From positions 1 through 64,000 of the forward strand of contig JADGKB010000036.1 in the NCBI GenBank assembly GCA_027604185.1: DNA of 64,000 nucleotides, written 5' to 3'. Below, in pieces: positions 1 to 64,000 of the stretch (positions are counted from its first letter, which is position 1; each line of letters begins with the position of its first letter). Both the position numbers and the translations under genes were made by a program. Source of the DNA: Boothiomyces macroporosus (Eukaryota > Chytridiomycota > Chytridiomycetes > Rhizophydiales > Terramycetaceae). The notes under the pieces are model-generated. The model did no database searches and was not told the origin of the DNA. It was given only the letters and a program-made list of their open reading frames with translations.

Positions 1-1766
1 TCAATTAAATCAATAAATACATAACGAAATATCTCGGAAGATTATTGACCAAAAAAGAAGATTTAGAAAAATCATCTGGATCTAAAGGGTAATTTTGAAA
101 AATATAGCCCATCTTGTACTATTTTTCATATATTCAAACAATAAATCCTCTCCAAAAATTGCATTAGAAAGTGACTTTAAAATAGAAAAATTGATTGGGC
201 GAAACTAATGACCATGGTTTTCGTACATAAACTTCGAATTCTAAAATATATTTCACAAAATATTGACTGTAACAAAACGCAGTGTATAAGTTCACTATAA
301 CACTCCATTAAATCATTTATTGCGATCAACACTAGATCAATTGATTTTAGGGTTTTTGTACTTTATCAACCTCCATGTAGATAAAATAGATCTGAGTTAC
401 GGCATGTTAATTCGAACCAATATCGAATTTAATTAACATAGTTTATCCAGAAAGGGACAGATCAGTTAGAGGCAAAGAGTTGCTGAGAGCAATCAAATAT
501 TTCCATTAGAATAACATAAGTTTTGCAACTCTGTAAACCGTTGCTCCTTGCAAAATATAAACTGTAAGCATCGCAAAACATAGAACTCATTTATTAATTT
601 TGGTCTACATTGCTGAACTTCGACTGAGAATGAATTCATGTGCACTTGATGCAAACTCATCTACATTTTGCTCCCTACGGTTCAACCGAACTTCTAAGTA
701 AGTGACAAAATACGAACCCAACTAAAATGTGATATGTGCGAAGAATATATTTGATTATTTCCAAATCGAAACTGCTTCCAACTGCACTCAAGCAATAGAT
801 TACCAATATATATTCAGCTTTTTGTTTAATACAATCTTACAATTTCGATATAGCTATTTCATTTGTCATTAAATGTGAGAAATCACGATAATTAATTGTG
901 AAAATTAACTTCATGGATATAACTTAAAAAGTTCGGCAAACAGGATTCAATCAGCAGTCTGTACTTTCAAAATTAAAAATAGTATTTTTAATATATAGTT
1001 TTGATACTATTAGAAATTTTTTGAGCAGTAAGTGTATTTTCTGGCTCAAAGGGTGTATAATTAAATCGAATTCCTCCATAGTCCTATTCATTCCGAAATA
1101 TCTCCTCATAATCATTTTATTGCAATAGGAGTTAATTTTCTGCCAGATTAGTGGTGTATATTTTAGAATTGTGAATTTAGATATATAATTTAACCGAAAT
1201 TTGAATTCCTTTTTAAATATCTCCTTTACTATTACACAATGTATTTCAAGTACAATTATCTTTTCAACCGCAATATAACATTTGTAAACTGCGATCTAAA
1301 AATTCAACTGATTAACTAGTATATCTTTACTGTTGAAAATGTTCTCGATTTAATAGTTTCTATTTCTTTACTCCTCACCTTGTCCTATTTTCGCATTGCC
1401 ACCATCAATTTTTTCCTAATAATTTAACATATGTTCTCAGTTTTTAAATTGGTGGCAATTCTATTTAGTAAATGTATTTGGCATAAGATGGAACTGAAAG
1501 GTATTTCAGAACTTGGTAAAATCAATTTGTCTTAGTGATTATTTTAAACAAGAAATAGAACAATGTCTCTATTGAAGTATGATTTAGTTTAATCGGTAGT
1601 AAGTTTAAGGACACTTGTGGTTTCAGAGCTTTAACATAAACTGGAAAAAATTTACTGAAATATGTGTTTATAAATAATATATAAATAAAATATATTAAAT
1701 ATCTTGTGGATCACACCTGAATCCTGGTGAATCCAATTCTTTTTGGTGCACAACACAACAGCTAAC
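1..1766. other. AT-rich stretch without a recognisable gene
   Basis: No open frame that resembles a protein, even allowing ~20-nt introns, and no tRNA-like or rRNA-like sequence was recognised on either strand. It is by far the longest gene-free stretch of the window and flanks the decayed recombinase gene, so it may be upstream non-coding sequence of that element or old element debris. I saw no terminal repeats by eye. Confidence 0.5.
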
Positions 1767-4059
1767 ATGACAACGAAAGTGAAAAAAGGTCGCAAACCTA
1801 TGTACCACGTTGAAGCAGAATACTGGCAAAAAGCAATAATCGGAATGAATCAAGTACTTGAAAGACTGGGACTCGCCATGTCCCCAAAGAAACACAGATT
1901 GTTTGGTACATTAACTTAATGTGTAGGAAATCATTGTCTGGCAAAGAAGACAGAGCGTGACTATTTAAAACACATCAGAGGGTTGCGGTATTTCTGTTGC
2001 CTGATTGGTGATTATGAAAGCTTACTGATCTTGCAGGAAGATGCTCCAAGACCTTTCTCACCAGCTGTTTCCGCCAACACTGCAGCAGCATTCATTCTTT
2101 ACAAAAGAAATGATGCTAATGCTATTTTAAAACTTCCCAATGGAGAAAAGGTATAGTCTCATTAATTAGATTTTGGATATTAATCAGAAAGAAATTAAAT
2201 GTACTGGGAAATGGAAAGATCCAAAGAATACGATGCAGTTCTCATCTGCGCTTTCTAGTCTTCACAACGCGTGGCCTGACCATATTGGAGGTTCGTATCA
2301 GGATAGCTGCTTAAATTGTGTTACAGCGGACAAAGCATGTATGTTACATGAACGCATGTTGGGCAGAGCTCTTTTATTAAGACGGGGTGATCCAACATTA
2401 AGCCAGCCTTTCAAGGATATCAATAAACAAAGCAAAAAAGAGGGAAGTGGATACTTAGTAAGCTGCTGTTAACATAGGCTCACGGAGATGACGCTCTTAC
2501 TGTTTTTGAATTACTGGTGCTCGACAAAATTTGATGTCGTCAAACAAAATGGAGGATTTCCAGTTATGGTTATTAGTTCTAGTGTCAATCAGACTATTTC
2601 TACGCTCAGAAGAGGCCACAGGAGAAGAAAAGAGAGTTTTTAATGGAGTAGAAAAAGTGGTTCCAGTCGGATTGACTATGGATTCCTTCGTTCCTTGTCT
2701 TTGTATCATTAGAGACGGAATTCTAGAGTGTAATGGTTAGTTAATATAGCTCTTGCGCTAAAGGTGCAAGGCAAGACTGACAAACACCCGGTTACGTTAC
2801 AACTATGGCGGGATAAACTTAACCCTGAATTATGCCCAATTGTTAATCTTCAACTGTATTCGTACTTGATTGGTATTAAAGGTATATTGCTATGCCTGAT
2901 CCCAGGTGGACACTTATTTCCTACTTTACATGAGATTGAAAGCAAGCCATCTGATGGGATTTATAGATCATGCCTCTCTGGGCAAAGTTATAGAGACAAA
3001 TTTCAAGATAAATGCAACACATCGTCCAAAAGAAAGGGAAGTGGGGGACACACACCTGCAGAAAAACAGCTTATCTGCTTGCTGTTTGGGGTGGAGGAAC
3101 ATTTCAAACGATTATGCGCTCTGCTAGACATAGTGTAACCATGCTATTAACTTTAGGATATTAAAACGGCGCAGAGGTATGAAAGAGATGCTGATGCTGC
3201 TTTAAAGGTCTCAAAATTCAACAGGAAATTTGATCACTTCAAAATTGTGCCATGGGTGCCAATCCGAGTTGAAAGTCTTCAAATGGTGCAAGTATTAAAC
3301 TCTGAAGGCTCTGCAGGATATCGTCCACTGTTAGAAATCGCAATCTACTATATAGAAGAAATGTGTGGAGTCGATAAGAATGACCTGAACTTTTCAATCA
3401 ATTGGATGTTCAACAAAATGTCCAGCTATAACAACACTGATAACCTTGGAGAAAAATTCAAAGAAAAAATAGCTCAATGGGTCCAACCAGAAATTGCTCA
3501 AAAGATTTTAGAAGAAGCACTGCTTTTGGCTGACATTAAAGTACGAAATGCTCTTTTAGGAAGGGAGATGTTGGTGAACGATGATCGTGATCACAATCGA
3601 AACCCAAGACCAAAGAAAAGAAGGAAACACAATAACCATTTGGAACTGACAAATGCAGAACGGGTGCAATCAACTATCACTATTGAAGACACGGAAGTTG
3701 CTCAATCAGACTCCAACAAGCGCCAAAGAGCTTCAGGAGAGGTTGACTTTCCGAAGAGAACAGAGCTCAGTAAAATGAAAACAAGTAAGCCGATCATAAT
3801 TGTAGTCAAAGAAAAGGTTGAAGCCATCATTGAAATACATGAAAATGGAAAGGATCACGGAATGACAACTCTCACACTGCCTTGCCAAAACTTTATGAAG
3901 AAAACTGTTCAACCACTTATTAGATGTTTTGAAAACCATTTTGATTCAGATTTGGACAAGTTCTGCAGTCACTTTACCAAGTTACCTTATTCAAGATATA
4001 ATGAAAAATGCAAAGGTCATGCCAACTCAGATTGCACGGCAATCAGCGATACAAAATAA
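1767..4059 (+). pseudogene. tyrosine-recombinase-like mobile-element protein, frameshifted
   Basis: Six short introns restore most of the frame: 1906-1926, 2151-2169, 2458-2477, 2730-2749, 2882-2905 and 3135-3156. The product resembles the large eukaryotic tyrosine recombinase (Crypton-like) proteins I remember from chytrids and oomycetes, for example in the block GKWKDPKN and the segment LFLRSEE around the likely box-I arginine. The catalytic region reads KWGTHTCRKTAY, an HxxR box, then ARHS joined across an intron to DIKTAQRYERD, which holds the likely nucleophilic tyrosine. A basic, Lys/Arg-rich region follows. Two one-base shifts cannot be explained by introns: one near 2525 and one near 3015-3045. 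The copy therefore looks inactive unless these are assembly errors. The exact element superfamily is uncertain. Confidence 0.6.
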
Positions 4060-4194
4060 AAATTTGATAACCACATTGTTCAGACCGACCATCTCCACAT
4101 TCCATGGTTTAAAATGCGTTAGAGGTGAACATGGAGTGGTTTATATTTTTGTGAAAGTCCTGTTTAATTTCTATATTATACATTGGTATTGCAT

Positions 4195-5842
4195 TTAGCG
4201 AAAAGGTACGACTTGACCACTCTTCTTGGTCTTTTTCACTATCTTCACACTGCTTGCAGTCCTAGTCATAAAAGGTGTAGAACTGCGAGTGGAAGAATCC
4301 TCTGGAACATATACGCTGGATTGGTCAATGATCTCTAACGTTTCGTTCTCGACACATATAGTTCCTTCACTTTCCACTGTGTTTTGAACAGGAATCACAT
4401 CAAAATCTGTCATTCGGTTGCACAGGAATCTCTCCCACCATTTCGTTTGTCTTTTGCGTACAAAGGAATTGTTCAGTGCTACTTCATTATTTTTTTGGCA
4501 ATTGCATTGAGATAAGAGCAATTTCAATCGTGCAATTTCACTTTCAAGCTCAGCAATTCTTCTGTTAATTCATTCTTACTTTCTCGACTGTGGGTCCAAA
4601 TTTATAATGGCGTTGTTTTTAACTTTCTTTGCTCTTTCTGCAAACTTTAATGTACCTATTGTTTCATCATAGGATATAGCTAAGGGTGTTATACATGCTT
4701 GAATTAATTATTTGGATACCCAAAATAAGTGTAATCGAATTTCCACCAAGTGAATCACTCAGTAGGTATGTCAATTTTGAATCCCGATAAGGGATATGAG
4801 TATTCCCTGATGACAGAGCATTGATTACGTTGCCTAAAGAAGATAAGGACATATTGATCGATGATCCTTCCTTCAGCCTGGTTCCAGTTGCACCGGTAGA
4901 TTCGACCCTCTCAGACCCTGCCAAATCAATCAAGTGAATTTTTGATCTCTTTTTGTTGATATTTCCCCCTGAAGAGCTGGAATTGGGTCTGCTAGTTTGG
5001 TCGATCGTTAATGAGAGGACTCCATGAGACCGGGATGACACTTTATTCATATTTGTCTCAGCAATGGTTCTATTTTGCGTTCCTTTTTTAATGATTCTGG
5101 TATTGTTATTCAAGCAACTTACTGGTAATAATCTCCAGGGGATCTCAAATGCTTTTCCACCAAACCTTCCACTTCAAGTTAGAAATAAACTACCATATAA
5201 CCCTTTACCAGTGGCAGAATATGGATCAATCCGTATCCTCAAGTCAACTAGAATCAACAAGAAGAACCTTGCTCTTCGTCGGAAACCAATAGGTCTCTTA
5301 ACTGCTCTTGGTATATTTCCAAGTAGCTGCCAGTGACGTTGTACTCTATTCCCTTTTTTTCACCATCAGCAATAGCAGCAGTGATTTGTTCAATGACTCT
5401 TGGCATGACACCTCGTTCATTTGAAAGGTCTGATCCCTGCATGGTATATGTTTTACCACTGATATTATTATCCAGCTTACCTACCAGTCTGGCCATATGC
5501 AAATATGCATCCGTTGAAACCCTCCATACATCTGTCAATTATTGGTTTAACCACAGCGAAAACTTGCTCCTGAGAATCGTTCTTGTTGAATACTCTATCA
5601 TATGCAAATACTCTTGTTCCTTTTCTCTTTTCTGGATCATGTATTACCACTGAGCTGAATGTTTTCTTTATACTATCAAAACTTTCAGCCTTGACAACAA
5701 CCGCAGTTCCGTCATAGTTTACTTTCTTTTCATTTGCGGTATTTACAAAGTGATTGCGTATCCTAACTGCAACTTGAACATTCTGTGATATCTTTGACTT
5801 TGTATCCATGAAAAATGTCGAGTTCTTCAGAGTACGCGCCAT
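4195..5842 (-). CDS. kinesin, N-terminal motor, short tail
   Basis: Microtubule motor. The motor domain starts at VAVRIR near residue 20 and contains the P-loop GQTGSGKT, switch I NKVSSRSH and switch II DLAGSER. It ends near the neck segment KFAERAKKVKNN, giving about 370 motor residues and a tail of only about 130. Six short introns are needed; one (22 nt) lies inside the P-loop between GQTGS and GKT, another (20 nt) joins EEQ to VDLRIR. The LRIRIDP...GLYVEGL arrangement recalls the kinesin-3 group, but no FHA or PH domain follows, so the family is left open. After the neck there is a short helical stretch and then a Ser/Thr-rich end. The CFAS gene lies just upstream on the same strand. Confidence 0.88.
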
Positions 5843-5918
5843 GCAAATATTCGAACGATACGAATGAAAACAGACACTGCTTATTAGAAGATTTATTGAA
5901 TTAAATGTAATTTGCATC

Positions 5919-7196
5919 TTAGAACGGGATTCCATGCAACAAATCTTGGTTTGATTCTCTTGATAATCGCACTTGTATATCGCCCAATGATCTGGTAGAG
6001 AATCCAACTTCACAGTAAGCAAAGTAGAATTCCCACTTTCTTTTAAATTCTGGAGTATATATATGGGATTTGCCCGTTTCTTGGACAACTTTATCAAAGT
6101 TCGCCATGAATTTTTCCCTCCATAACCTCAAACACTTGGCATAGTGAGGTCCAATGTTATCGAGCTTGTCCACAATTAAATTTCCTCTTGACCCAGCATA
6201 GACCGCATCTACTAAGGCCGTAACACTTGGGCAATGCCCTCCAGGGAATATGTGCTTCTTGATAAAGTCAACAGAAGTACAGTAGTTTTCGTACCTGGAA
6301 TCTGGCATGGTGATAACTTGCAATGAAACTATTCCATTTGGCCCTAGTAAGCTGTCGGCACATTCAAAGAACAATGGAAGAAATTCTGGTCCAACAGCTT
6401 CCAACATTTCACAAGTAACGATTCTATCAAATTGATATACAGAGGGGTCCAAATTGCGATAGTCACAGAGCAACACGGTTATTCGATCTGAATATCCAGC
6501 AGCCGCGATTCTCTCTTCAGCAAGGAGTTTTTGTTCTTCAGAGAGTGTTAATGAAACAACTGTGCAGTCGTATAGCTTTACCGCTTCAATGGCCAGCGCG
6601 CCCCATCCTGTTCCAATTTCTAAAACCTTCATATCTTTACGGATTTCTGCGTTCTTCAGCAAGGCATGAATTTTCCTATATTGCGCTGCTTCCAAATCAT
6701 CGTCATTTTCGTCTTTCCAAATCGGACAAGAGTAAGTCATTGTTGGATCAAGAAAGGCAGCAAATAATTCGTTTCCTAGATCATAGTGTGCTTGAATATT
6801 GAACAAGGCATTGTAGATAGTATTAGGAATATTGGAATTAAGGGCAGAATTAATCATCTTGTTCATTCCAAATGGTAATACATTCATTTCTTTTACTTTC
6901 TCGCGGTTTTTAATGCAGATCCTACAATCAGTTGCTAATTACAATAGGAGCGTTGCCAGATCATCTACTTGGATCTCCCCATTCATAAACCCTTCACCAA
7001 AGCCAAGGACTCCATTAAACACTACTCGTTGCCAGAATGCAGGATTAATCACTGTCATAATTGCTCGAGTTTTGGAAGTGAAATCGCCGATTTCCACAAC
7101 TTGGCTGGAGGTATGAATCTGAATGAACCCAATCTTGAACTTTTGAAGGAAAGATAAGCAGATGCTTTCGAACGCAGAATCAACAAAACCAAACAT
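5919..7196 (-). CDS. cyclopropane-fatty-acyl-phospholipid synthase-like methyltransferase
   Basis: SAM-dependent enzyme of the CFAS/mycolic acid cyclopropane synthase family, which methylates or cyclopropanates unsaturated acyl chains of phospholipids. Seen: HYDLGNE followed by FLDPTMTYSCPIW, the SAM-binding motif VLEIGTGWG, and SRYENYCTSVDFIKKHIFPGG, all typical family blocks. One 21-nt intron joins the first exon, about 85 residues, to the catalytic exon. The gene is divergent from an FAD-dependent amine-oxidase-like gene at 7616. In bacteria members of these two families (COG2230, COG2907) are commonly neighbours, so the pair probably works on the same lipid substrate and may have been acquired together. 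The start is the ATG at 7196; an upstream alternative is not excluded. Confidence 0.9.
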
Positions 7197-7279
7197 TGCA
7201 GTAAATGAAATTTTTCCCCCTTTAAATTCCAGTGTCGGAAAATCAATGTGAGGGGCCGTGACCAGTTGTTTTTCCTCAG

Positions 7280-7562
7280 TATGAGGTCACTCGAAATAGT
7301 ATTAGACTAGGAAAGGAATATTCTGGTTGGTTTATCAGCAGGCCCAAGCTTATTGAGTGTATTGAAATGCATAGCTGCGAAAAATACCGTGGTTTAAAAT
7401 CTCACGTAATTACTGGACAACCGGAAAAAGACTGGGAAAATAAATCAGAGAATATTGGCGGAGTAAACAGCAGGTTCCCAGTAAGTGATGTATTTATTGC
7501 AGATAATACGAGTATTGCATCGGGAGATTAGTGATCCGGGGGCACAGATACCCTTGGAATGA
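7280..7562 (+). CDS. possible small gene, 5' end unresolved
   Basis: Between the divergent CFAS and FAD-oxidoreductase genes a plus-strand frame is open from 7262. It reads YEVTRNSIRLGKEYSGW and continues to a well-formed 22-nt intron (7481-7502, GTAAGT...TTGCAG). After it the frame continues FPIIRVLHREI and stops at 7560. A second intron-like segment (7258-7279) lies just before the first readable codon, but I could not find an in-frame ATG upstream. The only in-frame ATG is at 7367. I do not recognise the family. It is small and moderately basic; no signal peptide or membrane segment is visible. It may be a real missed gene or chance coding-like sequence. Confidence 0.35.
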
Positions 7563-7615
7563 CCTCATTCACTAGTGAGCACATTTTGGTCGTTATAATT
7601 TTTCCACTTCTTTAA

Positions 7616-9115
7616 ATGGAATCTCAAAAAGTAGAGCATTGAATAACGATAGGTAGCGATTATTGGATCTGGGGTGTCTGGTTTATCTGCTGCTTGGCTT
7701 CTCAATCAGTCTAAAGAGTTTAAAGTTACGGTTTTTGAATCTGACGACTATTTTGGAGGACATGCGCATACCGTAGAGGTTTCTTCTCTTCAGGACAGCT
7801 CTATTAAAACTGGTGTTGACACTGGATTCATAGTTTGCAACAGCATTACCTATCCAAACTTTTTAAATCTTCTTGCAAGATTAGATGTAGAAATCATGAA
7901 TAGGTAATTATTGGTTGATTCAGTGATATGTCATTTGCTGTATCACGAAATAATGGCTCTCTAGAGTGGGCAGGAAAGAACTTGAACACCATCTTTGCCC
8001 AACGATCGAATTTGCTAAATCCAAATATGTGGAGGATGATATACGAGGTGGTGCGATTCAACGAGCATGCCAACCGTATTGCGGAAGAAGCAGATGCAAT
8101 GCCTCCAAACAGCCACCCTTTTGCCAAGATGTCACTTGGAGAGTTTTTCAAAAAGTTCAACTACTCCAAGTTCTTTTATGAAAATTATCTGCTGCCAATG
8201 ACTGCCGCGATCTGGAGTATGCCTGCAGATAAAACCTTTGACGAATTTCCTTTGGTCACTTTAGTTCAGTTTATGAGAAACCATCACTTGCTCCAAGTTT
8301 CAAACCGTCCAAAATGGAAAACCATTCCTAATGGTTCAAAGTCATACGTGGAAAAGATTGTTGCACAGCTAGACGATTGCCGTTTGAAAACCAAGGTAGT
8401 TGGCGTAAAAAGAATGCCAAACAAAGTTAACGTCATTTGTGAAAATGGAACAGTAGAAGAATTTGATCATGTCATTTTTGCCACCCATACTGACCAAGCA
8501 CTAGAAATCCTCGGAGATGATGCCACTCCAGAAGAAACTGAAATATTGGGTGGCGTGAAGTTTAGCCAGAACAAAGCTTATCTGCACAGGGACGAGACAT
8601 TGATGCCAAAAAATCGTACCACATGGTCAAGCTGGAATTACCTGACTGAAGTACAAGACGAAGCAAAATCGACTACAATGTGCCTTTCCTACTGGATGAA
8701 CAATTTGCAAACCTTCATTGATCCAGAAGTCTTTGGCAATGTCATAGTGACAATGAATCCTACTCGCTTACCAGATGAGAACAAAGTTCTTGGGAGTTGG
8801 AACTACACCCACCCGTCATACTCTTCGGAAACAATAAAATCCCAGGACGAACTGCACAAGATTCAAAACAAACGCAGAACTCTTTTTGCTGGAGCTTGGA
8901 CAAACTATGGTTTCCATGAAGATGGCTGCACATCGGGTCTGTTAGCTGCTGCACAATTAGGGGCTAAATGTCCTTTTGAAATTGTTTTGAATGGTGGTAG
9001 ACCAAAGTATGGGGTGAAGAAGGCAGACGCTAAGGCCAGAAATTCGTTTGATATAATTCCATTATTATCAATTACTGCGATACTAGTAGCTTGCATTTAT
9101 GCATACACTCTCTAA
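7616..9115 (+). CDS. FAD-dependent amine-oxidase-like oxidoreductase
   Basis: Flavoprotein of the NAD(P)-binding/amine oxidase superfamily (bacterial COG2907-like). The first exon is only five codons; a 22-nt intron (7631-7652) follows directly and the second exon opens with the dinucleotide-binding motif VAIIGSGVSGLSAAW, then the FES...FGGHAHTV and DTGFIV blocks. A second 20-nt intron near 7907 joins NS to DMSFAVS. The C-terminus has a conserved GFHEDG...SGLLAA FAD-contact region and ends in a hydrophobic segment of about 20 residues, a plausible tail anchor into ER or lipid membranes. Divergent to CFAS. The substrate is unknown; a role in modifying fatty acyl chains together with CFAS is an inference from the pairing. 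Confidence 0.88.
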
Positions 9116-9131
9116 ATAAAAATACTGATGA

Positions 9132-10912
9132 TTACTTTATTTTATCTACAATTGGCCAGGTGACTGGCACACCTTGATAGTACCAATCACCCACTCGCAT
9201 AATGATAGCATCATAGCAAAACTGAAGTTGGGATTTTGATTGAACCGCTCCACATCGTTGTTTCCTAAAGTGGTTTATCGTATGGGCAACCAAGTCGTTA
9301 GCAGGCAGTTCCCCAGGCTCATATATTGTATACCCAGATTTAAGTAAATGCAGCACGGAATCTATAGTGCAAAAGCTGGCTGTTCTTCCCAAACCTGCAC
9401 TGCAGTGAACAACCAAGGGTCCAATCTTTTTTTCTGCCGATGTTGTGTAGATTATATAATCTTGCTCTGCTTGCCGATTAATTTCATTTGCAACATCAAT
9501 CAAGGACAATACTTGTCTCGGGTCAGATGAATCATGGTCGGGCCATGCGGTATACTGTATCATTCTGATTCTTTTCAATTCAGGCGCTTCACTTAAATCG
9601 TCTTTTAGAAGCATTTCCCTTTTGACTATAAATTCACGAACAATCAGATTTCCATTCATTATTGTAAAGTTTTCAGAGTGTGATATTTTGAAACAAATTG
9701 AATTTGTTTTTGTCATTTTATGATACCTTTTTGAATTTCCAATTTCTTCTGGCCAATATCTATGACATTTGATTCTTCCCTGCTCTTCTTCTTTTGTGAG
9801 CATCACAATAACGGCGGTATTTTGCTCCCATACCATCTGCCAAAAGTCACCAAAAGACTGTGGAACTGGGCCCTGAGCAGCAATATATTTCTTTGATCCG
9901 TCCAAAGAAGTTAAAAACGATGCGTTGATGTAGTCTGCACCTTCTGTTTGGAGTACCACGCGAGTATGGTCATAAGGAAGTGCATCGGAATACCTATTCA
10001 GAACCTTGTTTTCTTGTTGCGATCCGACTTTAAGCGAATAAGTTGCATATTCATCCCTAAGCCTTGTTTTCTCAATGTCATTTATAGCTTTGTAAATAAA
10101 GTTGATCTTTTCCTTGATTTGTGATATATTTACAGTCTTTACAGTTTCAGAATACCAAGCAGGCAGGTAATGGTATTTGTGCAGCATCGAACAGAGCTCC
10201 AAAGTAGTTGCAGCCCGCTTTGCTGAATTCGCTGATAACGGTGAGAATTCCAGATTTTGAGCAGCGATTTTGGAAATCTTTTGTGTATCTAGTCTTGGCG
10301 GTTTCAAATCCGGAAGTGAAATAGGGGAGCTGGCCGGGATTTCAAGCGATATAGACCTTCCGTTGTTTCGCATTAACGAGCTATTTACAAGAACAGAATT
10401 ACTCCTTGTTCGACGCTCTAAGAGAGAAGGCTTTCTAAATTAATTTAAACTCACTTTAATGCAGGTAAAGTAACTCCTTTGTCCTGTCTCGACCTTTTGA
10501 TTTCTTCGTTTACGTAGCTATATTGATTTGTGGGTTGCAGTACTGTTGCTTGCGATATACTTTGTACTGGTGGCGATCCAATTTGTAGTTCTTGATTGTC
10601 CGGTATACTTTCTTGGTTACTGTTTCGCACTTCACTTCTCCCTCTTTTCAAACTCTCGTTTTTCTGAATTTCTATAGACGGTATTTGAACAGAGTGCTTT
10701 TCCTCTTCAAAGCTGTGTACTGGTAAACTTATTTGCGGAATAGGAGAGACCCTTTCAAAGTGAGCGTTTATCCCAGCCTTTTCCAACTCTGTCCTGTATG
10801 AAACTGAATAGTCCTGCGTTGGCGCTATTTCTATTTCCGGTTTATCTTCCTTGGTTATTATTATTGAGGAATTATTATTTACAGAGTCCTCCACTGACTG
10901 GTAATTTCCCAT
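9132..10912 (-). CDS. protein tyrosine phosphatase, N-myristoylation candidate
   Basis: Classical (receptor-type fold, soluble) PTP. A low-complexity N-terminal region of about 190 residues begins MGNYQS, a good N-myristoylation signal (Gly2, Ser6), so membrane anchoring is likely. One 20-nt intron joins it to the catalytic exon. Catalytic features: NRYSDALPYDHTRV substrate-binding loop, TAWPDH loop, and the P-loop HCSAGLGRT with the nucleophilic Cys and invariant Arg; the Q loop is QSKSQLQF. The C-terminus GVPVTW is shared with the second phosphatase at 50583, which marks the two as paralogues. Convergent with the FAD oxidoreductase, 16 nt between stops. Substrate unknown. Confidence 0.93.
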
Positions 10913-10978
10913 TTGAAATTTTGAAAAATTTAAAATGCAAAAAGTAACTTAAAAAACCGACCATTTTTATATAAGGTA

Positions 10979-11411
10979 TTACACTTGGCTAGCTATTTGC
11001 TGCTGGTAAGCAGTCTCCAACTTTACAACCTGCGGTTAATTTTACTATACTTCAAGCTTCTTTTTTTCCTGCTTGTCTTGCAATTCTTTAATCAACTGTT
11101 CTGATCGCTTAATTTCACCTGTAATATATTCGATACGCTTCTTTACATTGGAAACAGCCTCCACTCTAAAGTTAATTCCGAACACCTAAATTAAATCAAA
11201 ATAACCTGTCTTGCTTTACCAGACATGGGCCAATCATTTTGTAGATATTAGAATCATCTTTGAGTAATCCAAACTCGATCGACACTTGTTCATTTTCCTT
11301 TAATTGAGATTCCAACGCTGTTCTATTCTGCACCGCTTGATCATACTCCTTTTGGATTTGCTGGAACTGGGCGACTTGCTCTTGAAGTGATTGCTGGATA
11401 CTTTTGCTCAT
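10979..11411 (-). CDS. PFDN6: prefoldin subunit 6 (beta type)
   Basis: Subunit of the hexameric cytosolic chaperone that delivers unfolded actin and tubulin to CCT. Two coiled-coil arms flank the beta hairpin; the hairpin block reads FGLLKDDSNIYKMIGP with VLV-type continuation CLVKQD, typical of the beta class. The frame needs a 40-nt intron at 11166-11205 that looks like two 20-nt introns joined end to end, and a further 21-nt intron before the last exon. The product, about 120 residues, ends in an additional helix segment QQQIASQV. It lies upstream of the phosphatase on the same strand. CCT7, its functional partner, is encoded at 29729. Confidence 0.92.
11166..11205 (-). other. double intron: two 20-nt units back to back
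   Basis: On the minus strand the first unit is GTTATTTTGATTTAATTTAG (11186-11205) and the second is GTGTTCGGAATTAACTTTAG (11166-11185). Each alone has a GT start, a branch-like TTAAT or TTAAC and a TAG end. Only removal of both gives the prefoldin frame (KQDR joined to VEAVSNV). No exon base separates them. Confidence 0.75.
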
Positions 11412-11438
11412 TCTTGATCTTTAAAAATTTGGAAAAAA

Positions 11439-11758
11439 ATGTCAAAGTTGCAGAAAATTAGAGCACAGCTGTTCAAAAACCTGGAAACAAGCCCAATGCT
11501 CAAAAGCAAGAGAGAATCCCTTTTAACTTATTACCCACCAGACGTATCAGTAGTGAAATTAGCTGCACAGGATCCTTCACTTAAACCATTGAAGCTGCGG
11601 GATGTCTGGTTTGACATTAAAAGGGATAGAGAAATCATGCTGGAGGCAAGGAAAAAGAATGTTCGTGTATCAGGTAAAATTGTTTTTAATCCTCAGTCGC
11701 TTTTGGGCCTCAAGCTGCCCCAGCAAAGAAAGAAGGAAAGAAAAAGAAGAGAAAGTAA
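11439..11758 (+). CDS. probable mitochondrial small-subunit ribosomal protein mS33
   Basis: A small basic protein of about 97 residues after removal of one 23-nt intron (donor in GTATCA|GTAAAA, acceptor CTCAG). Family-like features are the KIRAQLF start, the YYPPD segment in the middle, a helix rich in Arg/Lys (DIKRDREIMLEARKK) and a Lys-rich end APAKKEGKKKKRK; mS33 proteins share this layout and the proline-tyrosine segment. The match is to general pattern rather than to a strict motif, so the call is moderate. It starts 27 nt from the divergent prefoldin gene and ends 14 nt before the convergent TRAPPC5 gene. Confidence 0.6.
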
Positions 11759-11772
11759 TAAAAATATATTTC

Positions 11773-12459
11773 TTACTGGCGAGATTCGAAAAACCTTTCT
11801 CTAGTCATTACGGACTTGTCAAATTTCATTAATATCGTGGTGCGGGTTGGATAAGTAGAGTTACCAGTTGAATGAGCAGATACTACCGCAGGCTAACTTT
11901 AAAGTAATTAATACGAATCCAGTGGCATCAAGAACGGCTTCAACCATTCCAGCGATAAACGCACCGCAATTTAAACTCGACATTTCTTTTGGTACAGATA
12001 TAAACTTTGTGATTACTGGTTCATTTTCACTAATCATATCTACATTAGACAAGCGTACATTCATCTTCATTATCAGTCCCCTTCTCTAACGAATCCGCTG
12101 CTTTTCCAAATAGCGATTTCCAAAGTGTAGTGTTTATAAACAGTAGAATTTGTAATAGTCTAACTTCTCTCTTCAAATTCTTATCCCTTGGTTATCACCA
12201 ACTAACCTGAACATGATCAACTCCAGTAGTCGCATTCCGACTCTATACCCCAGTTCCGCTAATCTGCGTTAAATGTATTTACTTTTTCTCCAAGTCTTCA
12301 ATTCCGGATACTTGCTTTTGCGTATACTGGAGCATTTCCGAAAACAAGAAATTGTAGGCAGATAATGAAACCTAGATTAGAAGCGATTACAGTGTCATTT
12401 TTGGTTTTGTTTAGCGGTCGATCTAGAATTATTGGACGCTTTGAGATTGTCTTGTTCAT
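11773..12459 (-). CDS. TRAPPC5: TRAPP complex subunit 5 (Trs31)
   Basis: Core subunit of the TRAPP tethering complex, the Rab1/Ypt1 exchange factor acting at ER-Golgi. The reading frame is cut by five introns of 19-22 nt. Once they are removed the protein runs from RPIILDRPL through VSLSAYNFLFSEMLQY, ISVPKEMSSLNCGAF and GMVEAVLDATGFPA to MKFDKSV, all hallmark blocks of this family (Bet3-like fold). Length is about 185 residues, normal. Six exons in fewer than 190 codons make this one of the most intron-dense genes here. Start is the ATG at 12459. Confident. Confidence 0.95.
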
Positions 12460-12490
12460 TTGTAAATGGCAAAAATACAAATTTATTATT

Positions 12491-12750
12491 TTAGTTTAAT
12501 TTAGATTTCTTGTTTCTCCTTGTGCTATTATCAGAAGCTTCTCTTTTTCCTGATTTACCAGTAACCTCTTCGTATTCTTCAGAATCGATATTATCTTCAA
12601 ATAGACCTTCAAACTACAATTAAATAAAGTTACCCAACTGCATATGTCTGAGCTATCAGATGGGAGATTCAAGTTCAGTTCTGTCTTCAATGGCTGCGGT
12701 AGTGGCTTCTCTTGAGCAGACACGGCATTTGAAGCTGGTTTCGCTTCCAT
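12491..12750 (-). CDS. small hypothetical protein, acidic middle, basic tail
   Basis: About 80 residues after a 20-nt intron (GTAACTTTATTTAATTGTAG) that joins SSDICSW to FEGLFEDNIDSEEYEEV. The N-terminal half is proline/leucine-rich, the middle acidic and the end basic (TRRNKKSKLN), suggestive of a nuclear protein. I do not recognise it. The well-formed intron and the placement in a tight gap between TRAPPC5 and Scc2 are the main reasons to regard it as real. Confidence 0.55.
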
Positions 12751-12774
12751 TATATTGCTAGATTAAATAGATTA

Positions 12775-15700
12775 TTACAGGTCGGTGAACTTGAACTTCT
12801 TTTTAAAGTATTCTTTAATAGAGAGCAGTATACCATATACTAACGCTTTAATTACCATTTCTATAGTTAGTTATATATACCATGCGGTCGTTCTTCAGTT
12901 GGGGAAAGCCCTTGTAGTGTTTGACTAACAATGTTTGCCCCAAAAGAAAGTAAAACATTGATATGATAAATCGCATGCATGATTTCTTCAACAGTTTGGA
13001 AATCCAAGTATGCAATACTTTCTCCAATAAATTTGTAGTATACTGCTTCTTTCGCTGCTTCTAGTTTGTCTATATTGAATAGATTAATCAGTTGCTTTAG
13101 AAACTCGTTCCTCCTACTTTTTTTCTCTTTTATAAGGCTATAAATCGGGGAAATAAAGCTAGTTCGTATGGAATCTCTTTCAAAGGTTGATTGGATAGCG
13201 TCTCTATTTCCGTTTACGGCTAGACTTTTCTGATAAGTATATAAACAGTTGATTGCCTCCAAGTCCTTTGTGTGAATGAAACTAGAGTGCTTTTCATGCA
13301 GTTTCTTATGTACCAAGAATGCATGTTCCCTAATTGTAATATCTGAGCTAGACTCCAGAGCAGTTAAACCAGGCACGCATATAATTGGGTGAACCAAACC
13401 ATACTCCAAAGCCAACGAAACTACTTTGAAAGCTGCTCTTGAAACGCGAATATCTGGAAGTAACATTTTTTCAATGATTCTAGGCAAATAATTTTGAACT
13501 AACGAACTAGGAATTCCATCTTCAACAAAACTATCCGCATTTCCTACTAATATCTCGATTTTCATTTCTTCAGAATCATTTCCTTCTAAATCAATGCTTT
13601 TTTCCAGTTGCTGTCCAGTTAAATACTCAACAACGACATTAAAAAATTCGATATGAAGTAACGGTTTGTCTGTTTCAAACACTTTTGAAATAATCTCCAT
13701 AGCTGTTGGATTGAGAAAGTACTTTGGACGAGCATTTAAAAAAGAGCAGATTGCAGAGAAAGCAATCAATGCAGAATCGTGGTTGATCAATCTTGAGCAG
13801 TATTTTGCAAACATATTGAACGACTTTTCAACTAAATCATCCCCTTTAGTGAATGCTTGAAGTTCTGAGCAATTGTATAGAATTTTCTTTCCATTCGTTT
13901 TTTTAATTTCAAAATTCAAATTTCCAACTATCAGTGATACAATAACGAGACATCGCAAGATCGTGGCAGTAAATTTGGAAGCCAAATGTGCGAAATCTTC
14001 ATTTTCATACCTGCAAAGTACGTCTAAATAAATTCAAGGATTACCAAAACATTTCTCGATCACAATGACAATCTTTGTAAAGTTTTTTGTTTGGAATTGA
14101 ATTATCTTGCACAAACAAGGAATCGAATATCTTAATATCTAGTTTGAGATAGAAAATTACATTTACAGATCCTTGGCCTAAGAGGGACAGCAAATCACTT
14201 TCAATATTGCGGACCAAGGATACATCATTGAACTTTATATCTGAAAAGCAATTATTCAGTATCACTAACACTAGTTGAGACTGACGGATTTCAACCTCGG
14301 AAGCTCCCTAATTTAAACAAAGAATACTTTAGGCTTGATGTATGGCTGAAGAACTGAAAGGTGCTCTGTACACAATTCCTTGAAATATTTTGAAAAATGC
14401 TGAACAGTGATAAATGCACCTTCTAATCCGTCCTGTTTAATGATCAGATTAAATAAAGCGTTTATAATCTTTTCTGTCTGCACAAGTATTTGCTGGGTTT
14501 TTTTCTTGCTTAGTTGGCTTAAATAAAGGTTGAAATAGTTCACTGAAGTTGGACATTGTCCTAGCTGTGTCGCTAGCACTTTGATTAATATTTCGTGGTT
14601 GCTCGCATATTTTTGTCCCGAATGTTCCGCATCACTTGAAGGATAGTATATTTCGTTCAGCATTTTAAGCGCAAGGTCAGAGACTGTGGTTTCTTCATCT
14701 TGCAATCTCGTTAATAACTTTAAAAGCATATCGCCTAGAATCGGGGAAATCTTTGATGATTTATAATACCTTACATGCAGCTCTTTGATCAGTTTAAGCA
14801 CTCGTTTTCTAACGGCGATACTCAAATCAGTCGTGCGATTTGCTAATAAAGGGTAGATTGCTAAAACACCATCTTCGTCAACCGAAAGAATATACTTGCC
14901 ACATACATCCATCGCAGCATCTCTTACAGTGGGAGAGCTGTCAACTAAGCGATTTTGAATTGATTGTAAAATAGTGCTGTGGACATTTCGAGGAATAGAA
15001 CTGCTGTTTAACAGTTCGGAAAAACACCGTATCGATTTAGTTCGGACTGTAATCGAAGCTAAATCAATTCCTTTTAGCAGTGTCAAAATCATTCGATCCA
15101 ACATTTTAAAGCATCCGTTTGATTTGATCCAGATGTTGTACATTGCTGGAGTACTGGAATGTGTATGTGCAAAACATTGATTTTTTAGAGCATAATATTC
15201 CGTGAATATTGCTTTAACACAGTCTTTGACCAGAATTTCTTCTATATTCCCATGTTCGGTAATTTTTTGGACTATCTTAATCATATGAAAGAGCGAAAGA
15301 TTCTAGCATTAACAATAATTACACTCTTAAAGTTTCTTTCCAAGGATAGTTCCGAAATCCACCCCAGCAAGTTCTTGAAATACACTTTAAAAAGATTCAG
15401 AGTGCTTTCATTTAGAGATCCCGACAGTGAATTAATTGCATTGATCATTTCATCCTTTCCCTCAAAAGCCACCAATGTATCCTTTAGCATTACTTCTGCA
15501 AAGTCTCCTAGCCAATCAGTAGAGATGCCTCTGAATGCATTTTCGCTTTTCTTTTGATCTTCCAAGCTCTGTAGCATTAATCGAACAGATTGCTGAGCCA
15601 GAACCTCCGCAATCGGCCATTCTGGGGAAATATAAACCAACAGCAGATCCTTTAAAATACCGTCCAAGATTGATTTATATTCTTGTTCAGTGGAGGATTT

Positions 15701-17260
15701 TCCTTTAATATCTTTACCACTTTCGGTAGCCTTCTTCACCAGGGATTGAATAAAATGCAAACTAGCTCGAGAGGCACAATCTTGCATACTTTTAAACTTG
15801 TTCAATAACTACATAAAACATAAAAATACCTCCAAAGATTGATTGAGTTCTACATCCGATTCAAGTTCCGTCAAGGATTGTGATAGTTTCTTTTCAAGCA
15901 ATCGGACATTAATCCCAAATTGCAATATTTGGAAAATTATGAACGAATATATATGAATTGATTTTCCGGATTGAATTGTAATGCACGACGGAGATGAATA
16001 ATACTTTGGTACGCATGATACAAGTTCATCAATAATAAATAACTGCTGCTCCGGGTAATTTGCAAATATCTATATAGTTAATAGAAATTACTATTCCCAA
16101 CAAAGTTACTCCACGTTTTAGCAATAACCCCAGTCCATTCTCGTGTAAAATGGGATATTCAGTTACAAAACAAATTTCAATACTTGAAAAGATTAACTAA
16201 GTTAACAAGAGTTACCGATATCACAATTTCTTCATCAAGTACTTCTGTTTGACAAAGATCTGCTAATTTTAAAAGAATTGATGCTATTCCACTGCCTGCT
16301 GCAATCATAAATTGTTTTTGTTCCTTTGTCGCTTCTATTGTAAGAATAATTTACCAGTCAACTTGAAATAAGAAACAACAGAGTTATGAAAAATAGTTTT
16401 GAGGTTACTGACTACTCTCATAATCTCATTAAGTGTGCAAAAGCTCTTTTTCGGGGTTTCAATATCCAATTCGGTGTTTATAAATAGCAGCTTTACATCA
16501 ATGCATCTAATTGCTAATAATATCAATTCAGCATATTCTTTACGGTCGCAATCCCCGATATCTTTAGTTTTTCCTGCTTCTATCCCATCATTCAAAATCC
16601 TGAGAAAACTGTCAGCGGCAAAATTATAATTAGCAGTTCCCTCTGCAAGCAGAAGTTTGTGCAATTTCTTTGGAGGTAATCTCTGCAGGTCCCGTTCTAA
16701 TAGTTGCATGTTCAAGTAGCTAATTTCACCAGATTCCACTATTCTTGCGAGAGTTTGAGCAAGTACGGCCAAAAGATTACCATTGATTGATGGCAGCTTC
16801 ATAACTATTTTTGGTTGGCAGTTATCCTGGTTGTTTATTTCCTGACCTGTCGTGTCTCCAGCTATATTTCGGTCATCATTTTCTGATTTTAATTCTCCAG
16901 GGTTGTTCGTGAAATGTTGATCTGAAATATTGTTGTCATATTGAGAAATATTTGATTCATTAACTTTACTTGAATTTAATCTATTTTGTTCTCGATTGAG
17001 CGTCCAAAGTTGGCGGATGTTTGGAGAGCCAGTTTCTTCGTTTAGATTCTTCAGGACACTTGGATTAGAGAAAACTTACATTTGGGAATCGTTTATCGCT
17101 CCAATTGATGGAAAAATCACACTTGTTGGAGCGCATTCCTTACTGTTATTGTATCTGGAAAGCTTTGAAACTAATATTAGAATGAATTACGTTGATCAAG
17201 ATTCTGTAGAGACACAAACGCCGTGTTTTCCAGAAGGTCCAGGTTGGTGTCTATCGTCAT
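12775..17260 (-). CDS. SCC2: cohesin loader Scc2/Nipped-B (adherin)
   Basis: Large HEAT-repeat protein that with Scc4 loads cohesin onto chromosomes. The best block lies near 14750-15100: NRLVDSSPTVRDAAMDV followed by VRKRVLKLIKEL, which match the central Nipped-B HEAT repeats. The C-terminal hook region (CLYTYQKSL..., FISPIYSLIKEKKSRRNEF) also fits. Many introns of 19-26 nt are needed, including GTATATATAACTAACTATAG near the end. The start is taken as the ATG at 17260 because the frame is continuous from there through two short introns. The protein is about 1,400 residues, shorter than animal NIPBL (2,800) and close to fungal Scc2/Mis4. Intron joins between 15805 and 16335 were not all resolved. 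Confidence 0.88.
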
Positions 17261-17340
17261 TGAGATTCAAATCGGACAGAAGTGGACAAAAAGTTTAAAG
17301 AAAAAAATTGTATTTTCAGTGAATTATTGATAACAGTAAT

Positions 17341-17675
17341 TTATCTGGCAGATGTAACAAGCAGATTCTTTTCCAGACCTATCATAAACAAGCTAGTACC
17401 CCTGTACCACTTTTCTTGGGATTGTGTGCTCGATGCAGGCTCCAAGACTATCTCGCTAATCCGCTGACAGGTGAACGGTGCCCTTGATGAATAATCAATT
17501 ACTCTACAAATTTATCCAGTAGATCGCAGAGATATTTTGTTTGGATTTCATCTCGATTGTCAATCTTTAAGATTTGATTTTTTATCGCCGGCAACAATAG
17601 CTCCCAACTAATATATTCCCCCTTTGCCGCTCTTTTCAATAAATCTTGATCTGACTCTCTTCCAATCATCTTCAT
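17341..17675 (-). CDS. PPP4R2-like protein phosphatase 4 regulatory subunit, minimal
   Basis: One 20-nt intron (GTAATTGATTATTCATCAAG) joins LLDKFVE to APFTCQRISEIVLEP; the remainder reads EKWYRGTSLFMIGLEKNLLVTS. These match the conserved N-terminal domain of PPP4R2/Psy4: the lead-in helix, (A)PFTIQR-like block and KNVMVVS-like strand. The product is only about 100 residues; family members normally have 400 or so with an acidic disordered C-terminus, which is absent here. Either the gene is naturally reduced to the PP4-binding domain or a further exon was missed. Starts 23 nt from the divergent NFU1. Confidence 0.72.
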
Positions 17676-17698
17676 TTTGGGGTCTAAATTTTTTCCAA

Positions 17699-18385
17699 AT
17701 GTTTCGATTCAACTTTTTAAAACCAAAGAATTTCAGGACTCTATTTATACAAACAGAACTCACACCGAATTTGGATTCCATCAAATTCAAGCCGGGCAAA
17801 CCGCTGCTCGAATCTCCCCAAGCTAAAACGCATGAATTTCTCTCCCCTAGAGATGCAATGAAATCGCCTCTGGCATCGAAACTGTTCCGAATTGATGGAG
17901 TAAAGTCAGTATTTTATGGATACGATTTTTTGACGATTACTAAAGACCCAGACACCAATTGGCAATTACTAAAACCTGATATATACAGTAGCATTATGGA
18001 TTATGTAAGCACTGGTGGGCCATTATTTTCTTCAAGCAATGATACAACCATCACCGAAGAAGATTCAGAAATTGTCGCCATGATCAAGGAATTACTTGAC
18101 ACTAGAATTCGTCCAACGATTCAGGAAGACGGAGGCGATATTGAATTCATTAAATTTGAAGACTCTACAGTATATGTAAAGCTAAGGTAATTGAACTTGA
18201 TATTTAGAGGTGCTTGCCGAACCTGTGATTCGTCTACGCTCACTTTAAAGAACGGAATTGAAAACATGCTTATGCACTACATTCCAGAAGTTGAACAAGT
18301 AGAACAGGTTTTGGAACCACAGGAAGAAATTTCCAAGCAGGAATTTGAAAAGCTTGAAAGAGAATTGCACCAAAAAAAACAATAA
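17699..18385 (+). CDS. NFU1: mitochondrial iron-sulfur scaffold NFU1
   Basis: Fe-S carrier for lipoate synthase and other mitochondrial [4Fe-4S] enzymes. A mitochondrial presequence ([16 protein letters not shown]) precedes the Nfu N-terminal domain ([12 protein letters not shown]..., [13 protein letters not shown]...DFLTITK). The C-terminal NifU-like domain has [13 protein letters not shown] and, after a 21-nt intron near 18190, [16 protein letters not shown] with the cluster-binding CxxC, then [15 protein letters not shown]. Length about 220 residues, normal for the family. The ATG at 17699 is preferred over upstream frames because it starts the presequence. Confident. Confidence 0.95.
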
Positions 18386-18409
18386 AATCATTTAAATACA
18401 TTCTTGCAA

Positions 18410-21400
18410 TCATACAGCTCCAAGATAAGTAAAATCGAGAGGAATGTTCAAGTTTTCTGATTCTTGCCGTTTTCGGATCCTTTTCAATTGGCGAAGTCTT
18501 TCCCTTGCATTGGAAATGGTTTCCCCTGTTGAAAACACTTGAGCCATCATGTTGCTATATATTGCCACTTCTCGAACATATTTTGCTAAAGAAGACCCAG
18601 AAAGTAAAACCGGAATTGGAGCTACCCGTTCCATATCAGAACGGTACGATAGTGTCAGTTTAAAGCAAAAAGAGTTGTAGTCATGGCCGGCAATTGGTTC
18701 GATAATAATTTGAACAAAGTTGAACTGTCCTGGAATAGTATCATGCCTATAAGCAAGACCACTTTCATTCCAAACGATTGTTACAAAATTGTTTCCAATA
18801 TGACGCTTTTTCCCAGTGCAGAGCGTATCGTGTGCATACTTTGGCATCATGGTTGTTACATGGAAAATAACTTGATTCATTCGTTGGTCCGGTATGTAAC
18901 AAAGACCGTATTGCCCATCTATAGCTTCAGAAGAGGTATCCAGCCCTCCAGTGTAGATATCCCTGGTATTGGCAAGAGGAAATACACGACCAAGGTTGGA
19001 GAGGAATTGCAAATAATTGCTGGAGCCTCGCTGGTTAGCAAGGATTTCTACTTCATTTGTTTGTCCTGAATCTACAAATACAATTCCAATTTTGTGTAGA
19101 TCAATCGATGGGGTACGATCGAGAACACTAATTGCTCGTTGGGTAGCATCATCATTTGGAAGGAGGATTGGCTGTTCAGAATGACTTTCAAGGGATGGGT
19201 ACGGTTGGAATTGCAATATCAAAAAAGCAGGATCCATAAAATTCCTGAATGATTCCACATCTAAACCAATTGTATCGCTCTCTTGAACTTCCAAATTGAA
19301 GGATTTTGAATGTTTCAATTCAGGAATAGAATTTGAAGTACTCAGGGAAGATATTGATTTCGATCGCTCTGCGACATAACTCTGTGGTATCTTTGTTGGG
19401 TCGTCAGTGCTTCCATTTAGCATGTCCAAAAATATTCCAACATTTTGGATATTTCTACCGACATCATTTAGTATTCGGGAGTAAAGTACTGTTATTCCAG
19501 CAGGACGTCTGAAAACAATTTCACACACATTGTTTTCATCAGAGGATACTGTGATCAAAGTATTAACCAAACACCAGGTCTGTACATTAACTTTCTTTGT
19601 TGAAGTCCAATTTTGAACTGAAGGTTTTGGAGCGCAGTCAATATAAGTGTGCTGAACCATCATGTCAAGAATCTGGGTTATCATTAATTTACCAATTCTA
19701 CAGATTCATCCAATTCTTGCTTACTAGCAGCTTCTGTATTTGCAATCATACTTGTTATAATTTTTTGCACAAATTTCTGTCTGTCAGACAGCTTTAGGGA
19801 CAAAAACCAAGTTTGCGTAACATAGTAAGCAAACGTTGAAACATATGGATTGTTTGCATTTCGCAAATAGGAAAGCGCAATACCAAAAACTCTTCTATAG
19901 TTTTCTACCGTCAAGTTTTTGATTAAATTCGGATGGGAAGCTAAAGATGCCAAAAATTCCAGGTTTGGTAAAGCTAGATTGGAGGAGGTAACTTGCGATA
20001 TTTTCATGATTATGTCCCCTAAATATTTGGTTGAACTACCGGGTAATTCATAAATTGCTAGTGACAGACCAAGTATGCATTGCTTGGAAATTGGAAACGG
20101 TTTGTTTAATCCATTGAAGATTGTATAAACCAGCCCGTCTTGCAAATTTTTTGAGTAAAACCCTTTGTATAGGAATAGTGTGAAGGAAATCTGATAGAGA
20201 GACAGATAAATGTCATTCTTTTTACCAACTGGAATGTCCGTCAAATTTTTATGGGCCTTCTCCTTTTGAAGTAAATCGCAAACTGTTTCACAAAGTATTC
20301 TTATCGGAACAGGATTGTGAATACATATTGCTTGATTAGAAATGTATGTTTTAGCTTTTTCCAGCGTACTTAAAAGGAGTTGAGTATTAGTTTCATATTT
20401 CAGAATGGCAACGATAGAATAAATACTTTCTGCATGCGGTAATATCGTATACGATAGTTCTCCAAGATTTCCCAATACCCTGCTGTTAATCGAGAGAATA
20501 GTAGGGGCAGTACTTAATTCATCATCAAAAATATATAATATCTGATTCCGATTGTTACACGACACAGTAGTGATAAAGTTCATTGCTTCGGTTCTTGCTA
20601 AAGGATGGACAGTAGAATTCCAACTAGCTAATCGGCACAGCCATGTGTAAATGCTGATTGAAATGGAATTCAGGTGTTTCTGCGTTGCTAAATGAAAGAT
20701 TTTTATCAAGTACTTGATGGCCAAAACTACTGAATTGGTAGTGAGATTCCCTGGCCTAAAATTGTTTGACAATTTTACAGGGTTTCCAATATTTTTAATG
20801 GTTTGTGACTGTTGCACCCATATCGGCGAAATATATTGGTTTTCCACGCAAAAGACATTACAGGCACTTCGCAGGAGCACATCGACAACATATTCTATGT
20901 TTTCAATCCTAAAATCACAAACTGACTTCATTAGCCAATCATATATGCACAACAAAACTGATTCTGAATTTTCTGAATTGATCGACAGAATAATTTTTTT
21001 CAGAATGGTATCTAATCGCTCCGACTTGAATATATCGATATGTGACAGTGATAATACATTTCCTAGTACATTATTCCTGACTTCATTCGGGACAGTGTGC
21101 CTTAGATATAGTTGTTCAATCATGTTATCGACATAGTCCAAGTACTTTGAAGTGTTACTCCATAATAATTTGCTGGAAGATAAAATTATGAAATCGTATG
21201 TTTGCCTGGAGCCATTTCGGGATAAATTTAAAAGTGTTTCCAGCAGTTTCACCTTTTGAGTGGTTACTAGATGGGTATTGTAAATTTTAGACAGCATTCC
21301 AAACAGTTTGTTGAACAAATGAAACTCTATCGCCATTTCTAAAGAGCTTTGGTTAATATTGTCTACCTATCCATTTCTTTGTTGAACTCGGGACTGCTAT

Positions 21401-22467
21401 TAACAATTTGGTACCTTATCTTGCAGGATGGCTGCTTTTCAAGCGGCCAAATCCAAGAACACCCCTCAAATATATCAACTACTTTGTCCCAATCCATCAA
21501 GTTGAGCTTATCTGCATCTTCACATTTATATATCACAGAAAGTGTTGTTTCCAATAGTGCACTAACTACATGCAGATCTTTCTTTTCAACACACTGGGCG
21601 AATCCCTAGATAAAAAAGATTATTTACATTCAGCAATAATGCAGTCCCGTGAAACTGGTACAAGTCTTCGACAAAAGTCCTTTTTAAAAAGTACAAGGCG
21701 CCAACCACGCAAAAGACATCAAATTTGGAATTTTGATGGAGAATTTCAAACACTAGGTTCATAGTTAAACTTGCGCTATGAGATACTAGCAAATTTTTCA
21801 AGATATTCCAAGCCGCATCTTCACAATCGGTATCCATCAAACTTGTACATAGTTGCCTCAAAAAATCCGGAAGTAGTGCAGACGGTAAATTGCCAAATCG
21901 ACATAGGGTATCCAAAAGAGCAAGACAGTGAATTCGCAAGTGACCCAATTCGAAATACAATGTAATCCCATTCATAATTTGTGTAATATTATCCGCGCTA
22001 AGATAAACATAAGAAAATTTGATGACATTCGTTACATATTGCATCAGTTCAACTCTAATGTCTTTTTGCTTTTTTGAATTAACTTCCCCAAGGATCCAAC
22101 GGCCAAGCAGTCCTCCTATATCGTGTTCAAAGTGTCTCAAGTCCCGCCCTTGTTTGGTCAAATCTTTAAGTAGTCCTAGTCTTTGAGGGATGGTGTCTGA
22201 TGATCCACTTGAAATAATTTTGAAAAAATCTAATCGGAGTAAATCGCAATCAGTATAATGGTATAATATGCATGCTTTAATCCAATCATACGCTTCAGGA
22301 CGAAGTTGGCCGGACGTGAAAGGTACAATCTTGTTCCAACAACTTACCAGCTGTTGACTGGGGACGTCGTTGTTCCTAATGAAATCTGTTATAGCTAGTA
22401 GATTTTTTGATTGAGCTGCAATGTTTGTGGACTGGTCTAAATTTTGAACCAGCTCCCTGAGATTCAT
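18410..22467 (-). CDS. TSC2: tuberin (TSC2), RapGAP-domain protein
   Basis: GTPase-activating subunit of the TSC complex, which turns off Rheb and hence TORC1. The N-terminal ~900 residues are helical HEAT-like (tuberin domain); the C-terminal RapGAP domain contains FLSNLGRVFPL, GLCYIPD, HVTTMMP and the asparagine-thumb region KKRHIGNNFVTIVWNESG, the signature of the family. Three introns of 20-22 nt were reconstructed (near 21565-21586, 21340 and 19684), each restoring one frame. Length about 1,290 residues, shorter than human tuberin (1,807), similar to fission yeast Tsc2. Start ATG at 22467 is 21 nt from the divergent TMEM115 start. TSC1 is not in this window. Confidence 0.92.
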
Positions 22468-22488
22468 TTTGTTAATCAAAAAATTAAA

Positions 22489-23430
22489 ATGGATTTGAAC
22501 CGATATATAAATGGAAGAAACCAAGCAACCATATTACTGATCATCATTTCGCTGCTGTTTTCGTTTGTTGATTACATGACGGAATACTCTGTGTTTTCAA
22601 TTATACCCATGCAAACAGTTTTTAAACCGTGGACATTAATAACCGCGGGCTTGGTCCAGAAGCCTCTATTCCTAATCAATTTACCGATATTGTATTTTAT
22701 GGGAAGTTATTTTGAAGGCTACTGGGGTAGAACAGAATTCTTGCGCCATTTTGCGATAACTGTAGTTGGAACGAATGTGATTACCTCCATGATTATGATT
22801 TTACGAAACATTTTCTTTGAAGACGAGGATGATCTATTTCAATTAATTAATGGACTTGGCTCATTTCTATGTGCATTGCTCGTTGCATTCAAGCGAGCAG
22901 TACCCGAACATAATTTGGAATACAAAGGATTGTCCATTAGGGTTAAAGTATTGCCTATCTAACTTAGTATCTCCCTTCCATTAACATCCTGATACATCTG
23001 GTTTTATTCTTACTTGGATATATTTCAACATCATTCTACACCCACACCATTGGCTCAATAGTATCCTGGATATATATTAGATACTACAAATACAATGATG
23101 GTGTGAGAGGAGATCGTTCGGAAACATTTTCATTCATAAGTTTCTTTCCAGATTCGTTAGCGTAATTATTGTTGATTATAGGGATTATATAAAACCACTT
23201 TCTACATTTGTCTATAGATTTATGGTCAAATTGAAATTCCTTCCTCCGTTACCTCCAAGACCCCAATTTGTAGATCCAGAGGCACAATCTGTCCCTAGCC
23301 CACCACCGCGTCGAGTAGAAGAAGTTATTTTTGAATCGACACAATCTGATGCGGATAGGAGAAAGTACTTTTTATTAACTTTAGAGCATTGGCATTGGAA
23401 GCACTTAATTCACGATTGCAACAATCCTGA
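22489..23430 (+). CDS. TMEM115: TMEM115-like Golgi membrane protein (rhomboid-like, DUF1751)
   Basis: Polytopic membrane protein of the Golgi, related in fold to rhomboids but lacking catalytic residues. Seen: an N-terminal hydrophobic helix, FKPWTLITAGLVQ, GSYFEGYWGRTEFL and the loop AVPEHNLEYKGLSIRVKYLP across a 20-nt intron, all typical of the family. Three introns were reconstructed (GTATTGCCTATCTAACTTAG, GTAATTATTGTTGATTATAG, GTACTTTTTATTAACTTTAG). The last one decides the C-terminus: splicing gives DRRKALALEALNSRLQQS, the normal family end, whereas reading through gives an unrelated tail ending at 23443. Confidence 0.9.
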
Positions 23431-23465
23431 TTGCATAATATAATTGTGGAAATATTTTATTCTAT

Positions 23466-24734
23466 CTATCTATTCAAAGTGAGCAGCATCGTGATTAACA
23501 GGTTCAGCGATACTGCAGAAATCACACCGCTATTTGAGAACGGCTTTGAATTGTTCGTTCTCATTGTATACCGATCGGCAGACCCATTCCAGGACCCAGC
23601 TGGTGCATCAGTTGAGTCTGCAGCAACAAAGGCACCGGTTAAAGTAGTGTTTCGATTAGCAGCAGCTACTCCAATCTTCATATTTTTATAGTCGTGAACT
23701 ACATAAAGCTTCTGGGTTAGAATGTTTCCAAAAATAGCAGAATCGGTTAAATTTGGTCTTCCTACAAAGGCTGACGTGCAATATACATGGGTTGTCTTGT
23801 TGCTAACTAGCGAAGAAAAGTAGACATACTCTTCCGGGTGAAAATTGATAGCACCAGAGCCCAACCCAAAAGAAATGTTGGGTAATGCTGTAGGAACTGT
23901 ACTATTGGGGCATGGAAATCCATAAGTAACATTCTGACCTGGAATAAAAGAAAATCCTAAAGCTGTGTTAATTTTATCCGCAATAGCAACTGGGAAATTG
24001 GACAATGCTGTCCCTGTATCAAATATCAAATCAAATGAATCTGAAAGGGTAACATTTTTGTCGCTCATTGACAAGTAATCGAGTTTGGTTTTCCACAATG
24101 AGAATGGAGCAGAGCCTGAAGAGCTGTCCCCATAAACAAGATTCCACAGTAATTCTCCGCCATAGCGGTTGGTATCTATTCCACCTAACAGCATACTTCC
24201 AGATTGAAGATCCTTGGAATAATATACTGAAAACACTTGCTTTGTAATTTGATTAGAGCTAATCAAATTTCCAAAAAAAGTGGGCAATGTGTTTGGAAAT
24301 GCCAGTCCAAGTATCCCATCTACTGCAAACCCAACGGCTGAACCATCAGTTTTTGCAAGGTAAAATTCCTGCTGGACAGATTTTCCACCAACATTTACTG
24401 CATCCTCGACCAGCGGCCCTTGAATAAAGCTACCATCCATATAATTAATCGAATGTGAATTTGAATTAACTGTTTGGAAAGTTTTACTTTTTGCTGAAAC
24501 AAAACCAGGATTGGAACAGCTTTGCGATCCACAGTTTGAATCCCGAATCCACATACTACTAGAGCCTGAATCAAACAACAACTTGAAGGATTGCGAAGGA
24601 GTTCCAACCTCCACGCCAACTGAAAACATGAATGGCGATGCTGACACGGACGACAGTTGGATTTCCTTTGGTGTACCATCTCTAACGTTTGCATGCACAG
24701 CAGCGACAGTGATTGAAAGCAAGCCAAAAAGCAT
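23466..24734 (-). CDS. secreted/GPI-anchored aspartic protease (yapsin/pepsin type)
   Basis: Pepsin-family (A1) endopeptidase in a single exon. A signal peptide (MLFGLLSITVAAVHA) is followed by the two catalytic motifs FDSGSS and FDTGTA and the flap region INYMDGS. Multiple N-glycosylation sequons lie in the C-terminal half. The end of the protein is Ser/Asn-rich and finishes with a hydrophobic segment of about 18 residues, as in GPI-anchored yapsins; GPI attachment is therefore likely. The first catalytic motif has DSGS instead of DTGS, a common variant. It ends 36 nt from the convergent TMEM115 gene. It may act at the cell surface in wall remodelling or in digestion of host material. Confidence 0.92.
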   Translation of the reverse strand: MLFGLLSITVAAVHANVRDGTPKEIQLSSVSASPFMFSVGVEVGTPSQSFKLLFDSGSSSMWIRDSNCGSQSCSNPGFVSAKSKTFQTVNSNSHSINYMDGSFIQGPLVEDAVNVGGKSVQQEFYLAKTDGSAVGFAVDGILGLAFPNTLPTFFGNLISSNQITKQVFSVYYSKDLQSGSMLLGGIDTNRYGGELLWNLVYGDSSSGSAPFSLWKTKLDYLSMSDKNVTLSDSFDLIFDTGTALSNFPVAIADKINTALGFSFIPGQNVTYGFPCPNSTVPTALPNISFGLGSGAINFHPEEYVYFSSLVSNKTTHVYCTSAFVGRPNLTDSAIFGNILTQKLYVVHDYKNMKIGVAAANRNTTLTGAFVAADSTDAPAGSWNGSADRYTMRTNNSKPFSNSGVISAVSLNLLITMLLTLNR

Positions 24735-25067
24735 TTAATTTTCTGCTTTTGCGGTAAGTGGTCTTGCGACTGATTTTGGTTTGTACCAATCAGGTGAAAC
24801 AAAAAATAGTCAAAGCAATGATTTGAGAATACACTTTTTACAATTGAATCCGAAACTGGATAATATTTACATCATTAAAAGTGTAAAGTAACCATATCTG
24901 GGTACAATCTCAGACCGTTCATTCATTAAGCCGAATGTCTCCCAAGCCCCCATGAATAACTTGTCCTTTATTGATTTGCGAGTTGCTTTGAATTAACGTG
25001 AGCCATTCGTTAGCATAATTGATCTGGACATCTGTGTTAAAATTTTTGAAAAAACAAGTGATCAGGT
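24735..25067. other. intergenic gap with possible 5' exon of TTC5
   Basis: Divergent promoter region. An ATG at 24952 begins NNLSFIDLR, followed by a well-formed 21-nt intron (GTTGCTTTGAATTAACGTGAG less one base would be 20) and then an open stretch to 25064. Joined through a 29-nt GTATGC...AAAAG segment this frame runs in phase into the TTC5 frame. It is a possible alternative start for TTC5; the branch-to-acceptor spacing of the second join is atypical, so I kept 25068 as the start. Confidence 0.3.
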
Positions 25068-26570
25068 ATGCTAACAACCAATGGCAAAGAAAAGTCAAGC
25101 TCCGTACTGGAAGAGTTTCAATCATCTCTGCCCAATATCGAAGTTAATTTCACCACGCCGTCGCTGGATTTCCATGATCATTCAATAATCTTAAGATCGA
25201 TGGTGGATAACCTGTATGTATATAAATCCCATCTTCAAATCAAGCCCTCGAAGGAAACGAGAACAGAGAATAATCAGTCTATACTAGTTTTAATGGTATT
25301 TGAAATATTGCAGAGATTTAATATTCTTACTAGACCCCCATTGAAAAAATCTAGTATATTTCCGCTAAAACTAGAAATCAAAAAGGAAATAATTTACGAT
25401 ACTAGGGCTCTTACGGAGGCGGATCTAGATCAAGTGTCTTCGCATGATTTTGATCCAACTTTATCAAACCAACAAAAGTCATTCTATCTATATTTAAGAG
25501 GACGGATACTCAACATTTTCGATTCTTACCATCCATTTGCGGAAGCAAACCTTTGCAAATCAGTAAAGTTGGAACCAAAATTCTGCGAAGCTTGGATTGA
25601 GCTGGGAGAATGTTTTTGGAAAAAGGGAGACCTAGACGGAGCTGAAAATTGCTTTAAGTGGGTATTGGATCTGGAACCAAGTAAGAAAGCCTTGATATCA
25701 ATGGCGATGATCAAACGAAGGCAAAAGAGTGGTAACCAACTGTTGACAAAAGATGATGAACACCTCAATGAAAGTATACAGCTTTGTAAAAAAGCTCTTG
25801 CTTTGGATATCAAATATAGTCCAGCTTGGGTGGGAATAGGGGCTTCCTATATGGCAATTTATTTCAAGCTGACACGAAATCCGTCTGATCTCAAGAAAGC
25901 ATTGGCCGCTTTTGATCAAGCAGTACATTGCATTAATATTTAGGATATTAATAGTTCGAATGATCCCGATTTGTATTACTCACGCGCAATAATACACCAA
26001 TATTTGGAAGAATATGAAAAATCTATTAAAGATTATACATTGGCTGCCAGTTTAGATACTGACCTTGCACAAACCTGCTGTTCAGCAATAGAAGCCACAA
26101 AAATGTTTGTTTCTGCGTTCAAAAAAGAACTTCAAGCAAAGGTAATTTCCAATAACCAAAGTATTCTCAGAGTAAAGATATATTTCAAACCCACAAGAAA
26201 TCACTAAACCCCACTAATTTGTTCTATTCTACGTTCAAGGAAAAGAAAAGTCATTTGCCTTTGCGGTTAGTAATCCTTGGACAGGTAGAGCGGCCACAAG
26301 ACCCAATTAAATCGTAGTTTTGCTTATAATATTAGATCTTTTATTGCTATGGACACAGTGGGTAATGTTGGTGGCCTTACACTTTGTAATGTTCGAAATG
26401 GCCTAGTCCAGAAATCGGACATGCTTGAAATATCTAATGCAGCAATTGTGGAGAAAGAACATTACAAAATAGTTAGGGTAGACGATCCGCGCCAAATTAA
26501 ACTTAATGGGTCCAAAATTAATGATACAGATATACTATGGATTGAAATGAGAGTCGAATCTCAACACTAA
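25068..26570 (+). CDS. TTC5: TTC5/Strap-like TPR protein with C-terminal OB fold
   Basis: In animals TTC5 is a stress-responsive cofactor of p300 and an adaptor in tubulin mRNA autoregulation. Seen: central TPR units (FAEANLCKSVKLEPKFCEAW, IELGECFWKKGDLDGAENCF) in the family-specific order, then, after introns of 21 nt and 20 nt, additional TPRs. A 22-nt intron near 26310-26332 joins the strand LVILGQVERP to the OB-like end SSFIAMDTVGNVGGLTL. Length about 480 residues, close to human TTC5 (440). The 5' end is uncertain (see the preceding gap). Convergent with the carboxypeptidase gene, 24 nt between stops. Confidence 0.82.
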
Positions 26571-26594
26571 TGGTGATAATATAGTTTTATTTTC

Positions 26595-29445
26595 TTATTT
26601 CGAACCTGTTTGATAATGAATGTCATTAACAGATTTTGAGCGAATTCCCGGTTTGTATCGGACTGTCTTGTTTCCATCTGGTGTAACTCCGACAGGGAAT
26701 GAGCAATTGATTGCCGTATGAGCTGGAGCCGGGGATCTCACCGCTGCTTTGATATCAACCATTGTCACTACTGGAATAACAATAGAAGGCATCGAAGAGT
26801 GCCTTGGTTCAAAGTATTTTCTGCTAGTAAGCGATGAAAGAGGGCTTTGTCTGTTATTAGGCAGTGCCACAGAGCTTCTATTTGAAGCTGAAGATGGGCG
26901 AGATTTTACAGACACGTTATCGGGTATGCTAAGAGTATGAATCTAAATAAGTAAATTCTTACAGGTAGTTTTGGTGGTTTCTGATCCTCCAACAACAATT
27001 TTCCCTCTGTTCTACCGGAAATTGGAGTGCTTGGTCTCGATTCAATGCTCTGAACTATAACTGATGGTTCTGATGGTTTTCGTATTTTTGCAGAGGAGCT
27101 TGGACGACTAAGGATCGTCTTCTTTGGAATATGCTTGGATGCAACCTTTACTTTTTTCTTTTTCACTACTTTATTTCGTAGCTCTTCGTCATCAGACGTA
27201 GTGTCTTCGCTATCACTAATGTAAACGCGGGTAACCTTGGTAATGGCAAAAATTCAGGCTTTTTGGTTTCTATTGCTTTGGCAATCTCTTGATATTGCTT
27301 CAATGGCACAACAGTATATTCAATTGATATAGTTTGAGAGAAAAAGCTGTATAGTGTTTTCACTATGCTTTCTCCCATCAATGTCAAGTGATTTGGATTA
27401 AAGTGAAAGCTTTCTTGTTCATTTTCAATTGACCCACAGAATGAGGCTTCCAAGGTAAATGAATTAAGTATTCCAAATTCTTTAAACATGACGATCTATT
27501 GTCAGTCCAGAGTACCCTCGCTGTTCCTTCCTTCTTTTTTTGCAATTGGAATTGGCATCTATTGAAGGAAAATACAGACGGACATTGCTTATATAGCATG
27601 TATGGGAACACACGTTCCATATATCTTTTGTGTGGATCCGTGTCATTATTGCAGCCATACAAGAAAATTCCGTGCTTCCTACTTTCATTAAATGAAATTA
27701 CTTGTGTCCGTGCATATCACAAAACAATGCAATCTCTCGTGCTTTAAGAGTATTCAGAATCATTTGTTTAACCATCCATACTTCTGGGGCGTAAATTTGC
27801 TGTTTTGGTGAATCTCTCCACTGTCGATTTAAATCAAACCCATTCAAATTACATCTATGATTCCCTACTATCACTCCATCAGGATTTAACATTGGGATGA
27901 TTTTGATTACGTAATTATCTCTCAGATATTCAGCTTCTTTTGAATTTCCAAGCAAAAATTCAATGAATCCCTACAATTAAAACCAACACACATGCATCAC
28001 CCAGCTAGAATTAGTTTCTCCAGGATGAACTCGAGCAATTAGAATTATGGCATTTCTCCCAACCAGTTCTTTGGGGTGATAGACCTTTTTGGTAATGCAG
28101 AGCATATCTAGACTAATGGATCAGCATAATCTTACTTGTTCCCCGCAATTGTTTTACCGAGAACCTTGTGCTTTATATGTTGCGAGGTATCTGGATTATA
28201 CTTGATTTTTTGAATGAAACTAAGTATTACCCATCGACTACCTTTGCAAAAATGAATAAGTATAGGGATAGCAATGAGCGAAATAAACAGTATCAGATGA
28301 AGCTGGTATCAATATGATTTACCAGGGAATGAAAAGGTAAAGGTCAACGTGAAAGTTACTATTCCATCTTCCTGATCTTCATTTTCTTCGTAGGTGATAT
28401 CATCCCCTACTCTGTGCCATCCCTTCCCAATAGAATCTGCTAACACTGTAGAGTATAATAAAGGCTTCATGCCTTCACTATACAAGCATTTTGGCTTCAT
28501 TAGATTAGTGATTTTGAATCTGTATGGAACCCCTTTAATACCGTTCTCAACTTTGAAATAAAACCATTGTGTATGGCCTGGTATTACGCTTTGTTACCTG
28601 CAGTGTTCAAATCCTTCCTTAGTTTCAATTCATAAGAGAAATCTGAAGTTTGAATCGCTTCCTGTAAATTTCCACTTTCAAAACGTGACTCGAATTTCAG
28701 TACACTGGTATTTTCATTCTCCAATAAAGAGGCTTGTTGCTTCTTTTTGGGTTTCTTGATTTTGGCAACATACACCGTCTGTGGCTCCAATTTCTTTCCA
28801 AAGGCTGATTTGCTATCCCTCTTTGGCTTTGGGTTTCTTTGAGCGTACGACTCCTCAATGAAAACTGTATCCGTTTTAAGATCTGGTGCATCCAAAGTAA
28901 ACCCAAATTCAGAAGGCCAAGTCGGCACTCCAGCAGGAGTTTGGAATTCTGTCAGAGGGCGAGGCTCTTTTAGTATGTACAATTCATTCTTGTAAATTTG
29001 ATGGAGTCTACTCTTGTGGGTATCTGTCACCTCCTTTTTCGATTGATCCAGGATCTCCTCAGATTCCATAGTCTGTAATTCACCGATATTTTGGCCTACT
29101 ATAAATATCAATCAATACATTCTTCTTCATCTACAGTTAGAGCATAATTACTGTCGCTATCCAATAGGTTTCCAAAAGCCTTTTTCTTTAAGGACTTCCA
29201 ATGTGTAGACTTTTCCTCTATCACATTTTTAATTAGTTTAATACGGGATTCTCTGAATAGGTAATAGCTCTTCAAGATTGTATTTTGAATCTTTATATCA
29301 TCAAACTGAATATCTTCAGATTCCTCTTCAGGCGACACACTTTCAGAATCATCCGAGCCTGTTTTACAAATAACTTACCCTCCCGATACAAAAAGTCCTT
29401 GTGATATAACTCAGACAGTGATTTTTGATTATCCCTGCCTTTCAT
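26595..29445 (-). CDS. cytosolic carboxypeptidase (AGBL2/3-like, M14D)
   Basis: Metallocarboxypeptidase that trims glutamate side chains or C-terminal residues of tubulin. The N-terminal domain has FESGNLQEA...FSYELKLRKDL and MKPKCLYSEGMKPLLY, typical of the CCP2/3 branch. The catalytic domain has HPGETNS-type sequence near 28010-28030 (zinc-binding His, Glu), IIPMLNPDGVIVGNHRC, DLNRQW and DMHGH, then SFTLEASFCGS with the catalytic Glu. Intron GTAAGTTATTTGTAAAACAG lies near the start and GTAAGAATTTACTTATTTAG near the end. A Lys/Ser/Pro-rich C-terminal extension of about 150 residues is variable. Presence fits with a flagellated cell with modified axonemal tubulin. Start ATG at 29445. Confidence 0.9.
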
Positions 29446-29728
29446 AATCGCATTGAAAATAATGACGCAGTACCTCGCGTGTAGTTTAAATCAATAAAGA
29501 AACTAATAATACAGACTATACTATTCGCTATTTCCTAGGATCGGATAATATCCAAAGTAATGATGAAATAAGGCATGTGTATAGATGACAGAGATTTTTG
29601 GGGATATCTACCGGATAGAATGCCAACCCCAATCGCTCAGCTTTTGGATAATTATTTTGGTTTTTCTATTCATGGCTTTGAAAGAACCCGCAATTTTTTC
29701 TTCTGTAATCTGATCTACCATGAACGGA

Positions 29729-31522
29729 ATGATGGTAAATATTGGCTGATCTCTTTAGCAACCGCAAATTATTATCCTGAAAGATGGAACAGATACTTCT
29801 CAAGGGAAGGGCCAGCTTTTGTCCAACATCAACGCTACCTACGCCATTGCTGACTCGATCAGAACCACCCTTGGACCAAGAGGGATGGATAAACTCATTG
29901 TAGACTCTAAAAGTAACTGATCGATTAACCGAAAGACGATGTCACTATCTCCAACGATGGAGCAACAATTTTGAAATTAATGGATATTGTTCACCCAGCT
30001 GGAAAAGCACTAGTAGATATTTCCAGAGCACAAGACGCTGAGGTTGGTGACGGTACTACTTCGGTCGCTCTTTTCGCTGCAGAGTTGCTAAAGGAAATCA
30101 AGAATTATATCGAAGAAGGAGTCTCTCCTCAAACCATTGTAAAAGGATTCCGTAAGGCATCCGTCTTGGTAATTGTTTTTTTAGATTAGGCTATTAATAA
30201 GGTCAAGGAAATTGCAGTTGGTGTTGATAGATCAGATGAAAAGTACTTTTATTAGCTGATCTATAGGGAATTCCGCGCTCTGTTGGAAAAATGTGCTTCC
30301 ACAGCCATGTCTTCAAAGTTGATTCACGGACAAAAGGACTTCTTCACAAAGCTTTGTGTTGATGCAGTGTTACATCTTGATCAAGACGAATTGAATGAAG
30401 ATTTGATTGGTATGAAGAGAGTATCAGGAGGTGCAATGCAAGATTCCTTATTCGTCGATGGAGTTGCTTTTAAAAAGACTTTTGCTTATGCTGGATTCGA
30501 ACAACAACCAAAAGCATTCAAAAACCCAAAGATCTTGTCATTGAATGTCGAATTAGAACTCAAAGCTGAAAAGGATAATGCTGAAGTTAGAGTAAAGGAA
30601 GTTTCTGTACTAGATCACTAATTTTAGGAATATCAAGCTATTGTTGATGCAGAATGGAGCATTATTTATGAAAAATTGGAGAAAATTGTCCAAACTGGCG
30701 CAAAAGTTGTTTTATCCAAATTGCCAATCGGAGATCTTGCAACTCAATACTTTGCTGACAGGGATATTTTCTGTGCTGGTAGAGTTCCAGCTGATGACTT
30801 GAACCGTGTTATTAAGGCTGTGGGAGGTGCTATTCAAACTTCAGTCAATGATATCAAGCCAGAATACCTTGGTACTTGCGAATCTTTTGAAGAACGCCAA
30901 ATTGGCGGTGAAAGATTCAACATCTTTGAAGGTTGCCCAGAAGCTAAAACGTGTACCATTGTGTTGCGTGGAGGTGCTGAACAATTTATTGCTGAAGTAG
31001 AAAGAAGTTTGCATGATGCAATTATGATTGTTCGACGTGCTATCAAAAACAAGTCCATTGTTGCTGGCGGAGGTGCAACTGAAGTAACTTTTTGCTGACG
31101 TTAGATGGAAATTTCAAAGTATTTGCGTCAATATGCCAGAACCGTTGAAGGAAAACAGCAGATGGTCATTTCTGCTTTTGCAAAAGCATTGGAAATTATC
31201 CCAAGACAATTGTGTGACAATGCAGGGTTCGATGCCACTGATTTATTGAACAAATTGAGACAAAAACACTCTCAAGGTAATCCAAAATTAATCAGTAGCT
31301 GGAGGTACTTGGTTCGGCATTGACATGGAATCAGAATCCATTGGCAACAACTTGGATTTGTTTGTTTGGGAACCAGCATTGGTCAAGATCAATATGATTG
31401 CTTCTGCAACTGAAGCGGCATGTTTAATTTTATCAATTGATGAAACTGTAAAGAACCCTCAGGCTGAACAACCTGACCAACAAGCAATGAGAGGTAGAGG
31501 AAGAGGTATGCCTAGACGTTAA
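29729..31522 (+). CDS. CCT7: T-complex chaperonin subunit eta
   Basis: Subunit of the cytosolic group II chaperonin TRiC/CCT that folds actin and tubulin. All seven introns could be located exactly: 29735-29758, 29913-29935, 30169-30189, 30243-30266, 30607-30627, 31084-31104 and 31277-31298 (21-24 nt). The spliced protein begins [20 protein letters not shown] and has [51 protein letters not shown] (ATP site), [16 protein letters not shown]-type apical loops, [14 protein letters not shown] and [15 protein letters not shown]. It ends with the Gly/Arg-rich tail GRGRGMPRR. About 545 residues, normal. This gene is the best calibration for the short introns because every join falls in highly conserved sequence. 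Confidence 0.98.
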
Positions 31523-31587
31523 TTGAAATTCTATTTGTCTAAGAATAATGAAGTCTTTTAATAGTTGACAATTTTTATTTTTTTTGA

Positions 31588-31998
31588 ATGCAAAACACAC
31601 TTCGAAATGCAATAAGGCCAGGAATTGTGGTGCGAGTCATACAAAAACAAGACCAAAGGTCTGGTAAATTAACGGAGGGGGTAGTCAAGGATATACTGAC
31701 GAACTCTGGCCAACATCATCGAGGAATAAAAGTCCGCTTAGTTTCTGGGATTGTGGGACGAGTAGCTGAACTGGTCGATGCTGGCTCTGTACAACCTCCG
31801 CAGCTCAGTACAGCAAAAGCAGTTGATAGGACAAAGCCTCATCAAATCGAGCTGAAAAAGGATGCACTGTTATTATCTGACTTTATACCCAACACTCTTG
31901 CTCATACAGACCCTCTCAGCACATGGTCATGCAAAGCTTGCACGTATGATAATGGAGTATATAGCAAAGAATGCGAAATGTGTAGCACACCAAAATAA
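31588..31998 (+). CDS. DUF2196 (YwbE) domain fused to RanBP2-type zinc finger
   Basis: Single exon, 136 residues. Residues ~8-60 match the YwbE/DUF2196 family (RPGIVVRVIQKQDQRSGKL, VKDILTNSGQHHRGIKVRL, GIVGRV), an uncharacterised family known mostly from bacteria. The C-terminus (~108-135) is a RanBP2-type zinc finger: W-S-C-x2-C ... N ... C-x2-C, reading STWSCKACTYDNG and ECEMCST. Such fingers bind RNA or ubiquitin. Function unknown; the combination suggests an RNA- or ubiquitin-linked role. Starts 66 nt after CCT7. Confidence 0.85.
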   Translation: MQNTLRNAIRPGIVVRVIQKQDQRSGKLTEGVVKDILTNSGQHHRGIKVRLVSGIVGRVAELVDAGSVQPPQLSTAKAVDRTKPHQIELKKDALLLSDFIPNTLAHTDPLSTWSCKACTYDNGVYSKECEMCSTPK

Positions 31999-32010
31999 AC
32001 TCTACGATCT

Positions 32011-32676
32011 TTATTCTACAAAAGTTACAGAGGACGACTCCTGAGGCTGCTCGGAAGCTTCAGGCTTTGGCGATTTCTTCCTCGTCCATTCCATCATTTC
32101 TTGAGCGTACCTCTTTTTGTCGTTTAGACATTGCTCGTTATATTTCATCTTGTCCTGTTCGGACATTTGTCTCCAATGTGTGGCAATTATTTTGGAAATT
32201 TCACCACCGCTCTTGCCAGGATTTTTGGCTGTAAATTGGGATCGAACCTCTGCCAAATAGTAGATGAATGGGGACATTGGATGTTTTGGGGCTGAAGGAT
32301 CTTTCTTTTGTCTTTTTATCTTTGGCGGCTGAGCAGGTGTAGGCTCTTGCCTTGCGCTCTTTTCACTTTCTATATACCTATAGGCATCATAGCGTGGATA
32401 GTAAGGGTGGTAATTGTAATACGGATAGTACCTTGGGGTGTGAGGGTGGTATTCCACTGGAGGGTAGGCATACTCGTAATGGTACGGATAGTAATCTGCG
32501 TGAGCCCAGTTTCCACTATTGGGGGTTACGGGATGTCTAGATGGTGTGCTGTTTTCAGTTCGAGTGATATAATCCCTGATGGATGGAAGCCTAACCTTCT
32601 TTTGTTGTGTGACTTTAGTTGGTGGAATTTCAGGAATATCACAGGCTATCATTAGTAAATTTGAAAAGGGGGACAT
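32011..32676 (-). CDS. HMG-box DNA-binding protein with Tyr/Pro/His-rich region
   Basis: Single exon, 221 residues. Residues ~125-195 form an HMG box (DPSAPKHPMSPFIYYLAEVR, ISKIIATHWRQMSEQDKMKY), typical of NHP6/HMGB-type chromatin proteins. Before it lies a low-complexity region of about 45 residues made almost only of Tyr, Pro and His (YYPYHYEYAYPP, YYPYYNYHPYYPRY), a candidate for phase separation or a prion-like segment. The C-terminus is basic then acidic. Probably a nuclear architectural or transcription factor; target unknown. The first ATG (32676) is used; an internal start at Met9 is possible. Confidence 0.88.
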   Translation of the reverse strand: MSPFSNLLMIACDIPEIPPTKVTQQKKVRLPSIRDYITRTENSTPSRHPVTPNSGNWAHADYYPYHYEYAYPPVEYHPHTPRYYPYYNYHPYYPRYDAYRYIESEKSARQEPTPAQPPKIKRQKKDPSAPKHPMSPFIYYLAEVRSQFTAKNPGKSGGEISKIIATHWRQMSEQDKMKYNEQCLNDKKRYAQEMMEWTRKKSPKPEASEQPQESSSVTFVE

Positions 32677-33234
32677 GCAGGTTCTCTATATATTTTTCCA
32701 CACAATAATGACGTCAGCTAAATTTAGCGCGTTATATACAAACATAATGTGTCAAAGGATAAACCTTTATGTGTCCTACATATTTTACCCGCATATAAAC
32801 AAACATTCAGAGTATAACTGGCAGTTAGAATCCGCAGCTAACCTAAAATTTTCATTGTAGTATTTGCCCACAGATATTTTTCACACTATGCTATTGATGG
32901 GAGTTTTTCCGTGATAGCAGTCGCGTTCTTACAGCCTAAATATAAAAACACCAGTTATACAGTAGGTAGACCTTATTTTGCTTCGCCAGATGGCACTTTT
33001 AACTCAAGTAGGTGAGCGAAAAGCATTGTTATACCAGGGTTTTTGAAAGCTACCTTTTTTACTAGAGTTGTTTTAAAAACACCAGGCATTTAACTACGAC
33101 GCCAATTATCTGTACTCTGTGCGTTCATTTATCTTGTGTTTACTCATTTTGGCATTCTATAACCATCATAATTATTAAAGTAATTTAACCAAGCCACGCT
33201 CATTTAAAATCACGTCGATTCGACAGATTTTCCA
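32677..33234. promoter_or_regulatory. divergent intergenic region, HMG-box/sterol oxidase
   Basis: A 558-nt gap between two divergent starts, long for this genome. On the minus strand AAATATATAG lies about 12 nt upstream of the HMG start. On the plus strand TATAAAA at 32941 is followed by a short open frame starting ATGGCACTTTTAACTC near 32990 that I could not extend. No conserved protein or RNA was recognised. Confidence 0.4.
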
Positions 33235-34151
33235 ATGCAAAATTCAACGTAAAATATAGATCTAATCAATTAGCGATCCGCTGAACCTCAGCTTTGCAGA
33301 AAAATCATGGGTGCTTCTGTTCAAAGACACTGAAGTGCCTGCTGTCAGAATTACGATAGTGATGTTCCTCATCTATCAGGTAGTATTCTATGGTCGGTAC
33401 TTTGGCTACTGGGTCATGGATAAAATACCAGCATTTCACAAATACAAGCTTCAGCCAGTAAGTCTTGTTAACACCAGGATAAGGTAATCACCGACGAACA
33501 ATGGTGGAGATGCTTGCGCAAAGTATTATTCCATCAATACTTTCTGGAACTACCAATGTTTGCAGCCTTTTACCCTACAGTAAAAGGATTGGGGATGAAA
33601 TTCTTTGAGGTTCCATTGCCATCATAGTAAACTTGAAGTAATCGTAGCGGCGAACTTGGATTTGCATTGGTGGTATGTATGTTGGCAGAGGATTGTTATC
33701 AATATTTTATTCACAGGCTTCTACACTGGGGACCTTTCTATAAGCATATCCACAAAATCCATCACAATTATTCCGCGCCATTTGGTATTGCAGCTTCTTA
33801 TGCACACCCTTTGGAAACATTATTCCTTGGAGTAGGATTCTTTTTAGGTCCTCTATTCCTTTGTTTATTCCATGAAATGCACTTGTTTACCTTTGCTTCC
33901 TGGTTGGTTGTCCGTCTGGTTCAAACCATTGATGCTCACTCCGGCTACGACTTTCCATGGGTGTTTATTAACTAACATAGTCAATCCACCACTTTATTCC
34001 ATTTTGGGCTGGTGCAGAGTTCCATGATTATCATCATTTAGCTTTTGTTGGGAACTATGCCTCCTACTTTAGATTCTGGGATTATGTTATGGGAACCAGT
34101 GTTGTATATGGACAATGGAAAGCAAAGAAGGAAGCAAAGAAAGTTGAATAA
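33235..34151 (+). CDS. ERG25: C4-methylsterol monooxygenase-like (fatty acid hydroxylase superfamily)
   Basis: Di-iron membrane enzyme that oxidises the C4 methyl groups of sterol precursors in the ER. Four introns: a 25-nt one directly after a 14-nt first exon (MQNST), GTAAGTCTTGTTAACACCAG, a 21-nt one after PLPS, and GTGTTTATTAACTAACATAG before SIHHFIPFW. The three histidine boxes are HRLLH, HIHKIHH and HDYHH; the SAPFG and YAHPLE blocks fit the Erg25/SMO group. Hydrophobic segments flank them. Length about 277 residues, near the normal 290-310. No ER retrieval motif of the KKxx type is obvious, though the tail is Lys-rich ([10 protein letters not shown]). The first exon is supported by the frame-restoring intron rather than by homology. 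Confidence 0.9.
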
Positions 34152-34217
34152 AGCGATTTGATGTTTTTTATTCATTTAGAATATCTTGTGACCCTTCGGG
34201 GCTATCTGCAACTAATG

Positions 34218-35578
34218 TTAAATAGAGGTACCTTCAATTACAGACACGCCAGAGGAGTGCCTTCTAGAGCTGGATTCTACTTTAACTAGCTTTGTTTGCG
34301 TCTCTGCACTTACAGATTTTTTCTCTTGTTTGGATGGAATGTCAGATTGGACTCTCGACAACTTTCGATCCCCTCTGACAACTGAAGATCTTGAGCTTGA
34401 TGATGATAGGCTTACTGGAGACTGTTTAGCTGATGACCCAGCTATGTGCGAGAGTGAAGCCTGTATTCCATATTTCAAGTTGGGAATGGATTTTCCTGCC
34501 TTTAGCAAATTTGGTATAGACTTGAACCGCTCTTCGATATGTTTCACTTCTTGAGGGTAAAGTTCCTTGTCTCTATTTATCTTTGCTCGAGTTTCTTGAA
34601 GTATTTTATATTCGTTCAGGATAATTCGCATGGTCGTGAGCGTAACTTCAATATATTCATTATTCACTTTGTCATGCAGTCTTAGGAAAGGGTACTGGTC
34701 TGGCTGTAGCAAATCCACGATTTCTTTGTTTTCTATTTTGTCTGCATCGACCATTAGAAAAGTAGCGTCCAGATGAATGAATCCTAAATTATCTAGAATT
34801 TTAATGTCGTCTTCAACATTAGATTTAACGTGCAAGTATACAATCACTAGCTGGTTCTTTAACTGTTCCATGTAGTCTTTGTAGCCTTTCACTTCCATTA
34901 TTCTTCCCCCTTTGTTTTTGGTCTTTCCCTTTTTTGGCGATTGCTTATTGCGATTGATTATTTCTGCATTAGCAACCATTCCGTTTTTCTTGTATTCTTC
35001 ACACATCCTTTCTGCAGCATTTGGTTCACTTGTTTCCAAAAGAAGCTTTCCATTCAGGTATAGTCTAAACCAAGGAAAAGATGCGATTTCGAGAGAGTTT
35101 GCAAGATCCTTTAATTAATAACCGTGTACCTGACAATCGTGATCATCAACATTCAAAAATAACACATGGTTGGGATTTGACATTTTCTTTGCTCTTTCAG
35201 TGACAGCTTGATTAATTTTTGCCCATCCTGCATAGAAATATGCAATTCGAATCTCTGCGGATTGGACAAAGTAGTCGTATTTCTTTGGAAATTCCATTTC
35301 GTCGATGATCTTTTCATAGATTTCCTTTGCTTTCAAAACATCCACATTGAAAAATGTCTCAAATGGTCTCCCTTCAACAAACCATTGCAGGCAAGGGCAG
35401 TTTTCTCTTGTAATCGGTAACTTCTCTGTTACGCTATCAACATCAATTTCGTAATACTTCACGTTCGCGCCGAATGAATGAGTAAACGGTTCCGGCCTAA
35501 TATGAGTAATTATTACTGAATCGTTATGTAATAGTAGATCAATGTTACCCCAGTTTTCGTTTTTTCTTCAAAGGACAT
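34218..35578 (-). CDS. protein with two or three degenerate thioredoxin-like folds
   Basis: Two introns (GTAATAATTACTCATATTAG; a 21-nt one after DDHDCQ) give a protein of about 440 residues. A clear thioredoxin-like segment reads RIAYFYAGWAKINQAVTERA, then HVLFLNVDDHDCQ and IASFPWFRLYLNGK. The active-site position (FYAxWCxxC in active enzymes) is WAKIN here, without cysteines. A second Trx-like segment lies downstream (QLVIVYLHVKSN, ATFLMVDAD, YPFLRLHDK), also without CxxC, and the N-terminal part (VTLIYYYI...VKYYEIDVDS...CPCLQWFVEGRPF) may be a third. A Ser-rich basic tail follows. Redox activity is unlikely; a scaffold role is an inference. I do not recognise an orthologue. Confidence 0.7.
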
Positions 35579-35734
35579 TTGGCAAACAAAGGGGAGATAA
35601 AACTAAAGATATTCCCAACAAACAATCGTATTTCTCATCCGAAATAAAAAACAAAATGCCAACAACAAGCGGAAGAAATTCCGTACAACATTTCTTCAAC
35701 TTTTGCTATTTATTTTTAAGCTGTAATCTTGAAA

Positions 35735-36685
35735 ATGAAAATTTTGTGGAATCCCAACATTACCATTGACGCATGTATGGATAGCCTTGTTAAATATCTT
35801 GGAATTCCGCTTGTCATAGCGGCGGTATTATTAATATCTAGCGGAGCATTATTGTATTATTCCGTAATAGCAGACAATACTACCATAATAGGAATCAGTT
35901 GCTCAATATTTGTTGGATATGTGTTTTATTGCTCGTTATTTCATTTCGCAATGGCGGTAAGAACGAAAGCAGGAAACCCACCGCTTTCAAGTGAACCATT
36001 GCATGGCGAAGATGCAGTATTGATTGAAGACGGATACGAGACATGCCGGAAATGTAAATCGAATTAAATTAGGCAATCTGCTTCGTTCACCTAGAGCTCA
36101 TCATTGTAAAGTATGTGGAATGTGTGTTTTGAAGATGGATCACCATTGTAAATTTGGCTAATGCAGGTCCATGGATTAATAATTGTGTCGGGCATTTCAA
36201 TCACCGCTATTTCTATTTATTTCTTGTGTATACTAGCCTAGATTGTCTAATATTTGTAATTGCAGCGACTCCTACGTTCAGGTCAGAATTCATAGATTTT
36301 AAAATGAACGTGCAGTGGCCTTTCTTCTTGGCCAATGTGTTGTTTCTTTTCGAATATATAGTCAGTTTGACGGTGGGAATAGCTGTGCTTGGAATGGCCA
36401 TATGGCACACTTACCTTATTGTAACTGCTCAAACGACCATCGAGTATCACGAATTTCAGTATTATAAACATGTGACTCAACATACGGGGGAGGTGCTCGA
36501 TCTTAATGTAGGTGTTTAGGAACGAATATGACTTTGGATCTCATCAGAATCTCAAGAACTTTTTCAATATATCAACTCTTCATCCATGGTACAAAGTCCT
36601 GATACCATGGCCGCATCCTCCTCAAGGCAATGGTGTTGCTTGGTATACCTTAAGGGATAGCTTCCGTGAGTCAAGTAACGGATAA
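35735..36685 (+). CDS. DHHC palmitoyltransferase (ZDHHC16/PFA-like)
   Basis: S-acyltransferase with four predicted membrane helices. The cysteine-rich domain is assembled from three exons: [21 protein letters not shown], then [23 protein letters not shown]. The intron GTAAATTTGGCTAATGCAG splits the codon of the catalytic Cys of DHHC itself. A third 19-nt intron (GTGCTCGATCTTAATGTAG) precedes [18 protein letters not shown] and a C-terminal block ending with [11 protein letters not shown], which resembles ZDHHC16. About 295 residues. Start at the ATG at 35735; substrates unknown. Confidence 0.92.
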
Positions 36686-36808
36686 ACCATTTTTTGAAGC
36701 AGATGGGAGTTGATGTTTCAATCCCTGCGCATGAGTAATTTTCATTAACACCTCAGCCATAATAAATAGACGTCAAAAAAGTCCTTGAATTGATTCTACA
36801 AGCGATAA

Positions 36809-37337
36809 ATGATCACTGAATATTCGTACGAATTCAAGAGCTACGTTTGCGATTCGTTCATTCCTTACAGGATAATCTACATTCCCATTGACGGCACGAA
36901 GGACACCAGAACCACAATTGAATGGTCTATAGACAACATACTTGACCCCAAATTCGATAAAATAATACTATTTCATATACGCAAATCGCCATCTCTCAAT
37001 ATAGACAAAGACACCATGTTCAATACCAACCCAGAAGGTAATTGTTCCTAATCCAGTCGTCCTGAAAAAAGTTAAAGTACAGTATGAAGATGGTAAGAAT
37101 ACAGTAAACGAAATGCTCAACCAATGGAGCAAGCTTTTTGTCGGCTTTGGTTACAATGTAGAAACACTGGCTTTGGTAAAATCTCTAAACTCGATCAAAT
37201 ACCCATGGATATTCAAAACCGTTCCGCAGCAGGTTAGACAACTGGCTTTAGTCACTAAAAAGAAGATGGGAAACGAATTGGCGGTCTTTCTAGCAAAATC
37301 TGGAGTTTCTGCACTGTACTATACTGATGATGAATAA
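36809..37337 (+). CDS. universal-stress-protein-like small protein
   Basis: A 19-nt intron (GTAATTGTTCCTAATCCAG) joins NPE to VVLKKVKVQYEDG. The N-terminal strand and helix (YRIIYIPIDGTKDTRTTIEW, KIILFHIRKSP) resemble the beta1-alpha1-beta2 start of the USP fold, and the C-terminal half (RQLALVTKKKMGNELAVFLAKSG) is compatible. The ATP-binding G-2x-G-9x-G motif is not seen, so it would belong to the non-nucleotide-binding type. About 170 residues. Moderate call from pattern only. Confidence 0.45.
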
Positions 37338-37368
37338 CTTAATACATTTTTTAACAAAAGTTTTTATT

Positions 37369-40114
37369 CTAAGTCAATGTTGGCGCAACTGCTGGGATTT
37401 TGGAATTCAAAATTCGTGATAGCGCGTGAACTTGTTCTTGTCTCCATTGTTGAACAGCTTCATCATTAGGGTCTCCAGTAGCTAATGGATTGACTATACC
37501 AGAACAAGTTGCTTCCAGTTCTGAAGAAGTGTTTTTGCATATTTTGTATAATGCTACCGCGCCGTAATCGTCTCCAGTAATAACAATTGGTGACTTTGAC
37601 GCAAAGGCAATAGATGTAAGCTGTCTATCCAATACATTATGATTGATGATTGGATCAAGAACAGAAAACTCTAAATCCCATATCTCCAATTTACCATTTG
37701 CAGACACTGTCCCAAAGAAGGTTGAGCAGAGTGGAGACCACGCGATATCATTAATTGTATCCTAAGGTTAAAGAACAGTACTTTTCCGCTTTGGAATTTA
37801 AATATTTCCTCTTCACTATCTTGATTCCATAACCTGGAGGTCCAATCGGACGAGCACGACAGAAATATCCCTGGAACAAAAGGAGACCATTTTACTTTGT
37901 TTACAGGTCCGGTGTGTGCAGAATATGTGTTCAGGTATTGTTCATTGTAAGAGCAGGAACATTTGTGGATTTGGCCATCTTCCGTACCTACAATATAACT
38001 AGGTTAGTTTTGCCTTACATATTACTATCCTTTGTGTTAAAGTCAAAGCACAAACCACCGGTTTGTCTGGCTATAAATGAATTATTGTTCATTGTTGCCC
38101 CAGATTTTATTGCAGTGGTCTTTTGTTTAGTCATTCGTTTCAAAACCATCAAATCTGTAAACTCCAACCCTTTTCTAATCATCCATTGTGTCACTCTGCC
38201 ATCCGTTGATACCGAAACTAGAGTTTCTCCTTTTGATTGCTCATCTCCAGCAACCCTTTCTCTTTCTACCCACTTTAATTCCCAAACTGGATCTCTATGT
38301 TTACCATTATTTTCGGTGTCATCCAAAGCCCATTTTCCAGCAGGTTGTCGAACATCATAGATTATTATACGACCATCTTGGAACCCTGCCGCCAAAAGCC
38401 CTGGATTCATATTTGAGAAATCAATTGAAGTTACTGGGGAGTTGGTGTAGTAAATTCTGTCTGGCCACTCTGGGTTTTTGGCTGACCAGCACAAGATCAA
38501 ACCTGGGGAAGCATTGGATTGAAATCGAGACTCACTATATGCAACTGCTAAAATATCTTCATTTTGTTTGTTCCAAGACATGTTTGTGACATGTCTACCT
38601 CTACTTAAATCACATCGATAAGACCAAAGCATCTGGATTGTTGGGAGGTTACTGGTGGATAATTCTTCTGCTTCTCTATTTTCATCTGGCTGTTAACTGA
38701 AGTTTACTATCTTGCTCAAACATAGCTGTCACTCCTTCAGAGTTATTTTGTTGATTGTTCTGTTGGATTATCGTGCTGACTCTTTTCTGTTCAATCAGAC
38801 CATCATCTTTGGCATTTCTATATGAAATAATCCTTTTTTCATAATTATTTCCCACTACGGCTTTTTCCATCAATGATAATTGCGCCATTATTCCTTTGAG
38901 CTCACCCTATGATAAGATTTATGTTACCACTGTCACCCCTGGCTCTTTTGTTGCTGATTGAGCCGTTCCTCCAGCAGCTGACTTTGCAGTAGCTGAGTTT
39001 CTACCGTCATCTCCAGCTTCAGACCCTTCACCAACAAAGTTAGACTCCTTATCCTCCAATACACTCTGGGATGTGATTGCGGTTGATTTAGGTCTTTGCT
39101 CTGGGGGTACTTCACCCAATTCGTATTTCCCTTCCAACTCTTTAGGCTTTTCACTTTCCGATGAGATTGGCCTATCAGCGTCGCCATTAAAGGCATCATA
39201 TATTGTCCATTGATTAACCATAACTTCTGCATTGGCGAATTTCTGAGCAGTTGCTTGAACTTCTTTAGATTTTGTGGGTGTCTCAAATGTTTGTACCGAT
39301 CTCGAAATATAATTATCATTATTTTGAATGACACTTTTAAGCTGCAATTAGTAGATATTACTTCCTTGTATTTTGCATTTTGTGCTTTTACCACCATAGT
39401 CTCATCGATTGAATCCGCGCATACCGCTACTGAAGGAATACTGAGCATGAATATCGTATTAGTTTCAGTCAATGATATATGAATTAACTTTGAAGGATCG
39501 ATTTCCTTGGGCTTTGACTGTAAAGATAAGCCAGGTAAACCGTGAGCAGCCTCTTTGGTGTCTTAATTAGAACAAATCAACCTTTCAGATCTAAATCCGA
39601 AGTAAAACTAGCGGATACAGACACATTTTCATCCATAATTGAATTGCCTTGTTGAGAGACCATTTGAGCAGATACACCTCCAAAGGTCATTGATTTCTTG
39701 GAACCCTCGCCCATTTCAAAGGTAGAAGTGCTGGCCATTTCCAGATGATTTAATAATTCCGAAGCGGTTTCCTACATTAAAATATCGTACTTTGGGGTTG
39801 GAGATATCCCCAGTGGACTGCAGACTATCCAGATTCAAGGCAGTTTTACCAAATCGGTAGTTGGAAAGAGAGTGCGGAGTTACATCTTCACCCTGACCGT
39901 CAATAATAGTGACGTTTGCCCATTTTTCATTACTTTTTTTGTCTACGTTTACTTTTGAACGAATCGAGTTTTTAGAATCTGCTGTTGGTGGAGGTATCAA
40001 CACTGAGGTTTTACCAGACTCTACGTTCATTTGAGACTTTCTTGCGTAATTGGTAGAGCTCCTCACACTTTCATTTACCTGAGATTTTCGTAGTTTTGAC
40101 TGTGAGTTTAACAT
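37369..40114 (-). CDS. DNAI4: axonemal dynein intermediate chain DNAI4 (WDR78-like)
   Basis: Intermediate chain of the inner-arm dynein f/I1 complex of motile flagella. The N-terminal region carries VTIIDGQGEDVTP, a family block. The WD40 half includes NEDILAVAYSES, LILCWSAKNPEWPDRIYYTN, PVTSIDFSNMNPGLLAAGF and TLVSVSTDGRVTQWMIRKGL, which is diagnostic (the IRKGL-DLM-LKR segment of WDR78). Long Ser/Thr/Gln-rich linkers lie between. Several ~20-nt introns are needed; not all joins between 38682 and 39720 were resolved. The total of about 850 residues fits the family. Direct evidence that the organism has a motile flagellum. Confidence 0.88.
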
Positions 40115-40393
40115 TTCAAATAAAAAATAACGCGTCTCCTCTTCCCTGTTGTATAATCAGTACCATGCTACCCTCATTGATAAACACGACGAAATTATAA
40201 AAGTGCACTTGAACAGGTTTGTGCTGCCTGCGTACCTCAGTTCTCAGCCAGCCAATACTATTGGATTCATGCGCAACCATTTGGTTAGTGTAAATTGCAT
40301 GGCTCAGTTCAATTGCTTTGTGCAAAATTGTTTGGCTGAGATTAAATTCAGTTCCAAACCAAAAGGTTATTTTAAAAAAAAAATCAAATTGAA

Positions 40394-40783
40394 ATGGGAG
40401 TCTGTGAAATTTGCAATACGAATGACCACAAATACAAGTGCCCTAAATGCCAGGTACAATACTGTTCTGTAATTTGCTTTCAGAAACACAAGAAAGAGAC
40501 GGATTCAAATGGAGAATCGATTTGTAAGGAAATTATTCCACCTCCTCCACCTCCACCTTTGGAACCAACGGAAAGGACGTTTGATGAAGATGCGCTGACT
40601 GAAAATCAGCTGAAAGCAATTGAGTCGTCACCGGAGCTGAAGAAAATGCTCAAGGATTCGATTTTGCAGATATACCTCCAAACGTTGGATACTTCCCTGG
40701 AACCAGAATCTGTTTTTGACAAGCTGCAGGGGAACCAAAAGTTTGACGAATTTTACAACTTGGTATTAGATTTAATAAAGTAA
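40394..40783 (+). CDS. ZNHIT3: HIT-type zinc finger protein ZNHIT3 (Hit1)
   Basis: Assembly factor for box C/D snoRNPs, which acts with NUFIP1/Rsa1. Single exon, 129 residues. The HIT finger occupies residues 4-45: CEICNTNDHKYKCPKCQVQY then CSVICFQKHK. A Pro-rich linker (eight prolines) and a C-terminal helical PAC-HIT-like domain follow (LTENQLKAIESSPELKKML, then KFDEFYNLVLDLIK). The size and layout match Hit1/ZNHIT3 closely. Divergent from DNAI4, 279 nt between starts. Confidence 0.88.
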   Translation: MGVCEICNTNDHKYKCPKCQVQYCSVICFQKHKKETDSNGESICKEIIPPPPPPPLEPTERTFDEDALTENQLKAIESSPELKKMLKDSILQIYLQTLDTSLEPESVFDKLQGNQKFDEFYNLVLDLIK

Positions 40784-40825
40784 TATGCTATCTATGGTTA
40801 ATAAATGGAATTCGTTTCAATGCAT

Positions 40826-41079
40826 TCATTCAAAGCAGAGATCTGTTTTGGATCCCAGTTTAAATTTTAATCGAACCCATCTGAATAGGTTATTCATTTT
40901 TGTGTTGCTTTCTTCTGGTGGCTCTTCAACAATGCAGCCTTGTTACACAATAGAGCAAAAGACAATGTCGCCACCTCATGACTACAATCGTAATTGTGAG
41001 TTGCAGCTGAATAATACTGATATCCCACCAGATCCCAATACTCAGCACAACAGATCCATTGTTTAGTCAGCTTGTCCAT
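40826..41079 (-). CDS. uncertain small gene in a 400-nt gap
   Basis: The 403 nt between ZNHIT3 and the NDUFA4-like gene contain competing frames. On the minus strand an ATG at 41079 opens MDKLTKQWICCAEYWDL. Removing a 22-nt (GTGGGA...ATTCAG) and a 25-nt (GTCTTT...TAACAAG) intron-like segment gives about 68 residues with one hydrophobic stretch (LQLTITIVV) and the end VRLKFKLGSKTDLCFE. On the plus strand an unspliced frame of 93 codons (40785-41066) starts two bases after the ZNHIT3 stop. Neither resembles a known family; at most one is real. Confidence 0.25.
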
Positions 41080-41151
41080 ATTAAACTTTATCGGCTAGAT
41101 TTCGTGGCAATAACAAACCCCTGTAAAAAGGTCAGCTGAGTCTTATGCGAG

Positions 41152-41159
41152 TATAAATA
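41152..41159 (+). promoter_or_regulatory. TATA box of the NDUFA4-like gene
   Basis: TATAAATA lies 28 nt before the ATG at 41187, the right spacing for a core promoter with a very short 5' leader. Confidence 0.5.
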
Positions 41160-41186
41160 GTCTATTATCTGACGTATTCTTTGAAA

Positions 41187-41462
41187 ATGAAGGGAGATTC
41201 GTCGTTGTTCAGAGGTGTCAGACAACCACACAATGCTGTTATTGTAACTGCCGTTGGAGCTGGTTTGTTTGCTGGCTTTGCTTACATGTTCCACATCATG
41301 AAGAACGATCCTACTATTGTCTGGACCAACAAAGTTAACAACCCATACCCATGGTTAAATATCAGTCAAAACAAAAACTTGAAGTTGTACGCAGTCAATA
41401 ACAAGTTTGAAGATTCTTCCGTCAGAGAAACCTTCATTGTCAACAAGAGACCAGATGCTTGA
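41187..41462 (+). CDS. NDUFA4: NDUFA4/MLRQ-like respiratory-chain subunit
   Basis: Single exon, 91 residues. One transmembrane helix (AVIVTAVGAGLFAGFAYMF) is followed by the conserved intermembrane block: NDPTIVW, NNPYPWLN and LKLYAVN, which aligns with the NPDVCW...NNPEPWN...YKFYSVN pattern of NDUFA4 (B12D family). In mammals this protein belongs to cytochrome c oxidase rather than complex I. A TATA box precedes it. Convergent with the Met30-like gene, 55 nt between stops. Confidence 0.85.
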   Translation: MKGDSSLFRGVRQPHNAVIVTAVGAGLFAGFAYMFHIMKNDPTIVWTNKVNNPYPWLNISQNKNLKLYAVNNKFEDSSVRETFIVNKRPDA

Positions 41463-41517
41463 TACATTCTGATTAAAATAAATCTCATAAAATAACAGTT
41501 TTATTCATTGGGTATTT

Positions 41518-43115
41518 CTATTGGGTATGAAGAAAGTCTCTCACAATAACAGCCCCGCTTTCATCACCAGTAATTAGCTTTGTATCTGATAACAATATCG
41601 ATGTAACTGATCCGTTCTTTGGCGTAAAAGTATACGTACACTGACCAGTTTCAATGTCCCATATCTTAACGGTCTGATCTTGACTACCACTGACAATTCT
41701 GATCGCATCCGCGTCTATTCCCCACACGCCTTCAGTATGTCCAAACAGTGTGGAAATCAATTTACCAGTGTGGAAATCCCAGATTTTTATGGTATTATCC
41801 AAAGAACCTGTAACAACTCTTCGGATATGGGCATTCAATCCATGTTGTGGTTGCATTAAAGCGAATGTTTGTACCGGTCCGACATGTCCTGAGAATGTTC
41901 GTATTGGTGTCTTTGAATCAATATCCCACAAAATCTAGGTTAAAAAGCAAGTACCATATTATTGTCATCGGAGCAACTAAGAAGTTCCTTCTTTCCAGGT
42001 AATATTTTTACCTTGTTTACCCAGTCTTGATGCCTATAATTAAGTAACACTTGCCCGACGAGCGAAAATGAGCAGCCTTTAGCTAAATCCCACACTCTGA
42101 TAATTCCATCCTTTGCTCCAGAAGCAAGAATTTTATCAATATAATGGATTGAAACTACGCCAGCAGTATGTCCTTCTATCGTCCTTACACATTCAAATGT
42201 TTTTGGATGCCATATTCTTATAGTCTTGTCCATCGAACAACTGATAATTTTAGATTCGTCAAATTGTACTCCTCTAACACACTTTGTATGCCCTTTCAAA
42301 ATACCAACACATATTCCAGTATTAATATCCCAGGCCCGAAGCGTATGATCAAATGAAGCAGAAATCAGCAATCCTCTTGCTTGATCAAAGTACAATCCCA
42401 TCACACCATCAACATGCCCCAACAGCTTTCTGGTTGAGCATTTTGGTTTTCTCCAATTTCTTGCAACTACCGATCTCTCTGCATAGATTTGTTTCCATGG
42501 TTTTGTTTCAATTTTAACAGGAACCGGTGGTATATGCTGTAAAGGTTCAATCTGTATACATTTGGTAGATTCACTTGGTTTTGAAGGAGAGCAGGTCTTT
42601 TGGCGTTTAGGATCTGGCATACTCGACTCGCACGGAATTTCTTTTCTCTTCATTGTGCTCATAAGCTATTATTAATATTAATTTACAGGAAGTCCCCATC
42701 CGCATTTCGAACACTTCTTGTCAATATGCTGAGAACACATTCTTTTCCAAATAACATCAGAGTCTCCCATCTCCTTCCAGCTTTTACAAACTTGAGAAAC
42801 ATGACATAGCGATGTTGCGTCAAGGTAATTCAATATTTTGTAACATATTTCGCTTGGTAGAATTGTAATGAAATCTACTTTTGTCAATTCAATTAAAGAG
42901 TCTGACAAGTAAGACAATTGCGGGAAACAGGAATAGTGAAGGATTCCATTCAACGCAAGCGATCTTTTCGACCACGACAGTTTAGAATAATTATCCCAAA
43001 TGGCGCTGATTAAAATTTGGTCGTCCTTTGATTCTCTAGCCAGCTGATTCTTGAGTGTGAGCTCCTTGTTATTTTCCTGGTCTTGTTTCTGGTGTCGATA
43101 GCATTTGTGATTCAT
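41518..43115 (-). CDS. F-box/WD40 ubiquitin ligase subunit, Met30/SconB-like
   Basis: Substrate receptor of an SCF E3 ligase; the fungal orthologues control sulfur-amino-acid metabolism and the cell cycle. The F-box is at residues ~80-125 (ILPSEICYKILNYLDATSLC, VSQVCKSWKEM). It is followed by the hallmark HIDKKCSKCGWGLP of the Met30/SconB group. After a 21-nt intron there is a Lys/Pro-rich linker, then at least seven WD40 repeats (SASFDHTLRAWDINTG, SCSMDKTIRIW, ASGAKDGIIRVWD, TGSLDNTIKIWD, SGSQDQTVKIWD). A 20-nt intron (GTACTTGCTTTTTAACCTAG) lies between two repeats. About 515 residues. The CGWGLP block is the clearest fungus-lineage marker in the window. Confidence 0.92.
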
Positions 43116-43158
43116 TTTTAAATTCAAAAAATTGTTGGGGGTTTTAAGCTGGCGCAGG

Positions 43159-43338
43159 ATGAGACATTGCACCATCAAAAACAATTATTGCACAAACACA
43201 CACCTTCATAATGCTATGAATTCTATCGATAGAATTCTACCTACTGGAAGCCAGTACTATGGAGATTATCATGCCATCTCCCATGTGAATAAATCCCCAA
43301 TACCAATCATTGATCATCTCTCTTCCATGTCCGAATAA
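43159..43338 (+). other. short open frame in the Met30/NUBP1 divergent gap
   Basis: The 377-nt gap between divergent starts 43115 and 43493 holds a 59-codon plus-strand frame (MRHCTIKNNYC...IDHLSSMSE), or 40 codons from the inner ATG at 43216. No homology or intron supports it. It contains the perfect 20-bp palindrome at 43218-43237. It may be non-coding promoter sequence. Confidence 0.2.
43218..43237. repeat. perfect 20-bp palindrome
   Basis: GAATTCTATCGATAGAATTC is identical to its reverse complement over all 20 bases. It lies about 100 nt from the Met30-like start and 256 nt from the NUBP1 start, so it could be a dimeric factor binding site or a cruciform/hairpin. Confidence 0.7.
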
Positions 43339-43492
43339 ACAGAGTAATCCTTTTGATTCCATATTTCCAGAGAGTTAATTTTCTCTGGAAATCAAGAATC
43401 TTCAATTAAAGCAAACCAATCAAATTCGATGATATTTTCAACTTAATGCATTCATCGCTCTTTTTAATTTTTCCATTTTTCTACACTTACAA

Positions 43493-44492
43493 ATGTCTAG
43501 TGAGATTCCAGATAATGCAAACGAACACTGCCCAGGTATTTTACTACTAACCAGGCCCCGCAAGTGAGCAAGCAGGAACAACAGACTCTTGCGCTGGCTG
43601 TCCAAACCAACAATTATGCAAAGAAGGACCAAAGGAAGATCCTTCGATTCCGATAATCACTGAAAAGATGAAGAATGTAAAGCACAAGATTCTAGTGTTA
43701 TCAGGAAAAGGAGGAGTTGGCAAATCAACTGTGTCTACTAATATTTCTTTTGGATTATCAATGAAAGATGACCAAATTGGCTTGATGGACCTTGACATTT
43801 GTGGACCTTCTCTGCCTAAAATGACTGGGCTAGAAGGCGAACAAGTTCATCAGAGTAACTCTGGTTGGTCGCCAGTTTATGTAAATGATAACCTTTCAGT
43901 AATGTCAATCGGATTCATGTTACCTAACCCGGATGAAGCTGTAATTTGGAAGGGACCGAAAAAGAATGGTAAATGAAATCTAAAAAGGCCTCATCAAACA
44001 ATTTCTAAAAGACGTTGATTGGGGAGACTTGGATTACTTGGTTATAGAGTATTGCATTTCTAATATAGTACTCCTCCTGGAACATCAGATGAGCACCTGT
44101 CAATTGTTCAGTATCTCAAAGAGTCAAAGATTGATGGGGCTGTCATAGTGACGACTCCACAAGAAATATCTTTACAGGACGTCAGAAAAGAGATCAATTT
44201 CATTAGAAAAGTTGGAGTTCCAGTGATAGGCGTTGTAGAAAACATGGCTGGCTTTGTTTGTCCTAAATGTACAAAGGAAAGCTTGATATTCGCTCCTTCA
44301 ACTGGCGGTGCAAAGAAGTTGTGTGATGAGATGGGTGTGCCATTCTTAGCGAGTGTCCCAATTGACCCTAGAATTGCCAAATCGTGTGATTTAGGACAAT
44401 CGATTTTTGAAGAGTATCCAGACAGTCCTGCTGTGAAGGCTTATCAAACCATCATTTCTCAAATCACGGAATTTACAAATAAAGCATTGTAA
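43493..44492 (+). CDS. NUBP1: cytosolic Fe-S cluster assembly ATPase NUBP1 (Nbp35)
   Basis: Scaffold P-loop NTPase of the CIA pathway. Three introns (GTATTTTACTACTAACCAG, GTAAATGAAATCTAAAAAG, GTATTGCATTTCTAATATAG) give a complete protein. The N-terminal four-cysteine cluster motif is [12 protein letters not shown]...CAGC...C, the hallmark that separates Nbp35 from Cfd1. Then the Walker A-like [10 protein letters not shown], the switch [10 protein letters not shown] built across the third intron, and the C-terminal CPKCT bridging-cluster motif (MAGFVCPKC). About 313 residues, normal. Confident. Confidence 0.96.
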
Positions 44493-44551
44493 TTTAATCT
44501 AAAGAGTTTATAGTCTTGAGTTTCATGATCTGAAAATCTTTTTGAAAAAAA

Positions 44552-45317
44552 ATGGGATCGAGACAAGTTTGGGAGCAAGCTGATTTTCCAATATTGGTAC
44601 TTGAAACTAACTCAGTGTGAAAGCTGTCTAGGGCCGAACCCATATGTAAGAATGCTAAAGGAACGATATGGACTGGAATGTAAAATATGCGGAAGACCTT
44701 ACACCGTCTTTAAATGGTGTCCAGGACTAGGAGAACGATTCAGAAAAACAGAAATCTGCCAGACATGCACCAAGATTAAAAACTGTTGTCAAACTTGCTT
44801 GAAGGATCTAGAGTATGGAATCCACACAAGAGATAGAGATGAAGTTCTTGATACTCACAATTCAATCCCAATGACTGATGTAAATACTCAAATGTATGTT
44901 CGCAAGATGGAAGCGCAGGTAATTGTTGTTAATATAGATGGGTGGAGAAGAAGTCGTTAATCACGGCAAAGCAGAATCTGCTGCAAAAGAAGTCTTGAAG
45001 AAACTTGCAAAAGCAAGTGCAGATCCTTATACCCAAAGGAACAGGACTACAGTCTGTGCATTTTACCAAAAGGGTAATTGTAAGAGGGATAAGGACTGTC
45101 CGTTCTTGCATGAAATGCAGGAAAAGAAAATGTCGAAAAAGCTCAAAGGTAAGAGAATTCTAATATAGAACAATGGAAAGAAAATGAGAAAACTGTGCCG
45201 TTGGAGAAGGTGTTGGATTTACCAGTTCAAGCACCACCAAAAGAAGGTGAGACCAGCAAATATCCTACTCAAAACCCAGCATTATTGGGAACGTCTACTC
45301 GTAATTTTAGATCTTAA
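44552..45317 (+). CDS. RBM22/Slt11 (Ecm2)-like splicing factor without an RRM
   Basis: RBM22 contacts the catalytic core of the spliceosome (U6 ISL and intron). Introns GTACTTGAAACTAACTCAG, GTAATTGTTGTTAATATAG and GTAAGAGAATTCTAATATAG were removed. The N-terminus has ADFPILCESCLGPNPYVRM, CKICGRPYTVFKWCPG and KTEICQTCTKIKNCCQTCL, an unmistakable match, followed by a CCCH finger CAFYQKGNCKRDKDCPFLH. Normal family members continue with an RRM; here only about 50 Pro/Glu-rich residues follow and the frame stops at 45317. Protein about 235 residues. A missed exon is unlikely because the next gene starts 48 nt later. Confidence 0.88.
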
Positions 45318-45365
45318 TAAACGCATCGTTATTTTGTGTGTATTAAAATTCTTTCGCGTTCAAAC

Positions 45366-46038
45366 ATGACCAGCAAAGAACAGGAGCTACATTCAATAAT
45401 TGAACAAAAGGAAAAAGAAATCAAGAATCAAAAACACACAATAATACTACTAAAACATCAGCTAAATCTATTACAACGGAAAAATCAAAGTGCAGCAGAA
45501 ACACAGACAGATGAACGCGTAGAGACAAGAGCAGTAGAAATAATTCACAAAACAATAACACAGCTAAAATCTTTAATCGAAAAGGATATAATTGCGGATA
45601 TACCCGACCAAGGACTAACATTTATCGTAAAAGCTCTTCTATCTCTACATCACAAACATAACTTGCTAGTAGAAGCAAACAACAAGCTAGTTGTACAAAA
45701 CAAGGAATTCATCAAAGAAAACCTTTTGTTGTTGAAAAGAAAAAAAGTAATTCAGGATGACTTGAATACAATAACTGTGCTTTTGGAAAACAAGAAGGAA
45801 AAGCTGGAAAATGAAAAGCAAGAGATTGAGATACTGCAGAAACATCACATTGGAAAGTATCTGGAAGAGTATTTTGAAAAGAAAGTGGAGGCGCCAAGCA
45901 ACAGGTTCCCAGAATTTAAACGTGATGGAAAGGATAACAAAAAGTTCAAAGGTAAATTTTGCTAACGCAGCAATCAATGATCGCTGGAATGATCTGTTTG
46001 CTGCAGTCACAAAAGCACAAGTAATAAATCGTAAATAG
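45366..46038 (+). CDS. coiled-coil protein of unknown function
   Basis: About 217 residues after a 19-nt intron (GTAAATTTTGCTAACGCAG) near the end that joins KKFK to AINDRWNDLF. Almost the whole protein is predicted heptad-rich helix (Lys/Glu/Leu/Gln-rich: EQELHSIIEQKEKEIKNQ and ENKKEKLENEKQEIEILQ). I see no diagnostic domain; a structural, centrosomal or flagellar role is possible but not shown. It ends 7 nt before the convergent ABC transporter stop. Confidence 0.7.
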
Positions 46039-46045
46039 CAATATA

Positions 46046-49000
46046 TTACAGCAAATCTTCATCTACTAGTTTGATAAAAACTTCTTCCAAAGTAGTTTGA
46101 CCAATTCCATAGTCTAAAATGCCAACATCTGCTTTCTTTGCCTCTATCTCGTGAAAGATCTTTGAAATAAAGCCTTTTTGAGCAGGAAATTCGTAGGATA
46201 GGTTGGTCGAGAATGAATCTACTTTTGTCCAGCCTTCAGGCAGAATTGACTCGATGAAACTATGTTAGTGTGAAATTACCTTGCAACTTTTTCAGTGTCT
46301 TGAGGATTACTATTGGTATATAGCTTGTAGCCCGAGCCGTACAGCTCCTTCAGTCTAGTTTGGTTGGAAATGCATCTAAGACTACCCTTTGCCATGATTG
46401 CTATTTTCTGGCATAAAGCCTCAGCTTCTTCCATTGAATGAGTTGTAAGAACAATCGTTTTTCCTTCCCTAGCTTCATTTATGGTGTTCCAAATTGATCT
46501 ACGAACCTCTGGATCCAGCCCAGTTGTAGGTTCATCCAGAAATACCACTGTCGGAAAGCCAATCAGCGAAATTGCAATACTCAAACGTCTCTTTTCACCT
46601 CCAGATAAATGCTTGGACAATCTATTCTTGTATTCACCCATTTTCAATTGTTGAATGATGCCATTTACTGCGGTATTTTCTTGAGATCTTTCTACGCCCT
46701 TCAGCCTTGCATAGAAATACAAGTGATCAAGTGGTGTCAAGTCATCCCACAATATATCGAATTGGGGGCAAATGCCAATATTTTGATAAACACTTTGATT
46801 TTCAGTATGGATATCGAATCCCGCTATTCTAGCAGCTCCGTGAGTGCTTTCATACAAACCTGTCAATATATTGATAAGAGTAGTTTTCCCCTACATTAAA
46901 AATAAACATACAGCTCCATTAGGGCCAAGCAGTCCAAAAACAATTCCTTTTTCCACAGCAAAAGTAACGCTGTCTACCGCAATCTTTTCTCCGTCTCCTC
47001 TATCTTTGTAAACTTTTCTCATGTTCTTCACCACCAACAGATTTTCGCTCTCATCATATCTGTCATTCAAAACACGATCCCTCTCGGCTTTAACATCCAA
47101 GTCTTCCAAGTGATTCTCATATGATTGAACAGGAGCGATTGAAGGTTGTTCCATCGTGCCATGTCTAACATTCTTCCACAAAAACTCAACTGGAAAGTAC
47201 CAGGGTTTCCTGATACCGTATTCAGTTGGAAGTATGGATTCAATGTACATTGCAATTCCGAAATAGACAAAAACTTCAACAACAAGAAATTTGAGAGCAA
47301 GTGCGACCTCGTTTTGTCCAAACAAATCTGCAAATTTAAACGGCTATGGTTAAGAATTCACTCACAATCTCTCTTTTTAGAAAAGAGGCAAAATTCATCA
47401 AACTTAGAGAGTGGTAGAAGGCAAAAGGCGGCCATACAAACATGACTGATGGATAAGGTTCTCCAAAGTAGATATTGTCCAAAAATAGCGCAATCACAAC
47501 AGAGCATAGTACAATCAAGAACACATATACCAGCGCATCCCTGCTTTTCTTGAAGATAGCGCTGAATAGAAATGCTAACGCAATCTGACAATTCCCCCAC
47601 ACAAATAATGCAAATAATAAAAGAGAAGTGTCAGTTAGTGTGAAAAGCGTCAGTTTGAAGTATAAACCTGTGCAGTAAAATATAGCAGCAGATGCACAAT
47701 ACAAAATTAGCATGGTAATGTAATGAGTAGCATAATAGTACCAAGATTTCATCCCATTCATTCGCATCATCAGCAGTATTCTGGATTCTTTCTCTGACAC
47801 CAACGTTATCACAAAAATCTAAATTAAAGCACAGTTACTGGCAGCAAGAATGAAATGCCAAAAGGATAAAGGGTAGAACCTAGGAGCCCGCCAATAGGAA
47901 AGTCCAATTTTGTCGATTCATAAGTAGGAAAAGTGCGAAGACCTTGAGTTATCGAAGCATTAGAAAATGCTGTCACATTGCTATTTCTCAGTATGGCATT
48001 ATCTAGTTGGGTCTGTTGGTACATCATTCTAGCTACAGGACCAGCAAAATCTGTGGATTCAATCACATCGCCGCCCCCAAATAGATACGTCCAACTATAA
48101 CGCAGCTTTTTGTGATCGATTTTGTCAAAGTACAATGCCCCATGAGGCAGATTTTTGAGAATCTCGTTGATTTCCAGGAAAATGTCAATATCAGAAGCCA
48201 TATCGGTGTTTGCATTGGAAAACCCTGATTTGGGCAAATTTACGATTTGTGTGGTGGTGTTCAAGATATATTCTGCCAATAAATCGTCCAGCTCTGGAAT
48301 TGTTTTTGAAGTTACATTGTAATACGGACTAGGTAAAAACCCGTTAAACTTATAACTCAATGAAGAGTTAAAGCTGACGTCCAAGTAGTACTTTGTCGGA
48401 AGTGTATTCAGTAAGCCTGAATTTGGCGAAGCAGGGACAAATGCAGGGCCACTTCCATTTAGGAAATTATTCATATCTATTGCATCTAGTTTCGTTTTCG
48501 TTCCCAAAAGAGAAAAGTCCACGCTTGGATCAGCAGAAACAAACGTCCAAGGATATAACTGCTTTCTGATGAACGTAAATATTGTGAATTGATCAATTTG
48601 CCCACTCTCCAAAGCTTTAAACCAGCCATTGATTGGCTGAGCCATAAGAGTTCTAGCATTAAGTATATAACTACGTATCCCGAATCTTATTCCCTGAAGC
48701 AGTTGTTGGTCTTTCGTAAACAGATGATTTGGGATAATCTTCGCCATACCACAGTACACATGGTTGTGGTCTGCCACCAAAGAACCTAAAGTTGACATTT
48801 GTATAGATAGGCAACTTTGCACCTTTAATACCGTCACTGCTGTTTTTAGGCAGATTTGGGTTTTCCAGATTCCATATGGGAATGTTCATGCTGTCCATTG
48901 CAGCAACATTCGAGCAATAGAGATATTCTTCGATTGGGATTGTGCTCGTCAAGGCATTCAGGATAAAATTTCCCAAAATTGAAGCCAAAGCAGCCATCAG

Positions 49001-49339
49001 CAAGGGACACAAACTTGGTTAGTCAAATTGCAACCTGATGCAGCAGATGTTTGTGAACCACTGTCTCTTTTGATACTGAATTGCCCTGCCAACAACTGCC
49101 ATTGATTGTCTGCTTTTCCTCAACTTCTCTTGCTGCTCAACCTCATGCTTTCCTTTGACATCTTGAATAGCACTTCCGACTACCGTTTCCATTTCCTCTT
49201 TGACAATACCACCTTCTTGTTCCTCACCAATATTCAATTTTACCTCCAAATTATTATTTTCTATGGATTCTAGAGTGTCTGAAACTACCTCAGTCTGCAT
49301 TTCTGACACCAAGGATCCATTGATGTCTATGTTTTCCAT
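46046..49339 (-). CDS. ABCA-subfamily half transporter
   Basis: Lipid-type ABC exporter with one membrane domain and one nucleotide-binding domain. An N-terminal ~100-residue cytosolic extension precedes the first helix (MAALASILGNFIL), then a large extracellular loop of about 330 residues, several helices (near 47340-47810), and the NBD. The Walker A is built across a 21-nt intron: GLLGPNGA|GKTTLINIL. Then the signature LSGGEKRRLSIAISL and Walker B VVFLDEPTTGLDPE, which fit ABCA, and the C-terminal ABCA-type regulatory end (GIGQTTLEEVFIKLV). Introns include 21-nt and GTAATTTCACACTAACATAG. About 1,030 residues. Cargo unknown, probably phospholipid or sterol. Confidence 0.9.
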
Positions 49340-49497
49340 GAACGAAAATTCAAGCTTTTTCCCCTTTAAACTGTGACGCCACTCTCAAATGCAAGAGTTG
49401 TTATTGCTACTACAAAGACCCTTTGATCTTTAAACCGATGCATAATATCCGCAAGTAGTGCGCATGGTTGAATTTAGAATTTTTTAGTTTTTCCACT

Positions 49498-50562
49498 ATG
49501 AAATCTGTATTTCGAGTTTTCAAACGATTCAATTCAACAAATCATAATGTGGTGATTATAGGCTCTGGACCAGGTAATTTGTCTCTTATTCCAGCTGCGC
49601 ATACAGCTGCTATTTATTGTGCAAGAGCAAATTTGAATCCAGTAATGTATGAGGGATATATGGCTGGTGGTGTAGCCGCTGGGGGACAATTGGTAGCTAT
49701 TCGCTAATTAGACCACGACTACAGAAGTTGAAAACTTTCCTGGATTTCCCAAAGGCATCAGCGGACCAGAATTAATGGAAAATATGAGAAACCAAAGTGA
49801 AAGGTTTGGAACTGTTATAGTTTCTGATACTATTTCGAAATTGGATTTAACTCAACGGCCATTTAAACTTTGGATTGAGAATGAGGAAGACAAGGAGCCA
49901 ATTCTAGCAAAGTCGCTGATTGTAGCCACTGGTGCTACAGCAAAGAGACTGAACATTGCAGGAGAAGACAAATACTGGCAAGCTGGAATTTCAGCATGTG
50001 CAGGTAAGCAGCTTTTTGATTTAGTTTGTGATGGGGCTGCTCCAATATTTAAAAACAAGGAACTCGCAGTAGTTGGTGGTGGTGACAGTGCTTGTGAAGA
50101 AGCAATGTTTCTGACAAAGTATGCCTCCAAAGTGTACTTGCTCGTACGAAGGGATCAACTACGAGCTTCTAAAGTGATGCAAGATAGATTAAAGAGAAAT
50201 CCAAAAATTGAAATTCTATGGAATACGATCCCAATTAAAGCTAACGGAGACCGACTATTAACCAACATTGAGCTCCAAGACACAAAGACAAAGGAAACTA
50301 GGATTTTGAATGTTAATGGGCTATTTTATGCTATTGGCCATCTTCCAAACACTTCAATTTTCTCATCCACAGATTTAAAACTAGATAGTGATGGATATAT
50401 TATCACCAATGGTACAGAAACCAACATTGAAGGAGTATTTGCCTGTGGTGATGTGCAAGATAAGAGATATCGCCAAGCAATTACTGCTGCAGGGTAAGAA
50501 AAGGTTAATCTAGATCTGGATGTATGGCTGCATTAGATTGTGAAAAGTTTTTGGAACACTAA
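49498..50562 (+). CDS. TRR1: thioredoxin reductase, mitochondrial (low-Mr type)
   Basis: NADPH-dependent FAD enzyme of bacterial/fungal type. A mitochondrial presequence ([16 protein letters not shown]) precedes the FAD motif [16 protein letters not shown], joined over a 21-nt intron. Other blocks: [17 protein letters not shown] over [31 protein letters not shown] for [15 protein letters not shown] for FAD. The redox-active site ISACAVCDGA is assembled across intron 50004-50024: the first Cys-Ala lies before it and Val-Cys after it. The last intron (GTAAGAAAAGGTTAATCTAG) restores the C-terminus [11 protein letters not shown]. About 325 residues. Confident. Confidence 0.96.
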
Positions 50563-50582
50563 TAAATATATTATAAGAGAAT

Positions 50583-51603
50583 TTATTCCAGGTTCCATGT
50601 GACAGAAACCCCTTTGTCGTTCCAGTCATGCAAGCGCAGTAGAATTGCCTCATAGCATAGTTTAAACTGAGAAAACGATTGAACCATGGAAATTCGTTGG
50701 TGTCGAAGGTGATTTACTGATAGAGCGACTAAATCACAATTCGAGACTTTATCCCAATCTGGTTTCTTTAGCTTTGAGCAATCTGTGATTCCGTTTTCAA
50801 ATGCCTTTAATATCGAATCTATCGTACAAAACGTGCCAGATCTGCCAACTCCAGCTGAGCAGTGTACAATGAACGGGCCCATTTCTGTTGCTGTCGAATA
50901 CACGCTATTGGCATAGTCTATTACGTCCAGAACAAGGTGTGCATCACTTCCTTCATGATCTGGCCAACCCAGAAACTGAATTTGCTCCACCTTTCTCTTG
51001 CTTCCCTCAAATTCAATTTCGAATTGTCTATGAATAGTTTGTCCATTCATCAGGCTGGAGTCCTTTTTCAATACAACACTAAAAGACTTTTCTCCAGAAT
51101 ATTCTACAGGCTGATCAATAGTTTCTGGCCAATACTTGTGACACTTGATTCGATCTTTCTCTACTTCTGGAGTCAACATCACCACAACCTGGATTAATAA
51201 TTGTTACTGGTGATTTCTGTTCCCAAACCATCTGCCAAAACGAATAAAAGGTATTTGGTAGCGGTCCTTGGGTGGCAATATATTTCTCATTGCCAAACAT
51301 ATCGGAAATGTGAGTAGCATTGATATAATCCGGCGTTCCGTTTAAAACTACACGATTGAAATCATATGGAACAATATCGTAATATCGATTCAGCTTTTCG
51401 TTCTTCTTTGTGGCTTCGATGGTATAGCTCAAATCGTTTTCCAAACGTTCCTGTTCCAGATCACTGATTGTCTTGTAAAGATTTTTAATGTAGGAATTTC
51501 CCACTTGCTTTGTCGTATCTGGGAACCATTTAGGCAGATATTTTTCCTGTGCCAATTTGTCGTACATTATTATTTTTGGTTTTGCAGATTTGAAAAGATT
51601 CAT
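50583..51603 (-). CDS. protein tyrosine phosphatase, paralogue of the gene at 9132
   Basis: Classical PTP of about 330 residues with one 19-nt intron (GTAACAATTATTAATCCAG) that joins KSP to VVVMLTPE. Catalytic features: NRYYDIVPYDFNRV, LGWPDHEGSD, P-loop HCSAGVGRSGT, Q loop QSFSQFKL. The C-terminal GVSVTW and several insertions are shared with the 9132 phosphatase, but the long N-terminal myristoylated extension is absent. It is 20 nt from the convergent thioredoxin reductase stop; whether redox control of the catalytic Cys links the two is speculation. Confidence 0.92.
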
Positions 51604-51850
51604 TTCGAGGTTTTCACTCCAGAATTACAGCACAATAACTTGGTCATACAGTATGGCCATCGAACCGGAATGCCGGATTCGATTCGTTCTGTACATTTAA
51701 TAATTCATGACTCAACCTTCTTCACCTAATCTACCACTCTCTCGCTCCTCCCACTTAATAATACTCGCTTGAATACGGTTGTTCATCGGCTTATTTATCG
51801 ACTCACTTTTTTTAATTTCAACTTTTATCAGCAGACTTTTACGCGATTTT

Positions 51851-54690
51851 ATGAAAAGGCAACGGGAGGAAATCGAGGGTTCAGATATTGATCACAAATC
51901 TACTCCAGAAGAACAATATTTGCTATACATCAGGCTTCGCCTTCGAGATAACACCTCAGCGGTTGAAGAAAGCAATCCGCAACGATATGAAAATGCACTA
52001 TTTGAACTCTCGTTTCACTTGAGTCTCAGTAAAGATATGAGACAGCAGAGCTTTAGATACGTAGGTTTGATAAAGAGAAGCGGTCCTCTTAACGTAAGAT
52101 CCATTTTGACATAGATCCAATCCTTGTTCATGCAGACTTGCGGTTGTATATGGGCTGCCGAATTATCTCTGACGAAACGAAACTGTCTGTATCCGATTTC
52201 AGTGCTTTTAAATGTACTTCACAAGCTTACAAAATTTGTCAGCGAGTCTGGACATTTGCTGTACGAACCAGTGTTTTTCGATACATTCTTCAACAACTTC
52301 AAAATGGCATTGATGGCTATAGAGCCAAGCGAACCGAATTTAGGACTGATGAATATCGCCCAAAGTGTTTATGCCCTGTATATTCAGCAGATGGAAAAAT
52401 ATCGACACTATCGGACAATATTTCAAAGTCTGATTAGACTGGAAAACTCTGACTATTCCAATTTAAAAGCAGATCAGTTCAAGACAGAGTCAATGCTGGA
52501 TATATTCAGATTTGGATGGCTGCTCATCCTACTTTCAGATGGTAATTTTCTCGTAATCGTAGTTGACTTGAAAAACAATACTTTGACGAATGTAGTTGGG
52601 ATTATTGGATTCGTAGCATCTCATATAGCGAGCGTTAGAACTATGGGGGAACTTGTTGTCAAAATGCCAATGCTGCCAAAGTGTAGTCCAGAAGTTTACG
52701 AGTTGCCCTGGACAGCACACTTTAAGGAGGTGCTAGAGTTTATCAGAAATTATTACAATTGTGACTCATCCATATATGCAGATGTGGAAAGCTTTTTACA
52801 AGTAACTTTATTCTAATTTTTGTATTTAAAAGCCAGTAGCCTATTGCTCTGCACAGAAGAGGTGCTTGAACCTGGATCATTCTGGAGGATATATAAAATG
52901 GCGTTTGATGGCGGCCCACAAGGTCTACTTCAAGTGAATTTGCAGAGCATTATGAGTCGCTTGGATAAGGAATTTAAACCGCGACTTTACCAGTTGGATT
53001 TCATTGCATTCGTTCCAACATGGGATCGTACTATTGCAGCACCTAAAAAATTCTTGCGAACTCCCGCACAGTCTACTTCAAAGAGATCTACGATGAGGAA
53101 TCTATGTCGAGTAGCGTCGGTATCTTCAGGCCTCGATGTAAATTTATTTAATATTAGAACAAAATGACAGTAACTCCTTTATCTGCGTTGGGACAAGTGG
53201 GGTTGAAATCGGAGCAAAAAGATGATATTAAAGTGGTACTTCAGCAAAAATTCGCAAGGATTGATATTCATAGTACTCAATTCGTTGAGCAAATGCCTGT
53301 GTATATTCAAGACCGAGCTACTAAAATTACAGGCAAGATTGGAAATTAATGGTAGACACAATGAAGGTTCAAATGCCCGCAACAAAAGATGTGTGGGATT
53401 TCGCTTTAAAGATTTACTACAACTTATTTATTTATCTACTAAACGTGGATGCGGATCTAAGGAATGAAGAGAAATTCTACAAGGAAATCGCTGCAGACGG
53501 TCAGTTTCACAGAGCAGTAATGTGCATTTCAATGGAGCTTGCTCGCCTAGCATATAATTTGAATACAGTAACATTTGAGGCACTCATCAGACATTGCCTT
53601 GCAAATATTGTAGATCTCAGTTTGGTAATAGAGCTTTTGAAGGAGTATATCATCAAGCAGCCGGAATGGCCGCGTGATGTTATTAAACGGCTGTATGAAC
53701 TACACGAAAGGACTACTGAAACAGAATTGTGGACTGATCCGCAGTTTTATCAGTTTTTAGAATTTGAAAACTCTAAAGAAAATGCGAGTTATATGGAATT
53801 CTTTGCAGTTTCCAAGACAGTGCAGTTCTTTGGGTATGTTCAGTCCAAGATGAAAGTTAAGGCGCCTGATGGACCACATATGGCCAAGTATGCCTACTTG
53901 GATCAGTCAAAGTTTCAAGGTTATCTAGTAACTGATTATTAATTTCAAGTTTCTATTTCACAATGCAATCCAATTTGCAAGTTCAAGACTTGAATCGTTT
54001 TTCAGGAGCGAACAGTGTCAAATGTCTGAAAAGTGCTTACAGAGGGTATGCTTATGTTAATTACAGAGCAAAGATATCTTAATGGAGTGTATAACAAACG
54101 ATCACAAGTATCGCTTAATATCAAATAGGCACCTTGATATTATTATCATTTGTAGCATTTATTTGGCTGGAACTATAATCGCACACAAACCAGAAATCAC
54201 GTTCAAAGGATTAGTGGCCCAGTACGAAAAATTCCCTCAATACTTTTACAAGGTAGCTGCTATCTCACAAAGACCGTAAAGCAGATATACGTTCCTTCAT
54301 CCGAAGACAACAATCATTGCGACATTGTAGAGTTTTATAAAACCGTGTTCCTCCCTGTCCTGACACCATATCTATCCATCAAAGTATTCTTTATCTCATT
54401 TATAGGAAAATTGCGAGCCTCAAGCACTTTCTAACGTCATTAATTTCAACTTTGAAAAGATGAAATTGAATAATGACTACCTGCTAACTTCACCAATTAG
54501 AAGGGATTCAATGAAAACCAAAAAGAAGCTTTCTTTCAATTCACCAGGATTCGGCTCTCCAAACTCCAAATCGCCGTTAACCTATGCTCCTTGTACGCCA
54601 TCAAAATTGGGGCAGGTGATGAATAATGATTCCCCATTGCAAAACAGAAAGTCAGTGGGAATTCTAAATAGGCAAGCAAATCAAGGCTGA
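51851..54690 (+). CDS. retinoblastoma (RB/p107-like) pocket protein
   Basis: Cell-cycle repressor of E2F. The RB_N cyclin-like region reads FRFGWLLILLSDGNFLVIVV. The A box has VTPLSALGQVG, DGQFHRAVMCISMELARLAYN and WPRDVIKRL (like the FxMSLLACALEV and REMIKHLE regions of RB), and the B box has SNRHLDIIIICSIYLAGTII (like DRHLDQIILCSIYVICK). IVEFYKTVFLP matches the end of the pocket, and the Ser/Pro-rich tail (TSPIRRDSMK, SFNSPGFGSPN) carries CDK-type sites. Introns: 21 nt near 2090 of the gene start, 31 nt at 52802-52832, a GC-AG 23-nt one at 53333-53355, and five of 20-22 nt beyond. About 870 residues. Absent from most yeasts. Confidence 0.88.
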
Positions 54691-54753
54691 GCTATATCTT
54701 GTGCTTTAAATAAATACTTGCAATTTTCAACTTTTAGTTTTACGCGTCAACTA

Positions 54754-57186
54754 ATGTTTTCCGTAAAGAAATATGTATTTGTAGATAGTTATGAAGGGGA
54801 GCTGTCAAATGATATTGAAGAGCGATATCATGGAGCCGGAACTGTACATTTCCAATCTGGTGGCTCATACTCTGGACAGTTTAAAGATGGAAATATGCAC
54901 GGCGAAGGGGTATATACATGGAATGATGGGGTGGTTTATTCAGGACAATTCGACAATGATCGTATTTTAGGGTCTGGGCAATATACTTGGTTATTCATAT
55001 TTTATCTTAGGAATGATGACACATCTTACAAAGGCCAATTAGAAAATGGATTGAGACATGGCACTGGCTTATTTACAGTCAAGAACAAGTTCATTGATGG
55101 AGAATGGGCCAAAGGAAAGCCTCATGGTTATGTAACAGGGTTCTAACAAACAGAGTATATGCCAGTATGAAGACCAGAGTGTGTATAGTGGGAATTGGAA
55201 TTGCGGTAAAAAGCATGGAAACGGAAAGATGCTTTATAAATCTGGAAACTACTATGTGGGCGAATGGAAAGACGATTTAAAGTGTGGTAAAGGCAAAATG
55301 ACTTGGCTGGACCGCAATGAAGAATATGAGGGCAATTGGGAGAACGGGCTTCCAAATGGATTTGGGCAATACGTTTGGAGATTGAAAGCACTAAGAGATC
55401 ATCAATACCCTCTTCAGAACACCTACAGGGGTACTTTTTGGTTTAGTTTAGGATATTGGGTAGATGGGAAAAGGGAAGGATATGGTGTGTTCTTTTACTC
55501 TAGCGGGGCCAAATATGAAGGAAACTGGAAAAACAATCTGAAAGAAGGCTTTGGTAAATTTGTTTCAGAAAACGGGAGAGTTTACGAAGGGGAGTTTGTT
55601 GCAGACAGACCAGTTGCAAAGATTGAGTTTTTCAGTAATTTGACACCGTTCGTTTTTCATATTCCCAAAGATGCTGGGCCAGATACGAACAATGAAATAA
55701 CGCTGGCACTTAATAAGGTGATATTCAGATATTCCTCCCAGTTGAGAGATATATATCACCGTTGCTGCGAAAAAACGAGGAATATTAGTGGCTATCAAGC
55801 AAAAAATACAATCATAAAGTCGGTGGTTTGGGATTTGCTGAAATCTGTGAATATTTTATCCCTTGGTAGTTCGATAGGTGATCTGTACTAATTTAAGCCG
55901 ACTTGAATCGCGCATATGCAGTTGAATTCAAGAATGAACCGGTTTTCCATGAAAAATACAATGTAAGCATTTGCTAATCTAGGATCCCCACAACAGAAGG
56001 ACGGAAATGATTTTTCATGATTTTTTAGAGTACATCCTACTCATATCACATCATCTGTTTAAAGATTCAAAGAACTTGTCGCTTCATGACACGGGTATCA
56101 GCTCGTCATTCTCGTACATGATTAAAACATACCTTTTACCTTCTCTTGAAGCAAAACCCGTTCCACCTGAAGAAAAAGAGCACCCAATAGTATCCACCTG
56201 GGAGGTATCTTGAGCTAATCCGAGGAAGCTTGTGTTACATTCGAATCGCAAATGGAAGAGTTATACAGCCACCTTCACCATCATTCCAAGAATTCTTTAC
56301 AGGCTGCTGCTGATGACAAGACGATTACCTTTAGAGAGTTTATTCTAATATTGAAGGTACTGCCAAGTTTATCAAGGACTACCAAATATTTGAAAAATAC
56401 GGAAATCAATTGAATGTCAAGAATGTCCTTTTGGAATTTCAAAAGCAATTCCCTGCGATTAATGATAACGGTTATTTAAACCTTGAATTTGAGGTCAAAA
56501 AAATTAACTGTAGATGTTAGTCGATGAATTTGTTGCTTATGCAAATTTCTGCTCTAGACTTGCTGCAGCGCACATAATTGAAAAGCTTCAATACGCAGAA
56601 AATAATCCGCAAGAAGAAGAGGTAGCGGTTGCCAATCCTGCAACTGTTTCAGAAACACTCCCAGCCATTGAAACCACCGTTATTACCGCTAATACAGTAA
56701 TTCAGCCATCTCCAGTTCCAATTAATCCTCCAGAGCAAAAGATAGAAACCCCTTCATCCGCAAGGAGGAAATCAATGATGGCATCAAAGGTAGCTACGGC
56801 ATTGATGGTGAACTCTGTTAAAAAGAGGCTATCAAAGATTGAAATGGAGGTTGAGCAAGATGTGTCCACTAGACAATCAACCACTTTGAAATTCCAAGAG
56901 GAAAAAGAGCCTCCTAAAATTGATCGTATTCTTTACTAACTCAGGGGTTACAGAGTTGAGGAATCTCTACACCGACACTGTGCATGGATTTTATAACCAG
57001 ATGATCAAATGCAATCAAGAAGGACAAGAAGCAATTAAATTGATCAACAGCTTTTTGAAAAGAAAGTCCTATGTATCAACACTGAACGAAGTTGCTCAAA
57101 TTGCATCTCAGCGGTACTCTACTGTAAAGAAATCAGACTCTGCAAAAGGTGAACCAAAAAATACTGACGAAAAGGAGGAAATATAA
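54754..57186 (+). CDS. RSPH10B: radial spoke head 10 homologue (RSPH10B-like), MORN repeats
   Basis: Axonemal radial-spoke/central-apparatus protein. At least eight MORN repeats occupy the first ~270 residues (YHGAGTVHFQSGGSYSGQF, HGEGVYTWNDG, GNGKMLYKSGNYYVGEW, EGYGVFFYSSGAKYEGNW). A helical C-terminal region follows (ALNKVIFRYSSQLRDIY, DLLKSVNILS) that fits RSPH10B. Introns include GTGATCTGTACTAATTTAAG, GTAAGCATTTGCTAATCTAG, GTATCTTGAGCTAATCCGAG, GTACTGCCAAGTTTATCAAG, GTCAAAAAAATTAACTGTAG and GTATTCTTTACTAACTCAG. About 740 residues. Starts 64 nt downstream of RB, same strand. Confidence 0.88.
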
Positions 57187-57206
57187 TATTTTTTAAAGTT
57201 ATATAT

Positions 57207-57972
57207 TCAAAACAATTCCTTGAAATCTATCTGAGGACCGTATAGCGCAGCCCAGGATGCTGGATACTTGAGCTGCTTTGGGAACGAAAGATTGAATGCC
57301 TTGCCAGTTACTTCAACAAGTTGTAATGCAGGATCCAAGTTATCTACTATTAACATCATAAAAACCTCCTTCTTCAGTGAAATACCCAAGAACTGTATAG
57401 TTTTTGTGCCCCAGCTCGTGAATAATGAATCTTGAGACTCCAGCACCAAATGGCAATCTTGAAGCGTAATCTGATCCATCCAGCTCCTTTATAATTTCAT
57501 TTACGCCGTATTGCGTCAGCGATAACTCGGTAGAGTGGTAATACAACTGATTACTTCTCAGCTGTTCATCATCTCTCCTCCGTTTATCAAATCCAGTTAA
57601 AATAAACAGTTTCATTTCATTCTTTTGTACCCATTCAGCGAATGATTTAGCAAACTGGATAGCGAATCCTGTACTAACGGGAGATCGGATTTGTGCAATC
57701 AGAAAATCATATTGGTCTGATCGATATAATTCAAATGCGGTGTATATTTGATCATCATCTCCTGAATATACTCTAGAGCCGCTAATTGGTTCCACAAATG
57801 GAGAGTTGAAAATTCCGACCCTGGTAAATCCAAAGTTGTGGATTAACAAATCGATTGCAAGCTGGCCGAGGAATGCAACTGAATTCGGAGCTGGCTGATT
57901 TAGAAATAGCTTTACCATAACCAAGGTCTTGTTTTTAAGCTCTACGGGATTGGTGCACCTCAAAGAGATCAT
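57207..57972 (-). CDS. PSMG2: proteasome assembly chaperone 2 (PSMG2/Pba2)
   Basis: Forms a dimer with PAC1 to guide assembly of the 20S alpha ring. VAFLGQLAIDLLIHNFGFTR, FELYRSDQYDFLIAQIRSPV and KLFILTGFDKRR follow the PAC2 pattern. A 22-nt intron joins FTEEG to DNLDPALQLVEV (human EGDNIPDA-like), after which SWAALYGPQIDFKELF gives the family C-terminus. Length about 245 residues, normal. Start ATG at 57972. Confidence 0.9.
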
Positions 57973-58005
57973 TTTTGAAAGTTTATGAAAATTATCTGAC
58001 TTTAT

Positions 58006-60426
58006 TCATGCATATCTGCTTTTAGGTCGCTGGCCCTTTGCGCTTGGATAGCCATCGTTTAACCCTCTTGATTTACTTCGCTTTTCGCTTGAAAGGTCGT
58101 AAATTGATTCCCCCATCAAATCCGAAGATACAAATACCTCTTCATTATCTTGCGATAAAGCATAATCTAACGCACCTTGAAGAGGCGAAATTTGGTGACC
58201 CCCTTTCCTTGGTGCTTCGTTTTGAAGCGTAGTTCGTTCTGGGAGTTCGAGCTACAGTTAGAATTCTTTTACTTGCAGAGTTGCAATATTGTCTCCTCGA
58301 TATCTGGGATTGGTATCCCCCATTCCAAGAACTAACTTTACATACTGGCAAACTGGTCGTCTCAAAGTTGATATAGATTGAGGCCGTCCAAGCTTCTTTT
58401 CCCTTCCTCTAGTAATAATCTTTCTTAGGGCCCAATCATCCTTTTCCTCATTGTACACGGTCTGCTGTTCCAATTTTCGTTGTTCTTCAGTAGGAATAAA
58501 GTTTTCAGTTATGGTAATCTTCAACTCCAATTCCCGGGATAGTTCTCTTATGGTATCCAGCAAATCTTCTTTTTCTATCCGAAACTCGTCTTTGACATCG
58601 TTGATTTCTTCCTTAACTTCCTGCAACTTGCTCCAGAGTTTCTTTAACTTTTTTGTTTTCACTTCTACTTCTTCCTGAAGAGACGAAAAGTTTTCTTCTA
58701 ATTGAAGTTGAACTTCTTGCTTTGCTTCGATCCTCTTTTCCAAGAGCCTCTTTCGTCGCTGTTCTTCTTGAAGACGCGCCTCAGTTTCTTGCAGAATACG
58801 TTCTTGTTCATTAATCTTTTCTTCTATATTTACACCACCAATGAGTAATTTGTCTTCCATTGCCTGTAGTTTTATGGCTAAAGCTTCTCTTTCCTGCCTT
58901 TCTTGCTCTAAGTCTGCAGCTCTCTTTTCCAGCTCTGCAGCAATTCTTTGTCTTTCTTCCACAACCATATCCTTGGAAGCTAGCAGTGCCTTCTTTTCCG
59001 CCTCCACTTCTTCTTGAAGTTTGGAGATTGTTTCTGGATCAAGGACTGCCAGTGGATTAACTACACCTTCATCCACCACAGCTTCTTCAATCGATTCATC
59101 ATCTCCCTCTCCTTCTGATGAAATCACATCAATATCCTCGTCTCTTGAAGGTTCACGCTGTTTCTTCTTTACCACCGTTTTTTTAACTACTTTTGTAACT
59201 ACTTTTGTTTGTGCAGGGCCTTTCTGCCTGGCTTCAAGGGCTAGACGCAGTTGTTCGATTTCATTTTGATACTCTCTCAGCATAGCATCCTTAGGATCCT
59301 CATTGATCACTGGCTTATTCTTGATATTCTTTGCTCGATTAGCATACCTCAATGTTGACAAAGTCTCATCAAAATTGTAGCTTGCAGGACTTAGTGTAGC
59401 AATCATCAAAGTCTTTGCGTTACCACCTAGCGAGTCTTGAAGTAGCCCTAATAGTGAACAAAAAGATACTGGTTAACTTGGAATCTCTATATGGAATGTG
59501 TGAGCTTTTACCGTCTACTAATGCTGAAATACAATTGCCCAATGCTGACAATGACAAGTTAATTTTAGTTGCTTCTTTCAACCGATCGCCTGAGGCACCA
59601 GTTTTTGATTGTCTTTCAGACCCAGCTAGATCAACCAAGTTTAGTTTTCCTGAAACATACTTGTCTTTCGTGAATATCAAGTTACCTTGTCCATCAGGGC
59701 CAACCTCTGAAGACTCTATCGTAATAGTAAAGATGGAGTGCGATCTGGATGAATTTTCGTTCATTAAAGTAGCACCAACCGATCGGTGCTTGTTCCCCAA
59801 TTCCATCAGCGTTTCTAGCTCTTCAACCGACTTGACAACCACTGCTGACAAATCTTTTACAAACACTCCAGAATCAGGGTTTTCTTTCAAATCTAAGCCT
59901 CCTTTTGGATTCTTGCTTGGTTTAATCAGCAAATCTTTGACTTCCTCATTGTAAATTTCCAAAAATGACACCCGTACGAGAAACTTTTTATGTCCCGTTC
60001 GTGAAATGAAATCGAAAATGTGGTGAAAACACTGGGGAATTATACCCCTTAAATGCGGGACCGTTGAAACACCTTGCATTGAAAAGGTCTTTCCTGTTCC
60101 GGTCTGTATTAGCAATGGATTACTTGGCCGTATGCAAATACAGTTCCATTGAATCCTCCAAGGGCTGCATCAACAATAATTCTGGCAGTGGAATTATACA
60201 CTTCGGACTATGTTAGTATTTCGAATACTTGCGTTGAATCTTCATCAAATACCGCATCAAAAGAAAATGTCTTGACATCAGATGGATTTTTAGGGTTCGC
60301 CAGTGATATGGAACCATTCTTTTTATTCATTTCTGCAATATTTGTATGACCAGCTTGCTTTTCCTTTTCATTGAATGGTCGACACCTCCCTACTACAATC
60401 ACATTTTCCTTCTCTCCTGCAGTCAT
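58006..60426 (-). CDS. KIF3: kinesin-2 motor subunit (KIF3/FLA10-like)
   Basis: Anterograde intraflagellar transport motor. Motor domain: [12 protein letters not shown]-loop AYGQ|TGTGKT (GTAATCCATTGCTAATACAG lies inside it), [19 protein letters not shown] and, after a 22-nt intron, LLQDSLGGN. The neck [22 protein letters not shown] is diagnostic for kinesin-2. A long charged coiled coil follows, then the conserved tail [14 protein letters not shown] and [14 protein letters not shown] 21-nt intron there leads to a last exon of about 75 residues ending at 58006; read without splicing the frame would stop at 58258. About 785 residues. Another intron (21 nt, after DEDSTQ) is near the start. Confidence 0.93.
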
Positions 60427-60480
60427 AGTTTAAACGCGACTGAATTCTGACGTGGAGTTGAAAACTTTTAAATTACGAAT

Positions 60481-63400
60481 TCACAGTTTTATATATACGA
60501 AATAGTTTGCGTTCACAATAGGAAGATGTTTCCTAACACCATCAAACCCTCTTTCTTCAGCAAAAAGCTCGTCTTGCCACCTCGATCTTTCACCTTGAAG
60601 CAAGTCTTTCAGGCTATCGACTGGAGTAGATGAATCACAAGAATAGCCTGATGGTACAGCGACAAAAAAGTCCTTTAGTCTAAATTCATTTTCAAGATGT
60701 TTCGCCATGTCTTCAAATACAAGCAATGTAAGTGGAACGAGCCTGGAATAATTTTGAGATAGGGTCGGTTTGGCAACATCCAAAGTCAGATCTTCCATGT
60801 TTCTGCACAGTTCCTGGTCTTCACTAATTTCTACCGGTTTGTGGTTTTTTATGTAATTGATTCTATAGTCTTGAACTCCAACAATTAGTATCCCATCGCT
60901 TTCTAGCCGTTCAGCTGCCCGCTTTGCAATCGATATAACCAACTTGCGATAATCAGATATCCAATTTTCTGATTTGAGGGTGGTCGTGGACAAATCAAGG
61001 TGTGGCAGGATATACAAGTTTACTGGGACATCGTCTATTAGGATCTCTTCAGCATTTCTAAATGTTGACGGATCATACTTGTTTTTTCTAACTCTACTAA
61101 AAAACTTTCGCGATCTTACTCGTACCTGGCTCATTTCTACATCTCCAAATCTATTGGCAATGTCTTTGACAAGAATTTCCTGATCTAAATCATCAATTTC
61201 CCAAACAGAGCTGGTATTCAAAAATTCTGGGTCAGAGTCCATTTCGCAAATCTCTTCAGTAAATTCAATCAAACAATCCTCTTGCCAATCTACTGGTGAA
61301 AAGTCAAATTCCACATTGTTCTTTCTGAATACTGCAATGTACTCGTGCTCCATAACCAAGAAATCGTATTGTACTGAGAGATACTGTCCCAGTACGGCAC
61401 CCTGGCAATGTCTTTGTTTCTTTATAATCAACTCCTCCAACTCAAACCCTTCTTGCAAGTAAAGTTCTATTAGCTTGAAGGAAACAGGGATTATGTAGCA
61501 CTCTTTTCGGTTATCCCCGATTCCCAGGGTTAGTCTCCTATCAAATTTCAATAGTCGATAGGATTCTTTCACTACGAAAAGCATCTCTGTCAAAAAGTCA
61601 TCAAGCTCAGGGATACGCGAAAGGTCATCCGCAATCAGTGAACTATGGATAAATTTTCAAATAGTTACCTGTACTGGATACAATCTTTGTATGGAGGATG
61701 GGAAAGGATGTGATCATAGGAAGAATCTTCAAAAAGTGGACCACTAAGTTTTCTAGCATCTCCCAATACAATTATCGGCCGGTACACAGCTGAAATCCTC
61801 ATTGACTTTGGAATTGCAAACGCTGAATTTCGTTGCGCCAAAGTAATTGCAAGGGGATTGACATCTACACCGCACAATCTAGGTCAGTATTCAGTCACCT
61901 TCTTTTCAACAGCATGGACTCTATTGCATCTGTCCCTCTTCCTATAAAATTGCTCAATACTCTTTCTCCCTCTCTGGTATACTTGTTCAAAGCCCAGTTC
62001 ACCAATTGAGGAAGCCAAGTTCCTTAAATTAAAATCAATTACCATGATAATCGCTACCAGAGTGACTTGCCCACCTTGGTGCTCTGCTTGGAATGTCGTA
62101 AAACGTCGTGTCAATAACCATTGAAAATAGATGGTCGTCAGCAGGTTTGTAATTAGCAAAATAAGTTGGTGGTACCACTGTAAACCCTGGATTCTCAATC
62201 TCACTACTCTTTACACTTCTTGTAGAATAGTATTCGTGCTTGTAATTTTCGAAATCGCACGAGTATACTACAGAAGTTGTATCCTGATTCACAATAGTAG
62301 TCAGTGGTTGGTTGTTGGAAGAGAGGTTGCCAGTATGTAGTGAATTTGGTGCTAACTGATAGCAGCCCTCACAGATTAACAAACCATTGTTCCCTATCAT
62401 CAAAGCAGTTCTACATTGTCTCCATTCTGAGGCTTTGGAAAATGAGCAGAAAGCACACTTTATAATCTTCTTTTCCATCTTTTTGGTAGTTGTAGTTGCA
62501 GTAATGTTCTTCCTAAACTGCTGCAGGATTTTAGCTGTGGCTATATCAGTTCAATTTACCATCTTTCTTTTTTCTAGCATATTTCTCCTTTTCGCGAGTT
62601 CTAATGTCATTTCTATTTTTCATATTCGTTGTGATAAAAACGCTCTTTGGGTGCGGATGAGATTCTGGGAATCTCTTTTCAAAGCAATATGTACATATAT
62701 CGAATGTCGAAAAGTAGTCCTTGCTACACTGTTCACAGGTATACCATGATTCATCTTTTAAAGCCATATTACAGCTATCGCACATGAAGCTGTCATCAAA
62801 GTCATCCTGACCTTAGAATTTGAATTACCATTCTATTCAAGATCCCTTCATGTTTTGGACACCAAAACAGAATTCCTCGTTCAAAGAAGGAAATATCCTT
62901 ATCGGTGCACCCCAAATGATAATTCCGAAAGCATTTTGATTTAAAACAGCCAATCGTCGCCCCAGTCTCTTCGCACTTGATACACTTTAGCCCCCTCGAG
63001 CGACGAACAGCCTTCCCAACATTGTACCAATTCCCTTCATTTACATAAACCTCTGGAGAATATCGGGCACATTTTTCATGAGCCCACAACGGAGTAAAGT
63101 TTTTAGATTTTGTTCCGATAGAGATTAAAAATGGTTTCTTGCTGACAAAAGCTCCTAATCCATTTTCATGTTCTGGCAGATGGCAAAAGGTACATAGTAT
63201 TGTTTCTTTTATCGTTCCAGTTTCTTGATTTTCAAAGTTTTCATCGCCAAATTTGTCCAAGACGAAATCTACTTCATTCAAAGGAGAAAATAGAATTTCC
63301 TTTGCAAAAGAAGTTCTTGGATGAACATGGAAAGGAAAACTGTACTCGAAACATACCAAGCAAATATCAAACGACTCATAACCCCAATCATCAGTAGGAA

Positions 63401-64000
63401 CTTCGCAATATGTGCAATATACCCTAACATTTCTAATTCTCTTGTTGCACCTGTTGCAATATATTTTCCAAGATTCGTCATCTGAATCATATACTTTACT
63501 TTTTCGATTTTGTCGAACTACTGGTTGGCATTCCTCTTCACTTTCTGTTTCATCTACAATTTGATTAATCAGCTCTTCAGATGGCATATTTTCGCATTCC
63601 CTAATTCTCCTGCTGTCCGAGTCAATCATCTCATCATAATTTGCACTCCATCCTAAAAATCGAAAGCGAATAGATCCTTCAAAAAGTCCAATCATTTTCG
63701 CCGGCCACCATTTTCCAGTCTTGTCCTTTACTTCAACGATTTTGTTTGGGACAAAGCCGTGAATATTTATTACCTCTGCATTTTCAAGTGGATTGTTTGC
63801 TAGAGGAATGGTTACATCCTGGTTCAAAAGCTGAAGAGTTCTGCGAGTGTTGAATGAACCAGTAGATACAAATTGTTTGAACGGGAGTTTTATAACTTTC
63901 TTTGCAGGTTCTACCGTCGACTTTGGCTTTTCTTCCTTTTCTTTTTCTTCTATTAAAGACGATTCGTCTTTAATTGGTTTGGCAGATCTAGCGATTATGG
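60481..64000 (-). CDS. chromatin-reader/DNA methyltransferase fusion (5' end beyond window)
   Basis: One continuous spliced frame, open at the right edge of the window. Modules in order: (1) Lys/Glu-rich start; (2) Tudor/chromo-barrel-like fold, 63737-63606 (VEVKDKTGKWWPAKM, FLGWSANYDEMIDSDSRRI); (3) ZZ-like finger, ~63461-63326 (CNRC, CTYC, DICLVC, HVHP); (4) extended PHD, ~63197-62843 (LCTFC, HEKCARY, CIKC, HLGC, WCPKH); (5) second ZZ-like finger, ~62795-62640; (6) GATA-like CxxC...CxxC finger, ~62457-62345; (7) methyltransferase with SAM motif FIGRGT (61948-61931), GVDVNPLA and catalytic SHPPY (61703-61689); (8) C-terminal domain without a known match. Introns at 62807-62828, 62541-62559, 62023-62042, 61879-61898 and 61643-61668 hold the frame. 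The catalytic part resembles bacterial HPPY-type DNA methylases; adenine-N6 or cytosine-N4 specificity cannot be told. Confidence 0.85.

What the first reader, a model, noticed from the sequence alone, without database searches (positions are those of the whole stretch)
60481..64000. DNA N6/N4 methyltransferase fused to histone-reader modules
Seen directly: five short introns join zinc-finger exons to a methyltransferase exon without breaking the frame. The catalytic half has a SAM-binding FIGRGT, a GVDVNPLA strand-turn and SHPPY, as in bacterial DNA amino-methyltransferases (family knowledge). The N-terminal half has Tudor/chromo-barrel-like, ZZ, ePHD and GATA-like modules, which read chromatin in eukaryotes. 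Inference: a bacterial enzyme was captured and put under control of histone marks, which would give locus-specific 6mA or 4mC. This recalls the N4C methyltransferase acquired by bdelloid rotifers, but with a different reader set.
Basis: partly seen in the sequence, partly recalled or inferred. Interest (0 to 1): 0.9.

Follow-up and report, generated by a model that had tools for sequence, protein, structure and literature searches.

The report
Chromatin-reading DNA methyltransferase of early fungi
A gene in a small fungal-like genome joins an enzyme of the bacterial DNA-methylating kind to a row of modules that read chromatin, and relatives of this combination occur in many early-branching fungi, so it may be an overlooked way in which these fungi mark chosen stretches of their DNA.

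Summary
The contig continues past 64000, so the gene is complete: 7 exons, six introns of 19-26 nt, 1,878 residues. From N to C: four MBT/Tudor barrels, ZZ-like fingers, an ePHD, a GATA-like finger, an amino-methyltransferase (MTase) and a degenerate second MTase half. It is no private oddity: 20 species-named hits of two searches are all early-diverging fungi, from Rozellomycota to Mucorales, several with the same ePHD fusion, and the tree splits 21 fungal-type from 44 prokaryotic MTases at 100/100. Prokaryotic relatives match type II restriction-modification MTases, and at most 16 of 50 close downstream genes match restriction-enzyme models, so DNA is the likely substrate. The catalytic motif is neither DPPY nor SPPY but HPPY: 80 of 80 prokaryotic loci, 26 of 29 fungal-type hits. 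The base (6mA or 4mC), the direction of transfer and chromatin binding are inferred. Fold comparison ranks tRNA m2G enzymes first, so an RNA substrate stays possible. The open papers searched do not describe the family; read-chromatin, write-DNA enzymes are known from bdelloid rotifers.

The parts
60481..64000 (-). 3' part of the gene (whole gene C36:66243-60481); stop codon 60483-60481
   Evidence: one open frame of 1,878 residues over 7 exons, 1,136 of them in the window
62829..64000 (-). exon 2, window part (exon runs on to C36:65450)
62807..62828 (-). intron, 22 nt
   Evidence: junction matches P0009 at 9 of 16 residues, four others at 0-4
62560..62806 (-). exon 3
62541..62559 (-). intron, 19 nt, in a variable linker (least supported)
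62043..62540 (-). exon 4; holds the GATA-like finger and the start of the MTase together
62023..62042 (-). intron, 20 nt, inside the MTase
   Evidence: 10-14 of 16 residues in five homologues
61899..62022 (-). exon 5
61879..61898 (-). intron, 20 nt, inside the MTase
   Evidence: 8-11 of 16
61669..61878 (-). exon 6
61643..61668 (-). intron, 26 nt, inside the MTase
   Evidence: 9-12 of 16
60481..61642 (-). exon 7
63597..63764 (-). fourth MBT/Tudor-like barrel (aa 821-876)
63306..63470 (-). ZZ-like finger (aa 919-973), weak
   Evidence: ZZ_ADA2 E 0.013, below cut-off; PDB best E 0.043
62844..63200 (-). ePHD (extended PHD) finger (aa 1009-1127)
62636..62788 (-). second ZZ-like finger in the window (aa 1139-1189), weak
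   Evidence: repeat alignment by MAFFT
62350..62463 (-). GATA-like finger (aa 1241-1278), weak
   Evidence: pattern; Phycomyces counterpart PF00320 E 3.7e-4, below cut-off
61321..62085 (-). amino-MTase domain (aa 1367-1599), with three introns
   Evidence: PF01555 E 3.3e-12, over cut-off
61919..61960 (-). motif I, VLSNFIGRGTDAIE (SAM binding by family knowledge)
   Evidence: alignment
61680..61709 (-). motif IV, ILSHPPYKDC (catalytic by family knowledge)
   Evidence: HPPY in 80 of 80 prokaryotic loci; invariant in 55 aligned homologues
60484..61215 (-). degenerate second MTase half (aa 1635-1878), assigned through homologues
   Evidence: in prokaryotic relatives this domain matches the C-terminal half of the MTase: hhalign probability 97.9, E 4.2e-13; column-shuffled control 0.3; same domain in fungi

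Best explanation
The gene encodes a chromatin-guided DNA amino-methyltransferase of early-diverging fungi. MBT/Tudor barrels and the ePHD dock the protein on marked or nucleosomal chromatin. The C-terminal enzyme, of a family otherwise found in prokaryotic type II restriction-modification systems, binds SAM through motif I (FIGRGT), flips a base into the HPPY pocket and methylates its exocyclic amino group (6mA slightly more likely than 4mC). The degenerate second MTase half acts as an in-chain partner that helps to hold or recognise DNA. Shown here: gene structure, domains, motif conservation, distribution of hits, restriction-enzyme-like neighbours of part of the prokaryotic relatives, internal duplication. 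Inferred: DNA as substrate, catalysis, the base, reader binding, the role of the second half, transfer from prokaryotes to a very early fungus.
For: Single frame and complete gene; exon 4 alone holds the GATA-like finger and the start of the MTase. PF01555 and ePHD over cut-off; MBT E 5.3e-14 in the N-terminal part. The window's own exon models as PHF20L1-like Tudor and PHF6-like ePHD. Same fusion in fungi: PF13771 precomputed in 9 of 25 fungal-type hits, from Paramicrosporidium to Phycomyces. HPPY in 80 of 80 loci and 26 of 29 fungal-type hits; HPPY, GD and R invariant over 55 sequences. Fungal P0006 hits a PADLOC type II MTase model at 9.5e-33. Of 50 close same-strand downstream genes (of 80 loci), 7, 6 and 3 match three REase_II models and 7 match DpnII; of 50 upstream genes, no REase_II among the 25 families listed of 33. 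The nearest solved sequence to the fungal profile is 2zie, a putative DNA modification methylase, E 3.1e-9, against 8.2e-5 for tRNA Trm11. Tree split 21 against 44 at 100/100.
Confidence: 0.66

Rival explanations
1. It methylates RNA, not DNA: a chromatin-tethered, Trm11/TrmN-like enzyme acting on nascent RNA.
For: Best PDB fold matches are Trm11, TrmN and Trm14; TIGR01177 matches two prokaryotic relatives at E 9.7e-12 and 7.7e-8, far below its cut-off; motif order I then IV as in those enzymes.
Against: No THUMP domain listed; HPPY instead of D/N-PPY; type II MTase profiles far stronger (2e-92 to 3e-97 in the three prokaryotic proteins scanned, 9.5e-33 in one fungal); restriction-enzyme-like neighbours.
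Confidence: 0.14
2. Catalysis is lost and the protein is a reader scaffold.
For: VLDYF of prokaryotic motif I is VLSNF in fungi, and the second half is degenerate.
Against: FxGRGT, the GVDVNP loop, HPPY and GDNR are kept in the window protein and in aligned fungi.
Confidence: 0.1
3. Readers and MTase are separate transcripts wrongly joined here.
For: No RNA data; the gene model was made by hand; P0009's DNA was not seen.
Against: Both halves lie in one predicted protein in P0009 (804 aa, metagenome), Phycomyces and Diversispora; exon 4 holds a finger and the MTase start together.
Confidence: 0.04
4. The enzyme is an ancestral eukaryotic gene kept in early fungi, not a transfer from prokaryotes (not exclusive with the main reading of its function).
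For: The fungal clade is a sister of the prokaryotic one and the root is unknown.
Against: All 20 species-named hits are fungi; 530 prokaryotic loci.
Confidence: 0.15

Closest known systems
Bdelloid rotifer N4CMT (PMC8885841; passages read)
   Same: PF01555 amino-MTase fused to a Royal-family reader; histone-read, DNA-write layout; gene with introns.
   Different: N4CMT is permuted (catalytic motif before SAM motif), has SPPY, one C-terminal chromodomain and, per that paper, no eukaryotic homologues. Here motif I comes first, the motif is HPPY, four MBT/Tudor barrels, an ePHD and ZZ/GATA-like fingers precede the MTase, a second MTase half follows, and the family is spread over early fungi.
4mC MTase of Marchantia
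   Same: Prokaryotic 4mC enzyme acquired by a eukaryote (passage in PMC12344493).
   Different: Its paper is not held; architecture not compared.
MetB of Mucorales (PMC11258239; two sections and passages read)
   Same: Prokaryote-type DNA amino-MTase in early-diverging fungi; writes asymmetric 6mA.
   Different: PF02384 with a target-recognition domain; the passages name no chromatin readers. PF02384 has no match in this genome.
MTA1c / AMT1 (MT-A70)
   Same: 6mA writer of early fungi and ciliates; catalytic plus inactive partner. In ichthyosporeans the p1 subunit carries a PHD domain (PMC12695648, passages), another link of readers to 6mA writing.
   Different: PF05063, DPPW, separate subunits; here the inactive half is in the same chain.
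Prokaryotic type II MTases (PADLOC PDLC03376)
   Same: Same domain order, HPPY, and second half (74 of 80 loci match to query residue 498 or beyond).
   Different: About 500 aa, no eukaryotic readers; part of them beside restriction-enzyme-like genes.
PHF20L1/L3MBTL Tudor-MBT and PHF6/PHF7 ePHD proteins
   Same: Fold of the reader modules and aligned aromatic residues.
   Different: No DNA MTase in the chain (recalled).

Membership tests
N6_N4_Mtase (PF01555) | Pfam match over the curated cut-off | tested here: met
   47.3 bits against 26.7
Type II restriction-modification MTase | Type II MTase profile match | tested here: met
   For the fungal homologue P0006 (9.5e-33); the window protein itself was not scanned with PADLOC
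Type II restriction-modification MTase | Cognate restriction enzyme next to the gene | tested here: inconclusive
   Prokaryotic relatives: 7+6+3 of 50 close downstream genes. In the window the downstream neighbour is a kinesin; the upstream neighbour was not annotated
Bdelloid N4CMT | Permuted order, motif IV before motif I | tested here: not met
   Motif I at aa 1402, motif IV at aa 1479
Bdelloid N4CMT | SPPY catalytic motif | tested here: not met
   HPPY
MetB (PF02384) | PF02384 domain | tested here: not met
   Not among families at E up to 0.1 in the 1,136-aa part
MT-A70 (MTA1, METTL3/4/14) | PF05063 and DPPW | tested here: not met
   PF05063 not listed; motif HPPY
Trm11/TrmN tRNA m2G MTases | THUMP domain | tested here: not met
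   Not listed at E up to 0.1 in the 1,136-aa part nor up to 0.05 in the N-terminal 755 aa
Trm11/TrmN tRNA m2G MTases | Catalytic-domain fold | tested here: met
MBT/Tudor reader | Pfam match over cut-off and barrel fold | tested here: met
   PF02820 52.6 bits against 22; folds
ePHD | zf-HC5HC2H over cut-off and fold | tested here: met
ZZ finger | Pfam match over cut-off | tested here: inconclusive
   ZZ_ADA2 21.7 bits against 27.5
Active DNA 6mA or 4mC writer | Methylation of DNA in vitro or in vivo | not testable with these tools
   No native reads or assays

The most novel reading that the evidence does not exclude
Early-diverging fungi carry a third DNA amino-methylation system beside MTA1c and MetB: a chromatin-read, DNA-write enzyme, fused since near the root of fungi and not seen in Dikarya, that deposits 4mC (or locus-restricted 6mA) with an HPPY active site and an in-chain pseudo-MTase partner.
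Probability: 0.35. Interest if true: 0.92.

Novelty: new variant of a known kind. Interest (0 to 1): 0.76.

Why it matters
Early-diverging fungi are among the eukaryotes with robust 6mA, and a 2026 review (PMC13297926, passages read) names MTA1c, MetB and METTL4-like enzymes as fungal writers. A further widespread enzyme with built-in chromatin readers would link chromatin state to a bacterial-type DNA mark, and would be a second, independent and probably much older case beside bdelloid N4CMT. It can be tested soon in Phycomyces, which has a homologue (P0001) and published 6mA maps (PMC11258239). The HPPY motif leaves base specificity open, and a bacterial relative could settle it.

Tried and rejected
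A private recent capture: rejected, because homologues, several with the same fusion, occur in several fungal phyla.

MetB or MT-A70 membership: rejected. A PF01555 hit elsewhere in the genome (C18, below cut-off) has SPPW and looks like trimethylguanosine synthase (name from recall).

Viral origin: the prokaryotic profile found 4 viral contigs, the fungal profile none; not followed further.

NCBIfam gave only matches far below cut-off. Ten paper searches and passages of eight papers (PMC11258239, PMC12695648, PMC8885841, PMC13297926, PMC12344493, PMC11065753, PMC7862722, PMC8298701) gave no description of this fungal family; of most listed papers I saw only the listing. Possible prior mention: Mondo 2017 compared Pfam counts and found 44 domains differing between early-diverging fungi and Dikarya (so PMC8298701), and PF01555 may be among them; I did not look that paper up. 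Iyer, Zhang and Aravind 2016 (recalled as a survey of eukaryotic adenine MTases) is not held.

Tree: P0030, P0151 and P0152 were saturated (end branch 10) and Paramicrosporidium was long (2.56); all four were dropped. The group table mislabels three fungal-type rows (names ending in _b) as bacterial; I use only the branch. Prokaryotic rows were 40 of 80 loci plus 4 proteins, and the 80 are the best of 530, so a donor outside them is not excluded. Fungal-type hits without HPPY were not in the trees. One search used a start two bases off and was replaced. The upstream control used 50 of 75 genes extracted.

The organism could not be named; its MTase groups with two unnamed metagenome proteins (97/90).

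Full report
Where it lies. Five division I/II chitin synthase loci and the MTase tree point to a fungus or near relative. The gene runs from an ATG at C36:66243 to the stop at 60481, minus strand, 7 exons, 1,878 residues, no internal stop; 1,136 residues lie in the window. The six introns are 19-26 nt. Introns of this size occur next door: removing 21 and 20 nt from the kinesin restores motor motifs, and a third of 22 nt can be read by eye. Five homologues support the three joins inside the MTase; the join in the linker (intron 2) has little support.

Family. Searching about 5.8 billion proteins with the MTase part gave 30 hits, and a fungal profile gave 24, six of them new. Twenty carry a species name, and all are early-diverging fungi: Phycomyces, Rhizopus, Mortierella, Lunasporangiospora, Diversispora, Entrophospora (two), Basidiobolus, Kickxella, Linderina, Coemansia (three), Spiromyces, Smittium, Dimargaris, Syncephalis, Geranomyces, Borealophlyctis and Paramicrosporidium (Rozellomycota). 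No Dikarya, animal or plant is listed; since only candidates of similar length sharing short words are scored, absence is not proof. PF13771 is precomputed in 9 of the 25 fungal-type rows; many others are partial or lack the N-terminus. P0009, a metagenome protein of 804 aa, holds barrel, ePHD and MTase in one chain; metagenome gene calls are usually unspliced (recalled), but its DNA was not seen. As Rozellomycota and Mucorales share the ePHD-MTase fusion, it is probably as old as early fungi (inference).

Prokaryotic relatives. A profile of four prokaryotic hits scored 4,599 proteins at E up to 0.001 (of 7,998 candidates) and found 530 loci in one-per-species genomes, best 80 kept, from Chloroflexota, WOR-3, Nitrospirota and some archaea among others. 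In 74 of 80 loci the match reaches query residue 498 or beyond, so the C-terminal domain is there too. Motif IV is AHPPY in 71, SHPPY in 5 and THPPY in 4 of 80 loci; of 146 proteins then held, 143 have HPPY, two have no PPY and P0030 has TSPPY. In one search, 26 of 29 fungal-type hits have HPPY; P0020, P0029 and P0150 do not show it (P0150 is only 203 aa; the others were not examined further). A PADLOC type II MTase model matches three prokaryotic proteins at 2e-92 to 3e-97 and the fungal P0006 at 9.5e-33. Of 80 loci, 50 have a same-strand open frame within 150 bases downstream (frames called by a simple script). Of these, 7, 6 and 3 match three type II restriction-enzyme models, and 7 match Pfam DpnII; overlap between models was not checked member by member, so at most 16 of 50. 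Control: 50 upstream genes matched 33 defence-related families, among them AbiEi and one type III MTase; the 25 listed hold no REase_II, eight were not shown.

The second half. The C-terminal domain of the prokaryotic relatives aligns with the C-terminal half of their own MTase: hhalign probability 97.9, E 4.2e-13, 96 columns, against 0.3 for a column-shuffled control. It shows no motif I and no HPPY. A model of the Geranomyces protein is confident (pLDDT 84.8, pTM 0.90), but the fold rows cover residues 13-273, so the second half was not tested by fold. Active plus dead MTase recalls METTL3/METTL14 and MTA1/MTA9, which are separate subunits.

Which base. Rodriguez and others call SPPY typical of most bacterial 4mC and DPPY of bacterial 6mA enzymes, and add that specificity switched repeatedly (PMC8885841). 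HPPY fits neither. In Mucor, metB deletion cut 6mA by 70-75% and hit asymmetric 6mA, and mta1 or p1 deletion removed symmetric 6mA (PMC11258239). I did not test whether Mucor has this gene; two other Mucorales do. So the enzyme probably acts on few sites, in few stages, or on cytosine (inference).

Other methylation genes here. Three MT-A70 loci, by motif like METTL4, MTA1 and an inactive MTA9-like partner (assignments recalled). No PF02384. PF00145 matches on C55 and C113.

Tree. In the quick tree 22 fungal-type rows form one group (SH-aLRT 93). In the careful tree, without Paramicrosporidium and three saturated rows, 21 fungal-type and 44 prokaryotic rows are split at 100/100. Within fungi the two Mucorales, two Glomeromycotina, three Kickxellales and the chytrids group as species do; Basidiobolus, Dimargaris, Syncephalis and Mortierella are unresolved. 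This fits descent from one old acquisition, but the fungal clade is not nested and the root is not inferred, so direction rests on distribution and on the restriction-enzyme context.

Verdict. It works like bdelloid N4CMT (read chromatin, write DNA) but is not a member of that family. In the open papers searched I found no description of this fungal family; Mondo 2017 was not seen and may list its Pfam domain.

Noticed in passing
C36:34370-76553 and 76554-118738 (window 34370-64000 lies in the first copy): Head-to-tail duplication of about 42.2 kb, 99.93% identical with 28 mismatches, all in the last 6.5 kb; the second copy ends exactly at the contig end, so either a very recent tandem duplication or an assembly loop. 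The MTase gene is in both copies, identical.
   Followed up: partly
window 58258-60429, minus strand: Kinesin gene with introns of 20-22 nt inside motor motifs (one of them by eye).
   Followed up: partly
G000:C95:4848-5318, C79:64750-65046, C72:43587-43718: Three MT-A70 genes, by motif METTL4-like, MTA1-like and an inactive partner; suggests that the symmetric 6mA complex is present (assignments recalled).
   Followed up: partly
G000:C55:66886-67884 and C113:32480-33472: Two PF00145 cytosine MTase-like genes, DNMT2-like by eye; the first match is crossed by two stop codons, which may be unread tiny introns.
   Followed up: no
downstream genes of prokaryotic HPPY MTases, for example L023 and L053: Recurrent downstream gene families, two of them in 20 and 18 of 80 loci, whose representatives have no Pfam match; candidate unrecognised restriction enzymes.
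   Followed up: no
window 18413-22533, minus strand: Long frames resembling the TSC2/tuberin RapGAP protein (by eye).
   Followed up: no
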